Shown in pieces: positions 1 to 64,000 of a DNA stretch of 64,000 nucleotides (position 1 is its first letter; each line of letters starts with the position of its first letter). The notes beneath the pieces were generated by a model. That model was not told the origin of the DNA. It did no database searches and was given only the letters and a program-made list of their open reading frames with translations. Made by a program: the position numbers and the translations under genes. Source of the DNA: Flavivirga algicola (lineage in GTDB: Bacteria; Bacteroidota; Bacteroidia; Flavobacteriales; Flavobacteriaceae); contig NZ_JABBHF010000003.1 of the NCBI RefSeq assembly GCF_012910715.1, forward strand, positions 1 through 64,000, read 5' to 3'.

Positions 1-74
1 CCTTTAGATTTGTTTTTATTAAAGATTAAAAAAGGGATTTATAATTATGTTAAAAAGATGGGGTCTGGGGAAGA

Positions 75-256
75 CTCTTACCCTTTAAAATTGTTATTAA
101 TTTTAAGGGTAGTAAAAAGAACGGAGTGAACTTGCACGCCCGTTAGTAAACAAGAACTATCTCACGTATTAGTCTCCGTTCTTTAAAACTGGTTACAAAG
201 GACCAAATAGAATCATAGCGTTTACCTATTAAAGGTTTTAGTCAATGTAACCATTA
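75..256 (+). ncRNA. Candidate IS110 bridge RNA in the left non-coding end
   Basis: Three stem-loops are visible just upstream of the transposase. Stem 1 pairs 79-92 with 99-111 (one bulged T). Stem 2 pairs AAAGAACGGAG (116-126) with CTCCGTTCTTT (174-184), enclosing a 47-nt loop. Stem 3 pairs TGGTTACA (190-197) with TGTAACCA (246-253), enclosing a 48-nt loop. A 5' stem-loop followed by two large guide loops is the layout known for bridge RNAs of IS110-group elements, which lie upstream of the transposase. The fold is seen directly; transcription and function are inferred. The true left end of the element may lie at or before base 1. Confidence 0.6.
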
Positions 257-273
257 ACTTAAAACATAAAATT

Positions 274-1269
274 ATGAAAATTAAAGAAACGGTAGGGATC
301 GACATTAGTAAATTGACTTTGGATGTAAGGATTCATAGTAGTCAGGCGTTCAACGTTTTTGAAAACACATTGAAAGGATATGGAAAAATGCTGAAATGGG
401 TGAGAAAGAACACACGTTATTTAAACACGGAAACGATATTTGTTTTTGAACATACAGGACTGTATTCACATGGGTTGTCCGTGTTTTTGTCCGAAGACAA
501 TATTTCCTTTGCAGTGATCTCTGGACTGGAAATAAAAAAGTCTTTGGGAATAGTCCGAGGTAAGAACGATAAAATAGATGCCACTAAAATAGCCTTATAT
601 GCATATAGGCTCAGGGATGAAATTACTCTGTTTCAAATGCCTACTAATGCAATTAATAAATTAAAACGGCTACTATCACTTCGTGACCGAATGGTAAAGC
701 ACAGAGCAGGCTATAAAAATTCATTGGGAGAATACCAGAGGCTGTTTTGTAGAGTTGAAAACAGGATTTTCTTTCAATCCCATAAGAAATTGATCCGATA
801 TTTGTCAATTGAGATTAAAGCTATAGAAGGTCAAATGAAGAATATCATTGATAGTAGCTCTAAACTAAAAGAGCATTACAGACTGATAACCAGCATTAAA
901 GGTATAGGTGCTCAAACTGCTTTGTTTTTAATCGTTCATACCAACGGTTTTACGAAGTTTAAGAATGCTCGGAAATTTGCTTCATATTGCGGAATAGCCC
1001 CATTTCCATATTCTTCAGGAAGTAGTATTCGAAAGAGGACAAGGATAAGCCACTATGCCAATAAAAAGATAAAGAGTTTGCTGGATATGTGTGCTAAAAC
1101 AGCCATCCAACATAATATTGAAATGAAATTATATTATGAGCAGAAAGTCGAAGAAGGTAAAAATAGAAGGAGCACAATAAATGTGATAAGAAATAAATTA
1201 TTGGCCAGAGTTTTTGCAGTAGTACAAAGAGGAACCCCTTATGTAGATATTAAAAAATATGCTGCTTGA
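274..1269 (+). CDS. IS110-family transposase (DEDD / serine recombinase)
   Basis: The 331-residue protein moves an insertion sequence by the RNA-guided IS110 mechanism. The N-terminal RuvC-like DEDD domain starts with VGIDISK and carries D10, E59, D99 and D102 (FVFEHTG and KNDKID contexts). The C-terminal Transposase_20 domain (about residues 200-285) has the KGIGAQTA helix-hairpin-like motif and an SSG triad near residue 248 that supplies the family's catalytic serine. Length is normal for the family and no frameshift is seen, so it is probably functional. The right non-coding end should lie in the roughly 60 bases after the stop. No terminal inverted repeats were identified, as usual for this family. 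It marks the start of an accessory region. Confidence 0.9.
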   Translation: MKIKETVGIDISKLTLDVRIHSSQAFNVFENTLKGYGKMLKWVRKNTRYLNTETIFVFEHTGLYSHGLSVFLSEDNISFAVISGLEIKKSLGIVRGKNDKIDATKIALYAYRLRDEITLFQMPTNAINKLKRLLSLRDRMVKHRAGYKNSLGEYQRLFCRVENRIFFQSHKKLIRYLSIEIKAIEGQMKNIIDSSSKLKEHYRLITSIKGIGAQTALFLIVHTNGFTKFKNARKFASYCGIAPFPYSSGSSIRKRTRISHYANKKIKSLLDMCAKTAIQHNIEMKLYYEQKVEEGKNRRSTINVIRNKLLARVFAVVQRGTPYVDIKKYAA

Positions 1270-1457
1270 AATAAACTAATAAATTTATCGGTAAAAATTT
1301 GTTTTAATCATAGAATACGTGAGCTAATTTACTTATCATCTCGCTGCAAAAAATTACCAGTTTTCTTTTCGAGATTCAAAGCAATTGCCTCAATATTTTC
1401 TATTTGAAGAATTGCAAATTTAATATTTCTAAATCAAATGTAGTAAAAATATTATTA

Positions 1458-1475
1458 GTGGGAAAATATACCCAC
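1458..1475. promoter_or_regulatory. Inverted repeat, possible operator of the XRE gene
   Basis: GTGGG (1458-1462) and CCCAC (1471-1475) form perfect arms around an AT-rich 8-bp centre, 44 bases before the XRE start. The position suits an autoregulatory operator. This is inferred from symmetry and position only. Confidence 0.35.
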
Positions 1476-1519
1476 ATATATTTATTAAAAACTTATGAAA
1501 TTGCTGTAAAATCACTAAG

Positions 1520-1771
1520 ATGAGTAACGGAACTGATAAGAACAGTTTTAAAATATTATTTGGAAAAAACTTAAAAAGAATAAGGGAATCTAAAAATTTA
1601 AGTTTTAGACAACTAGCTACACGTTGCAATATCGATTATAGTGATATTAGTAAAATTGAAAAAGGTAAAAGGAATATTCAATTATCTTCTTTGCTGGAAT
1701 TATCCAAAGGTTTGGGTATCCATCCCAAAGAATTGTTGGATTTTGATTTTGAACTGGATGAAAAAGGGTGA
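1520..1771 (+). CDS. XRE-family transcriptional regulator
   Basis: An 83-residue DNA-binding protein that is almost entirely one helix-turn-helix domain (about residues 14-68). The typical XRE pattern is visible: LKRIRESKNLSFRQLA, then ISKIEKGKRNI, then LLELSKGLGIHPKELL. There is no effector or peptidase domain, so it is a small Cro/C1-type repressor of the kind found on mobile elements. It stands alone, followed about 90 bases later by a broken second XRE gene. A GTGGG/CCCAC inverted repeat upstream may be its own operator. Target genes are unknown. Confidence 0.85.
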   Translation: MSNGTDKNSFKILFGKNLKRIRESKNLSFRQLATRCNIDYSDISKIEKGKRNIQLSSLLELSKGLGIHPKELLDFDFELDEKG

Positions 1772-1862
1772 AGTTTTTTATAGAAAAGGCAAAAAAGGTT
1801 TGGTAAAGTACTTAACAGAAAGGCCTATGCTTTTAGTTTCTTAATCTATTATTTTGTTATTG

Positions 1863-2102
1863 ATGAAATACAATGAGTACATATATGGCTATATAAAACA
1901 TTTATGAGAAGAATCCCGTCTTTCAAAAAGAAAATTTGCAATTAACCACTATATGGAAGAAAAGTCTCTCAGGGATATAATTAAAGGTAAAAACTATCAA
2001 ATTTCATTATCTACAATTTATAAAATTTGTGAATCCAGAGAGATAAAACTATCAGACTTTTTTATAGCCGTTGAGAAATGGGGCAAATCTACCAAGAGCT
2101 AA
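1863..2102 (+). pseudogene. XRE-family regulator interrupted by in-frame TGA
   Basis: Reading from ATG 1863, a frame continues to TAA 2100-2102 with one stop, TGA at 1905-1907 (codon 15). The residues after the stop (RLSKRKFAINHYMEEKSL, then DIIKGKNYQISLSTIYKIC, then IKLSDFF) form a convincing HTH_XRE domain. The upstream part keeps the same frame, so one C-to-T change (CGA to TGA) is enough to explain the break. A 49-residue product could start at ATG 1953, but it would lack the first helix. Most likely a decayed gene beside the IS element. Confidence 0.6.
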
Positions 2103-2349
2103 AGGATAGCTTTAAAAATACTCCTTTGTAACAAGCACGATACTTTTTTAACAACTACCAAACTGTTTTAAGAGCTACTCTTTAGGCCATTTTTTTGTGG
2201 TTTTTGGCCAAACAACTTAATTGTTTAAGCGAAAGCTTTAAAAGTAGGTGAGTTCTCTTTTTTTAGGCCTAAACTTATTATATTGCAAGTATTATGGAGA
2301 TATGTATACTTGGTATACGCATTCTTTTGTTAATAGATTAACCCCAATA

Positions 2350-2922
2350 ATGAACGAGATTAAAGATGTAAAAGAGTTTTTTGAAGATTTTGCCAAAACA
2401 GAAGCAGAAACAGAAATTCTTAAATGGAAACTGGAACTTAAAGATTATAACGCCAACATAGATAAGGCTAATTCGTTTTATCTTGCGCCACACATAAGTT
2501 TTATGCCTCGCGAGGAAAAAAGGAAGGTATGGGAAATAAAAAGGAAAGGCCTAGATTTTTTTAACACACCTAAAATTAGGCCCCCAAGAAAGCTTTTCAA
2601 AATAAGTGAACATGTCCATAAAGAGTTTGGTAGGTTTTGGGTTTGTTATGCAAGCTCGGCTAATAATTCGAACAGGGCCAGTAATTTTTTGTCTCAAATG
2701 CTTTTTGTAATTGAAAAGGATAACGAATTAAAAATTGCTTCAGAATCGCTTTGGTCTAATTATGAGAAAGATGGTTGGGGAGATGAAGCATATAAATGGC
2801 ACCAAGTGTTTGGAAAAAAGCATTTGCATTACGATTTCCTGAATGAACCCATAAAGGTTATAAGATACGAAGAACCTGAAGATTATAAAATTGGGCTTCA
2901 GGTTTATCATGCCAATATTTAA
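2350..2922 (+). CDS. Hypothetical protein, unrecognised family
   Basis: I do not recognise this family. I prefer ATG 2350 (190 residues, beginning MNEIKDVKEFFEDFA). The frame is open upstream to GTG 2248, but the extra 34 residues are hydrophobic and aromatic and look non-coding; ATG 2302 is another option. The N-terminal third is helical and acidic, and the C-terminal half is rich in aromatic and beta-prone residues. There is no signal peptide, membrane segment or catalytic motif. It lies alone in an accessory region between the XRE genes and a small lipoprotein. An NTF2-like or immunity-type fold would fit the size but cannot be shown from the sequence. Confidence 0.55.
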   Translation: MNEIKDVKEFFEDFAKTEAETEILKWKLELKDYNANIDKANSFYLAPHISFMPREEKRKVWEIKRKGLDFFNTPKIRPPRKLFKISEHVHKEFGRFWVCYASSANNSNRASNFLSQMLFVIEKDNELKIASESLWSNYEKDGWGDEAYKWHQVFGKKHLHYDFLNEPIKVIRYEEPEDYKIGLQVYHANI

Positions 2923-3015
2923 GAAAATGAGCAGATAATTATTTTCTCAACAAAAACAGGAAACGGTTTAGCTATAAACACCTCAATTTATTTAATGAGT
3001 AATATAATTTGAATA

Positions 3016-3450
3016 ATGAAAAAACCAGAACAAAAGCATAATTTGTACATATTGGTATGTATGATGTGCCTTTTTGTAGCATCTTGCTCAAGCCAAAAAA
3101 CAGCAAGCACAGCAAAAAGTATCACAGAAGATATAGCAACAGGAAACGGAAAATATATTATTTCTGCCCTGGTAGTTTTTAAAGATTTTGTTTTAAAAAA
3201 CGGCGAGACTACCAAACATAAAGACGCTTACCTGAGGCGTTCTAACCAGGATTATTATATAAAGTTTTGCAAGAGTAAAATTAGCCGCAAAGATTTAGAA
3301 AAACACCTCTCCAAAATAAATAAAGCCGTCAAGGTTGCCACGCTCGAGGTCGAGTTTCGCAATGGCCTTTGGGATGTTTGCGATGGTAATTTTGAGCAGC
3401 AAAGCCGAAAAGGAGCCTATGTTATTGTTCATAGAATTGTTGAGAAGTAA
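3016..3450 (+). CDS. Small lipoprotein, function unknown
   Basis: A 144-residue protein with a lipoprotein signal: basic start, hydrophobic run, then lipobox VASC with Cys24. The mature part is basic and lysine-rich, with two cysteines (contexts KFCKSK and WDVCDG) that could form a disulfide, and it ends in a beta-strand-like YVIVHRIV. Expected location is the periplasmic side of the inner membrane or the outer membrane. No family recognised. It stands alone 93 bases after the hypothetical gene, and the first tracrRNA terminator begins about 35 bases after its stop on the other strand. Confidence 0.65.
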   Translation: MKKPEQKHNLYILVCMMCLFVASCSSQKTASTAKSITEDIATGNGKYIISALVVFKDFVLKNGETTKHKDAYLRRSNQDYYIKFCKSKISRKDLEKHLSKINKAVKVATLEVEFRNGLWDVCDGNFEQQSRKGAYVIVHRIVEK

Positions 3451-3483
3451 TAAAGGTCTTTACCCAATCTAATATTAATAACA

Positions 3484-3574
3484 AATAAAAAGTCCCACCG
3501 AAGCAGGACTAAAGACTTTTCGTCTACGGCATATAGCCTTATTGTAATAAGATTAAAGATTAGGATGTTTAATC
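3484..3574 (-). ncRNA. tracrRNA copy 1
   Basis: On the minus strand, an anti-repeat (3564-3544) is complementary to the first 24 bases of the CRISPR repeat: 14 continuous pairs, a UUU bulge on the crRNA side, then a weaker lower stem. Downstream are a nexus-like GGC/GCC hairpin, an AGAC/GTCT hairpin with a GAAAA loop, and a GTCC/GGAC hairpin capped by a UUCG loop (3510-3491), followed by TTTTT. A TATATTTG box (3587-3580) matches the Bacteroidota -7 element and predicts a start near 3574. It is divergent from cas9. Ends are inferred. Confidence 0.9.
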
Positions 3575-3597
3575 TGATGCAAATATAAGAAATGTAT

Positions 3598-3757
3598 TAT
3601 ATTTGTTAAAAATCTTTAAGTAATTTAGAGAGTGTTTAGATAGTCACAAATGAAATGACTACTAATTTCTTTTCAACTGGGATATATTTTCCAGTCCTTT
3701 TAATCAAATTACCTCGTTTAAAATTAAACACCTTTAGACTCCTAAGGTGTTTTTTTT
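3598..3757 (+). ncRNA. Possible small RNA between the tracrRNA genes
   Basis: A plus-strand TATATTTG box (3598-3605) predicts a start near 3612. An ACTGG/CCAGT hairpin lies at 3676-3695. A strong terminator follows: AAACACCTT (3726-3734) pairs with AAGGTGTTT (3744-3752), with eight T's at 3750-3757. No ORF is present. This would give a transcript of about 145 nt. No clear -33 element was found, so the terminator could instead end readthrough from the lipoprotein gene. Confidence 0.35.
3726..3757 (+). terminator. Rho-independent terminator
   Basis: AAACACCTT and AAGGTGTTT form a stem that can extend inward through CCTTTAG/CTAAGG. It is followed by eight T's on the plus strand. The minus-strand side has only a weak T run. 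No plus-strand protein gene ends nearby. Confidence 0.75.
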
Positions 3758-3769
3758 ATCAAATTACAA

Positions 3770-3845
3770 CTACTCAGCGCAGTATATTGTATAACATGCC
3801 ACTTTGAGTTGTTACAAATATATAAAAAATACTCTACTCAGCGCA
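3770..3845 (+). repeat. 12-bp direct repeat pair
   Basis: CTACTCAGCGCA occurs at 3770-3781 and again at 3834-3845, 64 bases apart. Each copy is followed by AT-rich sequence. The second copy precedes a plus-strand TATATTTG box (3854-3861). Meaning unknown; it could be a protein-binding site or a relic of the duplication that made two tracrRNA genes. Confidence 0.5.
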
Positions 3846-3907
3846 TTATTTATTATATTTGTTGAAATAATAAAAATTTTAGGATTAAATTTTATTAAAA
3901 CTGTGAA

Positions 3908-4001
3908 ATAAAAAAGTCCCACCGAGGCAGGACTAAAGATTTTCATCTACGGCATATAAGCCTTTTTGTAATAAGATTAAAGATTAGAATAAAATTTTTA
4001 C
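3908..4001 (-). ncRNA. tracrRNA copy 2
   Basis: A second, slightly diverged tracrRNA gene on the minus strand. The anti-repeat (3987-3968) keeps the core complementary to the CRISPR repeat. It is followed by the GGC/GCC nexus, an AGAT/ATCT hairpin (copy 1 has AGAC/GTCT, a compensatory change), and a GTCC/GGAC terminator hairpin with a CUCG loop and a T run. A TAGATTTG box (4014-4007) with a TTG 18 bases upstream (4035-4033) predicts a start near 4001. Both stems and promoter are intact, so it looks functional and not a relic. Confidence 0.88.
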
Positions 4002-4036
4002 AAATGCAAATCTACTAAAGCAATTTTCATACAACG

Positions 4037-4050
4037 TACGGTTTTCCGTA
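4037..4050. promoter_or_regulatory. Palindrome TACGG-N4-CCGTA upstream of cas9
   Basis: TACGGTTTTCCGTA is a perfect 5-bp inverted repeat with a 4-base centre, ending 54 bases before the cas9 ATG. It is followed by a T-rich stretch containing TTGTTTTTTGTA. Matching sites lie at 11736-11749 and 52735-52749. A dimeric regulator site is the likely reading; the factor is unknown. Confidence 0.5.
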
Positions 4051-4104
4051 AGAAAAATATTTATTGTTTTTTGTACTTTTAAAATTTAAAAAATACGTGG
4101 AATT

Positions 4105-7100
4105 ATGGCAAAAGTTTTAGGACTGGATTTAGGAACTAATAGTATTGGTTGGGCGATAATTGACGACAGTCAAAATAAAATACTTGGTATTGGTAGTAGA
4201 ATTTTTCCAATGGGTGTTGATAATTTAGGAGATGGCGACAATGAAATGTCCAAAAATGCAAGTAGAACAGGTGCCAGAGGCGTAAGAAGACAGTTTTTTA
4301 GAAGACGTTTAAGAAAGAAAAAATTGTTAAAGGCACTTTCTAACTATAATATGTGCCCGTTGCATGATCAAGATTTTGAGACATGGAAAAAAACCAAACA
4401 GTTTCCTTCTAAAAAGCTGGCACCATGGTTTGCTTTAAATCCGTATGATTTAAGACAAAAGGCATTGCATGAAAAATTGTCTTTAGAAGAAATAGGAAGA
4501 ATCTTTTATCATTTAATCCAGCGCCGGGGGTTTTTAAGCAACAGCAGAAAAGGCGGTGCAGACGATGGCGCTATTTTTAAAGGTAATGCCAAGGAGGGAA
4601 AAACAGGGATTACAGAAACGGCAGCACGTATTAAAGAAAAAACACTGGGTTCGTACTTTTTTGAAATTTATCCAAAGGAGAACCAACCTTTTCAAAGTGG
4701 TTTAGAGCGTATAAGAAATAGGTATACGACGCGAAAAATGTACGTGGACGAATTCGAATTAATTTGGGCACGACAAGCGCCACATCATGATATTTTAAAT
4801 GATGAACTGAAAACACTTTTTGGGGGCAGAAAATTAGATGGTTACAAAGAGGATGGTATTTTATTTCACCAACGCCCCCTACGTTCCCAAAAACATCTGG
4901 TAGGTTATTGCCCTTTCGAGCCGACAAAAACCAAATGCCCACTAAGTGCTATTGTTTTTGAGCAATTTAGAGTTTGGCAATGGGTAAATACAGTAGAGTG
5001 TAATGGTACTAAAATAAACCAGGAGGAAAAGCAGAAAATTGCACACTTCCTGTTTTCTATAGAGAAGCCTACCTTTAAAAGAATACGAAAAGTAATTGGC
5101 AAAGAAAATGCTGCATATAAGTTTAATTATAAAGACGACGATAAAATAGTTGGTACCCATACCATTTCCAATTTATCTCATAAAAAATACTTTGGTAAAA
5201 AATGGTTCGATCTCACGCAAAAAGAACAGGACGATATTTGGCATGTACTGTACTTTTTTGATAGTAAATCCAACCTAAAGGCCTATGCCATTAAAAATTG
5301 GGATTTTAACGAGGTACAGGCCGAAGCCATTTCTAAATTTAATGTAAAAGACGGTTATGCAAGTTTAAGCAGAAAAGCCATTTCTAATATTTTACCGTTT
5401 TTACAACAGGGTTATGCCTATGATGTGGCCGTTGCCATGGGAGGTATAAAAAATACTTTTGGCAGCAAATGGCAGAATGATTCTTTAGAAAACAATAAAA
5501 AACAGTTAGAATTAATTGATAATGTAGAGGACATTGTACATTCTAAAATAGAAGGTGGCTATATTGATGTTATAAAAAAACAACTAAAAAAAGACTTTGG
5601 TTTTAGCGATAAACAATTAAAGAAACTTTATCACCATTCGGCTACTATAAGTAAACAACAGCTGTTAAAAAAATTACCCTTGGGCAAAGAGGCCGATAAA
5701 GAGATTCAATCCATTAAAAACCCAATTGTAATAACGGCCCTGTTTGAGTTGAGAAAGCTGGTTAATGAGTTGATTGGTGATTATGGAGCGATTGACGAAA
5801 TAAAAGTAGAGATGGCTCGCGATTTAAAATCGTCCAAGTCTAAACGCAACCAGATTAGAAGAAATCAAAAACGGCTAGAGCGCGAAAATGATAGAATTAA
5901 AAGCGAAGTAGAAAAGTATGCCCGTATAACACATGAAAATCTTTTAAAATTTAAACTCTGGGAAGAATGTAAAAAAACCTGCCCTTATACAGGAAAGGCC
6001 ATATCTGTAATAGATTTGTTTTCTGGAGAAGTGCAAATAGAACATATTCACCCCTGGAGTAGGTCGTTAAACGACAGTTTTATAAATAAAACCCTGTGTT
6101 GGGCAGATGAAAATAGAAGAAAAGGAGATAAGACCCCGTTTGAGTTTTATGGCGGGGACGAGAGTAATTGGGCGGCCATTAAAGAACGTGCTTTAAAATT
6201 ATTTTCAGACACGAAGGAATATCCAAATGCCTATCAAAAATTCAAAAGGTTTGTTCAACGAAATTTTGATGATGATTTTACCTCACGACAGCTAAACGAC
6301 ACCAGATATATTAGTAAAGAAGCCAAAAACTATCTTTCTAAAATATGCAACAAGGTTACAGTGTCGCCTGGGCAGCTAACGGCCAAACTACGCCAAAAGT
6401 GGGGCTTAAACCATGTTTTAAATACCGAAAATTCTAAATCTCGGGAAGACCATCGCCACCATGCCATTGATGCGTTAGTAATGGCTTGTACGAAAGCTTC
6501 TTATGTACAAGAGTTGTCTAAATGGAACAGGTACAACCGAAAACCCGAATTAAAAGATTTTCCAATGCCTTGGGGAACTTTTAGGTACGATGCTGAAAAA
6601 GTAGTTGATAATATTTTGGTGTCCCACAAATGTGTAAAAAATGATATTACTGTTAGAACACATATAACAGAAAAGAACGGAAAGAGATATAAAAATAAAG
6701 GTGTTGCCGCCAGAGGACAATTGCACAAGGAAACTGTTTTTGGAAAGCGTAATGCACCATTTAGCGATGAAGCCTTTCATGTGCGTAAACCAATCGACAG
6801 TTTAACCTCTGCCAAACATATAGATAAAGTTGTAGACAAAACGATTAGGTTACTAATATTAAAGCGCATCCAACAGCTAGGAGGTTTTGAAAAAGGAAAA
6901 ATTCCGGTAAGTACCTTTTTTATTGTTGATAAGCATGGTGTGAAGCAGCCACAAATATTTTTACCAAATAGAAACGGCGATCCAGTACCTGTTTTAAAAA
7001 TAAGAATGAAGGAAAACTTTAGCGGGGCAGAACAACTAAAAAACCATGTAAACAAATGGGTAAACCCCAGAAATAACCACCATGTCTTAATTTATAAAGA

Positions 7101-7491
7101 CGAAGATGGCAACCTTAAAGAAGATGTGGTTACTTTTTGGACAGTTGTTGAAAGAAAAAAACAAGGGGCTTCAATTTATCAATTGCCCTTTGGAGGTAAA
7201 GAGATAGTAACTACTTTACATATCAATGATATGTTTTTATTGGGGCTGGACGAAGATGAAATTGATTGGGATAATCCAAACCATAAGGTTTTAAGAGAGC
7301 ATTTGTACAGGGTACAGAAACTATCGTCAAAATTTTATGAATTCAGATTAAATAGCGAAGCGACAATACAAGAAAATTACTCTCCGTATTACATTAGAAT
7401 ACAAAGCCATGGAGAAGGGAAAACGGGTTGGTTGACGTTTAACCCTATAAAAGTTAAAGTTTTAGTTTCTGGAAAAATAAGGAAAATTTAA
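4105..7491 (+). CDS. cas9: CRISPR-associated endonuclease Cas9 (type II-C)
   Basis: RNA-guided DNA endonuclease of 1128 residues, compact for a flavobacterial Cas9. RuvC-I is at the N-terminus (LGLDLGTNSIGW, D8). An arginine-rich bridge helix follows (about 54-78). RuvC-II is at IKVEMARDL (E569). The HNH domain runs about 610-690, with VQIEHIHPW (H647) and DENRRKGDKTP (N670). RuvC-III is at HRHHAIDALV (H786, D789). All nuclease residues are present, so it should cut both strands. The C-terminal part should hold the PAM-interacting domain. No csn2 or cas4 is nearby, which with the size supports type II-C. Two tracrRNA genes lie divergently upstream and the array starts 20 bases after the stop. 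Confidence 0.97.
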   Translation: MAKVLGLDLGTNSIGWAIIDDSQNKILGIGSRIFPMGVDNLGDGDNEMSKNASRTGARGVRRQFFRRRLRKKKLLKALSNYNMCPLHDQDFETWKKTKQFPSKKLAPWFALNPYDLRQKALHEKLSLEEIGRIFYHLIQRRGFLSNSRKGGADDGAIFKGNAKEGKTGITETAARIKEKTLGSYFFEIYPKENQPFQSGLERIRNRYTTRKMYVDEFELIWARQAPHHDILNDELKTLFGGRKLDGYKEDGILFHQRPLRSQKHLVGYCPFEPTKTKCPLSAIVFEQFRVWQWVNTVECNGTKINQEEKQKIAHFLFSIEKPTFKRIRKVIGKENAAYKFNYKDDDKIVGTHTISNLSHKKYFGKKWFDLTQKEQDDIWHVLYFFDSKSNLKAYAIKNWDFNEVQAEAISKFNVKDGYASLSRKAISNILPFLQQGYAYDVAVAMGGIKNTFGSKWQNDSLENNKKQLELIDNVEDIVHSKIEGGYIDVIKKQLKKDFGFSDKQLKKLYHHSATISKQQLLKKLPLGKEADKEIQSIKNPIVITALFELRKLVNELIGDYGAIDEIKVEMARDLKSSKSKRNQIRRNQKRLERENDRIKSEVEKYARITHENLLKFKLWEECKKTCPYTGKAISVIDLFSGEVQIEHIHPWSRSLNDSFINKTLCWADENRRKGDKTPFEFYGGDESNWAAIKERALKLFSDTKEYPNAYQKFKRFVQRNFDDDFTSRQLNDTRYISKEAKNYLSKICNKVTVSPGQLTAKLRQKWGLNHVLNTENSKSREDHRHHAIDALVMACTKASYVQELSKWNRYNRKPELKDFPMPWGTFRYDAEKVVDNILVSHKCVKNDITVRTHITEKNGKRYKNKGVAARGQLHKETVFGKRNAPFSDEAFHVRKPIDSLTSAKHIDKVVDKTIRLLILKRIQQLGGFEKGKIPVSTFFIVDKHGVKQPQIFLPNRNGDPVPVLKIRMKENFSGAEQLKNHVNKWVNPRNNHHVLIYKDEDGNLKEDVVTFWTVVERKKQGASIYQLPFGGKEIVTTLHINDMFLLGLDEDEIDWDNPNHKVLREHLYRVQKLSSKFYEFRLNSEATIQENYSPYYIRIQSHGEGKTGWLTFNPIKVKVLVSGKIRKI

Positions 7492-7511
7492 ATTAATATT
7501 TAGTAATATTA

Positions 7512-9327
7512 AGTTCTTTTGACATAAAGATTAGGAAACACGATATTTTGGGAAGTATTTATGCAGTATCCAGCCGCGTTGTAGTTTGATTAAAGATTAG
7601 GAAACACGATATTGATGTGAACAACGATCTGCAAATAGATATGGTTGTAGTTTGATTAAAGATTAGGAAACACGATATTTACAATTTAAAAGCTTGAAAC
7701 TTGTCCTTGTTGTAGTTTGATTAAAGATTAGGAAACACGATATTTCTTATAAATTCATTTGATATTGTTCTACCGTTGTAGTTTGATTAAAGATTAGGAA
7801 ACACGATATTGGATTTATGTTTTACAGATAACAAAGACCTGTTGTAGTTTGATTAAAGATTAGGAAACACGATATTAAAGGCAGCCTAGCGCTGCCGTCA
7901 CGTCGTGTTGTAGTTTGATTAAAGATTAGGAAACACGATATTAACGCCTCAGATGGTAAATTTCCATCTTTCGTTGTAGTTTGATTAAAGATTAGGAAAC
8001 ACGATATTAAGCTCTTCCTTAGCGGATTGAGCCCTATAGTTGTAGTTTGATTAAAGATTAGGAAACACGATATTTAAAAGCCTGCAAGGGAGCAGTATTG
8101 GCGGGTTGTAGTTTGATTAAAGATTAGGAAACACGATATTATTTACGCCCTCTTTTCCTAAAGCTCTACCGTTGTAGTTTGATTAAAGATTAGGAAACAC
8201 GATATTAATCTATATCTTTGGGTCTAGTTCCTAGCGGTTGTAGTTTGATTAAAGATTAGGAAACACGATATTATAGGATTTTTCATTTAAAAAGCTAGGG
8301 AGGTTGTAGTTTGATTAAAGATTAGGAAACACGATATTCATACACCTGTGTATAAATCATATTGCACTGTTGTAGTTTGATTAAAGATTAGGAAACACGA
8401 TATTTTTTTAGCGGGATGGTCTTTTAGATCTGCTGTTGTAGTTTGATTAAAGATTAGGAAACACGATATTTTTGTTAAAGTTGCTATTAAAAAAGAACAG
8501 GTTGTAGTTTGATTAAAGATTAGGAAACACGATATTAGTAAAATCAAGAACGCTTTCATTTAGCTGGTTGTAGTTTGATTAAAGATTAGGAAACACGATA
8601 TTGCGAGGAAAGAAAACCCGAAAAACCGCCTCGTTGTAGTTTGATTAAAGATTAGGAAACACGATATTAATTAATAAGCCTAAGTAAATTTAAAAGAGTT
8701 GTAGTTTGATTAAAGATTAGGAAACACGATATTGCGGTTGCTTTTGACTCTATAGTTAAGCCTGTTGTAGTTTGATTAAAGATTAGGAAACACGATATTT
8801 CTGGGTCTGAAGGGTTGTTGGTCTTATCTGTTGTAGTTTGATTAAAGATTAGGAAACACGATATTGATTCTCCTGAGCAAAAAGTAACCGTTGTTGTTGT
8901 AGTTTGATTAAAGATTAGGAAACACGATATTAGCAGCTACGCCGCATGTTGTTTTTGATGGGTTGTAGTTTGATTAAAGATTAGGAAACACGATATTGGA
9001 AGACAAACCCACCCATCACTTAAACATGTTGTAGTTTGATTAAAGATTAGGAAACACGATATTTTTATCCCAGACCCGATAAAAGAGCGAACGGTTGTAG
9101 TTTGATTAAAGATTAGGAAACACGATATTAAGAACTCCTGCAGGCAACAATCTCTCACGGTTGTAGTTTGATTAAAGATTAGGAAACACGATATTGGTCG
9201 GCTCGGCAGACGTGGCAGAAGTCTGGTTGTAGTTTGATTAAAGATTAGGAAACACGATATTCATGAGACAATACTATTTGAAACATAAAATGTTGTAGTT
9301 TGATTAAAGATTAGGAAACACGATATT
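7512..9327 (+). CRISPR. Type II-C CRISPR array, 28 repeats, 27 spacers
   Basis: The 36-bp repeat begins GTTGTAGTTTG and ends AACACGATATT. By eye, 27 copies read identical (first 7578-7613, last 9292-9327). One degenerate copy at 7512-7547 keeps only its 3' two-thirds. Spacers are 29-30 bp. A 28-base segment after the last repeat ends in GTTGT (9356-9360), possibly a further spacer and truncated repeat, or leader. Pairing with the tracrRNAs shows that crRNAs read on the plus strand as spacer followed by GTTGTAG. Degeneracy at the cas9 end and clean repeats at the cas2 end suggest that new spacers enter at the cas2 side. Confidence 0.98.
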
Positions 9328-9379
9328 AGTTGGCTTGTTGCCTTCTGGTAATCATGTTGTTAAACAAAAATATCGTTTT

Positions 9380-9430
9380 AAAAAATGCTTCTTTTTTGTA
9401 GTAATAAGGCAAGATTGAGGCATTTTTTTT
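9380..9430. terminator. Bidirectional terminator between array and cas2
   Basis: AAAAAATGCTTC (9380-9391) pairs with GAGGCATTTTTT (9417-9428), with one G-U wobble on the plus strand. T runs follow on both strands. It can end array transcription rightward and cas1-cas2 transcription leftward; the cas2 stop is at 9434. Confidence 0.6.
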
Positions 9431-9433
9431 ATT

Positions 9434-9763
9434 TTAAAAAAGTTCCAGTTGGGTTGGTGGCGGTTCTTTGGGGACTTCTATTTTGCCCCAAAAATTCATG
9501 ATATTGCCAAATTGTTTATCGGTTATTCTAAGTACACTTACTTTACCTAAGGGAGGGAGCAGCCTTTTAATGCGTTTTTCGTGTACATCGGCACTTTCGC
9601 TACTGGCACAATGCCTTATGTATACAGAGTACTGCATCATGGTAAAACCGTCTTTAAGGATGTTTTTTCTAAAACCGGCAGCATTTTTTCTGTCTTTGGC
9701 AGTTTCTGTTGGTAAATCGAAAAATACAAATAACCACATAATCCTATAGCCATTTAGTTCCAT
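9434..9763 (-). CDS. cas2: CRISPR-associated endonuclease Cas2
   Basis: Partner of Cas1 in the spacer-integration complex. I chose ATG 9763 (109 residues, MELNGYRIMWLFVFFDLP) because it gives the normal Cas2 length and overlaps the cas1 stop by 10 bases. The frame is open upstream to 9805, but that would add 14 residues lying over cas1. The ferredoxin-like fold start is visible (beta strand MWLFVFFDLPTET with its conserved Asp), followed by the helix of RKNILKDGFTMMQYSVYIR, and the tail ends TQLELF. It is transcribed leftward with cas1, toward the array. Confidence 0.95.
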   Translation of the reverse strand: MELNGYRIMWLFVFFDLPTETAKDRKNAAGFRKNILKDGFTMMQYSVYIRHCASSESADVHEKRIKRLLPPLGKVSVLRITDKQFGNIMNFWGKIEVPKEPPPTQLELF

Positions 9764-10638
9764 AGTTTGGGATACTTGATCTTTTTTCTTTTTCCACAAT
9801 AGCATTGTTGTAACGAGCTGGCCGTTTTTTGGAGGGCTACCATTAACGGGCTTTTTTCTTCTTTAAAATAAACGGTTCTTGTTAGGGTTTCTAGCAGTAT
9901 CGATTTTATTTCTGTATTTAATTCTTGCTCGTCGTAATGCTGTATTATGGTAAAAACGGCTTCGTCTATAATAGGCCTAAAGGGTTCCATAATATCGTCT
10001 GCCAATGCAAATGCATTGTACTTGCTTTTGTGGTGAATACCCAAAGTGTTTAACAGGCCACTGCCCGATAAAGCCCTGGCCGTGGCAGCCCTTAAAATGG
10101 CATACCCATAGTTTAAGAAGTTGTTGGGGTAGTTGCCAAAACGTTCCCTTTTAAAATCTATTTCAAAAAAAGATTTCCAGTAAAAATTAGCTGCTACGGC
10201 TTCCATATTGGTAGTGTCGCCACTTAATACCTTGCTGGCCAAAAAATCGAATGTATTGCTTTTTTTGGTCACTCTTTTTAATAAGATGCCTTGGTTTTTA
10301 ATCTTTTCAACAATGGTTTGCTGCCATAGTTGCTTTTTTAACGGAAGGCTAGCTTCTACTTGTTGCTTAAATATCTCCTGTTGGATATGATGGCTGTTTA
10401 AATTTAAAAACATGCCATTGGGCAAGTGTGTTTTATTACAGATAATTACCGATGCATTATTTGCAATAAGTAGGTTTAAAGTGGTGATGCTTATGTATAT
10501 TTCTGGGTTATCGATTACTACAAACCCAATATCTTCTATAGGTATGGTCGTGTTTCTTGTTTCAGATTTAACAACCAATTGCGCATGTTTCGTTGTGATA
10601 GCACATTTATTGGCAAATAGTAAAGTCTTTTTTATCAT
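9754..10638 (-). CDS. cas1: CRISPR-associated integrase Cas1 (type II)
   Basis: A 294-residue metal-dependent integrase that inserts new spacers together with Cas2. The N-terminal beta domain has the usual IEDIGFVVIDN pattern. The helical catalytic domain shows E146 (NMEAVAA), the histidine of LGIHHKSKYN (H202/H203) and D215 in ADDIMEPFRP. The motif GSGLLNTLGIHH is characteristic of type II Cas1. It lies upstream of cas2 with a 10-base overlap and runs opposite to cas9, so the array is flanked by converging cas genes. A TPR gene ends 112 bases upstream on the same strand and may share its transcript. Confidence 0.97.
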   Translation of the reverse strand: MIKKTLLFANKCAITTKHAQLVVKSETRNTTIPIEDIGFVVIDNPEIYISITTLNLLIANNASVIICNKTHLPNGMFLNLNSHHIQQEIFKQQVEASLPLKKQLWQQTIVEKIKNQGILLKRVTKKSNTFDFLASKVLSGDTTNMEAVAANFYWKSFFEIDFKRERFGNYPNNFLNYGYAILRAATARALSGSGLLNTLGIHHKSKYNAFALADDIMEPFRPIIDEAVFTIIQHYDEQELNTEIKSILLETLTRTVYFKEEKSPLMVALQKTASSLQQCYCGKRKKIKYPKLWN

Positions 10639-10750
10639 TGTTAATTGGAATTATTAATCACACACAAATTAACTTGATTAAAAGGCGGTTAATGGTTTTA
10701 AACTAAAACGACATTTAATGTTTAGACTCATTGGGCTGGTGGCTTTTTAA

Positions 10751-11662
10751 CTATTGCCACCCAATAATTTTTTTAATTTCTTGGGCGCCTTTTAATTCTG
10801 GATTGACTTTTAAGGCATTGTCAATATCTTTTACGACTTCTTTAAATATATAATCTGGGTTTGGTTGCTTTTTAATTAAGCTAATCGCATTTATATACGT
10901 TTCTGTAGCCATATCTTCCTGCCCAATAATAAGCTGGGCAAGCCCCTTGTTCGCGTTTACCCAGCCCAATTTATATGCTGCATTTGCTTTGTCGCAATAT
11001 GCAATGCATTTTAGGTAATTGCCATTTTCAAATTGAGCCCACCCAAGATTGCCGTATAGTTCTGCTTTTTCCTGTTCTTGAGATTTTGTTTCTATTATGA
11101 CTTTTTCGGTTATGGCTACGACTTCAATAGATATATTAATACCATCTAACGAGCTGGGGTTCTTTAGTCCCAGATACCAGGTATTGGTTTTAACATCGTT
11201 AATTTGAACGACTGCTTGCTTGGTGTTTTCTACAGTGCCTTCCATTATATGATAAAAAGTACTTCCTTTTCGGTCTGCTTTATCATAAAAAAGATCAATA
11301 TTTTCACGATCACATAAGTACACGTCTATAGAGCCTGAACCTGAAGGTACTTTAATTGAAGACAAGGCAGTTGATGTTATTGCGCCCGAACCCGAAAATA
11401 AACTAGAAACCTGTAATGCTAAGTTGAGGTTTTTAACGCCGCTTTTTCCTTTTGATGTAGAAAAACTATAATACCACTGTACCGTATTTGGTGGCAGATC
11501 AATTTTTAAATAAGTTCTGGATTTGCCTCCAAAATTAGAGCGCATACCACCATTTAAATAAATACTTCTTGGTTCTATTATTTGATGGGATTCTCTTTTT
11601 ACTTCTTGAGTAAACCCAGAATAAACCAGTAAAAATAGCATTAGGGTTGAAAATTTTTTCAT
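10751..11662 (-). CDS. Secreted TPR-repeat protein next to cas1
   Basis: A 303-residue protein with a cleavable signal peptide (MKKFSTLMLFLLVYSGFTQ). Residues 20-190 look beta-rich with no motif I can name. Residues about 195-275 contain tetratricopeptide-like helices (ELYGNLGWAQFENGNYLKCI, then GWVNANKGLAQLIIGQEDMA). Periplasmic or surface location is expected, with a protein-binding role. It is transcribed toward cas1-cas2, 112 bases away. A TACGG/CCGTA inverted repeat, identical in arms to the one before cas9, lies 73 bases upstream. Any functional link to CRISPR is speculative; export argues against a direct role in interference. Confidence 0.75.
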   Translation of the reverse strand: MKKFSTLMLFLLVYSGFTQEVKRESHQIIEPRSIYLNGGMRSNFGGKSRTYLKIDLPPNTVQWYYSFSTSKGKSGVKNLNLALQVSSLFSGSGAITSTALSSIKVPSGSGSIDVYLCDRENIDLFYDKADRKGSTFYHIMEGTVENTKQAVVQINDVKTNTWYLGLKNPSSLDGINISIEVVAITEKVIIETKSQEQEKAELYGNLGWAQFENGNYLKCIAYCDKANAAYKLGWVNANKGLAQLIIGQEDMATETYINAISLIKKQPNPDYIFKEVVKDIDNALKVNPELKGAQEIKKIIGWQ

Positions 11663-11735
11663 CTGGAATAGTCTTGAAATTTATGATACGTTGTATAATA
11701 TGATTGTAATGTAAACATATTGAATATCAATAGGG

Positions 11736-11749
11736 TACGGAAATCCGTA
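11736..11749. promoter_or_regulatory. Palindrome TACGG-N4-CCGTA upstream of TPR-cas1-cas2
   Basis: TACGGAAATCCGTA has the same arms as the site before cas9, here 73 bases before the TPR gene start. The rest of the 11663-11919 gap shows nothing else I can name. Confidence 0.5.
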
Positions 11750-11919
11750 AATGCTAATAGTTAGGCAATAAACCCTTTACGTCTTATTATATGACAAAAA
11801 TGTTTTGTTAAAAAGGATTGTTTTATCTATTATAAAGAAGAACGCTGCCATTAGAAATACGATAAATCTATTCGTATTAATTTTTACCGTAGTTTTGAAT
11901 TTCATATAGAACACCAACA

Positions 11920-12297
11920 ATGAATCTATTCGATATTTTATTCTATAATATATTCTCACGTTACAAACCCAAGTACAAACAAAGGGCCAATAGCATTGCC
12001 ATTGTTTATGTAACGTTTTTACAAGTTGCCCTGCTATTGCTTTTGGGTGTTTTCTTTGCTGGGTTTTTTAAACAGATGCATATGGTTACCATGTCGTCTG
12101 CCAAAGCATGGACCTTATTTGTTTTGGTCTCGGTATTTTTATATTTTAAAAATTGGATGCAATACACGGGTAAAAAACGGATGACGATTCATGCAAAAAT
12201 GAATAAAAAGAAAGTAGAGCATTATAACATTTGGTTACTCTGGTTTTTGCCTGTTGCTGTTTTAGGATTGGCCTATGTTTTGTATCAGGCGGTTTAG
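11920..12297 (+). CDS. Small integral membrane protein
   Basis: A 125-residue protein with three predicted membrane segments: about residues 24-48 (IAIVYVTFLQVALLLLLGVF), 62-78 (AWTLFVLVSVFLYF) and 104-123 (WLLWFLPVAVLGLAYVLYQ). Between segments two and three is a basic loop (KKRMTIHAKMNKKK). Residues 1-23 are aromatic and basic. No catalytic or transport motif is visible and no family is named. It stands alone and is divergent from the TPR gene. Confidence 0.7.
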   Translation: MNLFDILFYNIFSRYKPKYKQRANSIAIVYVTFLQVALLLLLGVFFAGFFKQMHMVTMSSAKAWTLFVLVSVFLYFKNWMQYTGKKRMTIHAKMNKKKVEHYNIWLLWFLPVAVLGLAYVLYQAV

Positions 12298-12308
12298 TTA
12301 TTACGCAC

Positions 12309-12368
12309 TAACCCTCCTAATTTCGATGGTATCGAAATTGCCCTCCCTTTGTTTAAAGGAGGAACCCG
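12309..12368. repeat. Intergenic inverted-repeat element
   Basis: AATTTCGAT (12319-12327) and ATCGAAATT (12331-12339) form a perfect hairpin. A second imperfect stem follows, with CCTCC...TTT paired to AAAGGAGG (12342-12362). No T run follows. It resembles the short CCCTCC/GGAGG intergenic repeats common in flavobacterial genomes. The rest of the gap before 12546 shows nothing I can name. Confidence 0.45.
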
Positions 12369-12545
12369 TTTCAATTATATTTTAGTAAAAATGGGATTTT
12401 TAATGCTTTTTTATTCATGTTTGGTTTTTTAAACACGCAGGTATTTAATATGAGTTAGAATGTTTCAGATTTAACTACAAATCAGTCTTTTTTCTTTGTT
12501 CTGGCAGCAAAGCGATCCAGGTTCTTTTAAAAAATAAGATGAAAA

Positions 12546-13514
12546 TCATTTCTTAAAAATAGCATACACTGGAAAATGGTCGCTATAGCCTCCTTTGTAT
12601 TTCTTGCCTACATAGGTTCTAAATGGCGAGCCTTTATACCGCCCTTTATAGAGTTTTAAAAAATCTTCGTCGAATATATTGGCGGTGCTAAACTCAAATT
12701 GATCGCTTGTACTTTTAAAAAAGTTTGTTGAAAACAGAATTTGATCGAATAAGTTCCATTGTCTGTTGTGCTTGGTTGTGCCCCGGTTATAAGATCGCAA
12801 AGTTTCCATGGGGTTGTACAAATTGAAATCTTCTACCAGTCGTTTAATACTATGGCTGGAAGGATCGTCGTTAAAATCGCCAATAACAATAATTTTTGCT
12901 TCGGGGTCTTCGTCTCGTAACATGGTGGTAATCTCTCCAACTTTATCAGACGAGGCAATGCGTTTGTGTTCGCTTTCTTTTTCGCCTTCACGTCTGGACG
13001 ACCAGTGGTTTACTATCACATGAACCTCTTCGCCATCAAGCAAACCGGAAACCAATAAGATGTCTCGCGTATAATCTGGAGATCCGTCTTCATCGAACAG
13101 TTGGATGGTAAAGGTCTCAGAAGTGCTCACTTTAAAGGCAGTCGTGTCGTATAACAAGGCCACATCGATGCCGCGTTCGTCCAAAGAGTCGTAGTGCACA
13201 TAGTCGTAATGACAATCTTTTAAATGTTCTGTTGTAATTAGGTCTTCAATAACAGAAGCATTTTCAACCTCTGCCAATCCAACAATAGCAGCATGTTTAC
13301 CTGTTTCGTGACGCCCTATGTGCGAAATGGCAAAACCTAACTTTTTAAGTTTGTTCTCATAACGTTTGGGGGTCCAATTTTTAACCGAATTAGGGAGAAA
13401 GTCATTGTCGTTAGTATGCTTGTCGTCTGTAATATCGAATAGGTTTTCGAGATTATAAAATGCTACGGTTTGCAAATCGTGGCGCACGGGGATATCATCG
13501 TAAAGGTCTGTCAT
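12546..13514 (-). CDS. Endonuclease/exonuclease/phosphatase family hydrolase
   Basis: A 322-residue metal-dependent phosphodiesterase of the EEP fold (DNase I / exonuclease III superfamily). Family motifs appear in order: FYNLENLFD (metal-site Asn), GLAEVEN (catalytic Glu), VNHWSSRREGE (His region), IGDFNDDP (Asp/Asn pair) and GYSDHFPV (terminal Asp-His). No signal peptide is visible, so it is probably cytoplasmic. The substrate cannot be read from sequence; nucleic acid, phosphoinositide-like or nucleotide substrates all occur in the family. The gene is divergent from hflX with a 62-base gap. Confidence 0.88.
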   Translation of the reverse strand: MTDLYDDIPVRHDLQTVAFYNLENLFDITDDKHTNDNDFLPNSVKNWTPKRYENKLKKLGFAISHIGRHETGKHAAIVGLAEVENASVIEDLITTEHLKDCHYDYVHYDSLDERGIDVALLYDTTAFKVSTSETFTIQLFDEDGSPDYTRDILLVSGLLDGEEVHVIVNHWSSRREGEKESEHKRIASSDKVGEITTMLRDEDPEAKIIVIGDFNDDPSSHSIKRLVEDFNLYNPMETLRSYNRGTTKHNRQWNLFDQILFSTNFFKSTSDQFEFSTANIFDEDFLKLYKGRYKGSPFRTYVGKKYKGGYSDHFPVYAIFKK

Positions 13515-13564
13515 AAATCAAAAATAGGCTTAAAAATATAAAAATAATAATACCTGTAAATGTT

Positions 13565-13572
13565 TAACTTTG
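13565..13572 (+). promoter_or_regulatory. hflX -7 box, probable leaderless start
   Basis: TAACTTTG fits TAnnTTTG and lies only four bases before the hflX ATG. Transcription would start at or next to the start codon. Confidence 0.5.
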
Positions 13573-13576
13573 CAAC

Positions 13577-14797
13577 ATGATAGAAAAGAAAGAAATCGCT
13601 TTAGAAAAAGCTGTTTTAATAGGTATTGTTACTAAAGATCAGGATGAGGTAAAATCTAAAGAATATCTAGATGAGCTGGAGTTCTTAACTTTTACTGCCG
13701 GAGGGTATGCTGTAAAGCGCTTTACCCAAAAAATGGAGATGCCAAACCCTAAAACATTTATTGGGAGTGGCAAGATGGAAGATGTGCGCCAATTTATAGA
13801 GGAAAACGATGTTGGCACGGCTATTTTTGATGATGAGCTGTCTGCTGCTCAGGAGCGTAATATTAGTAAAATACTTAATGTTAAGGTGTTGGATAGAACC
13901 AATTTAATCCTCGATATTTTTGCGCAACGTGCGCAAACCAGTTACGCCCGAACCCAAGTGGAGTTGGCGCAGTGCGAATATTTGCTGCCACGATTAAGGG
14001 GTATGTGGACACACCTTGAGCGCCAAAAAGGGGGGATAGGCATGCGTGGTCCCGGGGAAACCGAAATAGAAACAGATAGGCGTATTGTGCGCGATAAAAT
14101 TGCTTTGCTAAAGGCTCGTATAAAAACCATTGACAAGCAAATGGCGGTACAACGCGGTAATCGTGGTAAAATGGTACGTGTGGCATTGGTTGGCTATACC
14201 AATGTAGGTAAATCGACCTTAATGAATGTGGTTAGTAAAAGTGCTGTTTTTGCCGAAAACAAACTGTTTGCTACATTAGACACGACGGTTAGAAAAGTTG
14301 TGATTCAAAACCTGCCATTTTTATTAAGTGATACGGTAGGGTTTATAAGAAAGTTGCCTACTCAATTGGTAGACAGTTTTAAAAGTACTTTAGATGAGGT
14401 AAGAGAAGCCGATTTGTTATTGCATGTAGTTGATATCTCGCATCCTAATTTTGAAGAACATATTGAATCTGTTAATAAAATTTTAGGCGAAATAAAAAGT
14501 AGCGATAAGCCTACCATTATGGTATTTAATAAAATAGATGCCTACGAAGCAGAGCCTATAGAGGAAGACGACCTGGAAACCGAACGCACAAAAAAACACT
14601 ATTCTCTAGAAGAATGGAAAAGTACCTGGATGAGCAAAGTAGGTAATAATGCCTTGTTTATTTCTGCAATTAATAAAAGTAATTTAGAGGACTTTAAAAA
14701 ACGGGTTTACGATGAAGTACGAGACATTCATATAACACGTTTCCCCTACAATCATTTTTTGTATCCAGATTACAATTACGAGGATATGGATACTTGA
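13577..14797 (+). CDS. hflX: Ribosome-associated GTPase HflX
   Basis: A 406-residue GTPase that binds the 50S subunit and helps split stalled or stress-arrested ribosomes. The N-terminal HflX domain (about 20-190) includes NPKTFIGSGKMEDV and the glycine-rich linker GGIGMRGPGETEIETDRR. The G domain shows G1 GYTNVGKST (about 207-215), G3 DTVGF (about 252-256) and G4 NKID (about 317-320). Length is standard. A TAACTTTG promoter box four bases before the ATG suggests a leaderless mRNA. Its 3' end overlaps the convergent Hpt gene by 22 bases. Confidence 0.96.
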   Translation: MIEKKEIALEKAVLIGIVTKDQDEVKSKEYLDELEFLTFTAGGYAVKRFTQKMEMPNPKTFIGSGKMEDVRQFIEENDVGTAIFDDELSAAQERNISKILNVKVLDRTNLILDIFAQRAQTSYARTQVELAQCEYLLPRLRGMWTHLERQKGGIGMRGPGETEIETDRRIVRDKIALLKARIKTIDKQMAVQRGNRGKMVRVALVGYTNVGKSTLMNVVSKSAVFAENKLFATLDTTVRKVVIQNLPFLLSDTVGFIRKLPTQLVDSFKSTLDEVREADLLLHVVDISHPNFEEHIESVNKILGEIKSSDKPTIMVFNKIDAYEAEPIEEDDLETERTKKHYSLEEWKSTWMSKVGNNALFISAINKSNLEDFKKRVYDEVRDIHITRFPYNHFLYPDYNYEDMDT

Positions 14798-15177
14798 TTT
14801 GTGTTTGAAATATTATTATCTATCGCTCTAAGTTCGGTTTGGATTTCTCTTTTTACTTCTTTAAGAATTGTTAAACAGTCACTAACGAGTAGCACAGTAG
14901 TTTCTAAATTTTGTTCGTTTTTAAAGTTAGATTCCAATTGAAGTATGTTCGATTTTAATTTTGAAACCCCAAACATGTTTATGTTCGGCTTTATTTTATG
15001 CGTGGCTTGAAACAGGGACTCCCATTTTTTGGCAGGTACTTGAGATGTTAGTGCCTCTGCATATTCATCTATAATTTCAAGAAATAGCTCCATTATTTCC
15101 ATCATAATGGAAGCATCATCAAAAGTATTTTCTCTTAATAGCTCCAAATTTATATATCGATAATTAGATTCAATCAT
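14776..15177 (-). CDS. Hpt-domain phosphotransfer protein
   Basis: A 133-residue, mostly helical protein resembling a stand-alone histidine phosphotransfer domain. The phospho-acceptor motif is FQATHKIKPNINMFG with H60. It replaces the usual HxLKGS with HKIKPN, as in many flavobacterial Hpt proteins. The surrounding helices (LELLRENTFDDASIMMEIME at the start, LKSNILQLE after the His) suit the four-helix Hpt bundle. It would pass phosphate between a hybrid sensor kinase and a response regulator, but neither is encoded nearby. It converges on hflX with a 22-base overlap. Confidence 0.75.
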   Translation of the reverse strand: MIESNYRYINLELLRENTFDDASIMMEIMELFLEIIDEYAEALTSQVPAKKWESLFQATHKIKPNINMFGVSKLKSNILQLESNFKNEQNLETTVLLVSDCLTILKEVKREIQTELRAIDNNISNTNQVSISS

Positions 15178-15411
15178 GATTTTTCAGACTTTATTATTTC
15201 GATTTTTCTTTCGCTTTGATCAGAAACGTACGAATTTTTAATAAATGAAACAAGAAAAGTAGGATAAAACACTGTTTGTCTATCGAATATGTAGGAAAAT
15301 AATTAAAGAAGCTTTGGGGTTTCTCTTTTTAGTTAGTTTTTGTAAGTAAGATTTTATTGTATTTTTTAATAAAAGAAGTACCGTTTTTAAAATGTCTAAG
15401 ACAAAAAAATG

Positions 15412-15565
15412 AGGGTGTCTAAAAAGTCTTTGTAATTTGATTTGTCAGGTTGAGCACTTCGACTACGCTCAGCATTCAACCTGTCGAAACCAACATTGAG
15501 TATCAGTATTTTAAAAATATTTCGACAAGCTCAATATGACATTGAACATACTTTTTAGACACCCT
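15412..15565. repeat. MITE-like element with 16-bp terminal inverted repeats
   Basis: AGGGTGTCTAAAAAGT (15412-15427) and its exact complement (15550-15565) bound a 154-bp segment with no ORF. Inside, CAGGTTGA and TCAACCTG form a second inverted repeat, and TTCGACTACGCTCAG and TTCGACAAGCTCA motifs recur. Such elements are typically present in many copies in flavobacterial genomes. No target-site duplication is obvious. The remaining part of the 15178-15601 gap is AT-rich with nothing I can name. Confidence 0.6.
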
Positions 15566-15601
15566 TATCTTTTTCTATATGTTTTATTTTATCGATTCTT
15601 T

Positions 15602-16531
15602 TTAAAACTTGTAGTTTAGTCCAAACATCCAATAGCTTTGCAGGTCGTTGTCAACATCTTCAAAAGAAGTGGCTGTAGGAGGCGTTTGGGCCAAGGCATA
15701 ATTAAGTGCTTCTTGCTTGTTGCTTCGTAGGCCAAAATCGAAACCTACCCCGATCATTTTCCATAAAGTATATCCGAAAGAATTGGTCCAGGTCCAGTTT
15801 GATAAATTCGAGCTTTCGTAACTTTGAAACATAGAAAGATTAGTTTTAAAACTAACAGCTTTAATTTGTCTGGTATAGTCAACCAGTATTTTTGCTCCCA
15901 ACGACGATTCAAAAACGGTGTCTTCTTTACTAAAAACAAAGTTGTAGTTTCCAGGATGTATAACTACTACAAGGTCTTTTATTGGCGTCCAGGTAACACC
16001 AACACCTAAATCTAAGTAGCCAGGATTGTTAAAGTTGCTTAAAATAGTAGTTCTGTATTCGCCTAATCCAGAAAGGGCAAATTTATCGCTTAGTTTATGT
16101 CCGTATAAAGAAGTGATATTAAAAACATCTGTAGCTTCTTGAAAAGCATCGCTATCTGTCGGGTCGTCTTTATCATCCAGTTTTACCCAGGAGAGGTTTA
16201 TATTGGCACTATTTCTCCAAAAGAATTTTTCTTTGGTTAAATTAGCAAAGGCATTTACGGTAAAACCAATGTTTCCCGAATTATTATTAGGGGTTCCTTG
16301 AGCATACCAGTTTTTAAAGCTGGAAATACTACCTCCAATAGTACCAAAGGCACCTTTTTTCCAACCTGGTAAGGCATCAATTTTTGCCTGAATAGCATCA
16401 ACACGCCCTTGAATGGCTGCTATAGAATCTTTTTTAGGACCTTGAGCTGCTTTTAATTCTTCCAAAGTTTCTTGTGCGTACATGGAAGTGATTCCAACAA
16501 AAAAGGTAAGTAGTAATGATAGTTTTTTCAT
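15602..16531 (-). CDS. DUF3078 outer-membrane protein
   Basis: A 309-residue protein with a signal peptide (MKKLSLLLTFFVGITSMYAQ). A short coiled segment follows (about 22-55, KKDSIAAIQGRVDAIQAKID), then a beta-rich domain. The domain has the alternating aromatic pattern of an outer-membrane barrel and ends in YWMFGLNYKF with a C-terminal Phe. The GWKKGAFGTIGGSISSFKNW motif is typical of the DUF3078 family, found widely in Bacteroidota; function is unknown. It lies 139 bases after the DUF2480 gene on the same strand and is probably an independent unit at the end of the suf region. Confidence 0.82.
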   Translation of the reverse strand: MKKLSLLLTFFVGITSMYAQETLEELKAAQGPKKDSIAAIQGRVDAIQAKIDALPGWKKGAFGTIGGSISSFKNWYAQGTPNNNSGNIGFTVNAFANLTKEKFFWRNSANINLSWVKLDDKDDPTDSDAFQEATDVFNITSLYGHKLSDKFALSGLGEYRTTILSNFNNPGYLDLGVGVTWTPIKDLVVVIHPGNYNFVFSKEDTVFESSLGAKILVDYTRQIKAVSFKTNLSMFQSYESSNLSNWTWTNSFGYTLWKMIGVGFDFGLRSNKQEALNYALAQTPPTATSFEDVDNDLQSYWMFGLNYKF

Positions 16532-16670
16532 ATGTTTATTGGTTTTTTAATTGTGACATGCAACCTTCAATGATTATTTTAAATCATACCAGTTTCATTT
16601 TTAAGTATGTTAAAATTTGAATTAATAGTTAATTAGACACTACATATACGATGTGGGTCACAAGATAAGA

Positions 16671-17177
16671 TTATTTGTTTTTGTATAGTGGCACAGAAGA
16701 ACACGCTTCGCCATACATAATAGACTTTGCAAAAGACTTTAGTTTATTGGTAAGCATGATATAAGCATTTTGTGGAACGGGCTTTTTAGAGCAGCCTTTT
16801 ATAATAATGGGCTTGTTTTTAAATTGGGTAATATCTAACTGATTTATAATGTCTTGATATATGGAAGTTTCCAGCGTTTCTAAATCGCCAATAACAATCG
16901 TTTTCGCATAGGGCTCTAAATGTATACTAAGTAGCATATATGCCCACCCAGGAATAATAGCATCGCTACTACAGGTTAAGGCAACATAGCTGTCTTGATA
17001 TTGTGCCCAATTAAATTCTGAAACTTGCTGCCTAAAATCTTTTTCACGCAGTACAAAACCTTCAAACAACCATTCTTTAATATCTAATACAACACGCTTG
17101 CCTTCAGGGTAAAAGTCCTCAAGATCTATAGTCATTAAATTACTGTTTGCTACGCGATTTATAATTTCGTCTGGCAT
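16671..17177 (-). CDS. DUF2480 family protein
   Basis: A 168-residue protein matching the Bacteroidota-specific DUF2480 family (start PDEIINRVANSNLMTIDLED, then DIKEWLFEGFVLREKDFR, IPGWAYMLLS and IIKGCSKKPVPQNAY). It has no signal peptide and no membrane segment, so it is cytoplasmic. Four cysteines are present but no clear metal motif. It is the last gene of the leftward suf cluster, 72 bases after the cupin gene. Its recurrent position with suf genes suggests, but does not prove, a role linked to Fe-S metabolism. Confidence 0.85.
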   Translation of the reverse strand: MPDEIINRVANSNLMTIDLEDFYPEGKRVVLDIKEWLFEGFVLREKDFRQQVSEFNWAQYQDSYVALTCSSDAIIPGWAYMLLSIHLEPYAKTIVIGDLETLETSIYQDIINQLDITQFKNKPIIIKGCSKKPVPQNAYIMLTNKLKSFAKSIMYGEACSSVPLYKNK

Positions 17178-17249
17178 TATTATTTAGGCTTATATAAATT
17201 AAAGGTTTTTGTAATTTTCTTTTTGTGCTAAGCTTGCTATAAAAATAAT

Positions 17250-17582
17250 TTATAGAAAGTCTTCTCTTATGGGAGCAAAACTATCAATTAATGTAACATT
17301 TTCGGTAAGGGTTTGCACACAATGATTGAGGTTAGAAGCCACTTTAAAAGTATCGCCTTCATTTAAGAGATATTCTCGATCTTCAATAAATAATTTTAAA
17401 CTTCCAGATGCTACATAAGATATCTGCTCATGTGGATGTTTATGTGGCGGATCTGGTTGTTTCATCGGTCCATTGGAAAACTTAATAACCGTAACCATTA
17501 AACCATTTAAATGTACCACCTTTCTTTTTAAAGTCGGGGTTAGTGTTTCAAAGGCTTCATTATGTTTTGTGATCTCGCTCAA
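17250..17582 (-). CDS. Cupin-domain protein
   Basis: A 110-residue single-domain cupin. The first cupin motif is PPHKHPHEQISYVASGSLKL, with metal-binding His and Glu side chains, and the second is GDTFKVASNLNHCVQTL with a His. It would form a small beta-barrel holding one divalent metal, with sensor or dioxygenase-like roles possible. It lies between the DUF59 gene (27 bases upstream) and the DUF2480 gene in the suf cluster. The substrate is unknown. Confidence 0.88.
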   Translation of the reverse strand: MSEITKHNEAFETLTPTLKRKVVHLNGLMVTVIKFSNGPMKQPDPPHKHPHEQISYVASGSLKLFIEDREYLLNEGDTFKVASNLNHCVQTLTENVTLIDSFAPIREDFL

Positions 17583-17609
17583 AATGATATTATAAAATTC
17601 ACAAAAGTA

Positions 17610-17936
17610 TTATAGCATTCCCAATTCCAATTTGGCTTCTTCACTCATAAGTTCTTGTGTCCAGGGAGGGTCGAAGGTTATTTCAACTTCTGCGCTTTTC
17701 ACATCGTTTAAAGATTTTACCTTTTCTTCAACTTCTAAAGGTAAGGTTTCTGCTACTGGACAATTGGGAGTTGTTAGGGTCATTAAGATTTTTACATCGT
17801 AATCTTCATTAACAAATACGTCATAAATTAACCCCAATTCGTAAATATCAACGGGAATCTCTGGGTCGTAAATAGTTTTTAAAACGTTTACTATTTTTTC
17901 GCCTAATGCATTTGTATCTATTGTTGTTTCACTCAT
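17610..17936 (-). CDS. DUF59 / MIP18-family Fe-S assembly protein
   Basis: A 108-residue protein of the DUF59 family (SufT/YitW-like), which helps mature Fe-S proteins. Family marks are LKTIYDPEIPVDIYELGLIYDV near the N-terminus, LTTPNCPVAETLP with the conserved Cys, and the C-terminal DPPWTQELMSEEAKLELG. It lies in the suf cluster, 72 bases after sufE, which agrees with this role. The shared presence of the family in suf operons is well known; its exact step is still debated. Confidence 0.92.
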   Translation of the reverse strand: MSETTIDTNALGEKIVNVLKTIYDPEIPVDIYELGLIYDVFVNEDYDVKILMTLTTPNCPVAETLPLEVEEKVKSLNDVKSAEVEITFDPPWTQELMSEEAKLELGML

Positions 17937-18008
17937 ATTTTTAATGTTTAATCGTTTACCTGTTTAATTGTTTAATCGATTTTACGATTATACGATTCAA
18001 CAAATCAA

Positions 18009-18449
18009 CTAATTTAGCTGTGTTTGATATGCTATGGCGTACATTTTTAACTGCTTTACCATGCTTACTAAACCATTGGCCCTTGTGGGGGACAAATGTT
18101 CTTTTAAACCAATTTTATCTATAAAACTAGTGTCTGCATCAATAATATCTTTTGGGTGTTGATTTGAAAAAGCCCGTATTAAAATAGCAATAATACCCTT
18201 AGTGATAATGGCATCGCTATCTGCAGTAAAAGCTATTTTATCGTCCGTCATTTCTGCATGTACCCAAACTTTACTTTGACAACCTTTTATAATGTTGTTT
18301 TCCGTTTTATATTGCTCGTCGATTAAAGGCAGCTCTTTACCTAAATCGATCATATATTGGTAACGTTCTTCCCAATCGTCAAACATTGAGAACTCGTCTA
18401 TAATTTCGTTTTGTATGTCTTCAATAGTCACAGTAACAATTTTATACAA
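18009..18449 (-). CDS. sufE: SufE, sulfur acceptor of SufS
   Basis: A 146-residue protein that takes the persulfide sulfur from SufS and passes it to the SufBCD scaffold. The acceptor cysteine is C57 in IIKGCQSKVW. Other SufE features are FDDWEERYQYMIDLGKELP and the C-terminal LSPTRANGLVSMV. The start at 18449 gives MYKIVTVTIEDIQ; a few leading residues are uncertain. It follows an unknown lipoprotein gene by 20 bases and is co-directional with sufS. Confidence 0.95.
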   Translation of the reverse strand: MYKIVTVTIEDIQNEIIDEFSMFDDWEERYQYMIDLGKELPLIDEQYKTENNIIKGCQSKVWVHAEMTDDKIAFTADSDAIITKGIIAILIRAFSNQHPKDIIDADTSFIDKIGLKEHLSPTRANGLVSMVKQLKMYAIAYQTQLN

Positions 18450-18469
18450 AAATACAACAAGAAAACTTC

Positions 18470-18898
18470 CTATTCAATGTTTTCTGAAATAGATAAGATT
18501 TCTTTAACAAGTGCGGCTATTTCTTCTGGTGGATTTCCATGATCGAAAGCTTGCGTTTCGTAAGTGTTGCCATTATAAACAATTTTTAATCTTGCTATGG
18601 CAGCCCCATCAAAAAACCGATTTTGGGAAGGGGCTTTTAGATGCGATATATTTTTAACATCTATGGGCTTAAGAACTTTTAGGAGGCTGTCCCAATGTGC
18701 TTTGCTGCATGGTTTAGTAAATACAGCAGCTTCTCTTTTGTTTATAATGGAAATGGTTTTTTTATTGATTTTAATATTCTTATAGATGCCTCTTGATCGA
18801 GCCGAATATTCAATTAACAGGGTATTTTGATTTATGTTGGATTCCGAGCAGCTATTATCAGCCAATACAAAGGATAATAATATAAAAAGGAATTTCAT
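18470..18898 (-). CDS. Unknown exported protein within the suf cluster
   Basis: A 142-residue protein with a hydrophobic start (MKFLFILLSFVLADNSC). A cysteine at about residue 17 may be lipidated, although D-N-S-C is a poor lipobox. The mature part contains LLIEYSARSRGIYKNIKI, a KPCSKAHWDSLL segment and KIVYNGNTYETQAFDHG. I do not recognise the family. It sits between sufS (44 bases) and sufE (20 bases) and must be co-transcribed with them. Export is odd for a neighbour of a cytoplasmic pathway, so it may simply ride in the operon. Confidence 0.65.
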   Translation of the reverse strand: MKFLFILLSFVLADNSCSESNINQNTLLIEYSARSRGIYKNIKINKKTISIINKREAAVFTKPCSKAHWDSLLKVLKPIDVKNISHLKAPSQNRFFDGAAIARLKIVYNGNTYETQAFDHGNPPEEIAALVKEILSISENIE

Positions 18899-18942
18899 AA
18901 AGCTTAATTTTTATAAAAATGTTACAAAAACGAAGCCTTATT

Positions 18943-20157
18943 TTAAGAAAGCATCATTTTCGCTTTTTTAACCCCTTCAACTAAGGTGTCAATCTCTTCT
19001 TTGGTGTTATAAAATGCCAATGAGGCACGAATGGTTCCTGGGATGCCATAATAATCCATGATAGGCTGTGCACAATGGTGTCCAGTACGAACAGCAATTC
19101 CTAGCTTATCTAAAATAGTGCCGACATCGTAAGGGTGAATGTTTTCTAAGTTAAAAGAGATTACCGATGTTTTGTTTTTTGAGGTTCCGTATATTTTTAA
19201 ACCATCAATGGCTAGTAACTTTTGTGTGGCATAATCTAGCAACTCCTTCTCATAAGCTGCTATGGCATCAAACCCTATATTGTTCATGTAATCGATAGCT
19301 GCTCCAAAAACAATGCCTCCTGCAATGTTGGGTGTGCCAGCTTCAAATTTGTGTGGCAAATCGGCATAGGTGGTTTTTTCAAATGTTACTTCGGCAATCA
19401 TTTCGCCGCCACCTTGATATGGAGGCAATTTATTAAGCCATGCTTCTTTTCCGTAAAGCATGCCTACACCTGTTGGCCCGCACATTTTATGGGCAGAAGC
19501 TACATAAAAATCGACGTCTAAAGCTTGAACATCTGGTTTTATATGTGGACAGGCTTGTGCACCATCAACTAAAACGGCTGAGCCAACCTGATGCGCTTTT
19601 TCTATAACATATTCAATAGGGTTTATGGTTCCTAAGGCATTCGATATGTGGTTTAGAAAAACAAGTTTCGTATTTTTAGATAGTAAGTTATCAAAGACAC
19701 TCATTACCAATTCTCCGTCTTCATTCATTGGAATGACTTTAAGATTGGCTCCGGTACGCTCGCAAAGCATTTGCCATGGCACAATATTACTGTGGTGTTC
19801 TAATGCCGAAACGATAATGTCATCGCCTTTTTTTAATAGTGAGGAAAAGCCATTTGCTACGAGGTTAATACTATGTGTCGCTCCCGATGTTAATATAATT
19901 TCATGTGAAAACTTAGCATTAAAATGTGCTTGTATTTTTTGACGTGCTTGCTCGTACAAATCTGTTGCTTCTTGACTTAACGTATGCACACCACGGTGGA
20001 TATTAGCATTGTAGTTAGCGTAATAATCTACAATGGCATCAATAACTTGTTGGGGTGTTTGTGATGTAGCTGCATTGTCAAAATACGCCAAGGGCTTACC
20101 ATTAACTTTACGCGAAAGAATGGGGAAATCTTTTCTTATATCTTGTACGTTGAACAT
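18943..20157 (-). CDS. sufS: Cysteine desulfurase SufS
   Basis: A 404-residue PLP enzyme that removes sulfur from cysteine for Fe-S cluster building. The Schiff-base lysine is K224 in SAHKMCGPTG. The catalytic Cys is C362 in TGHHCAQP, in the short loop typical of group II desulfurases that need SufE. LEHHSNIVPW and GTPNIAGG are further family motifs. Length is standard. It lies 60 bases after sufD, in the usual sufBCDS order. Confidence 0.97.
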   Translation of the reverse strand: MFNVQDIRKDFPILSRKVNGKPLAYFDNAATSQTPQQVIDAIVDYYANYNANIHRGVHTLSQEATDLYEQARQKIQAHFNAKFSHEIILTSGATHSINLVANGFSSLLKKGDDIIVSALEHHSNIVPWQMLCERTGANLKVIPMNEDGELVMSVFDNLLSKNTKLVFLNHISNALGTINPIEYVIEKAHQVGSAVLVDGAQACPHIKPDVQALDVDFYVASAHKMCGPTGVGMLYGKEAWLNKLPPYQGGGEMIAEVTFEKTTYADLPHKFEAGTPNIAGGIVFGAAIDYMNNIGFDAIAAYEKELLDYATQKLLAIDGLKIYGTSKNKTSVISFNLENIHPYDVGTILDKLGIAVRTGHHCAQPIMDYYGIPGTIRASLAFYNTKEEIDTLVEGVKKAKMMLS

Positions 20158-20198
20158 GGTTTCAAATAATTAATATTTTTAGTCCTCAATTAATGAGA

Positions 20199-20216
20199 TT
20201 CCTGTCTTCGCAGGAA
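20199..20216. repeat. Short hairpin repeat between sufD and sufS
   Basis: TTCCTG (20199-20204) pairs with CAGGAA (20211-20216). The surrounding GAGATTCCTG context matches the element at 22821-22840. These look like short dispersed intergenic repeats. Confidence 0.45.
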
Positions 20217-20217
20217 A

Positions 20218-21531
20218 CTATAGGTCGAATCCAATATCAACACCTAATTTATTTGCAATAATCTTGGTAATGCGTTGTTTCATTTCGGGAATTTTAACCG
20301 AACTTAATACATTATTACTAAAGGCATACATTAAAAGTGCTTTGGCTTCCTTTTCTGGGATACCACGCGAACGCATATAAAACATAGCACTTTCATCCAA
20401 TTGCCCGATGGTACATCCATGTGAACATTTTACATCGTCTGCAAAAATTTCGAGCTGCGGTTTTGTGTTTATAGTTGCTTTATCGCTTACTAAAATATTA
20501 TTGTTGGCCTGAAATGCATTGGTTTTTTGGGCTTCTTTTTCCACAATAACCTTTCCATTAAAAACACCTGTCGAACTGTCTGCAAAAATACCCTTGTAGT
20601 CTTGGTGGCTTTCACAGTTAGGTTCTATATGGTGTACTAAGGTGTTGTGATCTACATGTTGTTTTTCACCAATAATTGTAACCCCTTTTAAGATGGAGTC
20701 AATGCGTTCTCCTTCTTGAAAGAAATTAAGATTGTTACGTGTTAATTTGCCGCCAAAAGCAAAAGTATGTACAGAAGCAACACTTTCTTTTCTTTGTTTT
20801 ATGAAGGTATTATCTATTAACGAAGCGTTTGAACTGTCGTTCTGAATTTTATAATAATCTACGATGGCACGTTTGTTTGTAAAAACTTCTGTAACGCTAT
20901 TTGTAAGTACGGGGTTATTGTTTAAACTTTGGTGTCGTTCTATAATTTGAACATGTGAGTTTTCATCTACTACAATTAAATTTCGCGGTTGTAGCATAGT
21001 TGCAGACTCATTCCCTGTTGAAAAATGTACGATCTGAATTGGTTTTTCAACCATTTTATTTTTAGGAATATGAATATAGGCACCTTCACTCGAAAACGCT
21101 GTGTTTAGCGATGACAGGCTATCCTTAGTTGCTGCTTTATTGAAATAATTTTCAATTAAAATGCGGTATTTGGGTTTAGAAAGAGCTGCAGACATTAAGC
21201 AAACATCCATGCCGTCATGAGTGGTTTGCGATAAATGGGATGAATATTTACCATCGATAAATACAATCTTGTAAGTATCTATATCGTGAATAAAATATTT
21301 TTTAATGTCTTTATATTCAATAGCATTTTCCTGTTGAGGGAATACGCTATAATCTTCTTTTAGTATTTTGTTTAAAGAGGTATATTTCCAGGCCTCTTCT
21401 TTTTTTGTTGGAAAGCCTTTTTCTTCAAATATTTTAATAGCATCATTTCTTACATCGTGTACATAGGTGTCTATGTCCACTTGATTTTCAAATACTAAAA
21501 AGGATGATAATAATTTTTCTTTTAAATCCAT
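20218..21531 (-). CDS. sufD: Fe-S assembly scaffold protein SufD
   Basis: A 437-residue partner of SufB and SufC in the SufBC2D scaffold, where clusters are built. The N-terminal helical part includes TKKEEAWKYTSLNKIL. It is followed by the long beta-helix of the SufBD family, with the marks HNTLVHHIEPNCESHQDYKG and FADDVKCSHGCTIGQLDESAMFY. It ends with the usual helical segment (GIPEKEAKALLMYAF). It follows sufC by 85 bases. Confidence 0.96.
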   Translation of the reverse strand: MDLKEKLLSSFLVFENQVDIDTYVHDVRNDAIKIFEEKGFPTKKEEAWKYTSLNKILKEDYSVFPQQENAIEYKDIKKYFIHDIDTYKIVFIDGKYSSHLSQTTHDGMDVCLMSAALSKPKYRILIENYFNKAATKDSLSSLNTAFSSEGAYIHIPKNKMVEKPIQIVHFSTGNESATMLQPRNLIVVDENSHVQIIERHQSLNNNPVLTNSVTEVFTNKRAIVDYYKIQNDSSNASLIDNTFIKQRKESVASVHTFAFGGKLTRNNLNFFQEGERIDSILKGVTIIGEKQHVDHNTLVHHIEPNCESHQDYKGIFADSSTGVFNGKVIVEKEAQKTNAFQANNNILVSDKATINTKPQLEIFADDVKCSHGCTIGQLDESAMFYMRSRGIPEKEAKALLMYAFSNNVLSSVKIPEMKQRITKIIANKLGVDIGFDL

Positions 21532-21616
21532 TGTCTCGGTGTTCAGTTCTTAGTGTTCAGTGAGCAGTATGTAGTGTCCATTTTTTGTTGCTAACTACTC
21601 ACAGAATACTGTACTA

Positions 21617-22369
21617 CTAGGCGTTCACTTCTTCTTTAATCCAATCGTAACCTTTTTCCTCTAGCTCATGAGCCAGTTCTTTTGTTCCAGATTTTACAAT
21701 CTTTCCATTGTATAATACGTGTACAAAATCGGGAACGATATAGTCTAATAAACGTTGATAATGTGTAATAACAACAACGGCGTTGTCTTTGCTTTTAAGT
21801 TTGTTCACACCATTGGCAACAATACGCAGGGCATCTATATCAAGACCAGAATCGGTTTCGTCTAAGATTGCCAGTTTAGGCTCTAACATAGCCATTTGAA
21901 AAATCTCATTACGTTTTTTTTCTCCTCCAGAAAACCCTTCATTTAATGACCGCGATAAAAATTTTCTATCGATTTCCAAAAGCTCGGACTTTTCACGAAT
22001 TAGCTTAAGCATGTCTTTTGCAGGCATATCTTCTAACCCTTGTGCTTTTCTGGTTTCGTTAATAGCTGTTTTCATGAAGTTAGTAACAGAAACGCCAGGA
22101 ATTTCTACTGGATATTGAAATGATAAGAAGACACCTTTGTGCGCACGCTCTTCGGCTGCTAATTCATCAATATCTTCACCGTTGAATTCGATATTGCCCT
22201 TGGTGACTTCATATTCTTCTTTTCCTGCAATAACTGAAGCTAATGTACTTTTTCCAGAACCATTTGGTCCCATAATAGCATGTACTTCACCCGCTTTTAC
22301 TTCAAGGTTTATACCTTGTAAAATGCTTTTATCTTCAACACTTGCGTGTAAATTATCAATTTTTAGCAT
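21617..22369 (-). CDS. sufC: Fe-S assembly ATPase SufC
   Basis: A 250-residue ABC-type ATPase that drives conformational change in the SufBC2D complex. Walker A is GPNGSGKST (about 35-43), the signature is FSGGEKKRNE and Walker B is LAILDETDSGLD, with a switch histidine in VVVITHYQR. It has no membrane partner, as expected for SufC. It follows the small lipoprotein gene by 9 bases and precedes sufD. Confidence 0.97.
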   Translation of the reverse strand: MLKIDNLHASVEDKSILQGINLEVKAGEVHAIMGPNGSGKSTLASVIAGKEEYEVTKGNIEFNGEDIDELAAEERAHKGVFLSFQYPVEIPGVSVTNFMKTAINETRKAQGLEDMPAKDMLKLIREKSELLEIDRKFLSRSLNEGFSGGEKKRNEIFQMAMLEPKLAILDETDSGLDIDALRIVANGVNKLKSKDNAVVVITHYQRLLDYIVPDFVHVLYNGKIVKSGTKELAHELEEKGYDWIKEEVNA

Positions 22370-22378
22370 ACGTTTTAT

Positions 22379-22795
22379 TTAGTTTCCTAGTTTTACAATA
22401 TTATTAGTTTCTTCCTTTGGTGCCTTTACTTCTATAATCTCAACGATTTCAACCTTATTTTCCCAAAGTATTTTTTCATCTTTTTGATTTGTGATTCGCC
22501 CTCTAATTTCTACAGAAACCATATCTGTAGGTTCGGTTTTAAAAGCTTTGGCTTTTTTGTTTAGCTCATGCATCTTATCGGTAATTAAAACACCATAAAT
22601 GTTTTCATGTGTTTGTAATACCGCTGCGCCATCATAATAAACAAAATCCCCTTTTAAAACTGTTAAACTGTCATTTTGTTTGGCGGTTCTTTCGGGGGTG
22701 TCTACTTTAACATCCTTTGCGGGTTCAGATTTTGTTTCTTTTTTACAGCTTAAAAAAACTGTTAGAATTATTGCAATAAAAAATGTTTTTTTCAT
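22379..22795 (-). CDS. Unknown lipoprotein between sufB and sufC
   Basis: A 138-residue protein with a clear lipoprotein signal (MKKTFFIAIILTVFLSC). A lysine- and glutamate-rich linker follows, then a small beta domain (FVYYDGAAVLQTHENIYGVL, then VSVEIRGRITNQKDEK). The last part resembles NlpE-like or OB-type small beta proteins, but this is weak. It is tightly placed between sufB (50 bases) and sufC (9 bases), so it is transcribed with the suf genes. No known Suf component is a lipoprotein. Confidence 0.7.
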   Translation of the reverse strand: MKKTFFIAIILTVFLSCKKETKSEPAKDVKVDTPERTAKQNDSLTVLKGDFVYYDGAAVLQTHENIYGVLITDKMHELNKKAKAFKTEPTDMVSVEIRGRITNQKDEKILWENKVEIVEIIEVKAPKEETNNIVKLGN

Positions 22796-22820
22796 TTTAA
22801 ATTTTAGTTTTGGTGATGAG

Positions 22821-22840
22821 ATTCCTGCCTTTGCAGGAAT
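22821..22840. repeat. Short hairpin repeat between sufB and the lipoprotein gene
   Basis: ATTCCTGC (22821-22828) and GCAGGAAT (22833-22840) form a perfect stem with a 4-base loop. It is related to the element at 20199-20216. Likely a dispersed repeat; it could also act as an mRNA processing hairpin. Confidence 0.5.
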
Positions 22841-22845
22841 GACAA

Positions 22846-24294
22846 TTATCCAACACTTCCTTCTAAACTTATTTCTAATAACTTTTGAGCTTCTACAGCA
22901 AACTCCATAGGGAGTTTGTTTAAGACTTCTTTGCTAAACCCATTTACAATTAATGCAATGGCTTTTTCTGTATCTATACCACGTTGGTTGCAATAGAAAA
23001 TTTGATCTTCACCAATTTTACTGGTGGTTGCTTCATGTTCTATTTTAGCTGATTTATTTTTTGCTTCTATGTAGGGAAAGGTGTGGGCGCCACATTCATT
23101 TCCCATCAATAAACTATCACATTGTGAAAAGTTACGGGCGTTTTCGGCTCTTGAGTTTATTTGAACTAAACCGCGATAACTGTTTTGAGATTTACCTGCT
23201 GAAATTCCCTTTGAAATGATAGTCGATTTGGTATTTTTTCCCAAATGAATCATTTTGGTTCCTGTATCTGCTTGCTGGTAATTATTTGTTACTGCTATGG
23301 AGTAAAACTCTCCAACAGAATTGTCGCCTTTTAATACGCATGATGGATATTTCCAGGTAACGGCAGAACCTGTTTCAACCTGTGTCCAGGAGATTTTTGC
23401 ATTTTTTTCGCATAAACCACGCTTGGTTACAAAGTTGTAAACACCTCCCTTGCCTTCTGCATTTCCAGGATACCAGTTTTGTACGGTTGAATATTTAATC
23501 TCGGCATCATCTAAAGCAATAAGTTCTACCACGGCCGCGTGCAACTGATTTTCGTCTCTACTTGGCGCTGTACAGCCTTCTAGGTAACTAACGTAGCTGC
23601 CTTCGTCTGCAATAACCAATGTTCTTTCAAATTGGCCTGTCCCAGCTTGGTTGATTCTAAAATAAGTCGATAATTCCATAGGGCATTTGACTCCTTTTGG
23701 AATGTAACAGAAAGAGCCATCGCTAAACACGGCACTGTTTAGGGCAGCGTAAAAATTGTCTTTTTGAGGAACCACGGTTCCAATATATTTTTTGACTAAT
23801 TCTGGATGCTCTTTTATGGCTTCAGAAATACTCATAAATATGATGCCTTTTTCGGCTAAGGTTTCTTTGAAAGTAGTGGCTACCGAAACAGAATCCACAA
23901 CAACATCCATGGCGACACCTGCAAGTTTTTTTTGCTCATCTAAAGAGATACCTAGTTTTTCGAAAGTTGCCAGTAATTCAGGGTCTACTTCGTCTAAACT
24001 ATCATATTTAGGCTTGCTATTTGGTGCAGAATAATATGAAATACCTTGAAAATCTGGCTTTTCATAATGGACGTTTGCCCATTCTGGCTCAGTCATTTCT
24101 TTCCAAACACGAAATGCTTCCAATCTCCAATCGGTCATCCATTGCGGCTCTTCTTTCTTTTGGGAAATCGCACGCACTATATCTTCATTTAAGCCATTAG
24201 GAAAGGTATCTGATTCTATGTCAGTATAAAAACCATATTCGTATTCTTTGGTTTTTAGCTCTTCCCTTAAATCGTCTTCTGTATACTTACTCAT
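22846..24294 (-). CDS. sufB: Fe-S assembly scaffold protein SufB
   Basis: A 482-residue core scaffold subunit on which the Fe-S cluster is assembled. Family features are [15 protein letters not shown] near the N-terminus, [40 protein letters not shown], the [16 protein letters not shown] strand and the C-terminal [22 protein letters not shown]. Length is standard. It is preceded by a four-helix-bundle gene (34 bases) rather than directly by sufA. Confidence 0.97.
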
Positions 24295-24328
24295 ATTTCG
24301 AGTTTAATGTTAAAGATTCAAAGTTAGG

Positions 24329-24724
24329 CTAACCCAGATGGTATTTGCTTCCCTTTAAATCGCTTTTCTTTAAGTAGTTTATAAATCCGCCGATCATTTT
24401 TCCTAATGTAATGGTTTGATCGTATAGTTTATTAAAAACTTCTTTGCTAATATAATTTCTATCTAATACTCTATACAATTGCGATCTTGTTTCTCCACAT
24501 GAGGCTTTAGAGATTGATAGAAATTGAATAAATTCTTTATTGCCATTTCTTTCAAATCCTTCAGCAATATTATCCATGACCGAACCAGAAGATCCATCTA
24601 TTTGATTATAAAGCTTGTAATCCTTCCTTAATTGGGTGTTATTTGCAATTTTGTTGATGTCATCACAAAGAGTTCGAGATAATTTCCAAATTTCTAAATC
24701 TTCAAACTGTTTTACCGTTGCCAT
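24329..24724 (-). CDS. Four-helix-bundle protein (23S rRNA intervening-sequence type)
   Basis: A 131-residue all-helical protein with the hallmark pattern of the TIGR02436 / S23 family: [17 protein letters not shown] at the start, [23 protein letters not shown] in the middle and [20 protein letters not shown] after it. Members were first noticed in 23S rRNA intervening sequences, but they are common as stand-alone genes in Bacteroidota. Function is unknown. It is inserted between sufA (32 bases) and sufB (34 bases) on the same strand, so it is a passenger of the operon or an insertion into it. Confidence 0.9.
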
Positions 24725-24756
24725 AACTTTGAATTAAAAATCTTAAACTTTGAGCT

Positions 24757-25086
24757 TTAAAGTGAAAATGATTCGCCGCAGCCGCAAGTACGGTTAGCAT
24801 TGGGATTGTTAAATATGAAACCAGTTCCGTTTAATCCTCCAGAATATTCAAGTGTTGTACCAATAAGGTATAAAAAGCTTTTTTTGTCAACAATGATTTT
24901 TACATCGTTATCTTCAAATACTTTATCATCTTCTTGATTTTCTTTGTCAAACTTTAAATCGTAAGATAGACCAGAACAACCTCCACTTTTAACGCCTACT
25001 CGGATGTAATCTGTTGAAGGGTCAAAGCCGTCGTCGGTCATGAGTTCAATGACTTTCTTTTTAGCTGTATCAGAAACTTTTATCAT
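24757..25086 (-). CDS. sufA: SufA/IscA-type Fe-S carrier protein
   Basis: A 109-residue HesB/IscA-family protein, an A-type carrier that receives clusters from the Suf scaffold. Cluster-binding cysteines lie in VKSGGCSGLSYDL and in the C-terminal NRTCGCGESFSL (CxC). It is the first gene of the leftward suf cluster. A TATATTTG box 70 bases upstream of the start on the minus strand is a likely promoter for the operon. Confidence 0.95.
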   Translation of the reverse strand: MIKVSDTAKKKVIELMTDDGFDPSTDYIRVGVKSGGCSGLSYDLKFDKENQEDDKVFEDNDVKIIVDKKSFLYLIGTTLEYSGGLNGTGFIFNNPNANRTCGCGESFSL

Positions 25087-25155
25087 AGTATCTTTTAATT
25101 AAATCTAGAAATGAATTAACAGTTATTTTATTAAGACAGTTTCTAAATAGGGTAC

Positions 25156-25163
25156 AAATATAC
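25156..25163 (-). promoter_or_regulatory. Probable suf operon -7 box
   Basis: CAAATATA on the plus strand reads TATATTTG on the minus strand, a perfect match to the Bacteroidota -7 element, 70 bases before sufA. No clear -33 TTG was seen. Confidence 0.5.
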
Positions 25164-25236
25164 AATATAAGTCATGGATTACCATATAACCTAACATTAT
25201 ATTAGCATATGGGTTTATAGGTTTTTTTTATGCAAA

Positions 25237-25266
25237 AATAAAGAGCCTATAATTAAGCTCTTTATT
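25237..25266. terminator. Terminator-like hairpin
   Basis: AATAAAGAGC (25237-25246) and GCTCTTTATT (25257-25266) form a perfect 10-bp stem with a 10-base loop and T-rich flanks. It lies between the zinc-ribbon gene (stop at 25300, leftward) and sufA. Confidence 0.65.
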
Positions 25267-25299
25267 TTGTTTCAGGTTTTAAAAAAGTTAATAATTAGG

Positions 25300-25509
25300 T
25301 TAAACTATTTTTTTCGTTTTTGTAATAGAGAAAATGTTTTTTTTCAGGCGTTGTTTTACCTTTACAATATTTCCTTCCATATCAAATCTGAAATAGTTTT
25401 TACAGCACTTACAAATTAATTCTGGAGTATTTAAATTTGATTCATTAAGACGAAAATAATTATGTCCGAAAGTAGTGCAGAAAAGAGTAGAAGTTACATT
25501 AGTTTTCAT
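25300..25509 (-). CDS. Small zinc-ribbon-like protein
   Basis: A 69-residue basic protein. C11 with GH at 15-16 (CTTFGHNY) and a C33/C35/C36 group (LICKCCKNYF) resemble the C-x3-GHxY and CxxCK pairs of the two larger proteins at 31389-31724 and 31796-32062. A single zinc site is likely. The C-terminal third is lysine-rich, so nucleic-acid contact is possible. It is monocistronic with a hairpin after the stop. Function unknown. Confidence 0.6.
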   Translation of the reverse strand: MKTNVTSTLFCTTFGHNYFRLNESNLNTPELICKCCKNYFRFDMEGNIVKVKQRLKKNIFSITKTKKIV

Positions 25510-25621
25510 AGTCCTAGTAATTTTCAGAACATTAATTTAAGTAAAATCATACAAAAATGAAAGAAAAATTCTATTTTTTTGACGAAAAACATTGAATTTT
25601 ATAGTGTTTTTTGTCTTAAAA

Positions 25622-26671
25622 TCAGTTTTTATCGATAAAATGGTAGTCCGAAAGGGCAAGTAAGAAAGCTTTTAAGTCTGCTTTGTCTTGAGAAGAAAGC
25701 TGTACACCACCTTGTGCCACTTTTTTCATTAAAGGATCGATGGTTAGCGAGTTCTGTAAACCTTCACTGTAATGATTAATAACTTCATCAAGTGTTGTAA
25801 ACCTGCCATCATGCATATAAGGTGCCGTGAATGCCAGGTTTCTTAATGAAGGGGTTTTGAATTTTCCATTGTCAGCAGGATCACCAGTTACTTCTCCTAA
25901 TCCCAAATCAGTAATCGTAGCATCTAGTCCGTTGTTGTGAAAAATATTATCTGTCCACAAAGGGTTTTTATCACTGCCATGACAATGAAAACAATCCCCC
26001 TTGGTTTCATCCATAAAAATATTAAAACCATTAAGTTCTTCGGGCGTCAAGGTCGCTTCTCCCAAAAGATGCTTATCGAATTTTGAATTAGAAGAAATTA
26101 GCGTGCGTTCAAATTGGGCAATTGCTTTAGTGACTAAAACGGAATCTATGGTTGAAGTTCCAAATGCCTGTTCGAATAAATTAGGGTATTCAGAATGCTG
26201 CTGTAATTTTTGCTCTACTTGCGTCCAAGTATTGTGCATTTCTAAGGGATCTGTTACTGGTTGGAATGCTTGGTGTTCTAAACTAAATACCCGGCCGTCC
26301 CAAAAGAATTTTTCATCGTAATTCCACGCTAAATTAAATAAAGGCATGGCGTTACGGCTACCAAAAAAACCATCAACACCATCACTAAACTGATTGGTAT
26401 CTGTAAATGCATTTCCTGGAGCATGGCAGTCTACGCATGCCTGGGTGTTGTTTACCGATAATATAGGGTCGAAGAATAATTTTTCACCTAAAGCTATGCC
26501 TTCTACAGTTTGTGGGTTGTCTGTAGGAATAACAGGTGCTAGTAGGTTGTTTTGAAAAAGCTGCGGAATTTGTAATGGACTTGGCGTAGGAACATATTTA
26601 TCTACACTTTCATCGGAGCATGATGCGCAAATGAAAAAGAGTAACATATAATATGAAATCCATTTTAGCAT
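25622..26671 (-). CDS. Di-heme cytochrome c peroxidase / MauG-MbnH-like lipoprotein
   Basis: A 349-residue exported protein with lipobox-like CASC near residue 18. Two c-type heme sites are visible: CVDCH (C79-H83) and CFHCH (C227-H231). The context is that of the bacterial cytochrome c peroxidase / MauG family (LGEKLFFDP, GFFGSRNAMPLFN, FFWDGR, APYMHDGRFTTLDEV). It starts one base after the MbnP-like gene stop. In the studied MbnH/MbnP pair, the di-heme enzyme oxidises a tryptophan of MbnP to kynurenine and creates a copper site. The pairing here suggests the same activity rather than peroxide removal, but this is inference. Confidence 0.88.
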   Translation of the reverse strand: MLKWISYYMLLFFICASCSDESVDKYVPTPSPLQIPQLFQNNLLAPVIPTDNPQTVEGIALGEKLFFDPILSVNNTQACVDCHAPGNAFTDTNQFSDGVDGFFGSRNAMPLFNLAWNYDEKFFWDGRVFSLEHQAFQPVTDPLEMHNTWTQVEQKLQQHSEYPNLFEQAFGTSTIDSVLVTKAIAQFERTLISSNSKFDKHLLGEATLTPEELNGFNIFMDETKGDCFHCHGSDKNPLWTDNIFHNNGLDATITDLGLGEVTGDPADNGKFKTPSLRNLAFTAPYMHDGRFTTLDEVINHYSEGLQNSLTIDPLMKKVAQGGVQLSSQDKADLKAFLLALSDYHFIDKN

Positions 26672-26672
26672 T

Positions 26673-27443
26673 TTATTGATTGATTGCGTTTAAACTAAAT
26701 ACATCTTGTCCATTTTGAAACATCATTAGCTGGGCACTAAAATTGGGCATGAGCATATTGTTTAAAACATTTAAATCCCAAGTATTTGGGTTTTTAAACC
26801 ATTCGGCAATGTTCATGTTGATTTCAAAAGAAGCATTATTTGTTATAGTAACTTCACCTAAATCAACTTCAAAAAAAGTATCTCCAAATACAGGTGTTGC
26901 CCCCGAATTATCTACAGCTCTTATGGCATGAAACACATAGCCTGTTTGGGTTGTTATATTATTAATAAACCTTCCTTCTAATTGCATATAATGGTATCCG
27001 CCTCCTAACATGGCTGGTACACTCCAAGAAGCAGCATTTAAGTCGGGGTAATTGTTATTGTAATTGTCATCATTGTTAAAACCAAAGGTAAAAGATACGT
27101 TGCTATAAGTTCCCTTTGGAATGGTTGTGGTTGGCGAAAAAGAAAGGTTGGTGTTGTTGGTAACATCAACTAGGTTATAACCGTCAAGGACAAATGTTTC
27201 TCCATCCGATTTTTGAAATGTAATGTTCGAAATAAGGTATCTTAGTTTTGTAATACTTAATTCCTCACCATTTGCATTGGTATACTGAATGGTATTAAAA
27301 TTGGAGTTTGTAACTGCTGTTGCGTCCCAACTATGGCTGAAGTTAAATGTTACTATGGCTTCAGAAATTTCATCATCGTTATCTGTAGCACAGGAGATTA
27401 AGATGATTGAACTGAAAAAGAGTATGGGGAATATTTTTTGCAT
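26673..27443 (-). CDS. MbnP-like exported protein
   Basis: A 256-residue lipoprotein (signal MQKIFPILFFSSIILISC). The mature protein has the MbnP-family layout: an early FNFSHSWDAT with His and Trp, GEELSITKLRYLISNITF, a central GGGYHYMQLEGRF, YVFHAIR and a late AEWFKNPNTWDL. Candidate copper ligands are the His residues of SHSW, GYHY and VFHA. Several Trp residues could be the partner enzyme's target. It is followed one base later by the di-heme enzyme gene and preceded four bases earlier by a propeller gene, so translation is probably coupled. Confidence 0.82.
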   Translation of the reverse strand: MQKIFPILFFSSIILISCATDNDDEISEAIVTFNFSHSWDATAVTNSNFNTIQYTNANGEELSITKLRYLISNITFQKSDGETFVLDGYNLVDVTNNTNLSFSPTTTIPKGTYSNVSFTFGFNNDDNYNNNYPDLNAASWSVPAMLGGGYHYMQLEGRFINNITTQTGYVFHAIRAVDNSGATPVFGDTFFEVDLGEVTITNNASFEINMNIAEWFKNPNTWDLNVLNNMLMPNFSAQLMMFQNGQDVFSLNAINQ

Positions 27444-27447
27444 GGTC

Positions 27448-28794
27448 TTATTTTATTTTAAAAATTAATAAATCTGTAAATCCTTTATTGCCTGGGATAT
27501 CAATATTGTCACTATTAGATTCTCCAACAATAATAACGCTTTTGTCATTAAGCTCAACGGCATCATAAGCAAAATCGATATCGGAGCCTCCAACTGTTTT
27601 TTGCCATTTTAAGTTTGCGTTAGCATCAATTTTTAGAACCCAGGCATCATTTTGACCGTTGTTATTTGAAAGATCTCCGTTGGAGCTTCTTGAACTGCCA
27701 GAAATAATAAATCCATTATCTTGAGTTTTAGAAATAGAGCGACCTGCATCAAAACTACTACCTCCAAACGTTTTCTCCCAGATTAAGTTTCCTGTCGGAG
27801 ATATTTTAATAATCCATAAATCTGCCGCACCATTGTTATTAGAAACGTCTAAATCATTACTTCTGGTATCTCCAATAATAATATAGTTACCATCGGTTGA
27901 TTTTGTAATGGCTCTGGCTTCATCGGTTTCTGAGCCTCCAAAAGATTTCTCCCAAATTAAATTGCCAGTTTCTGAGATTTTAACAACCCAAAAATCATAT
28001 GATCCTTTGTTTCCTGTTATGTCAACATCGTTACTATCTGAAGATCCAACGATAATATAACCGCTATCTTCAGTTTGGATAACATCGTAGGGTGTGTCTG
28101 TAAAAGTACCTCCAAAAAATTTGCTCCATTGTTTTTCTCCGGAAGCATTTAGTTTGACAGCCCAATAATCGCCACCAGCATGTTTTTTTGATGGCAATAA
28201 TTTGCTGTTACCTTGTCCATTGGAAGCTGTAACATCTAATACACCAGTTAATAGGTAACCATCATCATTGGTTTGAATGATAGAAATACCATTGTCTGCT
28301 CCAGAAAATCCAAAAGACTTTTCCCATAAGATCGCTCCGGAAGTATCTAATTTTGAAATCCAAAAATCATTAAATCCATTGTTTTGTGTCACATCACCAT
28401 CATTACTTTTACTGTAACCCAAAATGGCAAATCCATTATCTGATGTTTGAATAATGTCTTGACCACGATCATCATCACTGCCCCCATAGCTTTTTTGCCA
28501 TTGCAATGTGTTGTTTTGACCGTATTTTAGTATCCAATAATCAAAAGATTCATTAAGTTTGTTTGTCACATCGCCGTCTGCACTCTGTACATATCCTAGG
28601 ATGGCGTAGCCGCCATCTGAAGTTTTAATAATAGATTGGGCACTTTCATTTTTTGCCCCGCCAATCGTTTTTACAAAATCTATTTCTTTTTTTTCGCCCT
28701 CAGGTATTTCATTAGAAGCATCATCATTTTTAGAGCAGCTGCAAAATAAAGCAATGCCTACTGCTAAAATAATTTTTGAATTTGGGATTTGCAT
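27448..28794 (-). CDS. Seven-repeat beta-propeller-like lipoprotein
   Basis: I chose the start at 28794 (448 residues) because it begins a proper lipoprotein signal, MQIPNSKIILAVGIALFCSC. Starting at 28845 would add 17 residues and overlap the upstream gene. The mature protein holds seven repeats of about 55 residues. Each has a core like GGSxxDxxxxIxxTxDxGYxIxGxSxSxxGDV followed by DxWxxKxxxxGxxxWxKxFGG. Seven blades suggest a closed propeller on the cell surface or periplasmic face. It lies 7 bases after the choice-of-anchor B gene and 4 before the MbnP-like gene. Confidence 0.8.
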   Translation of the reverse strand: MQIPNSKIILAVGIALFCSCSKNDDASNEIPEGEKKEIDFVKTIGGAKNESAQSIIKTSDGGYAILGYVQSADGDVTNKLNESFDYWILKYGQNNTLQWQKSYGGSDDDRGQDIIQTSDNGFAILGYSKSNDGDVTQNNGFNDFWISKLDTSGAILWEKSFGFSGADNGISIIQTNDDGYLLTGVLDVTASNGQGNSKLLPSKKHAGGDYWAVKLNASGEKQWSKFFGGTFTDTPYDVIQTEDSGYIIVGSSDSNDVDITGNKGSYDFWVVKISETGNLIWEKSFGGSETDEARAITKSTDGNYIIIGDTRSNDLDVSNNNGAADLWIIKISPTGNLIWEKTFGGSSFDAGRSISKTQDNGFIISGSSRSSNGDLSNNNGQNDAWVLKIDANANLKWQKTVGGSDIDFAYDAVELNDKSVIIVGESNSDNIDIPGNKGFTDLLIFKIK

Positions 28795-28801
28795 AGCGAC
28801 T

Positions 28802-30067
28802 TTATTGGGAGCTACTTTTTTTAATAATAAATAAACCTCTTTCAATATCGCTTATAATGATATTGCCGCTTGGCAGGTATGGATATACATTCCATGCGCC
28901 ATTAAAACCTGTGTTATTGTTTTCTGGGTGGGTGTCAAAAAAGCCTATTTCTGTCATGGTTGTATTTACAATTTGAGAAATATCTATCATACGAACCCCA
29001 GCTCTATAGCTAGCCTGAAAAAATGTATTTCCTTTAACATAGCCGTTATGGTCAATAGCAGTGAAGGCTCCCAGATAATCCATATGAAAACTCGGGGCAT
29101 CTAAATCGGAGAAATCAAAAACGATGGTGCGTGTGTTGACACCTATATCTCTTTCGTCAGTTTCATCACCTAAGATAAAGTAATTTAGATCTTCGGTAAA
29201 CCAGCCTTGATGTGTGTATCCAACATTGCTATAGCTAATATCTGAAATTTTTACAGGGTTGGATTTATCGGTCACATCTGCAATAACTACTTCATTTTCA
29301 TTACTTCCAATTAGTATTTCGCGATCTGTATAATCTGTATCAGGGCCGTTATAGGTTATCACCTGCGCGTCATGAGAATAGCCACCTTCTCCAAAACCAC
29401 CTTCGTCCACAGGGGTTAAAGGGTTTTGAATGTTTATAAACAAGGGGCCTCCTGCAAATGTACCAGCTCTGTTTGTGCCAACAATATAGGCATATCCGCT
29501 AGTTTCATTTATTACAACATTATGGGCGCTTCCAAACCCAGTAAAATGTGCATCTGGAGTGAATGTTTCGGGTGGATTAGTGACGTTTCTCAAGCGTGTT
29601 AGGTCAAATACCTGCATTCCATGATTACCTGCATTATCTGCTACAATAAAGGCATGGTCCTTATAAACCTTTACATCGCGCCATGGACTGCTCACTGTTG
29701 CCGTTGGAACATTTCCTAAGTATATTGGGTTGCTTGTGTCTGTTATGTCGACAAAGGAGACGTTGGTGTCTGTAGCCATTAATGCATATTCCTTATCGGT
29801 AGTGGGATCTACCCAGCCCCAGGAATCATTTCCTTCGGTGGCTCCAAAAGTATTTATAGGTATATGTGCCATTAGATCATAACCATCGCAAGGATAATCT
29901 CCTGCAAAACCATTCTCACAAGGAGCTAATATATCTGTTGAGGGTGTGTCTGTATTATCCCCAAGAATAGGTATATTGTTATCTCTTTCGCAAGATTGAG
30001 ATAAAAATAATAGACCGCTCAAAACAAATAATTTGATAAAACGAATACGGTTTTTAAAGTAATTCAT
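28802..30067 (-). CDS. Choice-of-anchor B family exported protein
   Basis: A 421-residue lipoprotein (signal ending LFLSQSC). The body is a beta-propeller-like domain matching the choice-of-anchor B family: GNDSWGWVDPTTDKEYALM, VDITDTSNPIYLGNVPT, DHAFIVADNAGNHGMQVFDL, GSAHNVVINETSGYAYIVG and GGYSHDAQVITYNG. Members are surface or secreted proteins with varied anchors. It is the first gene of a four-gene leftward cluster with the propeller, MbnP-like and di-heme proteins. A role in metal or redox chemistry at the surface is inferred only from these neighbours. Confidence 0.85.
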   Translation of the reverse strand: MNYFKNRIRFIKLFVLSGLLFLSQSCERDNNIPILGDNTDTPSTDILAPCENGFAGDYPCDGYDLMAHIPINTFGATEGNDSWGWVDPTTDKEYALMATDTNVSFVDITDTSNPIYLGNVPTATVSSPWRDVKVYKDHAFIVADNAGNHGMQVFDLTRLRNVTNPPETFTPDAHFTGFGSAHNVVINETSGYAYIVGTNRAGTFAGGPLFINIQNPLTPVDEGGFGEGGYSHDAQVITYNGPDTDYTDREILIGSNENEVVIADVTDKSNPVKISDISYSNVGYTHQGWFTEDLNYFILGDETDERDIGVNTRTIVFDFSDLDAPSFHMDYLGAFTAIDHNGYVKGNTFFQASYRAGVRMIDISQIVNTTMTEIGFFDTHPENNNTGFNGAWNVYPYLPSGNIIISDIERGLFIIKKSSSQ

Positions 30068-30196
30068 GTTTGCAATTTTTTATTAATCTTTTTCAAAGTG
30101 TAGAATTTGTCCGAACCTCTTAGCCTTTAATTAAAACGAATTCTATAATAAACATATTGTTTGCTGTGTTTGCATGCGAAACAATAAGTTATTGTG

Positions 30197-30217
30197 TAAA
30201 GTAATGAAATTACTTTA
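30197..30217. promoter_or_regulatory. Inverted repeat in the divergent thiL promoter region
   Basis: TAAAGTAAT and ATTACTTTA form perfect 9-bp arms around GAA, between thiL and the choice-of-anchor B gene. A regulator site is possible. No THI-box (TPP riboswitch) motifs were seen in the 30068-30352 gap. Confidence 0.35.
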
Positions 30218-30340
30218 TATATACATCAAAAATTGTTCCGCCTTCTGGATTTGTATGGAAAACTGAACATAAGCTATTCCATTTGAGACTGGTTTTAACT
30301 ATAATATTAAAAGTTTATTCGTTTATCTATTTAAGCTTCT

Positions 30341-30348
30341 TATTTTTG
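30341..30348 (+). promoter_or_regulatory. thiL -7 box, probable leaderless start
   Basis: TATTTTTG fits TAnnTTTG and ends four bases before the thiL ATG, the same spacing as at hflX. Confidence 0.5.
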
Positions 30349-30352
30349 CACT

Positions 30353-31399
30353 ATGATAGAAGATAAGAATCCACAGAGGACTGAATTAAGTGATTTAGGT
30401 GAGTTTGGGCTCATAGATCACTTAACTAAGAATTTTAAGATTAATCACAAGTCTACAGTTAAAGCTATTGGAGATGATGCAGCTGTTTTAGATTTTAAGA
30501 CTAAAAAAATAGTCGTTACAACCGATTTGCTTGTTGAGGGCGTACATTTCGATTTAAGTTATATGCCGTTAAAACATTTGGGTTATAAGGCGGTTATCGT
30601 TAATTTATCTGATGTGTATGCTATGAATGCCAAGGCGACACAGGTTACGGTTTCTATAGCGGTGTCCAATAGATTTCCGTTAGAGGCTCTTGAAGATTTA
30701 TATGCGGGTATTGAAACTGCTGCTAAAATTTATAATATTGATGTTGTAGGTGGTGATACAACATCTTCTACAACGGGACTATTAATTTCTGTGACAGCTA
30801 TTGGAGAAGTTGAAAGTAATGACGAGGTGTATAGAAATGGTGCTAAACCTAGCGATTTGTTAGTTGTTACCGGAGATTTGGGGGCTGCTTATATGGGGTT
30901 GCAGGTCTTGGAACGCGAAAAAGAAGTATACAAAGTAAACCCTAATAGCCAACCAGATCTAGAAGGTTATTCTTATATTATAGAGCGTCAATTAAAACCA
31001 GAAGCTCGAAAGGATATCATTAAATTGTTGAAAGATTTAAAGGTAAGACCATCTTCAATGATTGATATAAGTGACGGTTTGTCATCTGAGATTATACATT
31101 TGTGCAAACAAAGTAAAGTGGGTTGCGATTTGTATGAAGAAAAGATTCCTTTAGATCCTCAACTAATTTCTACCTGTGAAGAGTTTAATATTGATAGTAC
31201 GACAGTTGCTTTGAATGGAGGGGAGGATTACGAATTATTATTTACAATTTCTCAAGACGACTACTCTAAAATAAAGGCGAATCCAAACTTAACTGTTATT
31301 GGTTATATGAAAGAAGAGCAAGCGGGGGTGCATTTAGTAACTCGAGCAGATACTAAAATACCTATAAAAGCTCAGGGGTGGAAAAATTTTAATGCTTAA
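30353..31399 (+). CDS. thiL: Thiamine-monophosphate kinase ThiL
   Basis: A 348-residue ATP-dependent kinase that makes thiamine diphosphate from thiamine monophosphate. Family motifs are KAIGDDAAVLD near the N-terminus, VTTDLLVEGVHFDL, GGDTTSS (metal-binding Asp), VTGDLGAAYMGLQ, MIDISDGLSSEI and NGGEDYELLFT. Length is slightly above 330 but normal for Bacteroidota. No other thiamine genes are in the window. The 3' end overlaps the convergent zinc-ribbon gene by 11 bases. Confidence 0.95.
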   Translation: MIEDKNPQRTELSDLGEFGLIDHLTKNFKINHKSTVKAIGDDAAVLDFKTKKIVVTTDLLVEGVHFDLSYMPLKHLGYKAVIVNLSDVYAMNAKATQVTVSIAVSNRFPLEALEDLYAGIETAAKIYNIDVVGGDTTSSTTGLLISVTAIGEVESNDEVYRNGAKPSDLLVVTGDLGAAYMGLQVLEREKEVYKVNPNSQPDLEGYSYIIERQLKPEARKDIIKLLKDLKVRPSSMIDISDGLSSEIIHLCKQSKVGCDLYEEKIPLDPQLISTCEEFNIDSTTVALNGGEDYELLFTISQDDYSKIKANPNLTVIGYMKEEQAGVHLVTRADTKIPIKAQGWKNFNA

Positions 31400-31724
31400 A
31401 TACTAGTAGGTTATCTGTATTTATAGTAGCATGTATTTTGTCACTTGATTTTACTTTATGCTCTATATTGATATATTCCAGTTCTTCTTCGTTACTTGCA
31501 TCAACGCGTGGTTTTACGCTAGATCTCATATGGCGTTTCGCATGTATACGTTCTAATAAATCGTTAATTTCTTTGAATTTAGGCGTAAGCTCGGTTAGGT
31601 AGCCATTTCCGTTGGTAGTGAGTTCTTTTTTGCAGTTTTTGCAAGTATACTCTTTTACATGGTATGTGACGTTTCGAGACACTCGATAATCGTGCCCAAA
31701 TACCTTGCAATGAATGTTTTTCAT
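31389..31724 (-). CDS. Small zinc-ribbon protein, paralogue 1
   Basis: A 111-residue protein with C6-x3-GH (CKVFGHDY) and C28-x2-C31 (YTCKNCKKELTT), a likely single zinc site. A helix follows with LTPKFKEINDLLERIHAKR. Its first 65 residues are very close to the neighbour at 31796-32062, showing a tandem duplication. The C-terminal 40 residues diverge. The charge pattern allows nucleic-acid binding. I cannot name the family, though phage-type zinc ribbons look similar. Confidence 0.7.
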   Translation of the reverse strand: MKNIHCKVFGHDYRVSRNVTYHVKEYTCKNCKKELTTNGNGYLTELTPKFKEINDLLERIHAKRHMRSSVKPRVDASNEEELEYINIEHKVKSSDKIHATINTDNLLVFKH

Positions 31725-31795
31725 TTACAATATTAGATTAATTAGTTAGAGTCTATTAAAGTATTAAAAAACAATTGAATATTTTTAACTCCTAG

Positions 31796-32062
31796 TTAGT
31801 AAATCGACGAAGCGATCGTTTTCTTCTTCGAACGTTCCATTCTCGAAGCATGAATACGTTCTAAGATGGCATTTATTTCTTTAAACTTGGGTGTGAGTTC
31901 AATTAAATTGCCATTACTATTGGTTGTTAATTGTTTTTTACAATGAGAGCATGTGTATTCCTTAACATGGTAAGTTACATTTTTAGTTACCTGATAATCA
32001 TGACCAAAAAAATTGCAATATAGTTTAGGAATAAACGTAGGTTTGTTAGTAGGTTTTGTCAT
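31796..32062 (-). CDS. Small zinc-ribbon protein, paralogue 2
   Basis: I chose ATG 32062 (88 residues, MTKPTNKPTFIPKLYC). The frame is open upstream to 32152, but that would add 30 aromatic residues and overlap the hydrolase gene. C16-x3-GH (CNFFGHDY) and C38-x2-C41 (YTCSHCKKQLTT) match paralogue 1, as do NVTYHVKEYTC and ELTPKFKEIN. It lies 58 bases after the hydrolase and 71 before paralogue 1. Function unknown. Confidence 0.68.
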   Translation of the reverse strand: MTKPTNKPTFIPKLYCNFFGHDYQVTKNVTYHVKEYTCSHCKKQLTTNSNGNLIELTPKFKEINAILERIHASRMERSKKKTIASSIY

Positions 32063-32120
32063 GGTGTAGAATTTAAGAGCAATAAATCTAAAATAAAAAT
32101 TCCAATAAAACGATAAAATG

Positions 32121-32900
32121 CTATATATTTTCGACGAAATGCACAATTGCATCTAAAAACGCACGCTCATTTTCAATATAACTCATATGTCCGTCAGGAA
32201 ATTCTACCACTTCGACGCTTGTATTTTTTGTCTGGGAAATTAATGTATTATAGTCCAGTGCAGGGTCTTTTCTCCCAATAACCATCATTTTTTTAAAGGG
32301 AGTAAAATGCAGAAGTGCTTCCCTGTCCTTTCTAATTTTCATGCCTTCAAGTGCCGCTACAATACCTTGTAAAGGTGTTTTTAGGGCTTCTTTCTTTAAT
32401 TCTTTAATCTTTTTTGAAAAAATGGTCCTGTTTTTTGGCCTGAATAAATTAGAGATCGCCATTCTAATAAACATTTTATGATTTTGCTTTACAGCCATTA
32501 TAGCCCGATCTCTATTTTTCTTTTTTTCAATAGTATCTGCACTTGCAGTAGAGTTCATAAGACACAGTCCTTTTAATGCATCAGGGTTTTTTTCTGCGAA
32601 AGCAAGTGCTACATAGCCGCCCATGGAGTGTCCTATAAAGGTGGAACGACGAATTTTTAAATGTTTTAGAACAACTTGAACCGTTTCGGCCATAAGTTCC
32701 ATAGTGTGTATATAGCCTAGGCATTCGGTTTTTCCATGACCCAATAAATCGATACAAATAACCCGGTTTTTTTTTGATAGTATTGGAATAAAAGGATCCC
32801 ACATGGAGATATTCTCTAAAAATCCGTGAAGCAAAACGATGGCACTACCTTTTCCGCTATCGGTATAAAAAACAGTAATACCTTTATATTGTAAATTCAT
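32121..32900 (-). CDS. Alpha/beta hydrolase
   Basis: A 259-residue cytoplasmic hydrolase. The oxyanion region is VLLHGFLENISMWDPF, the nucleophile elbow is GHSMGGYVAL, the acid lies in VIGRKDPALDYN and the catalytic His in FPDGHMSYIEN. The fold and length fit the esterase / haloalkane-dehalogenase-like group. The substrate is unknown. It lies 42 bases after the ACT-like gene on the same strand, suggesting co-transcription. Confidence 0.92.
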   Translation of the reverse strand: MNLQYKGITVFYTDSGKGSAIVLLHGFLENISMWDPFIPILSKKNRVICIDLLGHGKTECLGYIHTMELMAETVQVVLKHLKIRRSTFIGHSMGGYVALAFAEKNPDALKGLCLMNSTASADTIEKKKNRDRAIMAVKQNHKMFIRMAISNLFRPKNRTIFSKKIKELKKEALKTPLQGIVAALEGMKIRKDREALLHFTPFKKMMVIGRKDPALDYNTLISQTKNTSVEVVEFPDGHMSYIENERAFLDAIVHFVENI

Positions 32901-32942
32901 TTTAAATCATTCTCATGTAAGGTAAAATCATTTAAATAAGCG

Positions 32943-33599
32943 CTAAGATTTTACTCTTTTAATGGCAGTAAAAGCTTTGTCAACAAATTCATCCTCTACT
33001 AAAATCGTAAACTCGTTCGTTGTCGAAATTACCTCGTAAAGTACAATGCCTTCCCAAGCTAAACGTTTAAAGAAATGATAATACAGGCCAGCAATTTTAG
33101 AATTGTTTTGTGGAAGGTTTACGCTAATTGCAGATAAGCCTTCTTGTATCGCTAAAAATTTTTCGTTTTTTAATTGATCTTTGATAAAGTCATTTAAACT
33201 ACTGGAAATTATAATATTACTTTCATGAATGCCTCTTGTAAATGTGTAAAACAATTTTGATTCTTGATTTATCCTGTCTAGAATTTTTGAATGATTATCA
33301 ATTATGGTTTCAGAATTTTTTACAGTAAAATCTGTTAGGTTTGAGCGTACGGTGATATCACCTAAATTCTGAATAACCCGTTTCATTTTTACCGAATTGG
33401 TTAGTGCGGTAGGTGGATTGTATCGCCTTAAAGCCATCATAATGGCACCAGGCTTAACCTCCTTTTTTAGCATTTTGCTTATGGGTTCTGTTAACTCAAT
33501 AGCCAAGGCGCTAAAGTTTATAATATTTCTAGATAGGGCTTCTTCTAAATAAGGCTGAGTTATTAATATGTCTTCAACACAATTAGATACGGTTTTCAT
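32943..33599 (-). CDS. ACT-like domain protein divergent from aspartate kinase
   Basis: A 218-residue protein. Residues 1-75 form a helical, DNA-binding-like part (VEDILITQPYLEEALSRNII, then PGAIMMALRRYNP). The C-terminal half resembles tandem ACT modules (AIQEGLSAISVNLPQNNSKI, then KRLAWEGIVLYEVISTTNEF). It lies 99 bases from aspartate kinase on the opposite strand. It could bind an amino acid and regulate lysine/threonine pathway genes, but no family name is certain. Confidence 0.65.
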   Translation of the reverse strand: MKTVSNCVEDILITQPYLEEALSRNIINFSALAIELTEPISKMLKKEVKPGAIMMALRRYNPPTALTNSVKMKRVIQNLGDITVRSNLTDFTVKNSETIIDNHSKILDRINQESKLFYTFTRGIHESNIIISSSLNDFIKDQLKNEKFLAIQEGLSAISVNLPQNNSKIAGLYYHFFKRLAWEGIVLYEVISTTNEFTILVEDEFVDKAFTAIKRVKS

Positions 33600-33698
33600 G
33601 TGTTAATTATTTAACAATATGTGCAAAAATAATCTTTTTTTTAAATAAATATCGGTATTGGGCTAAGGAGTTTTAGTTTTACACTCAAATCTATGTAA

Positions 33699-35021
33699 AT
33701 GAAAGTATTAAAGTTTGGCGGTACATCTGTAGGTTCTATAGAGAATATGTGTAACGTTAAAAATATTATTAACGATGGAGACAAGAAGATTGTTGTGCTT
33801 TCTGCTATGTCTGGTACTACCAATAAATTGGTAGCCATCTCAAGTGATGTTGCAAACAAAGCACATAATGAAGCTATTGATAAAATTAATAAGCTACATG
33901 AAACATATACGATCACCATAGATAAGCTTCTTAATAATAAGGTTTTAAATAAAGAAGTTAAAGAATATGTTTCCAATGTTTTTGATTTTTTGGTTGCATG
34001 TACTCACAAGACATATTCTAAAAGTTTAGAAAATAATATCCTTGCTCAAGGTGAGTTGCTTTCTACCTATATGTTTAATTGTTATTTACAGCAAGAAGGC
34101 ATAAGTTCTGCGTTATTACCAGCTTTAAGTTTTATGCGTATCGATGAAGACAAGGAGCCAGACATATCTTATATAAAGCAAAACTTTGAGGTTGCTATAA
34201 ATGCAGCAAAAGACTCAGAAATATATATTACCCAAGGGTTTATTTGTTTAGATGCCCATGATGAAGTTTCAAATTTACAACGTGGTGGAAGCGATTATAC
34301 CGCAACTATAATTGGTGCAGCCATTAAAGCAGAGGAAGTACAAATTTGGACAGATATAGATGGGATGCATAATAACGACCCAAGATATGTTGAAAATACC
34401 AAACCAATTTCCAATCTATCATTTGATGAGGCTGCAGAATTGGCTTATTTTGGTGCTAAGATATTGCATCCGCAAACAGTTACCCCTGTAAGAGCAGATA
34501 ACATTCCTGTACGCTTAAAAAATACAATGAATTCTCATGCTCATGGAACATTAATTTCCAATATTACTTCAGAAAATGGGATTAAAGCCATAGCTGCTAA
34601 GGATAATATTACAGCAATAAAGATTAAATCTGCAAGAATGCTGCAGGCCCATGGTTTCTTAAAAAAGGTATTTGAAATTTTTGAAACTTATAAGACATCT
34701 ATTGATATGATTACCACCTCTGAGGTTGCTGTTTCGTTAACAATAGACGATGATAGAAACTTAGATGAAATTCTTGAAGAATTAGAGAAAATAGCAACCA
34801 TAGAAGTTGATAAAAACCAAAGTATTATTTGTTTGGTTGGACATTCGGTTGTGAACCATCAAGAAACTCATAAGTTATTTCAAATATTACAGGATGTAAA
34901 AATTAGAATGATTTCTTATGGAGGAAGTAAAAATAATATTTCTCTGCTGGTAGATACAAAGGACAAAATTAATTCGCTGCAAAAACTAAACGATTATTTA
35001 TTTGAATTAGTCACTCTTTAA
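33699..35021 (+). CDS. lysC: Aspartate kinase
   Basis: A 440-residue monofunctional aspartokinase, the first step to lysine, threonine and methionine. The kinase domain starts MKVLKFGGTSVGS and includes FICLDAHDEVSNLQRGGSDYTA and WTDIDGMHNNDPR. The regulatory C-terminus holds two ACT domains (from about residue 300; AIKIKSARMLQAHGFLKKVF and CLVGHSVVNHQ). It lacks a fused homoserine dehydrogenase or decarboxylase. The symbol is by function; isozyme identity is not certain. A strong terminator follows. Confidence 0.94.
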   Translation: MKVLKFGGTSVGSIENMCNVKNIINDGDKKIVVLSAMSGTTNKLVAISSDVANKAHNEAIDKINKLHETYTITIDKLLNNKVLNKEVKEYVSNVFDFLVACTHKTYSKSLENNILAQGELLSTYMFNCYLQQEGISSALLPALSFMRIDEDKEPDISYIKQNFEVAINAAKDSEIYITQGFICLDAHDEVSNLQRGGSDYTATIIGAAIKAEEVQIWTDIDGMHNNDPRYVENTKPISNLSFDEAAELAYFGAKILHPQTVTPVRADNIPVRLKNTMNSHAHGTLISNITSENGIKAIAAKDNITAIKIKSARMLQAHGFLKKVFEIFETYKTSIDMITTSEVAVSLTIDDDRNLDEILEELEKIATIEVDKNQSIICLVGHSVVNHQETHKLFQILQDVKIRMISYGGSKNNISLLVDTKDKINSLQKLNDYLFELVTL

Positions 35022-35046
35022 ATTACAAAATTTAGTATTGTTAGCA

Positions 35047-35080
35047 AAAGGGTCGTTTATAGAAACGACCCTTTCTTTTT
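35047..35080. terminator. Bidirectional terminator
   Basis: AAAGGGTCGTTT (35047-35058) and AAACGACCCTTT (35063-35074) form a perfect 12-bp stem with a 4-base loop and a T-rich plus-strand tail. It lies between the convergent aspartate kinase and pepP genes. Confidence 0.9.
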
Positions 35081-35084
35081 TGCT

Positions 35085-36377
35085 TTATGAGTTCATAATA
35101 GCTTCTATGTCGTCAGCTTCAATAGGAATATTTCTCATTAAATTAAATGGTTCTCCATTTTCTTGAATAACCACATTATCTTCTAATCGGATACCAAAAC
35201 CTTCATCTGGAATATAAATCCCAGGTTCTACGGTAAAGACCATATTGGCCTGCATAGGTTTGGTTAAAATACCGTAATCGTGTGTGTCCAGTCCCATGTG
35301 ATGGCTGGTGCCGTGCATGAAATATTTTTTATAAGCAGGCCATTCAGGATTTTCATTTTGCACATCACTTTTATCCAAAAGACCTAAGCCTAGTAATTCA
35401 CTGGTCATTATTTTACCAACTTCTATGTGATAATCTGCCCAAATAGTTCCAGGAGTTAACATTTTTGTAGCCTCGTTCTTTACTCTGTTTACGGCATTGT
35501 AAACGTCTTTTTGCCTTGGAGAAAACTTTCCGGAAACAGGTACGCTGCGTGTCATATCACTAGAATAATTAGCATATTCTGCTCCAATATCCATTAGTAT
35601 TAAATCACCTGCTTTGCATTGTTGATTGTTTTCTATATAATGCAATACATTAGCATTGTTCCCAGAAGCAACAATTGGTGTATAAGCAAATTTTTTAGAA
35701 CGATTTCGTAAAAATTCATGTATAAACTCTGCCTCGATTTCATATTCCCAAACACCGGGCTTTACAAAATTTAAAATACGTCGAAATCCTTTTTCGGTAA
35801 TATCGCAAGCCTGTTGAATTAAATCTATTTCAATAGGGTCTTTTACAGAGCGAAGCTGTTGTAAAATAGGGTTGCTTTTGGCTACGGCATGCGCAGGATA
35901 TTTCTCTTTTAGCCATTTTGTAAAACGGTCTTCTCTGGTTTCGGTTTCTACATTGGCTCTATAGTGTTCATTAGTATTAATGTAAACTGTGTCGCATTGT
36001 GTCATAATCTCAAACATGACTCGCTCCATATCTTGTAACCAATACACTGTTTTAATACCGCTGGTTTCATAAGCTTTCGCTTTGGTTAGTTTTTCGCCTT
36101 CCCAAATAGCAATATGTTCATTGGTTTCTTTTAAGAACAATATCTCACGATGTTTCTCTTTTGGACAGTCAGGAAATAATACGAGAATACTTTCCTCTTG
36201 GTCTACACCGCTTAAATAAAAAATATCTCGGTGCTGTTCAAAAGGCATGGTGCTATCTGCACTTATTGGATAGATGTCGTTTGAGTTAAAAACAGCCAAA
36301 CTTGAGGGCTTCATTTTAGAAGTAAAGTTTTTACGATTTTTTATAAAGAGCTCATTGTTAATAGGATGATATTTCAT
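35085..36377 (-). CDS. pepP: Xaa-Pro aminopeptidase (M24B)
   Basis: A 430-residue metallopeptidase that removes N-terminal residues preceding proline. The N-terminal creatinase-like domain is about 1-170. The pita-bread catalytic domain carries the metal ligands in MDIGAEYANYSSDMTRSV (two Asp), HGTSHHMGLDTHD (His), TVEPGIYIP (Glu) and RLEDNVVI (Glu). No signal peptide is seen, so it is cytoplasmic. Length matches PepP. Confidence 0.94.
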   Translation of the reverse strand: MKYHPINNELFIKNRKNFTSKMKPSSLAVFNSNDIYPISADSTMPFEQHRDIFYLSGVDQEESILVLFPDCPKEKHREILFLKETNEHIAIWEGEKLTKAKAYETSGIKTVYWLQDMERVMFEIMTQCDTVYINTNEHYRANVETETREDRFTKWLKEKYPAHAVAKSNPILQQLRSVKDPIEIDLIQQACDITEKGFRRILNFVKPGVWEYEIEAEFIHEFLRNRSKKFAYTPIVASGNNANVLHYIENNQQCKAGDLILMDIGAEYANYSSDMTRSVPVSGKFSPRQKDVYNAVNRVKNEATKMLTPGTIWADYHIEVGKIMTSELLGLGLLDKSDVQNENPEWPAYKKYFMHGTSHHMGLDTHDYGILTKPMQANMVFTVEPGIYIPDEGFGIRLEDNVVIQENGEPFNLMRNIPIEADDIEAIMNS

Positions 36378-36540
36378 GTTGATTATGTATTAAGTTTGCT
36401 TAACATAGCAAAGCTAAATAAATCATTTTGATTATAATTTAGTATATTTATATTCTCTCTAATATTTTTAGGACATCTTGAATAGTGGTTTTATACGTAT
36501 ATTAATCAATTGTCTCTCAAAATATTAAAAAAACCCTCAC

Positions 36541-38358
36541 ATGAAAACACAAGTACGATCAACACTAATAATTACATTATTGTTTTATTTGGCAGCACTG
36601 ATGCCATTAAACGCGCAATTGCTTCTAAAAAAAACCTCGTTGGAAAAACAGATTGCAAATTCGAGTTTGGTGGTTGAAGGTCGAGTGATTTCGAAGGAAT
36701 CGTTTTGGGATGAAGGCCATAATAATATTTTTACAGTAAACACTATTGAGGTATTTAAAGTATTTAAAGGAATACCAATTGCCACTATTGAAGTAGTTAC
36801 GGCTGGTGGCATGGTTGGATTAGAAGCAGAAATAGTTACACCGAGTTTGAAGTTAAGAAATGATTATGTTGGTGTATTCATGTTACATGATAATTATGTA
36901 GAGCTGGATACCAAAGCTAAACTTTCAAAAAAACAGTTTAAAGTTTATGGGTCTTTGCAAGGGTTTTATAAATATATCTTGCACAGTAATGTAGCCATAA
37001 ATCCGTTTAACAAAAAGGAAGGAATTACAACCTCATTTTATAACGAGATTATGAGTCATACAAAATCAGGTTATGTAGAAATGACAAAAACAGACTTGGT
37101 AAAACAAAAAATAAATACATCCCAGCAAAAATCTTCTTTACCTCCAAGTTCTATTACGTTTACTCCAACTACGATAACAGGTGGTACGAAAACAGTTCTA
37201 ACTATTAACGGCTCTGGATTTGGCGGGACGCAAGGTAAAGTTGGTTTTAGTAATGCAGATACTGGTGGTTTTGATGGAGGGGTGCCAGATTATATTGAAG
37301 CATTAGATACCCAAGTTGTATCATGGAGTGATACTCAAATCAGGGTAGAAGTGCCTTCAGAAGCTGGTACGGGTAAGATACAAGTCACCGATAGTGGCAA
37401 TGCGTCTGCTGAGTCTAATTTGGATTTAACAGTTTCTTATTCTGAAACAAATTTAATTAGTGATAATGTTAATTCTGGCGTAAACGTTGCCTATAATACA
37501 CAACATGCAAACGATAATTCTTCAGGAGGGTATACTTGGAGAATGTTTACGGATTTTGATGCGAATGCTGATGCAAAAACCTCTTTTTTAAGAGCCTTAG
37601 AAACATGGCGTTGTGAAACTGGAGTAAATTGGGTTGTTGGTACCACAACAACTGTAGATGTTGTTGCAGGGGATGGTATTAATGTTGTTAGGTTTGATAA
37701 TGGAAATGAATTGGGAGTAGATGTATTAGGACGTTGTACGTCTCGCTATAGCGGTTGTTTTGCTGCAGGAAACACAACACTTAATTGGTATGTTTCAGAG
37801 TTGGACATTGTGTTTGATGATGACACTAATTGGAATTTTAACACGAGTTTACCAGGAATTACCCAATACGATTTTGAGAGTGTCGCACTGCATGAGTTAG
37901 GACATGGACATCAGTTGGCACACGTGATCGATACAAACAATGATGTGATGCATTATGCCATATCTAATGGTGAAGATCAAAGAGTATTGAGTGCTAATAA
38001 TATAACATCGGCCACTAATGTACATAATAGGAGTACGGGATCTGCAGTTTGCAGTGCTAGTGTTATGACAGATTATTCAGGTTCTTGCAGTTTAAGCATT
38101 GATGAAGAGGAGTTGGGCAAATCTATCAACCTATACCCTAATCCAGCCAAGAGTATATTCTATATCAATAATAAGTCTGCAATTAGTCTAGAAAAAGCAG
38201 TCATTTACGATGTAAGCGGAAGACTTATTAATGAATACAATATTTCTAACGGTTCTAGAACAAATTCCATTAATGTAACGGGTGTTTCCAAAGGGATTTA
38301 TTTTGTAAATATTCATTCTGATAGGGCTATGATTACAAGAAAGATGATTCTGGATTAA
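36541..38358 (+). CDS. Secreted zinc metalloprotease with TIG domain and T9SS sorting tail
   Basis: A 605-residue secreted protease. A signal peptide covers the first ~25 residues (ending PLNAQ). A beta domain spans about 30-180 and an IPT/TIG Ig-like domain about 198-300 (SSITFTPTTITGGTKTVLTI). The catalytic domain follows, with HELGHGHQLAH at 451-461 (H451, E452, H455, H461), a matrixin-type zinc site. The last ~80 residues form a type A T9SS sorting domain (SINLYPNPAKSIFYI, then ITRKMILD). It should be exported through the type IX system and act outside the cell. It is monocistronic. Confidence 0.9.
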   Translation: MKTQVRSTLIITLLFYLAALMPLNAQLLLKKTSLEKQIANSSLVVEGRVISKESFWDEGHNNIFTVNTIEVFKVFKGIPIATIEVVTAGGMVGLEAEIVTPSLKLRNDYVGVFMLHDNYVELDTKAKLSKKQFKVYGSLQGFYKYILHSNVAINPFNKKEGITTSFYNEIMSHTKSGYVEMTKTDLVKQKINTSQQKSSLPPSSITFTPTTITGGTKTVLTINGSGFGGTQGKVGFSNADTGGFDGGVPDYIEALDTQVVSWSDTQIRVEVPSEAGTGKIQVTDSGNASAESNLDLTVSYSETNLISDNVNSGVNVAYNTQHANDNSSGGYTWRMFTDFDANADAKTSFLRALETWRCETGVNWVVGTTTTVDVVAGDGINVVRFDNGNELGVDVLGRCTSRYSGCFAAGNTTLNWYVSELDIVFDDDTNWNFNTSLPGITQYDFESVALHELGHGHQLAHVIDTNNDVMHYAISNGEDQRVLSANNITSATNVHNRSTGSAVCSASVMTDYSGSCSLSIDEEELGKSINLYPNPAKSIFYINNKSAISLEKAVIYDVSGRLINEYNISNGSRTNSINVTGVSKGIYFVNIHSDRAMITRKMILD

Positions 38359-38394
38359 TTTAACAAAATTATAGCATATTAAAATAGTATTGAT

Positions 38395-38435
38395 TAGGTT
38401 CGTTTTGATTATTTTCAAAAATTAAAACGAACCTA
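38395..38435 (+). promoter_or_regulatory. 12-bp hairpin abutting the start codon of the Asp-box protein gene
   Basis: TAGGTTCGTTTT (38395-38406) and AAAACGAACCTA (38424-38435) pair perfectly. The 3' arm ends one base before the ATG at 38437. There is no T run after it, so it is unlikely to be a terminator of the upstream protease in the plus direction. It could hide the ribosome entry region. Confidence 0.45.
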
Positions 38436-38436
38436 T

Positions 38437-41277
38437 ATGAAATTTAAAGTTCTTCACTTACTTTTTGCTATTTCTTTTTTTAAAATATCGGCACAACAAC
38501 CAGCAACATCCTCAAAGATTGTAGAAGCAGCTCTTATTGAAAAGGCGCAGCTTTCTCAAACATCATTAGTGAAAAATGTAGCTTTTAAGAATATAGGGCC
38601 AACAGTTATGAGTGGTCGTGTTACCGATTTAGCTGTAAACCCAAACGATCCAACCGAATTCTATGTAGGATATGCATCGGGAGGTGTATGGTATACTAAA
38701 AACAATGGAACAACTTTCACGCCTATATTGGATACCTCAAATACTCAAAATGTAGGAGATATTGCTGTAGACTGGAAAAACAAAACCATATGGGTAGGTA
38801 CTGGAGAAAATAATGCATCTCGATCCAGTTATGCAGGAATCGGAATTTTAAAATCTACCGATAATGGAGAAACCTGGCAAAATATGGGGCTCAAGGATTC
38901 GCATCATATAGGCCGAATTATAATCAACCCTAATAATCCAGATGAAGTTGTTGTTGGAGTCACAGGTCATTTGTATTCCCCAAATGAAGAACGTGGCATC
39001 TATAAAACCACGGATGGCGGAAAAACGTGGACGCAAAAATTATTTGTAGATAATGTAAGTGGTATTATTGATGTGCAATGCAGTCCGAATAACTTCAGTT
39101 TGATGTTTGCAACCTCTTGGACGAAAGACCGTAAAGCTTGGAACTTTGATGGTAGTGGGCATAATTCTGCAATTTACAAAAGTGTAGACGCAGGTAATAC
39201 ATGGGTTAAAGTCTCTACTCAAGAAAGTGGATTTCCAACAGGTCAAGGTGTTGGTAGAATAGGTTTGGCTGTTTTTAATGATATGGTTGTTTATGCGTTG
39301 CTTGATAGTCAATTTCGAAGAGTTCCAGAAACAGAAAAAGAAGAAAAGCATGGTTTGACCAAAGCAGATTTTAAATCCATGACGGATAAAACCTTTTTAA
39401 AGCTAGATAACAAAAAGCTTAATGAATTTTTAAAAATGAATGGGTTTCAGGAAAAATACAGAGCAGAAAATGTAAAGCAAATGGTAAGAAGTGGTCATAT
39501 AAAGCCCATGGATCTTGCAAAATATCTTGAAAATGCCAATTCAATGTTGTTCGACACGCCCGTTATAGGGGCAGAAGTTTACAAAAGTGAAGATGGTGGT
39601 AAAAGTTGGAAGAAAACACACAGCGATTATATCGATGGTTTATATTATAGCTATGGCTATTATTTTGGTGAAATAAGAGTCGATCCACAAGATGAAACAG
39701 GAATCTATATTTTAGGAGTTCCTATTTTAAAATCTAAGAATGGAGGACAAACCTTTACTTCTATTAGTAGGGAAAATGTTCATTCCGATCATCAGGCATT
39801 ATGGGTTAATTCTAAAAAACAGGGACATTTAATAAATGGTAATGATGGCGGATTAAATATGAGCTATGACGATGGAGAAACATGGGAAAAACTCAATGTG
39901 AACTCTGTTGGCCAGTTCTATTCCATAAATATAGACCATGCTCAACCATATAATATTTATGGAGGCTTGCAAGACAATGGTGTTTGGGTTGGAGCAAGTA
40001 ATGCCAGTGAGGATAAAAGTTGGCACCAAAACGGGCAATATCCCTGGAAAAGAATTATGGGTGGTGATGGTATGCAAATGCAAATTGATAATAGAGATAA
40101 CAATATGGTGTATACGGGGTATCAATTTGGAAATTACTATAGACTCAATTTAGAAACTAAAGAACGAACTTATATACAACCAAAGCATAAGTTAGGAGAG
40201 AAACCTTATCGCTTTAATTGGCAAACACCTATTTTATTATCACCACATAATCAGGATATTTTATATTTAGGGGGTAATAAGTTGATGCGTTCCATGAATC
40301 AGGGAACCGATTGGATGGCTATTAGCGATGATCTTACCCATGGAGGAAAAAAGGGAAATGTAGCCTATGGCACATTAACATCTATTAGTGAGTCGCCATT
40401 TCAATTCGGGCTTATTTATACTGGTAGTGACGATGGTTTAATACAGATTACTAAAAATGCTGGAGGCAGCTGGGAGGCTATTTCAAACACATTGCCAAAA
40501 GACCTTTGGGTAAGTCGGGTTGTAGCCTCTCAACATAAAAAAGAACGTGTTTATGTAGCCTTAAACGGTTATCGTTGGGACAATTTTTCGGTATATGCCT
40601 ATGTGAGTAATGATTATGGTAGAACTTGGAAACATATTGGCTCAAATATTCCAACATCACCTGTGAATGTCATTAAAGAAGATCCTGTGAACGAAAACAT
40701 AATCTACTTGGGAACCGATAACGGTGCTTATATTTCGTTTAACCAAGGTCAAAGCTGGGAAATATTTAGTAAAGGACTTCCTAATGTAGCTATTCATGAT
40801 ATAGTGATTCAACCCGATTCTAAACATCTATTACTTGGAACACATGGTAGAAGTGTTTACAGAGCTGAAATCGAACCGCTTCAACAGATGAGTGACCATA
40901 TACAATCAAAAGCAGTAACGCTTTTTAAAATTAAGGATGCAAAATATTCTTCCCGTTGGGGGAATGCATCGAATACATGGGCAGAAGCTATTGACCCCAA
41001 AGTTGATGTGGCATTTTATTCAAATACTTCTGGGGGGAAAAATATTAAAGTGTTTTCTGAAAAAGGGGCATTGCTTAATCAAATGACAGTTGTTGCAGAC
41101 CAAGGGTATAATTATATAAACTATGACCTGACCTTAACCGAAAAAGGCAAAAAAGCTCTTCTTAAGGAGAACACTGATATAGATATAAAGAAGGCTAAGA
41201 ATAATAAATACTATTTGCCAAAAGGATTGTACTATATAGAAATGGATTTAGAAAAAATAGCATTCAAGATTAAATAA
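38437..41277 (+). CDS. Exported Asp-box / VPS10-like beta-propeller protein
   Basis: A 946-residue protein with signal peptide MKFKVLHLLFAISFFKISAQ. Many Asp-box turns (S-x-D-x-G-x-T/S-W) are spread along it, e.g. STDNGETWQ, TTDGGKTWT, SVDAGNTWV, SEDGGKSWK, SYDDGETWE and SNDYGRTWK. They indicate one or two large propellers of the BNR / sortilin-VPS10 type. An insert at about 290-370 is charged and helical. No T9SS sorting tail is evident. Such proteins are often called glycosyl hydrolases in databases, but no catalytic set is visible. A strong hairpin covers the region just before its ATG. Confidence 0.85.
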   Translation: MKFKVLHLLFAISFFKISAQQPATSSKIVEAALIEKAQLSQTSLVKNVAFKNIGPTVMSGRVTDLAVNPNDPTEFYVGYASGGVWYTKNNGTTFTPILDTSNTQNVGDIAVDWKNKTIWVGTGENNASRSSYAGIGILKSTDNGETWQNMGLKDSHHIGRIIINPNNPDEVVVGVTGHLYSPNEERGIYKTTDGGKTWTQKLFVDNVSGIIDVQCSPNNFSLMFATSWTKDRKAWNFDGSGHNSAIYKSVDAGNTWVKVSTQESGFPTGQGVGRIGLAVFNDMVVYALLDSQFRRVPETEKEEKHGLTKADFKSMTDKTFLKLDNKKLNEFLKMNGFQEKYRAENVKQMVRSGHIKPMDLAKYLENANSMLFDTPVIGAEVYKSEDGGKSWKKTHSDYIDGLYYSYGYYFGEIRVDPQDETGIYILGVPILKSKNGGQTFTSISRENVHSDHQALWVNSKKQGHLINGNDGGLNMSYDDGETWEKLNVNSVGQFYSINIDHAQPYNIYGGLQDNGVWVGASNASEDKSWHQNGQYPWKRIMGGDGMQMQIDNRDNNMVYTGYQFGNYYRLNLETKERTYIQPKHKLGEKPYRFNWQTPILLSPHNQDILYLGGNKLMRSMNQGTDWMAISDDLTHGGKKGNVAYGTLTSISESPFQFGLIYTGSDDGLIQITKNAGGSWEAISNTLPKDLWVSRVVASQHKKERVYVALNGYRWDNFSVYAYVSNDYGRTWKHIGSNIPTSPVNVIKEDPVNENIIYLGTDNGAYISFNQGQSWEIFSKGLPNVAIHDIVIQPDSKHLLLGTHGRSVYRAEIEPLQQMSDHIQSKAVTLFKIKDAKYSSRWGNASNTWAEAIDPKVDVAFYSNTSGGKNIKVFSEKGALLNQMTVVADQGYNYINYDLTLTEKGKKALLKENTDIDIKKAKNNKYYLPKGLYYIEMDLEKIAFKIK

Positions 41278-41413
41278 ATATTTTTTTAGAAAGCTAATTT
41301 CAAAGACCATAATTAATACTTTCTCAAAAAAGGAGCAGAAAAAGGTTCTTTAGTGAAAAACTAAGTATTTTTACTTATAATCATTATAAATTGTAAAAAC
41401 ATGACATTTGTTA

Positions 41414-41445
41414 TTTGTCTATAACTTTATCCTAGCTTACCTTTG
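41414..41445 (+). promoter_or_regulatory. sdh operon promoter
   Basis: TTTG at 41414-41417, a 20-base gap, then TACCTTTG at 41438-41445. Both parts match the Bacteroidota housekeeping promoter. The start would be near 41452, about 20 bases before the sdhC ATG. Confidence 0.75.
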
Positions 41446-41471
41446 TAAAAACATAAAATAACTTCAAAATA

Positions 41472-42143
41472 ATGGGTGGATTTTTTAAATCTTCGATTGG
41501 AAGAAAGATTGCTATGGCGCTTTCTGCTTTCTTCCTCATGTTTTTCTTAATAATACATTTAGCGGTAAATATTACATCTTTGTTTAGTGAAGATGTTTTT
41601 AATGAACTGTCCCATTTTATGGGAACAAACCCCTTAGTTCAATTTGCACTACAACCCGTTTTAATATTCGGTGTTGTATTTCATTTTGTAATGGGTTTTG
41701 TATTAGAACTGAAAAACAAAAAAGCAAATGGAGTTGCATATGCTAAAAATAATGGAGCTGCTAACTCTACTTGGATGAGTAGAAATATGATTTACAGCGG
41801 ACTTGTTATATTAGCTTTTATTGTTCTCCATTTTATAGATTTCTGGTTTCCAGAAATTAATACTAAGTATATTCAAGGTGATATGTCTGGCATGCACGAT
41901 GGGAATTTTAGATATTTCCATGAATTGCAGCACAAATTTTTAAACCCAGCCAGAGTAGCTGCTTATGTTGTAGCATTTATACTTTTAGCGCTGCATTTAC
42001 TACATGGGTTTACATCAGCATTCCAATCGGTGGGAGCGACCGCTGGACGTAAAAAAACATTACAAACATTTGGAAAAGTATATTCAATTGTTATTCCGCT
42101 AGGGTTTATAATTATTGCTCTTTATCATCACCTTAACCATTAA
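41472..42143 (+). CDS. sdhC: Succinate dehydrogenase cytochrome b subunit
   Basis: A 223-residue membrane anchor of complex II of the Bacteroidota B type, one fused subunit with five membrane helices. The start has SSIGRKIAMALSAFFLMFFL. Candidate heme-ligand histidines lie in FLIIHLAVN, FGVVFHFVMGF, LVILAFIVLHFID and LALHLLHGFTSA. It carries electrons from SdhB to menaquinone. It is first in the sdhCAB operon, 16 bases before sdhA, with a clear promoter upstream. Confidence 0.94.
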   Translation: MGGFFKSSIGRKIAMALSAFFLMFFLIIHLAVNITSLFSEDVFNELSHFMGTNPLVQFALQPVLIFGVVFHFVMGFVLELKNKKANGVAYAKNNGAANSTWMSRNMIYSGLVILAFIVLHFIDFWFPEINTKYIQGDMSGMHDGNFRYFHELQHKFLNPARVAAYVVAFILLALHLLHGFTSAFQSVGATAGRKKTLQTFGKVYSIVIPLGFIIIALYHHLNH

Positions 42144-42159
42144 TCTTAAATAGTTTAGT

Positions 42160-44172
42160 ATGGCTTTAGATTCAAAAGTACCAAAAGGTCCAATTAAAGA
42201 TAAATGGACAGATTATAAAAATCATATCGATTTAGTAAACCCAGCCAATAAACGTCATATAGACGTTATCGTGGTAGGAACTGGTTTAGCAGGTGGGTCG
42301 GCTGCGGCGACTTTAGCTGAGTTAGGATACAACGTAAAAGCATTTGCGTATCAAGACTCTCCAAGACGAGCACATTCTATTGCTGCGCAAGGAGGTATTA
42401 ATGCAGCAAAAAACTATCAAGGAGATGGTGACTCTACATATAGATTATTCTATGATACTGTAAAAGGAGGGGATTATCGTTCGCGAGAAGCAAACGTTTA
42501 CCGTTTGGCCGAAGTATCTGCTAATATTATTGACCAATGTGTTGCTCAAGGAGTGCCTTTTGCACGAGACTATGGGGGCTTATTAGACAACCGCTCGTTT
42601 GGAGGTGTTTTAGTTTCTAGAACATTTTATGCTAAAGGACAAACAGGTCAGCAGTTATTACTGGGGGCTTACTCTGCAATGAATAGACAAATTGCCCGTG
42701 GTAAAATAGAAATGTTTAATCGTCATGAAATGCTTGATGTTGTAAAAGTTGACGGAAAAGCAAGAGGGATCATTACCCGTAATTTAATTACAGGCGAAAT
42801 AGAAAGACATTCTGCACATGCAGTGGTTATAGCATCTGGTGGATATGGAAATGTATATTTCTTATCAACAAACGCTATGGGCAGTAATGCTACTGCTGCT
42901 TGGAAAATTCATAAAAAAGGCGCATATTTTGCTAACCCTTGTTACACGCAAATTCATCCAACATGTATCCCGCGTTCTGGAGATTATCAGTCTAAACTAA
43001 CATTGATGTCTGAATCTTTGCGTAACGATGGACGCATTTGGGTACCTAAAAATATGGATGATGTAAAAGCCATTCGAGAAGGTCGTAAGAAACCAACTGA
43101 CTTGTCCGAAGAAGAAAGAGATTACTACTTAGAACGTCGTTATCCAGCTTTTGGAAATTTAGTACCTCGTGATGTAGCATCTCGTGCTGCCAAAGAACGT
43201 TGCGATGCTGGTTATGGTGTTAATGCTACTGGAGAAGCAGTATATTTAGATTTTGCTTCAGCTATTGAGCGTTATGGAAAAGAGCAAGCTAAGATTCAAA
43301 ATATAGAAAATGCCTCTGAAGCAAAAATATACGAATTAGGACAGGCAATCGTTGAGGCCAAATATGGAAACTTATTTCAGATGTATGAGAAAATTGTTGA
43401 TGAGAATCCATACAAAACGCCTATGATGATTTACCCAGCAACACATTACACTATGGGAGGTGTTTGGGTTGATTATAACTTAATGACAACGGTTGATGGA
43501 TTGTATTGTATAGGCGAAGCAAACTTCTCAGACCATGGCGCAAATAGGCTCGGAGCTTCAGCTTTAATGCAAGGTTTGGCAGATGGTTATTTTGTGTTGC
43601 CTTATACCATAGGGGATTATTTATCTCAAGATATTAGAACAGGAAAAATACCAACAGATACCAAAGAGTTTGACGAAGCTGAAAAGGAAGTAAAAGACCG
43701 TATCGATTTCTTTATCAATAATAAAGGAACAAAATCTGTAGACCACTTCCATAAACGCCTTGGAAAAGTTATGTGGGACAAGGTAGGTATGGCACGTAAT
43801 GAAAAAGGTTTAAAGGAAGCAATGGCCGAAATTAAAGCGATTCGAGAAGAATTCTGGAAAGAAGTAAAGGTGCCGGGTAATGCAGATGAAATGAATCCAG
43901 AATTAGAAAAAGCAGGACGTGTAGCCGACTTTTTAGAACTTGGGGAATTATTTGCAAAAGATGCTTTAGTACGAGAAGAATCATGTGGCGGGCATTTTAG
44001 AGAGGAATCTGTTGAATTGGATGGGCCTCAAAAAGGAGAAGCTAAGCGTAATGATAAAGATTTTGCGTTTGTTTCTGCCTGGGAATATAAAGGAGAGCCT
44101 GCTGATGCAGTGTTACATAAAGAAGAATTGGAGTTTAATGATATTGAATTGAAACAACGTTCATATAAATAA
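42160..44172 (+). CDS. sdhA: Succinate dehydrogenase flavoprotein subunit
   Basis: A 670-residue FAD-bearing catalytic subunit that oxidises succinate to fumarate. The FAD-binding start is [19 protein letters not shown] (about 38-56), with the flavin-linking region [17 protein letters not shown]. The catalytic stretch includes [15 protein letters not shown] and [13 protein letters not shown]-like residues ([13 protein letters not shown]). The length and the unusually long insert match Bacteroidota enzymes. It lies between sdhC and sdhB (8-base gap). Confidence 0.97.
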
Positions 44173-44180
44173 GAAAGAAA

Positions 44181-44924
44181 ATGAATTTAACACTTAAAAT
44201 TTGGAGACAAAAAGACTCGGATACAAAGGGTCAAATGGTCGATTATAAAGTTACTGATATTTCAGAGCATATGTCTTTCTTAGAAATGATGGATGTTCTC
44301 AACGAACAATTGGTTAATGCAGGAGAAGAGCCTGTGGCGTTCGACCATGATTGTCGTGAAGGTATTTGTGGAATGTGTTCTATGTATATTAATGGAGAAG
44401 CTCACGGTCCAGATAGAGGTATAACAACGTGTCAACTACACATGCGAATGTTTAAAGATGGTGATACCATTACAATTGAGCCGTTTAGAGCAGCAGCATT
44501 TCCTGTAATAAAAGATTTAGTGGTAGACAGAACAGCTTTTGAACGTATTCAACAAGCTGGAGGTTATATTTCTGTAAATACGTCTGGTAACACTCAGGAT
44601 GCAAATGCCATTCCTATTTCAAAGCATGCTGCCGATGAAGCTATGGATGCTGCAACTTGTATAGGCTGTGGTGCTTGTGTGGCTACTTGTAAAAATTCAT
44701 CTGCCATGTTGTTTGTAGGTGCTAAGGTGTCGCAATATGCATTATTACCTCAAGGACAGGTAGAGGCAGCAGACCGTGTTAAAAATATGGTTGCTCAAAT
44801 GGATTTGGAAGGTTTTGGTAACTGTACTAATACAGGTGCTTGTGAAGTGGAATGCCCTAAAGGTATTTCTTTAGATAACATTGCGAGAATGAATCGTGAG
44901 TTAATGAAAGCCAATATATCTTAA
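44181..44924 (+). CDS. sdhB: Succinate dehydrogenase iron-sulfur subunit
   Basis: A 247-residue subunit with three Fe-S clusters that passes electrons from SdhA to the cytochrome b anchor. The plant-type [2Fe-2S] site is [19 protein letters not shown] with a later Cys in GITTCQLH. The ferredoxin-like part has [11 protein letters not shown] and [11 protein letters not shown] for the [4Fe-4S] and [3Fe-4S] clusters. It is last in the operon and followed by a strong terminator. Confidence 0.96.
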
Positions 44925-44956
44925 TATTTTTATAAATACATCATAAAATTTAAAAG

Positions 44957-44981
44957 CCCAAGCATTAGCTTGGGTTTTTTT
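44957..44981 (+). terminator. sdh operon terminator
   Basis: CCCAAGC (44957-44963) and GCTTGGG (44968-44974) form a perfect 7-bp stem with an ATTA loop, followed by seven T's. Confidence 0.92.
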
Positions 44982-45009
44982 GTTTAGATTTAATAAATAA
45001 ATCTAGCAG

Positions 45010-45927
45010 ATGAAAATAAAATACGTATTCCTACTCATCCTATTTCACCTTTTATATATAGATATTAATTCGCAAACGTGTAAAAAAGAAGTTAGTTTAT
45101 TTTGCGGAGAAACTCTTTTAAGACATTTAAGATGTTTGTCCTCTGATGCCTTTGAAGGTAGAAAAACAGGGACTAAAGGTGCGTTAAAAACCAAGAAATA
45201 TATAATAAACCAATTCTATTCATTAAATGTTAAGCCATTAAAAAGAAGTTATGAACAGCGTTTTTTATTTATAAAAAAACGTAGAGAATATAAAGCAACA
45301 AATGTTTTAGGGTTAATAAAAGGAACTAAGAATCCGCATAAATATATAGTTATTAGTGCTCATTATGATCATGAGGGCATTAAGGGAGGAGAGATATACA
45401 ATGGCGCGGATGATAACGCCTCTGGAGTAAGCGCATTGTTTAGTATTGGGGAGTATTTAAGAAAAAATCCACCAAAGCACTCGGTTATTTTGGCAGCATT
45501 TGACGGAGAGGAACTAGGACTACAAGGATCTAAATATTTTGTGGAAAATTCAATGGTTTCATTGAAAAATATAAAAATGAATATCAATTTGGATATGATT
45601 AGTAGAAGTGAAGAAAACGAGTTATATGCAGTTGGGGTAGAGCATAATAAACAATTGAAGTATATAGTTAACCATTGTAAACACTCTAAAAAAATTAAAC
45701 TTATTGCAGGACATGATGGGTACGATGACTTAGAGAATTGGACCTATTCATCAGATCATGCAAATTTTCATAAAAGGGGAATTCCTTTTTTATATTTTGG
45801 AGTAGAAGAGCATGAAGACTATCATGAACCCACAGATGATTATGAAAATATTCATCCAGATTTTTATATAGAAGCAGTAAAGGTTATTATTTCTGTACTT
45901 GAAAGAATAGATAATTTACGACTCTAA
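45010..45927 (+). CDS. Secreted M28 family metallopeptidase
   Basis: A 305-residue zinc aminopeptidase-like protein with a signal peptide (FHLLYIDINSQ end). Zinc ligands lie in VISAHYDHEG (His), NGADDNASG (bridging Asp), FDGEELGLQGS (Glu pair) and a late His in YHEPTDDYENI. LDMISR carries the Asp of the second site. The N-terminal part has LRHLRCLSSDAFEGRKTGTK, typical of the family. It probably trims peptides in the periplasm or outside. Its stop overlaps the convergent outer-membrane gene by 4 bases. Confidence 0.92.
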   Translation: MKIKYVFLLILFHLLYIDINSQTCKKEVSLFCGETLLRHLRCLSSDAFEGRKTGTKGALKTKKYIINQFYSLNVKPLKRSYEQRFLFIKKRREYKATNVLGLIKGTKNPHKYIVISAHYDHEGIKGGEIYNGADDNASGVSALFSIGEYLRKNPPKHSVILAAFDGEELGLQGSKYFVENSMVSLKNIKMNINLDMISRSEENELYAVGVEHNKQLKYIVNHCKHSKKIKLIAGHDGYDDLENWTYSSDHANFHKRGIPFLYFGVEEHEDYHEPTDDYENIHPDFYIEAVKVIISVLERIDNLRL

Positions 45928-48900
45928 AAATAAGCCTTTAATTGAATAGAGCCCGTATGGATGGTTTTGCTTGTTTCTGTTTTTCTTCCAAAATAGCTCA
46001 GATTGAGATCAAGAAAAGTCGTTAATTTTTTTTGAGCCAATAAGGTCCAAGTAAAGTTTTTTCCAGGCTGTAATCCTTCTAGCATTTGATAGGCAACAGG
46101 TGTGTTGGGGTTTCCGTTAAAAGTATTTGAGAAATAATTAAACTCTCCATTTATAGCACTTTTTTGATTACTAGCTAAAGTAAAAGAAGCACCATATTTT
46201 TGTTGTTTCAACGATTCTAAACTACCTATGGTATTGTCTTTGCCTGCATATTGGTAAAACACATCAAAACTAGAATTGTCATTAAACAAATAAGATAGTT
46301 TTGGGTTAAAACGCTTCTCATCAAAATTATAATTTTTACTTGCAAAGTTTTGGCTAATACTTTCATTGTTATTAAAAGATGAAAAAAAGTTTATTAACCA
46401 ACTCTCAGCAATTTTATGATTAAAATTAAACTGATGACTTTTCAGTCCGTTTTCAATAAATCCAATAGATAAAGTACTTTTGGTTGTGTTTTCTAGAAAG
46501 GTATAAGAGGTCGTATAACGTTGTTTACCTCTATTAAAGAATAAGACATTTCTAAAATTTAATTGTAGCCCTAACTGATCGGTCTCATTACTTTCAAAAG
46601 GATTAAGGTTAAAACTATTACCGTCTCGTTTTATTTTTTTATCGATTAAATAACTGGTCTGGTTATAAAAATGCGACCAGAACTTTTTCGATTTGCGATC
46701 GCTAACAGCCCATTGAGATGGATTAATTGTGAGTGTTTGGCTTAACCTATTTTGATGTGTTTTTATAAAAACCCGATTGGGTAACAGAACTCTTATATAT
46801 TTTCCTTGATCTTGAAATTGGGCAATTTCAAATTCTTCGAGCTCTTGTATCCCATTTTCATTGTAATCGATCCAGGTGTAAGTGCCTTGTCCTGCTTCAA
46901 CCTCAACATAAGTGAAGTCTTGTTGGGGTAATGTCCCCGAATTGGTTTCAAAAATAGTGTTCCACTGTACTACTTGCTTAAAAAGCTTTTGGTTAAACTG
47001 TAGTCTGGAATTTATAGAACGCTCATCTTCAACGTTACTATCTTCGCTTTTTAAAGTTCTATAATTAGCGTATAATGACAGATTGGTATTTTTATTTCGA
47101 ATCAATCGCGAATCTAAGTAAAAGGTGTTAGAGGTGTTTACTTTTTGTAATTCATTATTTCTAATACTATCATTCACGCGGTTTTTATAACCTATTTCTG
47201 CAAAAACCTTTGTGCTATCACCAACACCAACAAATAGTTCATAAGATTTAAATTTTTGACTCAAAGGGGTTAATGTTCCAGATGAAATATCTCTTTGTTC
47301 GTTATCCTCGATAGCTAATTTGGTTCCTAGCCAACTTTTTTTCATGCCATAAGTAATACGATTATAAGATCTTAAAAAAGTTGATGTATTTATATTGGAT
47401 TTGGCATTCAAGAAACTGGAAGAAGAAAGAATACTTAACCTGTTTAAAAGAAGATTAGCATTGGCTATATGACGGTTACCATTAAATCCGTCAGAAAAAC
47501 TTAAATGTTCAAATTGATAATTGAATGTACCCTTTTTAGGGTGGAAAATACCAACGCCAGAGTTAAGCAAGACTTGGTTTCCCAAGCTACTTACAACTTC
47601 ATTTCCTTTGGGTTGTTCCAAATTCCAATCTCTATTGAATTCTGGGTTGTATAACCCCTCAATGTTCCTATAATCCCTACTAATATAATCGCCATCAACA
47701 AACATATTAATGCTCCAAAGGCTATCTCTTTTAATAAGGTTCTGTGTAATATTTAATTTTCCTGCAAAACCGTCATTATCATCGTCATTTAAATTCGAAA
47801 ATAAGTTTAAATCATTTTTGCTTCCCGAAGCTTCAAAAGCGACACTCGTTTTTTCTGATGGCTTATAACTTCCGTTAAGAACTGCAATTTGAAGTTTTGT
47901 TGGAGCCACAAGTTGAACAATAGGGGCGTAATTACCTTGGGAAACACCTGCAAACTCATAAATATTATTAATGGCGTTAATATTACTTAAATTATAATCC
48001 CCTTGATTTATGCCAACCTGTGTAAAAGTAACACGATATAATTCATCTTCAGGATTATTGGAAAAAACAAAGGCCTCAACACCACCAATCAATTCTTTTT
48101 TATATAAAATTCTATTTTCGTTTAAAGTTTCTTGAATTTCAGAAGGAGCAACCATTAAAGCTTTATCATCTCCTGCGCCAGATAGTATTTCAATTTGTTC
48201 TTCAGATAAGTTTTGTTGAAGTGGTTGGTTTTTTGCGTCATTTTCAGAATATACAGAAATGCCAATTTTTAGTTTGTTACTTTCAAATTGCCCGCCCCCG
48301 TAAGCTACAAAGCGGGAGTAGTTACGCTCGCTAAATTGATAATCGACTGTAATCCGCATTTCAGAAGTTATAGGATATGTGGCGTTAAATATAATTTCGC
48401 CCGCATTATAATCTATAATATAATCTTGATCCTCGCCACGCTTCAAGGCAACACCATTCACGTAAACCGTTTCGCTCCCAGACACAATAAGCACAAATAA
48501 TTCGCCATTGGGGCCCTGTAATTTATAGGGACCTTGATTCCCTTCTTGAGCTGTAAATTGACTGGTGGTAAATTGCCCGCGAACAATAGCTCCAGAGGCA
48601 AATAGGTTAGTTCGAGCTGTTTCGTTTCCTAATTTGGCATTAACGGAGAGGCCTTGAACGCGTTTGGAAAAACTTGCGAAATAAGAATTGGTATTCTGCA
48701 AATCTATATCTCCTGCACGAATATTCCACCGATCACTGAATAATTCAATAAAAATCTGATCAAATTCATCCAAACGTTGCGAATAACCACTTTCTTGTAA
48801 TGGAATATTAGCGTCCTGTATAGATGCTCTAAGAGAAACGTTGTCATTAAGTTTTCCGGTTATTTGAAGATCTAATTCACTGTTTAAAACAGAGTTTTGA

Positions 48901-49346
48901 TTGTTTCCAATAGTTACACCTCTAGAGATGCTACCCGAAGTTGTTAAACCATCAAAGGGAATAAAATTTTTAGAATCGTTTGGTTTCGATAACTTATATA
49001 ATTTTTCAAGATTATCATTGCTTTCTACAATAATAGCCTCGTCTAATTGTTTATAGGTTTTCGTTAAAAAATCGGGAAACCTTAAATAATTAATAATGAT
49101 CGAATCAGTTTTAATAGGCTTTTTAAAAGTAAGAATGGCTTTCGCAAAATCGATCGAATAAAAGGAGGAATCAATAAGACTATGGTCTTTTTTTCTAATT
49201 GAAAACGAGCTGGAATTTATGCTTACACGATCAATACGAATAGAATCTTTTACAGCAACTTTTATCGTTTTGTAGTTTGAATCAGTATCTTGAGCAAATC
49301 CGCTAAGACTAACTAAAAGTACAATAATTGATGCAATGGACTTCAT
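45924..49346 (-). CDS. Large outer-membrane beta-barrel protein, function unknown
   Basis: A 1140-residue exported protein (signal ending SLSGFAQ). About 100-330 contains GLTTSGSISRGVTIGNNQNS and RWNIRAGDIDLQNT, regions shared by SprA-like and other giant flavobacterial barrel proteins. The C-terminal two-thirds is alternating beta-strand sequence, ending in the barrel signal IQLKAYF. An acidic loop at about 835 (DYNENGIQELEEFE) looks like a calcium-binding turn. It is larger than porins but much smaller than SprA. It is monocistronic and convergent with the M28 gene. The 49347-49540 gap holds an AATACCG/CGGTATT inverted repeat and nothing else I can name. Confidence 0.75.
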   Translation of the reverse strand: MKSIASIIVLLVSLSGFAQDTDSNYKTIKVAVKDSIRIDRVSINSSSFSIRKKDHSLIDSSFYSIDFAKAILTFKKPIKTDSIIINYLRFPDFLTKTYKQLDEAIIVESNDNLEKLYKLSKPNDSKNFIPFDGLTTSGSISRGVTIGNNQNSVLNSELDLQITGKLNDNVSLRASIQDANIPLQESGYSQRLDEFDQIFIELFSDRWNIRAGDIDLQNTNSYFASFSKRVQGLSVNAKLGNETARTNLFASGAIVRGQFTTSQFTAQEGNQGPYKLQGPNGELFVLIVSGSETVYVNGVALKRGEDQDYIIDYNAGEIIFNATYPITSEMRITVDYQFSERNYSRFVAYGGGQFESNKLKIGISVYSENDAKNQPLQQNLSEEQIEILSGAGDDKALMVAPSEIQETLNENRILYKKELIGGVEAFVFSNNPEDELYRVTFTQVGINQGDYNLSNINAINNIYEFAGVSQGNYAPIVQLVAPTKLQIAVLNGSYKPSEKTSVAFEASGSKNDLNLFSNLNDDDNDGFAGKLNITQNLIKRDSLWSINMFVDGDYISRDYRNIEGLYNPEFNRDWNLEQPKGNEVVSSLGNQVLLNSGVGIFHPKKGTFNYQFEHLSFSDGFNGNRHIANANLLLNRLSILSSSSFLNAKSNINTSTFLRSYNRITYGMKKSWLGTKLAIEDNEQRDISSGTLTPLSQKFKSYELFVGVGDSTKVFAEIGYKNRVNDSIRNNELQKVNTSNTFYLDSRLIRNKNTNLSLYANYRTLKSEDSNVEDERSINSRLQFNQKLFKQVVQWNTIFETNSGTLPQQDFTYVEVEAGQGTYTWIDYNENGIQELEEFEIAQFQDQGKYIRVLLPNRVFIKTHQNRLSQTLTINPSQWAVSDRKSKKFWSHFYNQTSYLIDKKIKRDGNSFNLNPFESNETDQLGLQLNFRNVLFFNRGKQRYTTSYTFLENTTKSTLSIGFIENGLKSHQFNFNHKIAESWLINFFSSFNNNESISQNFASKNYNFDEKRFNPKLSYLFNDNSSFDVFYQYAGKDNTIGSLESLKQQKYGASFTLASNQKSAINGEFNYFSNTFNGNPNTPVAYQMLEGLQPGKNFTWTLLAQKKLTTFLDLNLSYFGRKTETSKTIHTGSIQLKAYF

Positions 49347-49540
49347 TAGATACTTAAACTATAAATAGCTTAAAATATTTTGTTAATATAATTCGTTAAA
49401 CTTGCTGTAATACCGAATATGATTTCTTTATGGAAATTTAGCGGTATTTAAATTTGTCTTTTCCGAGAAATCGGTAATCTAAATAAAAAATTTATTTTCA
49501 TTTGATAGTGTAAAAGTAACGTATTATTTATTTTAGCTAG

Positions 49541-50302
49541 ATGAAAATTATATCCTATAACGTAAACGGTATTCGAGCAGCATTAAATAAGGGCTTTATA
49601 GATTGGTTAAAAAGCGCAAATCCAGATGTGATTTGTTTACAAGAGATAAAAGCATTAAAAGAACAACTGGATTTAGATATTTTTGTTGAAGCAGGGTACA
49701 AATACAACTATTGGTTTAGTGCTCAAAAAAAAGGGTATAGCGGTGTTGCTATTTTAAGTAAGATTGCCCCCAATCATATAGAATATGGTACAGGTATTGA
49801 GTCGATGGATTTTGAAGGGAGAAATATACGTGCCGATTTTGATGGTGTATCGGTAATGAGCCTGTACTTACCATCTGGAACGAACGATGCTCGTTTAAAC
49901 CATAAACTGGAGTATATGGATTTGTTTCAGGAATATATAAACGGTCTTAAAAAAGAAGTTCCTAATCTTGTTATTTGTGGCGATTATAATATTTGTCATG
50001 AAGAAATTGATATTCATAATCCCAAAATGAAAGGAGTGTCGGGGTTTTTACCAGTAGAACGCGAATGGATTGGACGTTTTATTGATAGTGGATTTATCGA
50101 TTCGTTTCGATATTTAAATGCGGAAACTCAGCAGTACAGTTGGTGGAGTTACCGCGCAAATGCTCGGGCAAACAACAAGGGTTGGCGATTGGATTATGCT
50201 ATGGTTGCAGAACCTTTACAAGAAAAAATAAAAAGAGCCGTTATACTGTCTGAAGCGGTACATAGTGATCATTGTCCAATTTTAGTTGAAATAGACAGCT
50301 AA
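49541..50302 (+). CDS. xthA: Exodeoxyribonuclease III
   Basis: A 253-residue AP endonuclease / 3'-exonuclease for base-excision repair. Family motifs occur in order: SYNVNGIRAA, DVICLQEIKA (catalytic Glu), GYSGVAILSK, LYLPSGTN, ICGDYNICHEEID (Asp-Asn), GWRLDYAMV and HSDHCPILVEI (Asp-His). Length is standard. It is co-directional with the OmpA gene 44 bases downstream, but the two are probably functionally unrelated. Confidence 0.96.
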   Translation: MKIISYNVNGIRAALNKGFIDWLKSANPDVICLQEIKALKEQLDLDIFVEAGYKYNYWFSAQKKGYSGVAILSKIAPNHIEYGTGIESMDFEGRNIRADFDGVSVMSLYLPSGTNDARLNHKLEYMDLFQEYINGLKKEVPNLVICGDYNICHEEIDIHNPKMKGVSGFLPVEREWIGRFIDSGFIDSFRYLNAETQQYSWWSYRANARANNKGWRLDYAMVAEPLQEKIKRAVILSEAVHSDHCPILVEIDS

Positions 50303-50346
50303 ACATATTTGATAACATAAATAATAATAAAAAATCCCAAAATAAA

Positions 50347-51306
50347 ATGATGAAAAAAGTCTTATTAGCAGTATTGACCTTAACATTTTTAGTGTCCTGC
50401 GTGTCACCAAAAGTTTATAAAGAATTAGAAGATAAATATGCTGATTTAAAAGAGGAAAACAGAAGACTTTCTAGTGAAAATGATGCGCTTTTAAGCGCTA
50501 AAAACGCTGCAGAAAATGAATTAAAACAAATTCAGAAAGCCTATGACGAAGCTGTACAAGAGCGTGATAAGATACAGTCTGATTATAATGCGATGAAATC
50601 TAATTACGATAATTTAAAAAATTCTTACGATGCCTTAGAGAAAAACAGTTCTAGTGCTATAGCGAGAAACTCTAAAAAGAATAGAGAATTATTGGCTCAA
50701 TTAGAAGCCAAGGAGCAGGCTTTGGCTTCAGAGAATGCACGTTTGGCTAGACTTAAAAAAGAATTGGAAGACCGTTCTAATCGCGTTGCAGAATTAGAAA
50801 GTGTTATTGCAGCAAAAGATGCAGCCATGACACAATTAAAAAATGCCATTTCCAGAGCTTTAACAGATTTTGAAGGCAAAGGCTTAACAGTAGAACAACG
50901 CGATGGAAAAGTATATGTGTCTATGGAAAACAAACTATTATTTAGTTCTGGTAGTTGGGCTGTTGGCACCGAAGGTCGAAGAGCTGTTCAACAATTAGGA
51001 AGTGTGCTTGGTGACAATCCAGATATAGCCGTTTTAATTGAAGGTCATACAGATAATGTGCCCTATAAAGGGAATGGACAGTTAAGTGGTAACTGGGACT
51101 TATCGACCAAACGAGCTACGGCTATTGTAAACATTTTAAGAGAAAACGCAGCGATAAATCCAGAAAATTTAACAGCGGCTGGACGTGGTGAATTTGCGCC
51201 TATTGCATCGAACGATTCGGCAACGGGGAAAGCAAAAAACAGACGTATTGAGGTAATTTTAACGCCTAAGTTAGACGAGCTGTCTAAATTGTTAAATGAA
51301 AATTAA
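50347..51306 (+). CDS. OmpA-family lipoprotein with coiled coil
   Basis: A 319-residue envelope protein. The signal ends in a lipobox (LTFLVSC). Residues about 25-170 are a long charged coiled coil (KELEDKYADLKEENRRL and later ELEDRSNRVAELESVI). The C-terminal OmpA peptidoglycan-binding domain (about 190-310) has EGHTDNVPYKG, NWDLSTKRATAIV and GRGEFAPIASN with the final NRRIEVIL. It would link the outer membrane to peptidoglycan. A terminator-like hairpin lies about 170 bases downstream. Confidence 0.92.
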   Translation: MMKKVLLAVLTLTFLVSCVSPKVYKELEDKYADLKEENRRLSSENDALLSAKNAAENELKQIQKAYDEAVQERDKIQSDYNAMKSNYDNLKNSYDALEKNSSSAIARNSKKNRELLAQLEAKEQALASENARLARLKKELEDRSNRVAELESVIAAKDAAMTQLKNAISRALTDFEGKGLTVEQRDGKVYVSMENKLLFSSGSWAVGTEGRRAVQQLGSVLGDNPDIAVLIEGHTDNVPYKGNGQLSGNWDLSTKRATAIVNILRENAAINPENLTAAGRGEFAPIASNDSATGKAKNRRIEVILTPKLDELSKLLNEN

Positions 51307-51475
51307 TCGTAACTGTTCATTGTGAGTATGAGCATGACCCAACAATCTATTCAATTGAAGTTAAGATTAATTTAAGAACAAAAAAGGTTCTCACATTTTG
51401 ATTGCGTCCAATGGAAACAGTCGCATTTATGACACTCCTTAGAATAACGTTTCAAAAGAAACCTTAATATACTTT

Positions 51476-51515
51476 AAACCTTTCAAGTTTCTTATAACCT
51501 GGAAGGTTTTTTATC
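51476..51515 (+). terminator. Rho-independent terminator
   Basis: The segment 51476-51489 pairs with 51496-51509 (14 positions with one mismatch and one wobble), followed by T's. The rest of the 51307-51634 gap holds a TAAGGAG/CTCCTTA inverted repeat just before the aldo/keto reductase gene, and otherwise nothing I can name. Confidence 0.7.
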
Positions 51516-51634
51516 TTTGTGCTTCGCCTAAAAATTAATAAACAAGTCACTCCTGTAAAGGAAGGAATCTACTAGAGAATAAGGAGCTTTAATTATAGAA
51601 CTCCTTACTTTACATGAGTAACAAAACATAATTT

Positions 51635-52672
51635 ATGAAATATACAACGCTACCAAATACAAATATAAAAGTTAGTAAAATATGCTTGGGTTCCATGACT
51701 TGGGGAAATCAAAACACAGAGACCGAAGGACATGCACAGCTAGATTATGCTTTAGATCATGGTGTTAACTTTATAGATACTGCCGAATTATATCCAGTAC
51801 CAGCCACAGCAGAAACCAGTGGGCGAACTAGTGAAATTATAGGTTCGTGGTTAAAGAAAACAGGTAAGAGAGATCAGGTCGTTATCGCTTCAAAAATAGC
51901 GGGACCAGGAGATTATACCGCTCATATTCGCACAACAGGTTTTAGTCCGAAATCAATTAAAGAAGCTATAGATTTAGAATTAAAACGTTTAGAAACAGAT
52001 TATATAGACTTGTACCAATTGCACTGGCCAGAGCGCGATACAAATAAGTTTGGGATGCGTAATTTTCCATACAATTCGCCGCAACAATGGGAAGAGAATT
52101 TTAAAGAAGTCTTAGAAACTTTAAATAATGCTGTGAAATCAGGAAAGATAAGAGAAATTGGTGTTTCTAACGAGAATTCCTGGGGAACCATGCGTTATTT
52201 ACAAGAAGCTAGAAATCATAATTTGCAGGGACCTATAACCATTCAAAATGCGTATTCTCTTTTAAATCGTTTGTTCGAATATGAATTGGTTGAAGTATCG
52301 TTAAGAGAAAATATAGGTTTACTTGCATATTCACCTATGGCATTTGGAGTGCTGTCTGGAAAGTATATTAAAGGAACGGCAGACAAAAATTCAAGGTTGG
52401 GCAAACATCCTCGTTTTGCACGTTATAGCAGTGATCAATCTACCGAAGCTACAAAACAGTATTTGGAAGTTGCCGAAAATAATGGTCTAACTTTAGCTCA
52501 AATGTCTTTAGCTTTTATAAATCAACAACGTTTTGTTACAAGTACCATTATAGGTGCTACAAATTTAAATCAACTTAAAGAAAATATAGATAGTATTTAT
52601 GTTGATTTAAGTGATGCGGTTTTAGAAGAGATTAACAGAATACATCATACTATTCCCAATCCAGCACCTTAA
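51635..52672 (+). CDS. Aldo/keto reductase (Tas-like)
   Basis: A 345-residue NADP(H)-dependent oxidoreductase with the AKR TIM-barrel. Catalytic Asp and Tyr are in FIDTAELYPVPATAETSGR, Lys in VVIASKIAGPG and His in LYQLHWPERDTNKFG. Cofactor-binding residues lie in STIIGATNLNQLKEN near the C-terminus. Length and the LHWPERDTN stretch resemble E. coli Tas. The substrate is unknown. It is monocistronic. Confidence 0.93.
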   Translation: MKYTTLPNTNIKVSKICLGSMTWGNQNTETEGHAQLDYALDHGVNFIDTAELYPVPATAETSGRTSEIIGSWLKKTGKRDQVVIASKIAGPGDYTAHIRTTGFSPKSIKEAIDLELKRLETDYIDLYQLHWPERDTNKFGMRNFPYNSPQQWEENFKEVLETLNNAVKSGKIREIGVSNENSWGTMRYLQEARNHNLQGPITIQNAYSLLNRLFEYELVEVSLRENIGLLAYSPMAFGVLSGKYIKGTADKNSRLGKHPRFARYSSDQSTEATKQYLEVAENNGLTLAQMSLAFINQQRFVTSTIIGATNLNQLKENIDSIYVDLSDAVLEEINRIHHTIPNPAP

Positions 52673-52734
52673 TATTTCCATATTCTAAATAAAGAAAAGA
52701 ATCTTAATTGCTTGAATGTCAAACTTTAATGTTT

Positions 52735-52749
52735 TACGGTTTTCCCGTA
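52735..52749. promoter_or_regulatory. Palindrome TACGG-N5-CCGTA upstream of the M57 protease
   Basis: TACGGTTTTCCCGTA has the arms of the site before cas9 with one extra central base. It is followed, as at cas9, by a T-rich TTGTTTTTTTGTA about 10 bases later. It ends 148 bases before the ATG. Confidence 0.45.
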
Positions 52750-52897
52750 GCAATATGTTTTGTTTTTTTGTAAAATGAATAATTTTTAACAATTGCTAAA
52801 CGATAAATTAAAACATAAAAAACGAAATTTATTTATGTAAAAAACTTTCTCTCATTTTTTATAATAGAATTTTATCTAACCTTTAAATTATAAAAAA

Positions 52898-54238
52898 ATG
52901 AAAAACAAATCGATTATTATTAAAGTGTTTGTGGTATTGATGATGCCGCTTTTTTTATTTCAGAATTGCTCAGAAGATTCCCCTGAAAATATTCCAGAGG
53001 AAAAAGCGATTCAAAATAAGCTGCTTGAAAATTTGAAACAACTAGGCTTTGAAGAAAGTGATATTGAAGATACGGGGCGTTATTATGTGATTCAAGGCGA
53101 TATGACTTTTGATAAGAACGAGGAGTACTGGTCTCCTGGTAATATAAATATTCCCAAAGAAACGAAATCTAAAGTTTCGACTTCAAAACAAAGAGAAACC
53201 CCTTTTCCTGTGACAATTACTAATGTTAATGTTTTTTTGAATCCAAATATGAATGTCAATTGGACAAATGCTTCCAGAGATGCTATTGATCGTTGGAATG
53301 CTGTAAATTCTGGTTTAAATTTGATTGAAGTATTTTCAGCAGCAACTGCCCATATTCAAATAATGTATGATACGCATGACCCAGGGACAGTTCTCCCTAA
53401 TACTACTTTTGGGCGTGGGCTGTTCCCAACTGTAGATGGATTACCAGGAACCAGAACATGGATAAACCCCGATTTTAATTTTCCTAATCTATGTGGTAGT
53501 ACTATAACCCAAAATGCTAGAATTGCAAATGTTCAACATGAGCTAGGGCATAATTTAGGACTTGCACATACAAACGACCCTAGTTTTACTTTAATTCCTG
53601 GTACATCAATTACAGATCCTGGGTCTGTAATGAATGGTGGTGCAGTATGTACAATATCAGATTTCAGTAACAATGATGAGATAGCAATTGAAATTTTATT
53701 TCCACTTCCAACAATTTCAGGTCCTTCTATAGTATGTGGGACATCAACAAAAACATTTACTTTAAGTGGAGGAACGGCTACTTCATGGCAGGTATCATCT
53801 AATCTACAAATTGTTTCTCAGGCAGGGACTAGCGCGAATATTAAATCAACAAGTAGTTCTACAAGTGCATCTGGTTTTGTTGAAGCGGTTACTTCCTCAG
53901 GAACCATACGAAACGATATCTGGATAGGAGGCCCAAGAATTAAGCTCACTAGTGTACAGCCAAGTTTATACTGGGGAGGCAGCTATTACGTAGGGCAACA
54001 GGTATGGTTTAATTTTGCAGATCAAGCTCAACAAGTTTTTCCTCTTAACAACTCCAATTTTCAGTGGCGTAAAAAAACATCTAGTAATTATGACTATAGC
54101 TTGGTTACCAAATCGGGCCCTACTGTGGTTATAAAAATAAACAGCTCTGGTTTTATTGCTATAGACTTTGAAGTTAGAATTAAAAACGAATGTGGTTGGG
54201 GGCCCTGGAAAACTTATGAGTATCAATTACAGGTTTAA
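52898..54238 (+). CDS. M57-type (dual-action HEIGH) secreted metallopeptidase
   Basis: A 446-residue exported protein (hydrophobic start ending FLFQNC, a possible lipidation Cys). The peptidase domain runs about 100-265 with the zinc motif HELGHNLGLAH at 214-224 and DPGSVMNGG downstream. An Ig/PKD-like segment follows (about 270-345, GPSIVCGTSTKTFTLSG), then a C-terminal beta domain ending NECGWGPWKTYEYQLQV. No classical T9SS tail is evident. Its upstream region carries the TACGG/CCGTA palindrome shared with the CRISPR locus. Confidence 0.87.
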   Translation: MKNKSIIIKVFVVLMMPLFLFQNCSEDSPENIPEEKAIQNKLLENLKQLGFEESDIEDTGRYYVIQGDMTFDKNEEYWSPGNINIPKETKSKVSTSKQRETPFPVTITNVNVFLNPNMNVNWTNASRDAIDRWNAVNSGLNLIEVFSAATAHIQIMYDTHDPGTVLPNTTFGRGLFPTVDGLPGTRTWINPDFNFPNLCGSTITQNARIANVQHELGHNLGLAHTNDPSFTLIPGTSITDPGSVMNGGAVCTISDFSNNDEIAIEILFPLPTISGPSIVCGTSTKTFTLSGGTATSWQVSSNLQIVSQAGTSANIKSTSSSTSASGFVEAVTSSGTIRNDIWIGGPRIKLTSVQPSLYWGGSYYVGQQVWFNFADQAQQVFPLNNSNFQWRKKTSSNYDYSLVTKSGPTVVIKINSSGFIAIDFEVRIKNECGWGPWKTYEYQLQV

Positions 54239-54279
54239 TACGATTAAATTTCGAGATATAAATTAAATTCTAAAAAACA

Positions 54280-54312
54280 AAAAGCCCCTTACTTTTAATG
54301 TAAGGGGCTTTT
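54280..54312. terminator. Bidirectional terminator
   Basis: AAAAGCCCCTTAC (54280-54292) and GTAAGGGGCTTTT (54300-54312) form a perfect 13-bp stem with a 7-base loop, A/T-flanked on both sides. It serves the convergent M57 and RNase G genes. Confidence 0.93.
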
Positions 54313-54315
54313 AAA

Positions 54316-55860
54316 TTATTTAATTTGATTACCATCTTTATCAAAAAAATGATATTCTAAATATGTGTAAGCATCTCTTGGTAAAACTTTGACCCATTTT
54401 TTGTGTTCAAAAAACCATTTTGAACGTATAGATGGAAAACCTTTTGTTAAAAAGGCTGCTATAAAAGGATGTGTGTTTAAAGTCAACTTCTTATAGTCTT
54501 TTTTTAATAGTCGTTCAAGATCATGTGTAATAGTTTGTATTAAACCTATTGGAGCTTCAACCTCAGAACCATTTAAACCGTTAGGGTTTTCCTCTCTGGT
54601 TTTAATATTCATTTCTGGGCGAACGCGCTGTCTTGTTATTTGTATCAATCCAAATTTACTAGGAGGCAATATTTTGTGTTTAGCTCTATCATCCTTCATT
54701 TCATCACGAAGGTGATTAAATAATTTTTGCCTGTTTTCAGCATTTGTCATATCAATAAAATCGACTACAATAATGCCTCCCATATCACGTAAACGTAATT
54801 GGCGAGCCATTTCGGTAGCTGCTATTAAATTAACTTCTAATGCTGTATCCTCTTGGTTGTTGGCTTTATTAGATCTGTTACCGCTGTTTACGTCTATTAC
54901 ATGTAGTGCTTCGGTATGTTCGATAACCAGATATGCACCTTTAGCCATAGAAACGGTTTTGCCAAAGGAGGTTTTTATTTGTCTTTCAATTCCGAATTTT
55001 TCGAAAATTGGAACTTTAGTTTGATACAGTTTAACTATTGATTCTTTTTTTGGTGCAATTTCTTGCACATAGTCTTTAATTTGAATGTAAAGCTCTTCAT
55101 CATCTACATAAATACTTGTAAAGGTGTCGTTAAATATGTCTCGCAAAATAGACGAGGCCTTATTCATTTCTCCCAATACTTTGCTGGGATGATGTGCTTT
55201 GTGTAGCTTTTTGCACATTGCCGTCCAACGACTAAGCAAATTTTGCAAATCTTTATCTAGTTCAGCTACTTTTCTGCCTTGTGCTACGGTGCGTACAATA
55301 ATACCAAAACCTGGTGGAGTTATACTCTTTACCAATCTTTTTAGCCGGTCTTTCTCTTCTCTATCTTCTATCTTTTGTGAAATAGAAATACGACTAGAAA
55401 AAGGCACTAAAACAATATATCTGCCAGCAATAGAAAGCTCAGAGCTTATTCTAGGGCCTTTTGTAGATATAGGTTCTTTAACTATTTGTACCAATAGCGA
55501 CTGATTCGATTTTAAGACGTCGGCAATTTTGCCGTCTTTCTCAATATCTTTTTCAAATGGGAAGTTTTTTAAAGAAAAATCTTTTAATTTACCTGTGCTT
55601 ACACGTTTGGTGAATTTTAAAAGGGAAGGTAATTTTGGTCCTAAATCGTGATAATGCAAAAATGCATCTTTCTCGTAACCCACATTAACAAATGCAGCAT
55701 TTAAGCCAGGAACAGCTTTTCTTATTTTGGCTATAAACACATCACCAACAGAAAAGTCATTACTATCTTCATCCTTTTGTAATTCAATAAGTTTTCCATC
55801 TTTTAATAAGGCAAAATCAACATTGTCGGAACTAGATCGAATAATCAATTCTTTATCCAT
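54316..55860 (-). CDS. rng: Ribonuclease E/G (RNase G type)
   Basis: A 514-residue endoribonuclease for rRNA and mRNA processing. An S1 RNA-binding domain lies near the N-terminus (about 36-125; GDVFIAKIRKAVPGLNAAFV). The catalytic domain has VIDVNSGNRSNK and MGGIIVVDFIDM with the metal-binding Asp residues. It lacks the long C-terminal scaffold of RNase E. The 55861-56195 region upstream is non-coding and contains a perfect 12-bp hairpin, which might be part of a long leader. Confidence 0.95.
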   Translation of the reverse strand: MDKELIIRSSSDNVDFALLKDGKLIELQKDEDSNDFSVGDVFIAKIRKAVPGLNAAFVNVGYEKDAFLHYHDLGPKLPSLLKFTKRVSTGKLKDFSLKNFPFEKDIEKDGKIADVLKSNQSLLVQIVKEPISTKGPRISSELSIAGRYIVLVPFSSRISISQKIEDREEKDRLKRLVKSITPPGFGIIVRTVAQGRKVAELDKDLQNLLSRWTAMCKKLHKAHHPSKVLGEMNKASSILRDIFNDTFTSIYVDDEELYIQIKDYVQEIAPKKESIVKLYQTKVPIFEKFGIERQIKTSFGKTVSMAKGAYLVIEHTEALHVIDVNSGNRSNKANNQEDTALEVNLIAATEMARQLRLRDMGGIIVVDFIDMTNAENRQKLFNHLRDEMKDDRAKHKILPPSKFGLIQITRQRVRPEMNIKTREENPNGLNGSEVEAPIGLIQTITHDLERLLKKDYKKLTLNTHPFIAAFLTKGFPSIRSKWFFEHKKWVKVLPRDAYTYLEYHFFDKDGNQIK

Positions 55861-55991
55861 TTAGTTAATTTTTATCCATACTTTCTAGTCTCTCAATGAG
55901 TGGTAGTTATTTACAGTATTTAAAGACTGATAACTAAAAACCAACAACAATCAACCGAATTGTACAGATGGATTATACATTATTTTTTATC

Positions 55992-56022
55992 TAATAATAG
56001 AGATGTGATTTCTCTATTATTA
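55992..56022 (-). promoter_or_regulatory. Hairpin upstream of rng, possible leader structure
   Basis: TAATAATAGAGA (55992-56003) and TCTCTATTATTA (56011-56022) are perfect arms with a 7-base loop, 132 bases before the rng start. No T run follows on the minus strand, so it is not a typical terminator. The rest of the 55861-56195 gap shows no gene. Confidence 0.35.
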
Positions 56023-56165
56023 AACGCAACACCTTAATTATGTTCATGATACAAAATCAAACTTCTAATTGAGGTATTTCACAGGATTTTTAAACCCGTG
56101 GAGCTCATAAAAACCAAAACATTTTAATGAACTCATTTCAAAGAACGTGTTACTTTCTAAACCAA

Positions 56166-56191
56166 AAGAAGTAGTTTTCTAACTACTTCTT
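56166..56191 (-). terminator. Hairpin after the small basic protein gene
   Basis: AAGAAGTAGTT (56166-56176) and AACTACTTCTT (56181-56191) pair perfectly with a 4-base loop. A short T run follows on the minus strand. Confidence 0.6.
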
Positions 56192-56195
56192 CGGT

Positions 56196-56288
56196 TTATT
56201 TTTTCTTTTTATGACGGTTAGCGCGTCTACGTTTTTTACGCTTATGCGTTGCAACCTTATGTCTTTTACGTTTTTTACCACTTGGCAT
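56196..56288 (-). CDS. Tiny, extremely basic protein (30 residues)
   Basis: The minus strand encodes a 30-residue protein starting MPSGKKRKRHKVATHKRKK and ending in a lysine run, with 21 Lys, Arg or His residues and no acidic residue. It begins 40 bases after the HU stop and is followed by a hairpin. Composition is that of a small ribosomal or rRNA-binding protein, and a Bacteroidota-specific ribosomal protein is the best guess. A THX-like or bL38-like role cannot be decided from sequence. Confidence 0.7.
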   Translation of the reverse strand: MPSGKKRKRHKVATHKRKKRRRANRHKKKK

Positions 56289-56328
56289 AAATAGTGTCTT
56301 TTAATTAATAATTTACTTTTTAATACTT

Positions 56329-56619
56329 TTATTTAACGTCTACATTTGTTTTAACGCCTTCAACAAAAACTTTTGCTGGCTTAAATGCAGGAATATTGTG
56401 AGCTGGTATTTTTATAGTTGTATTTTTAGAAATATTTCTACCAGTTTTTTCGGCTCTTGTTTTTATAATGAAGCTTCCAAAACCTCTTAAGTAAACATTA
56501 TCACCACTTTCTAAAGAAGTTTTTACTTCTTCCATAAATGTTTCAACAGTTGCTTGAACATCACCTTTTTCAATTCCTAATTTTTCAGAAATTTTTGCTA
56601 CTAAATCAGCCTTCGTCAT
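56329..56619 (-). CDS. HU-family DNA-binding protein
   Basis: A 96-residue histone-like protein that bends and compacts DNA. The N-terminal helices are MTKADLVAKISEKLGIEKGD. The conserved core is NVYLRGFGSFIIKTRAEKTGRN, with the DNA-clasping arm at NTTIKIPAHNIPAFKPAK containing the intercalating Pro. A TATATTTG box lies 45 bases upstream on the minus strand. It is divergent from mutY. Confidence 0.95.
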   Translation of the reverse strand: MTKADLVAKISEKLGIEKGDVQATVETFMEEVKTSLESGDNVYLRGFGSFIIKTRAEKTGRNISKNTTIKIPAHNIPAFKPAKVFVEGVKTNVDVK

Positions 56620-56663
56620 TTTTAATATTTTATTTTTTTAGGTTATATAAATTTAGAGGGATG

Positions 56664-56671
56664 CAAATATA
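56664..56671 (-). promoter_or_regulatory. HU gene -7 box
   Basis: CAAATATA reads TATATTTG on the minus strand, 45 bases upstream of the HU start and matching the Bacteroidota consensus. Confidence 0.5.
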
Positions 56672-56758
56672 GGAATTTAATATTCAATATTTCAAACCTA
56701 ATTCATTAAAATTTAAGATTATAAACGTTTATTTTTGTGCGCAGTATATATTCAATAA

Positions 56759-57799
56759 ATGACATTTTCAGAAATTTTAATTCATTGGTATTCAAATAAT
56801 AAAAGAGAACTTCCCTGGAGGAAAACAAAAGCTCCGTACTATATATGGCTGTCAGAAATTATTTTACAACAAACGCAAGTTAATCAAGGACTTCCATATT
56901 ATATGTCGTTTATTGAAACATTTCCTTCGGTTTTCGATCTTGCCACTGCAGACGAAAGTGAGGTGCTTAAATTATGGCAAGGGTTAGGGTATTACTCCCG
57001 TGCCAGAAACTTACATGCTACAGCAAGGTATGTTGCTGAAGAATTAAATGGAACATTTCCCAACAATTATAAAGACTTGTTAAAACTAAAAGGTGTAGGC
57101 GATTATACAGCAAGTGCGATAGCGTCTATTTGTTTTAACGAGGCGACCGCTGTTGTTGATGGAAATGTCTATAGGGCTTTATCGAGATATTTTGGAATAA
57201 GTACTCCTATAAACTCTTCAAAGGGTACTAAAGAGTTTAAAGCATTGGCTCAAGAATTAATTGATAAAAAGAATCCCGCAGAATTTAATCAAGCAATTAT
57301 GGAATTTGGGGCGACACAGTGCAAGCCTCAGAATCCTGATTGCCATATATGCCCTTTTAATAAAGGATGTATTGCTTTTAATAAAGGCATGATAGGTGAA
57401 TTGCCAGTTAAAATTAAATCCGCGAAAGCAAAAAAAAAGTATTTCAATTTTTTGGTTTTTATTTCAGAAGACGGAAAGACAGTATTAGAGAAACGAGAAG
57501 GCAAAGGTATTTGGCAAAATCTATATCAGTTTCCTTTAATTGAAACGAATGCAAACGTAAATGCAGATACTTTAGAAACTTTGATAAAAGAGCATCATCT
57601 AATAAAAGGGGCTCCATTTGAATTATCGTTATATAATAAAGATGTTGTGGTACATAAACTATCCCATCAGCATCTTTACACCAAATTTTGGGTTGTTAAT
57701 GTAGGTAAAACTTTAACAGAAGGCATCCCGACAGAGGATATACATCACTATGCGGTACCAATTTTAATAGGGAACTTTATTGAAGCTTTTAATTTTTAG
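56759..57799 (+). CDS. mutY: A/G-specific adenine glycosylase MutY
   Basis: A 346-residue base-excision repair enzyme that removes adenine opposite 8-oxoguanine. The helix-hairpin-helix is LLKLKGVGDYTASAIAS, followed by the catalytic Asp in AVVDGNVYRAL. The [4Fe-4S] cysteines are C188, C195, C198 and C204 (C-x6-C-x2-C-x5-C). The C-terminal NUDIX-like 8-oxoG recognition domain begins near 225. A TATTTTTG box lies about 20 bases before the ATG. It heads the conserved mutY-ssb-gldE-gldD run. Confidence 0.96.
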   Translation: MTFSEILIHWYSNNKRELPWRKTKAPYYIWLSEIILQQTQVNQGLPYYMSFIETFPSVFDLATADESEVLKLWQGLGYYSRARNLHATARYVAEELNGTFPNNYKDLLKLKGVGDYTASAIASICFNEATAVVDGNVYRALSRYFGISTPINSSKGTKEFKALAQELIDKKNPAEFNQAIMEFGATQCKPQNPDCHICPFNKGCIAFNKGMIGELPVKIKSAKAKKKYFNFLVFISEDGKTVLEKREGKGIWQNLYQFPLIETNANVNADTLETLIKEHHLIKGAPFELSLYNKDVVVHKLSHQHLYTKFWVVNVGKTLTEGIPTEDIHHYAVPILIGNFIEAFNF

Positions 57800-57933
57800 G
57801 AACCACTTTCAAAATATGTGATGTTTTTAAGTTCGTTGAAATTATCATGACCATAAACTCTTTATTTTTTAATTAGTTTAGATTGAACACTCATATTTTT
57901 TTATTAATTTTAAAAAAATGCAATGCAATATTG

Positions 57934-57941
57934 TAATTTTG
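57934..57941 (+). promoter_or_regulatory. ssb -7 box
   Basis: TAATTTTG matches TAnnTTTG and lies 22 bases before the ssb ATG. Confidence 0.5.
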
Positions 57942-57963
57942 CGTTCTAAAACAAACAACAATT

Positions 57964-58413
57964 ATGTCTGGAACATTAAATAAAGTTATGCTGATTGGAC
58001 ACTTAGGTGACGAAGTAAAAATGCATTACTTTGAAGGTGGTGGTTGTGTTGGTCGGTTTCCTTTAGCTACAAATGAAACATACACTAATAAGCAAACCAA
58101 CGAGCGTATTACAAACACAGAATGGCATAATATTGTTGTTAGAAATAAAGGGGCTGAAATATGCGAAAAGTATTTAAGCAAAGGTGATAAGGTGTATATT
58201 GAAGGGCGGTTAAAAACCAGAAAATGGCAGGATGATAATGGTAACGAGAGATACTCTACCGAGATACAGTGTAGCGATTTTACATTTCTTTCAACCAGAA
58301 AAGAGAGTGAGAATAATGTAGCTGCCAATAAACCAGTGTCTCAAAATCCTGTTGCAAATCAGCCATCAAATAGCGAACCTAATGAGGAAGAAAATGACGA
58401 TCTTCCATTTTAA
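57964..58413 (+). CDS. ssb: Single-stranded DNA-binding protein
   Basis: A 149-residue SSB. The OB-fold covers residues 1-105 (MSGTLNKVMLIGHLGDEVKM, then NTEWHNIVVRNKGAEICEKY and VYIEGRLKTRKWQD). A flexible Asn/Pro-rich linker follows, then the acidic protein-docking tip NDDLPF. The order mutY-ssb-gldE is conserved in gliding flavobacteria. It lies 26 bases before gldE. Confidence 0.96.
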   Translation: MSGTLNKVMLIGHLGDEVKMHYFEGGGCVGRFPLATNETYTNKQTNERITNTEWHNIVVRNKGAEICEKYLSKGDKVYIEGRLKTRKWQDDNGNERYSTEIQCSDFTFLSTRKESENNVAANKPVSQNPVANQPSNSEPNEEENDDLPF

Positions 58414-58439
58414 TTTAAGTTAAACTAAAAAGAGCGTAT

Positions 58440-59744
58440 TTGGATCCTGATCCTTCGAGTTTTAAACCTTTATTTATTACAATTGATTTTTCAGTTGCTA
58501 CAGGGTTTGTATTATTGTTTTTACTTCTAGTTTGTTCTGCGCTTATCTCTGGCGCCGAAGTGGCATTGTTTTCTCTTAATAGAAAGGATATTGATGATGG
58601 TCTGGAAACGAAATCAAAACGTTTAGAGATTATATCAAAACTATTGGAACGTCCAAAAAAACTATTGGCCACCATATTGGTTGCAAATAACTTTATAAAC
58701 ATTGCCATTGTTCTTTTATTTGCCTTTTTGGGAGATTTTATGTTTGGGGAAATTACCAATCTAAAGGTTAAATTCGTTGTCGAAGTTATAGTTATTACAT
58801 TCTTAATTTTATTATTTGGCGAAATTTTACCCAAAATATATGCCAGTAGGAACAATGTGAAATTTGCCTCTTTTATGGCATATCCGTTACGTTTCCTTGA
58901 TATTTTTTTATCGCCAGTAAGTTTGCCAATGCGTAGTGTAACATTAGCTATTCATAATAAATTAGGAAGACAAAAATCTAATTTAAGTGTCGACCAGCTT
59001 TCTCAGGCTTTAGAGTTGACCAGTGAAGAGGATACCACTAAAGAGGAGCATAAAATTTTACAGGGCATTGTGTCTTTTGGCAATACAGATACCAAGCAGG
59101 TTATGCGTCCACGAATAGATATTTTTGCATTAAATATAGAACAGAAGTATACCGATATCATGCCCGAAATAATTGCAAACGGTTATTCAAGAATCCCTGT
59201 TTACGAGGACAATATAGACACTATTAAAGGTATTCTTTATGTTAAGGATTTATTGCCTTATATAGATAGAACACAATTTGATTGGGCAAGCTTAATACGT
59301 GAACCTTTCTTCGTTCCCGAAAACAAGAAGTTAGATGACTTAATGGCCGAGTTTCAAGAGAAAAAAGTACATTTGGCCGTTGTTGTAGATGAATATGGCG
59401 GAACTTCTGGTTTAATTTCTTTAGAAGATATCATTGAAGAAATTGTAGGGGATATTAGTGATGAATTTGATGATGAAGATTTAATGTACTCTAAGTTGGA
59501 CGACCATAATTTTGTTTTTGAAGGTAAGACTGCCTTAAAGGATTTTTATAAAGTTGTTAGAGTTGAAGATGAAGCTGTTTTTGAAGATAATAAAGGGGAA
59601 GCCGAGACTATTGCAGGTTTTGTACTGGAAATATCGGGAAGTTTTCCGAAACTAAATAGTAAAATAAATTTTGAAAATTACGTTTTCACCATAGAGGCTC
59701 TAGATAAAAAGCGTATAAAACTTGTAAAATTTACGATTACTTAA
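58440..59744 (+). CDS. gldE: Gliding motility-associated protein GldE (CNNM/CBS type)
   Basis: A 434-residue membrane protein. The start is TTG at 58440 (MDPDPSSFKPLF), which keeps the DPDP start usual for this family. A DUF21/CNNM domain with three to four membrane helices covers about 15-160. A CBS pair follows (about 205-330, VMRPRIDIFAL and GILYVKDLLPYIDR), then a CorC/HlyC C-terminal domain (about 345-430). In Flavobacterium, GldE is linked to gliding and can partly substitute for weak GldD function. It is co-directional with gldD. Confidence 0.93.
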   Translation: MDPDPSSFKPLFITIDFSVATGFVLLFLLLVCSALISGAEVALFSLNRKDIDDGLETKSKRLEIISKLLERPKKLLATILVANNFINIAIVLLFAFLGDFMFGEITNLKVKFVVEVIVITFLILLFGEILPKIYASRNNVKFASFMAYPLRFLDIFLSPVSLPMRSVTLAIHNKLGRQKSNLSVDQLSQALELTSEEDTTKEEHKILQGIVSFGNTDTKQVMRPRIDIFALNIEQKYTDIMPEIIANGYSRIPVYEDNIDTIKGILYVKDLLPYIDRTQFDWASLIREPFFVPENKKLDDLMAEFQEKKVHLAVVVDEYGGTSGLISLEDIIEEIVGDISDEFDDEDLMYSKLDDHNFVFEGKTALKDFYKVVRVEDEAVFEDNKGEAETIAGFVLEISGSFPKLNSKINFENYVFTIEALDKKRIKLVKFTIT

Positions 59745-59788
59745 TTTTTATCAAAAAACGTATATTGCTATTGCAAACTAAACACTAT

Positions 59789-60400
59789 ATGATTTTAAAA
59801 CCGACTTTCAATTTTTTATTAAATACGTGCTTAGTAATAGGGATTGTAACGTTGGTGTCTTGCGGTGAAGATTATGTGCCAAAACCAAAAGCCTATTTAA
59901 GGCTGGATTATCCCAAAGCTAACTATGTTGAAGCTAAAGTAAATAAAGAGGTGCCTTTTTCGTTCGAAACCAATATATTGGCAACTAAAATTAAATCGGT
60001 AAGGGTAGATGCTACCACTAGAAGCTATGGTATAAACTTAGAATATCCAAGTTTAAAAGGCACCATTTTTTTAACCTACAAAGCAATTGACGGCAACAAA
60101 AAAAACTTAGCTAATTTTTTACGGGATGCCAGGAAGTTTACAGAAAAGCATATGGTGAAAGCAGATGAAATTCCAGAGTACCCATATATTAATAAAGAAA
60201 AGAAAGTATACGGAAGCTTTGTTGAAGTTAAGGGAAATGTAGCATCTCCAGCGCAGTTTTATGTAACCGATAGTATCAATCACTTTTTAACGGGGTCTTT
60301 GTATTTTTATGCCAAGCCTAATTACGATTCCATTTTACCAGCGGCTCATTATTTACAAAAAGATATTAAACACCTTATGGAAACCGTTGAGTGGAAGTAA
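59789..60400 (+). CDS. gldD: Gliding motility lipoprotein GldD
   Basis: A lipoprotein needed for gliding in Flavobacterium. I chose ATG 59789 (203 residues, MILKPTFNFLLNTC). A TTG at 59765 would add eight residues. The lipobox is TLVSC. The mature start YVPKPKAYLRLDYPKANY is the GldD signature, followed by a compact alpha/beta domain (SYGINLEYPSLKGTIFLTYK, then ASPAQFYVTDSINHFLTGSL). It follows gldE by 44 bases. Confidence 0.93.
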   Translation: MILKPTFNFLLNTCLVIGIVTLVSCGEDYVPKPKAYLRLDYPKANYVEAKVNKEVPFSFETNILATKIKSVRVDATTRSYGINLEYPSLKGTIFLTYKAIDGNKKNLANFLRDARKFTEKHMVKADEIPEYPYINKEKKVYGSFVEVKGNVASPAQFYVTDSINHFLTGSLYFYAKPNYDSILPAAHYLQKDIKHLMETVEWK

Positions 60401-60450
60401 AAAAGCGTAAATATGTAGACTTTATGCTGTATGTCATTCAAAATGGCGGG

Positions 60451-61386
60451 TCAAGGAAGTATTTTAAAAACTATTCTTTCTAGAATACATTTACGTTGTG
60501 TCGTCGTCGTATTAGGTTGCCTAAACCTCTCGTTAATGAGTTTTACGTATTTATTCGTTTCTTCTAATTCAGGGAAATGACCACAATTACCAAACTCGAT
60601 TATTTCGCAATTAGGAATGTGTTCTAAAATAGATTCATTATTTGTTTTTTTATGCGTATAATCCATATTTCCCCATATTAGAGTAGATGGAACTTCTAAT
60701 AACTTGAGGGAAGTATTTAAATCTTTCTTTAGCCCTTGTACTAAACCCGATAAACAAAAACAGCCTCCAGTATTCAATGAATTCAAAGCTATATTTTGAT
60801 ATTCGGATACATCTGTGCCTTTTGGCAGCGCATATCTATACCACATTTTCGCAAACTTTTTTTCTGAAAATGAATTCGAAACTTGCCCTATTAAAGGGTA
60901 TTTTAGAATATTGGGAATTGATTTTTTTACCCATTCATCCATTGCATGCAACGAAGGTGTCTGGGATAAGAATAATTTATTAACTCTATCTGGATAAAGT
61001 TCAGCAGTTTTAATAGCATAAAATCCGTTTGAACAAGAAAAGGCTAGTGTCGCTCTAGGTACCTTTAGAATGTCCATTAGGTTAATAATTAATTTCGATG
61101 CTTTAGTTAACGAATAATCATATTTGAAGTTAGGGTAGGAAAAACCAATTCCAGGTAATTCAAAGCAGATAATTCTAAAGTTTTTGGATAGTTCTTTAAT
61201 GAGCTTAAGGTGATGTTCAATAACATTGGGCCCGTCTGGAGTATTTATAATTACAGGCTTATTTCCACCAGTATCTAAAACTCGAATGTTACCATAGTCG
61301 GTTTTAGTTAATCGGGCTCCAGAGTTCCAATTAGAAGGAATTTTTTTTAAATCAAATCTTATGTTGTCTATGAAATTTCCAACCAT
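60451..61386 (-). CDS. Alpha/beta hydrolase with atypical nucleophile elbow
   Basis: A 311-residue alpha/beta-hydrolase fold protein. LPGIGFSYP, the elbow LAFSCSNGFYA, LIWGNMDYTHKK (acid) and CGHFPELEE (His) appear in the usual order. The nucleophile is the Ser before NG. The usual first Gly of GxSxG is replaced by Ser (SCSNG), and the HG oxyanion motif is replaced by NTPDGPN. This may indicate a special substrate or loss of activity. No signal peptide is seen. It converges on gldD. Confidence 0.85.
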   Translation of the reverse strand: MVGNFIDNIRFDLKKIPSNWNSGARLTKTDYGNIRVLDTGGNKPVIINTPDGPNVIEHHLKLIKELSKNFRIICFELPGIGFSYPNFKYDYSLTKASKLIINLMDILKVPRATLAFSCSNGFYAIKTAELYPDRVNKLFLSQTPSLHAMDEWVKKSIPNILKYPLIGQVSNSFSEKKFAKMWYRYALPKGTDVSEYQNIALNSLNTGGCFCLSGLVQGLKKDLNTSLKLLEVPSTLIWGNMDYTHKKTNNESILEHIPNCEIIEFGNCGHFPELEETNKYVKLINERFRQPNTTTTQRKCILERIVFKILP

Positions 61387-61505
61387 ACTTTTATGTACTA
61401 CCTCGTGTTTGTATAAGATTATATACTTGTTTTAACACTAAATTTAGCAAATCTGAATAGAATAGAAAATCTAGGCGAAGATTTTTCCCAGTTGTTATTT
61501 CAAAT

Positions 61506-61919
61506 TCAATCAAAAGGAATTAAATCAGGTTCCAAAAAAACAGTTTTTGCTTTTTCTGATTTAAATATATCATTACTGTAATGATTCGCAATTAATTGTT
61601 TAAAGTTGTCTTTTAATTTAGAATTTTCATTGATAAAATCTTTAAAATTATCTGTTTTAGATTGTTGCATAAAGTGATTTAGTATTTTCATTGCAACGAT
61701 AGTTACTGTTTTATTATATTTATCATGGGCCCCAACGTGAATTACAAAATTTTGTAATTGTTTTTGAATGTTTTCCTCTCCTTTTTTTAATCCAAGATTT
61801 TTAATGTTTATCCACCCTAATCGTAAGTGTGCTTCGTGACTGAATAATTCAGGGTTTAGACTACAATTTGTAAACTGTTCGTTGAATTCGACGTCTGTAA
61901 GTTGAAAATGCTGTTCCAT
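61506..61919 (-). CDS. Hypothetical helical protein
   Basis: A 137-residue soluble, mostly helical protein (ELFSHEAHLRLGWINIKNLG, then KYNKTVTIVAMKILNHFMQQ). I do not recognise the family by name. It has no signal peptide. It lies 49 bases downstream of the Crp/Fnr regulator on the same strand, so the two may form a small operon. The start is MEQHFQLTDVEF at 61919. Confidence 0.65.
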   Translation of the reverse strand: MEQHFQLTDVEFNEQFTNCSLNPELFSHEAHLRLGWINIKNLGLKKGEENIQKQLQNFVIHVGAHDKYNKTVTIVAMKILNHFMQQSKTDNFKDFINENSKLKDNFKQLIANHYSNDIFKSEKAKTVFLEPDLIPFD

Positions 61920-61968
61920 AGTATTTGTAAATTTATAGGTACAAAGTAATAGACTACATTGTTATTTC

Positions 61969-62505
61969 TTATCGACATTTGTTGATAAATTCTTTTCTTG
62001 CTCTACTTAATTGTGTAGGTGTTATTCCCAGATAATTGGCAATATAGTAATGAGGTATTCGGTTTATTAAACTTGGATATTCTTTTAAAAAAAGCTCATA
62101 CTTTTCTAGTGAATTTAAATTCAGCAAAGAAACCAATCTTGCTTGTAACTGATTATTGAGTTTTTGAAATTGTTTCGTAATGACTTCTGTAATTTCTCTA
62201 TCCTTGTTTACATTCTTCATTATTTGCGAATAATCTGCAACTAAAATTTTACAGTCTTCCAACGCAACAACGGTCATTGCCACATTGGTTTTTGGAATAT
62301 AACTACCAATAATCATATCACTTTCTTGGTAAAAATGTGTCGTAATTTCGTTTCCGTCATTATCATAAACAAAACCCCTCATGATACCTTTTTTCAACAT
62401 TCCAATTTCAACACATGGTTTACCATGCTTAAGAAATATGTCACCATTTTTTAAGTACTTAATCGTATGAAGTGATTCGCTTATTGTTTCTTTTTGCTTT
62501 TTCAT
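61969..62505 (-). CDS. Crp/Fnr-family transcriptional regulator
   Basis: A 178-residue regulator. The cyclic-nucleotide-binding beta roll covers about 15-110 (LKNGDIFLKHGKPCVEIG, then GNEITTHFYQESDMIIGSY). A linker helix follows, and the HTH is at the C-terminus (PHYYIANYLGITPTQLSRAR). No iron-sulfur cysteines of the Fnr type are visible. The effector is unknown; this short class is common in Bacteroidota. It is followed by the hypothetical gene and divergent from nothing close. Confidence 0.9.
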   Translation of the reverse strand: MKKQKETISESLHTIKYLKNGDIFLKHGKPCVEIGMLKKGIMRGFVYDNDGNEITTHFYQESDMIIGSYIPKTNVAMTVVALEDCKILVADYSQIMKNVNKDREITEVITKQFQKLNNQLQARLVSLLNLNSLEKYELFLKEYPSLINRIPHYYIANYLGITPTQLSRARKEFINKCR

Positions 62506-62704
62506 AGTCTAATTACTGGTAACATCTAATATAACTATGCGTTCGGATTTTAAGTTGTTATTTTTATTTAGCAATTCCAACTTTGTCTATTATCCTTATT
62601 TATTGGTGGGGGTAAAGGTCATGTATAACTGATATACATATATTATAAGTACAATATAGAAAATTTAATCGTTCTAGTTTTCTGGAAAAAGGAAGCTTTT
62701 ACAA

Positions 62705-62760
62705 TTTAAAACGGCATTGAAAACATTCTAGAATAGAAGTGCTTCCAATGCCGTTTTAAA
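62705..62760. terminator. Bidirectional terminator with 15-bp stem
   Basis: TTTAAAACGGCATTG (62705-62719) and CAATGCCGTTTTAAA (62746-62760) pair perfectly with a 26-base loop. It lies downstream of the leftward heavy-metal-binding gene. Confidence 0.75.
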
Positions 62761-62783
62761 AAAACGAGATCTTAACTTTTTAA

Positions 62784-63284
62784 TTAAGCCTGTACTTTTT
62801 CGGTACAACATGTTTTTTTACAATCTGCTGCACATGTTTTTTTCTCTGCATCTGTTTTACCAACGCAGCATGTCTTAGTACAGTCTGCTTTACATGTTTT
62901 TTTGGTTGAAAAACCTTCAACAGTCTTCATATCGCTTACTTTGTAAATATCGGCAACATTAGTAACGGTTTCTTCAAGAGAAATAGGTGTAACTTTAGCT
63001 TCGTTATATTCAACCATGGCTAATTTTCTATCAAAATCTACAGTGGCAGATTTTACACCTTCCATTTTTGCTATTTTCTTTTCTATGGTTTTTGCACATC
63101 CTATAGCGCAGGTCATACCTTCAATGGTAAACTCTGCTTTGGCATAAGTCGCATTTGGATCTAACTCTTTAGCAGACTCGGTAGCCACCTCTATAGTTTT
63201 AACTTCTGGCTTCGTTTCATTCTTGCAACTAACAGTAACTAATGCCACTATGGCAAAGGCTATAATATTTTTTAATGCGTTCAT
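62784..63284 (-). CDS. Heavy-metal-associated (HMA) domain lipoprotein with Cys-rich tail
   Basis: A 166-residue lipoprotein (lipobox VTVSC, C20). An HMA domain spans about 50-120, but its metal loop is GMTCAIGC (C59-x3-C63), not the standard CxxC. The tail carries two copies of a TCxADCxKTCC block, eight or more cysteines that could bind copper or other soft metals. It should face the periplasm. A role in copper binding or detoxification is likely but not shown. A 15-bp terminator follows. Confidence 0.85.
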   Translation of the reverse strand: MNALKNIIAFAIVALVTVSCKNETKPEVKTIEVATESAKELDPNATYAKAEFTIEGMTCAIGCAKTIEKKIAKMEGVKSATVDFDRKLAMVEYNEAKVTPISLEETVTNVADIYKVSDMKTVEGFSTKKTCKADCTKTCCVGKTDAEKKTCAADCKKTCCTEKVQA

Positions 63285-63380
63285 TATTTATAAGTATTAA
63301 TTTGTTTACAAAACTACTAAATAAAGCTGTTTATTGTGTTCGAAAAAGTAGAATTTTGCAATTAGTAAACCTAATTTTCT

Positions 63381-64000
63381 ATGAGTGGTATTAAATTAAA
63401 ATGGCTATATCTTTTTGTACTCTCCCTAATTTGGGGGAGCTCGTTTATTTTAATTAAAAAATCGTTGCTTGGCTTAACGCCTTATGAATTGGGCGCACTA
63501 CGGATAATTATTACGGGACTTTTTCTTTTTGCTATGGGTTTTAAAACCATAAAGACCATTAGAAAGCCCGATTGGAAATGGCTCATTATTTCTGGGCTTT
63601 TTGGGTCTTTCATCCCTGCTTTTTTCTTTGCTATAGCCGAGACGGAAATTGATAGTGCCGTGGTTTCCATTTTAAACTCATTGGTCCCATTAAATACGAT
63701 TTTGTTAGGTTTTGCTGTTTTTAAAATAGCCTCGACTAAACGCCAGATCTTAGGTGTTATTGTTGGGTTTGTAGGTACGGCTATATTGATATTGAAAGGT
63801 GCGCATTTAAATCCGAATCAAAATTACCTCTATGCCGTTTTTGTTATCTTATCGACACTTATGTACGCGGCAAATGTTAATATTATTAAAAAATATTTAC
63901 ATCATGTAAAGCCGCTAACCATAGCTACTGGCAATTTTGTGGCACTCGTTGTTCCTGCTTTTATTATTTTATTGTTTACAGATTTCTTTTCGGTAGCCAC
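63381..64000 (+). CDS. EamA/DMT-family transporter, cut by the window edge
   Basis: The first 206 residues of a drug/metabolite-type transporter, from ATG 63381 and still open at 64000. It shows successive membrane segments: LKWLYLFVLSLIWGSSFILI, LGALRIIITGLFLFAMGF, KWLIISGLFGSFIPAFFF, VSILNSLVPLNTILLGFAVF, GVIVGFVGTAILILKG and others. The repeated EamA pattern (WGSSF...P...RI) and the mid-helix SLVPLNT are typical. The substrate is unknown. It is divergent from the HMA gene. Confidence 0.9.
   Translation, partial: MSGIKLKWLYLFVLSLIWGSSFILIKKSLLGLTPYELGALRIIITGLFLFAMGFKTIKTIRKPDWKWLIISGLFGSFIPAFFFAIAETEIDSAVVSILNSLVPLNTILLGFAVFKIASTKRQILGVIVGFVGTAILILKGAHLNPNQNYLYAVFVILSTLMYAANVNIIKKYLHHVKPLTIATGNFVALVVPAFIILLFTDFFSVA

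What the first reader, a model, noticed from the sequence alone, without database searches (positions are those of the whole stretch)
3484..4001. Two tandem, apparently intact tracrRNA genes serving one Cas9
Both copies have an anti-repeat matching the CRISPR repeat, the same hairpin series, a U-tract terminator and their own TAnnTTTG promoter box. Type II loci normally have one tracrRNA. Two diverged copies could raise dosage, respond to different signals, or include a regulatory variant (some tracrRNA forms are known to repress cas9 transcription).
Basis: partly seen in the sequence, partly recalled or inferred. Interest (0 to 1): 0.75.

Follow-up and report, generated by a model that had tools for sequence, protein, structure and literature searches.

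The report
Twin tracrRNAs flanking a crRNA-like regulator
A bacterial CRISPR-Cas9 locus really does carry two copies of its helper RNA, but the more interesting part is a small guide-like RNA gene between them that looks built to steer Cas9 to a nearby promoter, a possible self-regulation circuit for this kind of Cas9.

Summary
Observation confirmed. Two tracrRNA genes lie on the minus strand upstream of a type II-C cas9: c1 (3484-3566) and c2 (3908-3990). Each has an anti-repeat, the hairpin series, a U-tract and a TAnnTTTG box. A second tracr-like copy is rare: 4 of 75 distinct loci, two of them decayed. c1's changes are compensated or in loops; c2 departs at two columns invariant in 66 relatives.

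Between them, on the minus strand, lie a promoter-like box, a guide ending TGCGCTGAGTA, a repeat-like GTTGTAATTTGAT (15 of 18) and a terminator-like hairpin. The guide's last 11 nt plus the repeat's G occur at one other place in the 5.02-Mb genome, 64 bp away, between divergent promoter-like boxes. Similar arrangements with other seeds occur in three further genomes: one has a near-intact solitary repeat (25 of 26), one a guide fused to a tracrRNA core like a natural single guide.

Best reading: a CreR/tracr-L-like RNA that makes Cas9 bind, not cut, promoter DNA; c1 belongs to that older arrangement, c2 to the present cas9. Transcription, PAM and repression are untested; operator sites for a protein remain a real rival, and the window's copy may be decaying.

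The parts
3484..3566 (-). tracrRNA copy c1 (distal, canonical)
3580..3587 (-). TATATTTG box of c1
   Evidence: consensus recalled
3908..3990 (-). tracrRNA copy c2 (next to cas9), two changes at invariant columns
4007..4014 (-). TAGATTTG box of c2
3815..3822 (-). TATATTTG box proposed to drive the crRNA-like RNA
   Evidence: inferred
3771..3781 (-). 11-nt 3' end (seed) of the guide, TGCGCTGAGTA
3753..3770 (-). repeat-like element GTTGTAATTTGATAAAAA, 15 of 18 like the array repeat
3728..3750 (-). terminator-like hairpin behind the repeat-like element; its stronger U-tract is on the plus strand
3690..3717 (-). second repeat-like stretch (14 of 18); no seed copy found for it
3834..3845 (-). second copy of the seed plus G (proposed partial target); 3' flank GAGTATTTTT is the PAM candidate
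3854..3861 (+). TATATTTG box reading towards cas9, antisense to c2
   Evidence: function inferred
3872..3889 (+). possible relic of a former cas9 start; weak (4.5 bits; at least 10 of 2000 shuffles score higher)
   Evidence: also a 37-nt match to L045 around its cas9 start, E 1e-4
4105..7491 (+). cas9, type II-C, 1128 aa
7512..9327 (+). CRISPR array, 27 exact repeats plus one degenerate first repeat
9434..10638 (-). cas2 (9434-9805) and cas1 (9754-10638)

Best explanation
The window holds two superimposed versions of a type II-C cas9 upstream region. The older one is tracrRNA c1, a crRNA-like RNA gene, and a divergent promoter carrying a partial target for that RNA. The order tracr, crRNA-like unit, target, cas9 is seen with a different, larger Cas9 in G120 (L052) and G486 (L152). 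The newer layer is c2 with the present cas9, by cassette replacement or by duplication. Proposed mechanism: the crRNA-like RNA pairs through its repeat-like end with c1 or c2 and leads Cas9 to the 11-nt seed match, where Cas9 binds without cutting and shuts the divergent promoter. The minus side would feed back on the guide itself; the plus side reads across c2 towards cas9. Shown: both tracrRNAs, the repeat-like element, the duplicated seed found nowhere else in the genome, promoter-like boxes, and similar arrangements in three other genomes. Inferred: transcription, Cas9 loading, PAM use, repression, and which promoter matters.
For: Seed plus G (12 nt) occurs only at the guide and at the target in 5.02 Mb. 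A repeat-like score of at least 15 of 18 directly behind a duplicated 11-nt seed appears in 0 of 3000 shuffles for the window, at least 13 in 1 of 3000 for L052, at least 11 in 22 of 3000 for L034 (thresholds set at the observed scores). Seed copies of the observed length in random regions: window 0, L034 0, L052 1, L152 1 of 1000. L152: solitary repeat 25 of 26 like its own array repeat, with a 14-of-16 match site 125-139 bp upstream of its cas9. L034: guide fused to a tracr core; the lower stem GUCGUG/CAUGAU replaces GUUGUG/CACAAU, with a compensatory change, and folds as an sgRNA would. Window and L034 differ in the seed, but within each genome both copies agree. The flank of c1 continues into sequence like that of L052 before the large cas9 (77.9% over 231 nt with the tracr; 73% over 89 nt without it, E 5e-4). 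Cas9 exchange at this locus: G005 of the same genus has the large Cas9. 11-nt matches suffice for tracr-L repression (PMC11417352, passages).
Against: No RNA or binding data. PAM unknown; the window's candidate flank GAGTATTTTT does not fit the PAMs in the passages read for Fp2Cas9 (NNAAAG/SNAAAG). The window's repeat-like element has lost the upper stem: 16 of 200 shuffles pair as well with c1 and 44 of 200 with c2. Only 4 of 85 cas9-upstream regions have the unit; L052 and L034 fall below the repeat-score threshold used there, and six other loci have a single repeat-like stretch of 14 or 15 of 18 without a seed copy. The broad scan gave 25 hits against 7.5 expected over all loci, most of them low-complexity or ordinary repeats. 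The two L152 sites are imperfect palindromes (TCACAGTATTGTGA), which also suits a protein operator. Window and L034 are probably not independent. The relic cas9 start is weak.
Confidence: 0.55

Rival explanations
1. Plain tandem duplication of the tracrRNA gene, neutral or for dosage; what lies between is incidental.
For: Second copies recur and decay: L012 and L054 hold damaged second copies. c1 and c2 are about 93% identical.
Against: The middle is not a copy of the c2-cas9 gap; part of it resembles the stretch before the large cas9 of L052. The seed copy at a repeat-like boundary is not expected from duplication.
Confidence: 0.2
2. The two seed copies are operator sites of an ordinary DNA-binding protein, and the repeat-like stretch is a decayed array remnant without function.
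For: Direct repeats near divergent promoters are typical of operators. The L152 sites are imperfect palindromes (read by eye). Isolated repeat-like stretches occur in six other loci. The window's repeat-like element pairs weakly with c1 and c2.
Against: In all four genomes one copy ends exactly at a repeat-like start, matching one base into it; the L152 repeat is nearly intact. The seeds differ entirely between window/L034, L052 and L152 and are not palindromic in the first three.
Confidence: 0.25
3. A Cas9 version of CreTA: the guide RNA keeps a small toxic membrane protein silent; the window has lost the protein.
For: In L034 the plus side of the target leads to a 64-aa protein with one hydrophobic stretch and relatives in other genomes.
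Against: Seven relatives' surroundings were listed and showed no CRISPR repeats or Cas9 that I recognised within about 3 kb; no Pfam family; no such ORF in the window, and in L052 and L152 the plus side leads to cas9. Toxicity is unknown.
Confidence: 0.08

Closest known systems
CreR, crRNA-like cas-regulating RNAs (types I-B, I-E, V-A per PMC13131331; passages only)
   Same: crRNA-like RNA outside the array, degenerate repeat, partial match to promoter DNA near cas genes
   Different: Here type II-C with tracrRNA; promoter identity and repression untested
tracr-L, natural single-guide RNA of type II-A (PMC11417352; passages only)
   Same: About 11-nt match; in L034 guide and tracr core are one predicted RNA
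   Different: Type II-C; in window, L052 and L152 the guide is a separate crRNA-like unit; no sequence relation tested
CreTA (type I; PMC8501985, PMC10097628, PMC9458426 seen as listings with abstract starts)
   Same: Ectopic repeats, partial match to a promoter; small protein behind the target in L034
   Different: No toxin shown; no such gene in the window
Cas9 exchange at type II-C loci of Flavobacterium psychrophilum (PMC10309648; passages only)
   Same: Different Cas9 genes occupy one locus type with one array
   Different: The passages I read mention no second tracrRNA or crRNA-like RNA

Membership tests
type II-C tracrRNA (c1, c2) | anti-repeat pairing with the array repeat | tested here: met
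   -29.1 and -24.9 kcal/mol, 0 of 200 shuffles
type II-C tracrRNA (c1, c2) | conserved nexus and terminator hairpins | tested here: met
   c1 fully; c2 with one extra loop base and one lost closing pair
type II-C tracrRNA (c1, c2) | expressed and bound by Cas9 | not testable with these tools
   needs RNA data
CreR | repeat-derived element outside the array | tested here: met
   15 of 18 in the window, not rare alone: other loci show 14 to 15; 25 of 26 in L152
CreR | guide with partial match to promoter DNA | tested here: met
   11 nt plus G between promoter-like boxes; promoters predicted only
CreR | the matched promoter drives cas genes | tested here: inconclusive
   plus box 3854-3861 reads towards cas9 across c2; in L052 and L152 the target lies upstream of cas9
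CreR | effector-dependent repression | not testable with these tools
   bench work
tracr-L natural sgRNA | guide and tracr core in one RNA | tested here: not met
   not in the window; predicted in L034
CreTA | toxin gene under the targeted promoter | tested here: not met
   no ORF found behind 3854-3861 in the window (read by eye; none of 60 aa)

The most novel reading that the evidence does not exclude
Type II-C Cas9 loci of Flavobacteriales have evolved their own RNA-guided self-regulation: a crRNA-like RNA with an 11-nt seed, which in one lineage has fused with a duplicated tracrRNA into a natural single-guide RNA, separately from streptococcal tracr-L. The duplicated tracrRNA would be the raw material of that fusion, and the window would show the step before it.
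Probability: 0.42. Interest if true: 0.82.

Novelty: new variant of a known kind. Interest (0 to 1): 0.66.

Why it matters
If true, RNA-guided self-repression of CRISPR-Cas extends to type II-C, for which my searches showed no report. It would give a second origin of a natural single-guide RNA with possible intermediates in living genomes: a solitary repeat (L152), a degenerate crRNA-like unit beside two tracrRNAs (window), and a fused guide (L034). It would also be a natural case of a nuclease-competent Cas9 used as a binder through a short seed.

Tried and rejected
Dosage: nothing found for it. Rfam: one chance-level hit, no tracrRNA family, in 1-12000. The plus-strand anti-repeat-like stretch 3698-3709 as a third tracrRNA: kept as a lead only; it is shared with L052, and I saw no nexus. 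A guide before the second repeat-like stretch (3690-3717): no seed copy. Array spacers or other repeat-like sites with seeds in the cas9-tracr gap: in 75 loci one hit, L052's own unit, 0.55 expected. Seed-plus-repeat pattern in 100 genomes: like its control, discarded. PAM from protospacers: 11 array searches of phage records gave no convincing protospacer; two gave weak hits in phages of unrelated hosts (E 0.6, E 0.009). One search used a wrong stretch of L136 (a gene), is void, and was repeated. Four viral-contig scans with window spacer ends were empty; a scan for the Cas9 in viral contigs confirmed none. Relic cas9 start: too weak to rest on. In all other large-Cas9 loci that I looked at (L058, L061, L062, L076, L134, L144-L151) I found one tracrRNA of this kind and no unit.

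Rows dropped before the count of 75: identical copies L053, L020, L051, L080, L060, the genus copies L001-L006 (present under other ids), and two loci with tracr hits of 20 bits or less. For one search sequences under 55 bits were dropped too. The 85 are those 75 plus L134 and L144-L152. Sampling was uneven: 44 loci came from a scan with the window's own Cas9, the rest from samples of 12, 397 and 395 genomes.

Full report
CHECK. The window lies in a 5.02-Mb genome (G000); a genome of the same genus, G006, holds a contig identical in length to one of Flavivirga rizhaonensis, and the 1500 bases upstream of cas9 agree. The locus has cas9 (4105-7491, 1128 aa, HNH and RuvC_III domains), an array of 28 repeats, and cas2 and cas1 on the other strand. 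Both tracrRNA copies are present on the minus strand and are more than chance: the array repeat pairs with each better than any of 200 shuffles.

HOW RARE. Of 75 distinct loci with this tracrRNA four have a second tracr-like copy on the same strand: the window, L034 (Confluentibacter citreus), L012 and L054. In L012 an insertion splits the core, in L054 only the end remains, in L034 the anti-repeat is replaced. c1's departures from the consensus of 66 sequences are compensated or in loops. c2 changes the base facing the first crRNA base and has an extra nexus-loop base, both invariant in the others. Each has 5 departures in all; 9 of 66 references have as many or more.

WHAT LIES BETWEEN. Reading the minus strand from c2 towards c1: a TAnnTTTG box (3822-3815), a 44-nt stretch ending TGCGCTGAGTA, then GTTGTAATTTGATAAAAA, 15 of 18 like the array repeat, then a terminator-like hairpin. 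The 11 nt before the repeat-like element plus its first G recur at 3834-3845, between the minus box and a plus TAnnTTTG box at 3854-3861. The 12-mer occurs at these two places only in the genome. In 0 of 3000 shuffles of the intergenic region does a repeat-like score of 15 follow a duplicated 11-nt seed (threshold set at the observed score).

OTHER GENOMES. L034: seed TGTAATGAGTA twice, 75 bp apart, and the guide runs into a tracrRNA core. The predicted fold has a lower stem GUCGUG/CAUGAU where the ordinary pair has GUUGUG/CACAAU, so pairing is kept through changes on both sides. Its ungapped repeat score is low (11 of 18; 22 of 3000 shuffles). L052 (G120, genus of L034): one tracrRNA, then GTTGTGGCTTGATAGAGATTA with seed ATTAAATATAAA twice, 45 bp apart, then a different and larger Cas9 (1 of 3000 shuffles; pairs with its tracr at -15.3 against -29.5 for the true repeat). 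L152/L153 (G486, another family of the order): a solitary repeat 25 of 26 like its array repeat, guide end TTCACTGTATTGTGA, and a site GTCACAGTATTGTGA on the opposite strand 125-139 bp upstream of its large cas9. Both L152 sites are imperfect palindromes, which also fits a protein operator. The 3' flanks of the L152 and L052 sites agree at 10 of 12 positions, as a shared PAM might; no PAM is known for these enzymes.

AGAINST OVER-READING. In the 85 regions single repeat-like stretches of 14 or 15 of 18 also occur in L065, L069, L077, L079, L084 and L146 without a seed copy, and L052 and L034 do not pass that threshold. The repeat score alone is therefore not decisive; the seed copy at the boundary is the stronger sign. 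A broad scan gave 25 hits against 7.5 expected; by eye most are low-complexity or ordinary repeats, and the window's is the top scorer.

ORIGIN OF THE PAIR. The c1 side is syntenic with L025 of the same genus (upstream gene 80.6% over 439 nt), and so is the c2-cas9 side (82% over 299 nt), while L025 has one tracrRNA, most like c1 (97.6% against 92.6%). The stretch beyond c1 resembles L052 before its large cas9 (73% over 89 nt, E 5e-4; 77.9% over 231 nt with the tracr). Large and small Cas9 exchange at this locus: G005, of the window's genus, has the large one with an ordinary single tracrRNA, and so do seven genomes of genus g127. L057 carries, by my reading of the sequence, two tracrRNAs of different kinds. 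Cas9 exchange is reported for F. psychrophilum (PMC10309648, passages). I therefore take c1 plus the crRNA-like unit as the older layer and c2 plus cas9 as the newer. Duplication followed by import of the middle is also possible.

MECHANISM (inference). By analogy with tracr-L (PMC11417352, passages) and CreR (PMC13131331 and PMC12737573, passages), the crRNA-like RNA with c1 or c2 would hold Cas9 at 3834-3845 without cutting. That would close the divergent promoter: the guide's own gene, and a plus-strand transcript that crosses c2 in antisense towards cas9. crRNAs would compete for Cas9 and relieve this.

LITERATURE. Searches of the held library led to passages placing CreR in types I-B, I-E and V-A and tracr-L in type II-A; I found no type II-C case. 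The primary CreR paper (Cell Host Microbe 2023) was seen only as a reference; most subscription papers are not held.

LIMITS. No RNA data, no PAM, few genomes with the unit, window and L034 probably not independent, and the window's repeat-like element pairs weakly with the tracrRNAs (16 of 200 shuffles as good with c1, 44 of 200 with c2).

Noticed in passing
L034 about 4454-4647 (+): A 64-aa protein with one hydrophobic stretch between the fused guide and the tracrRNA; four relatives with E below 1e-4 in G158, G252, G210 and G098, none seen beside CRISPR.
   Followed up: partly
window 3598-3757 (+): Possible plus-strand RNA: TATATTTG box, CTAATTTCTTTTCAAC, a hairpin whose stem differs from L052 but stays paired, TTTTAATCAAAT (complementary to the crRNA repeat), then a strong terminator; shared with L052. 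Could sense crRNAs.
   Followed up: partly
window 3566-3577 (-); L146 at -99: The start of c1 can pair with its own anti-repeat (AGAUUAAA/UUUAAUCU), hiding it; similar GATTAAA stretches stand before other tracrRNAs.
   Followed up: no
L057 (G144), between its tracrRNA and cas9: A second tracr-like RNA of a different kind (AATCAAATCACAATAAGG on the minus strand) next to a divergent Cas9, by eye.
   Followed up: no
window 274-1269: IS110-family transposase gene near the start of the window; a bridge RNA was not looked for.
   Followed up: no
window 7512-10638: The array lies between cas9 and convergent cas2-cas1, and the degenerate repeat is at the cas9 side.
   Followed up: no
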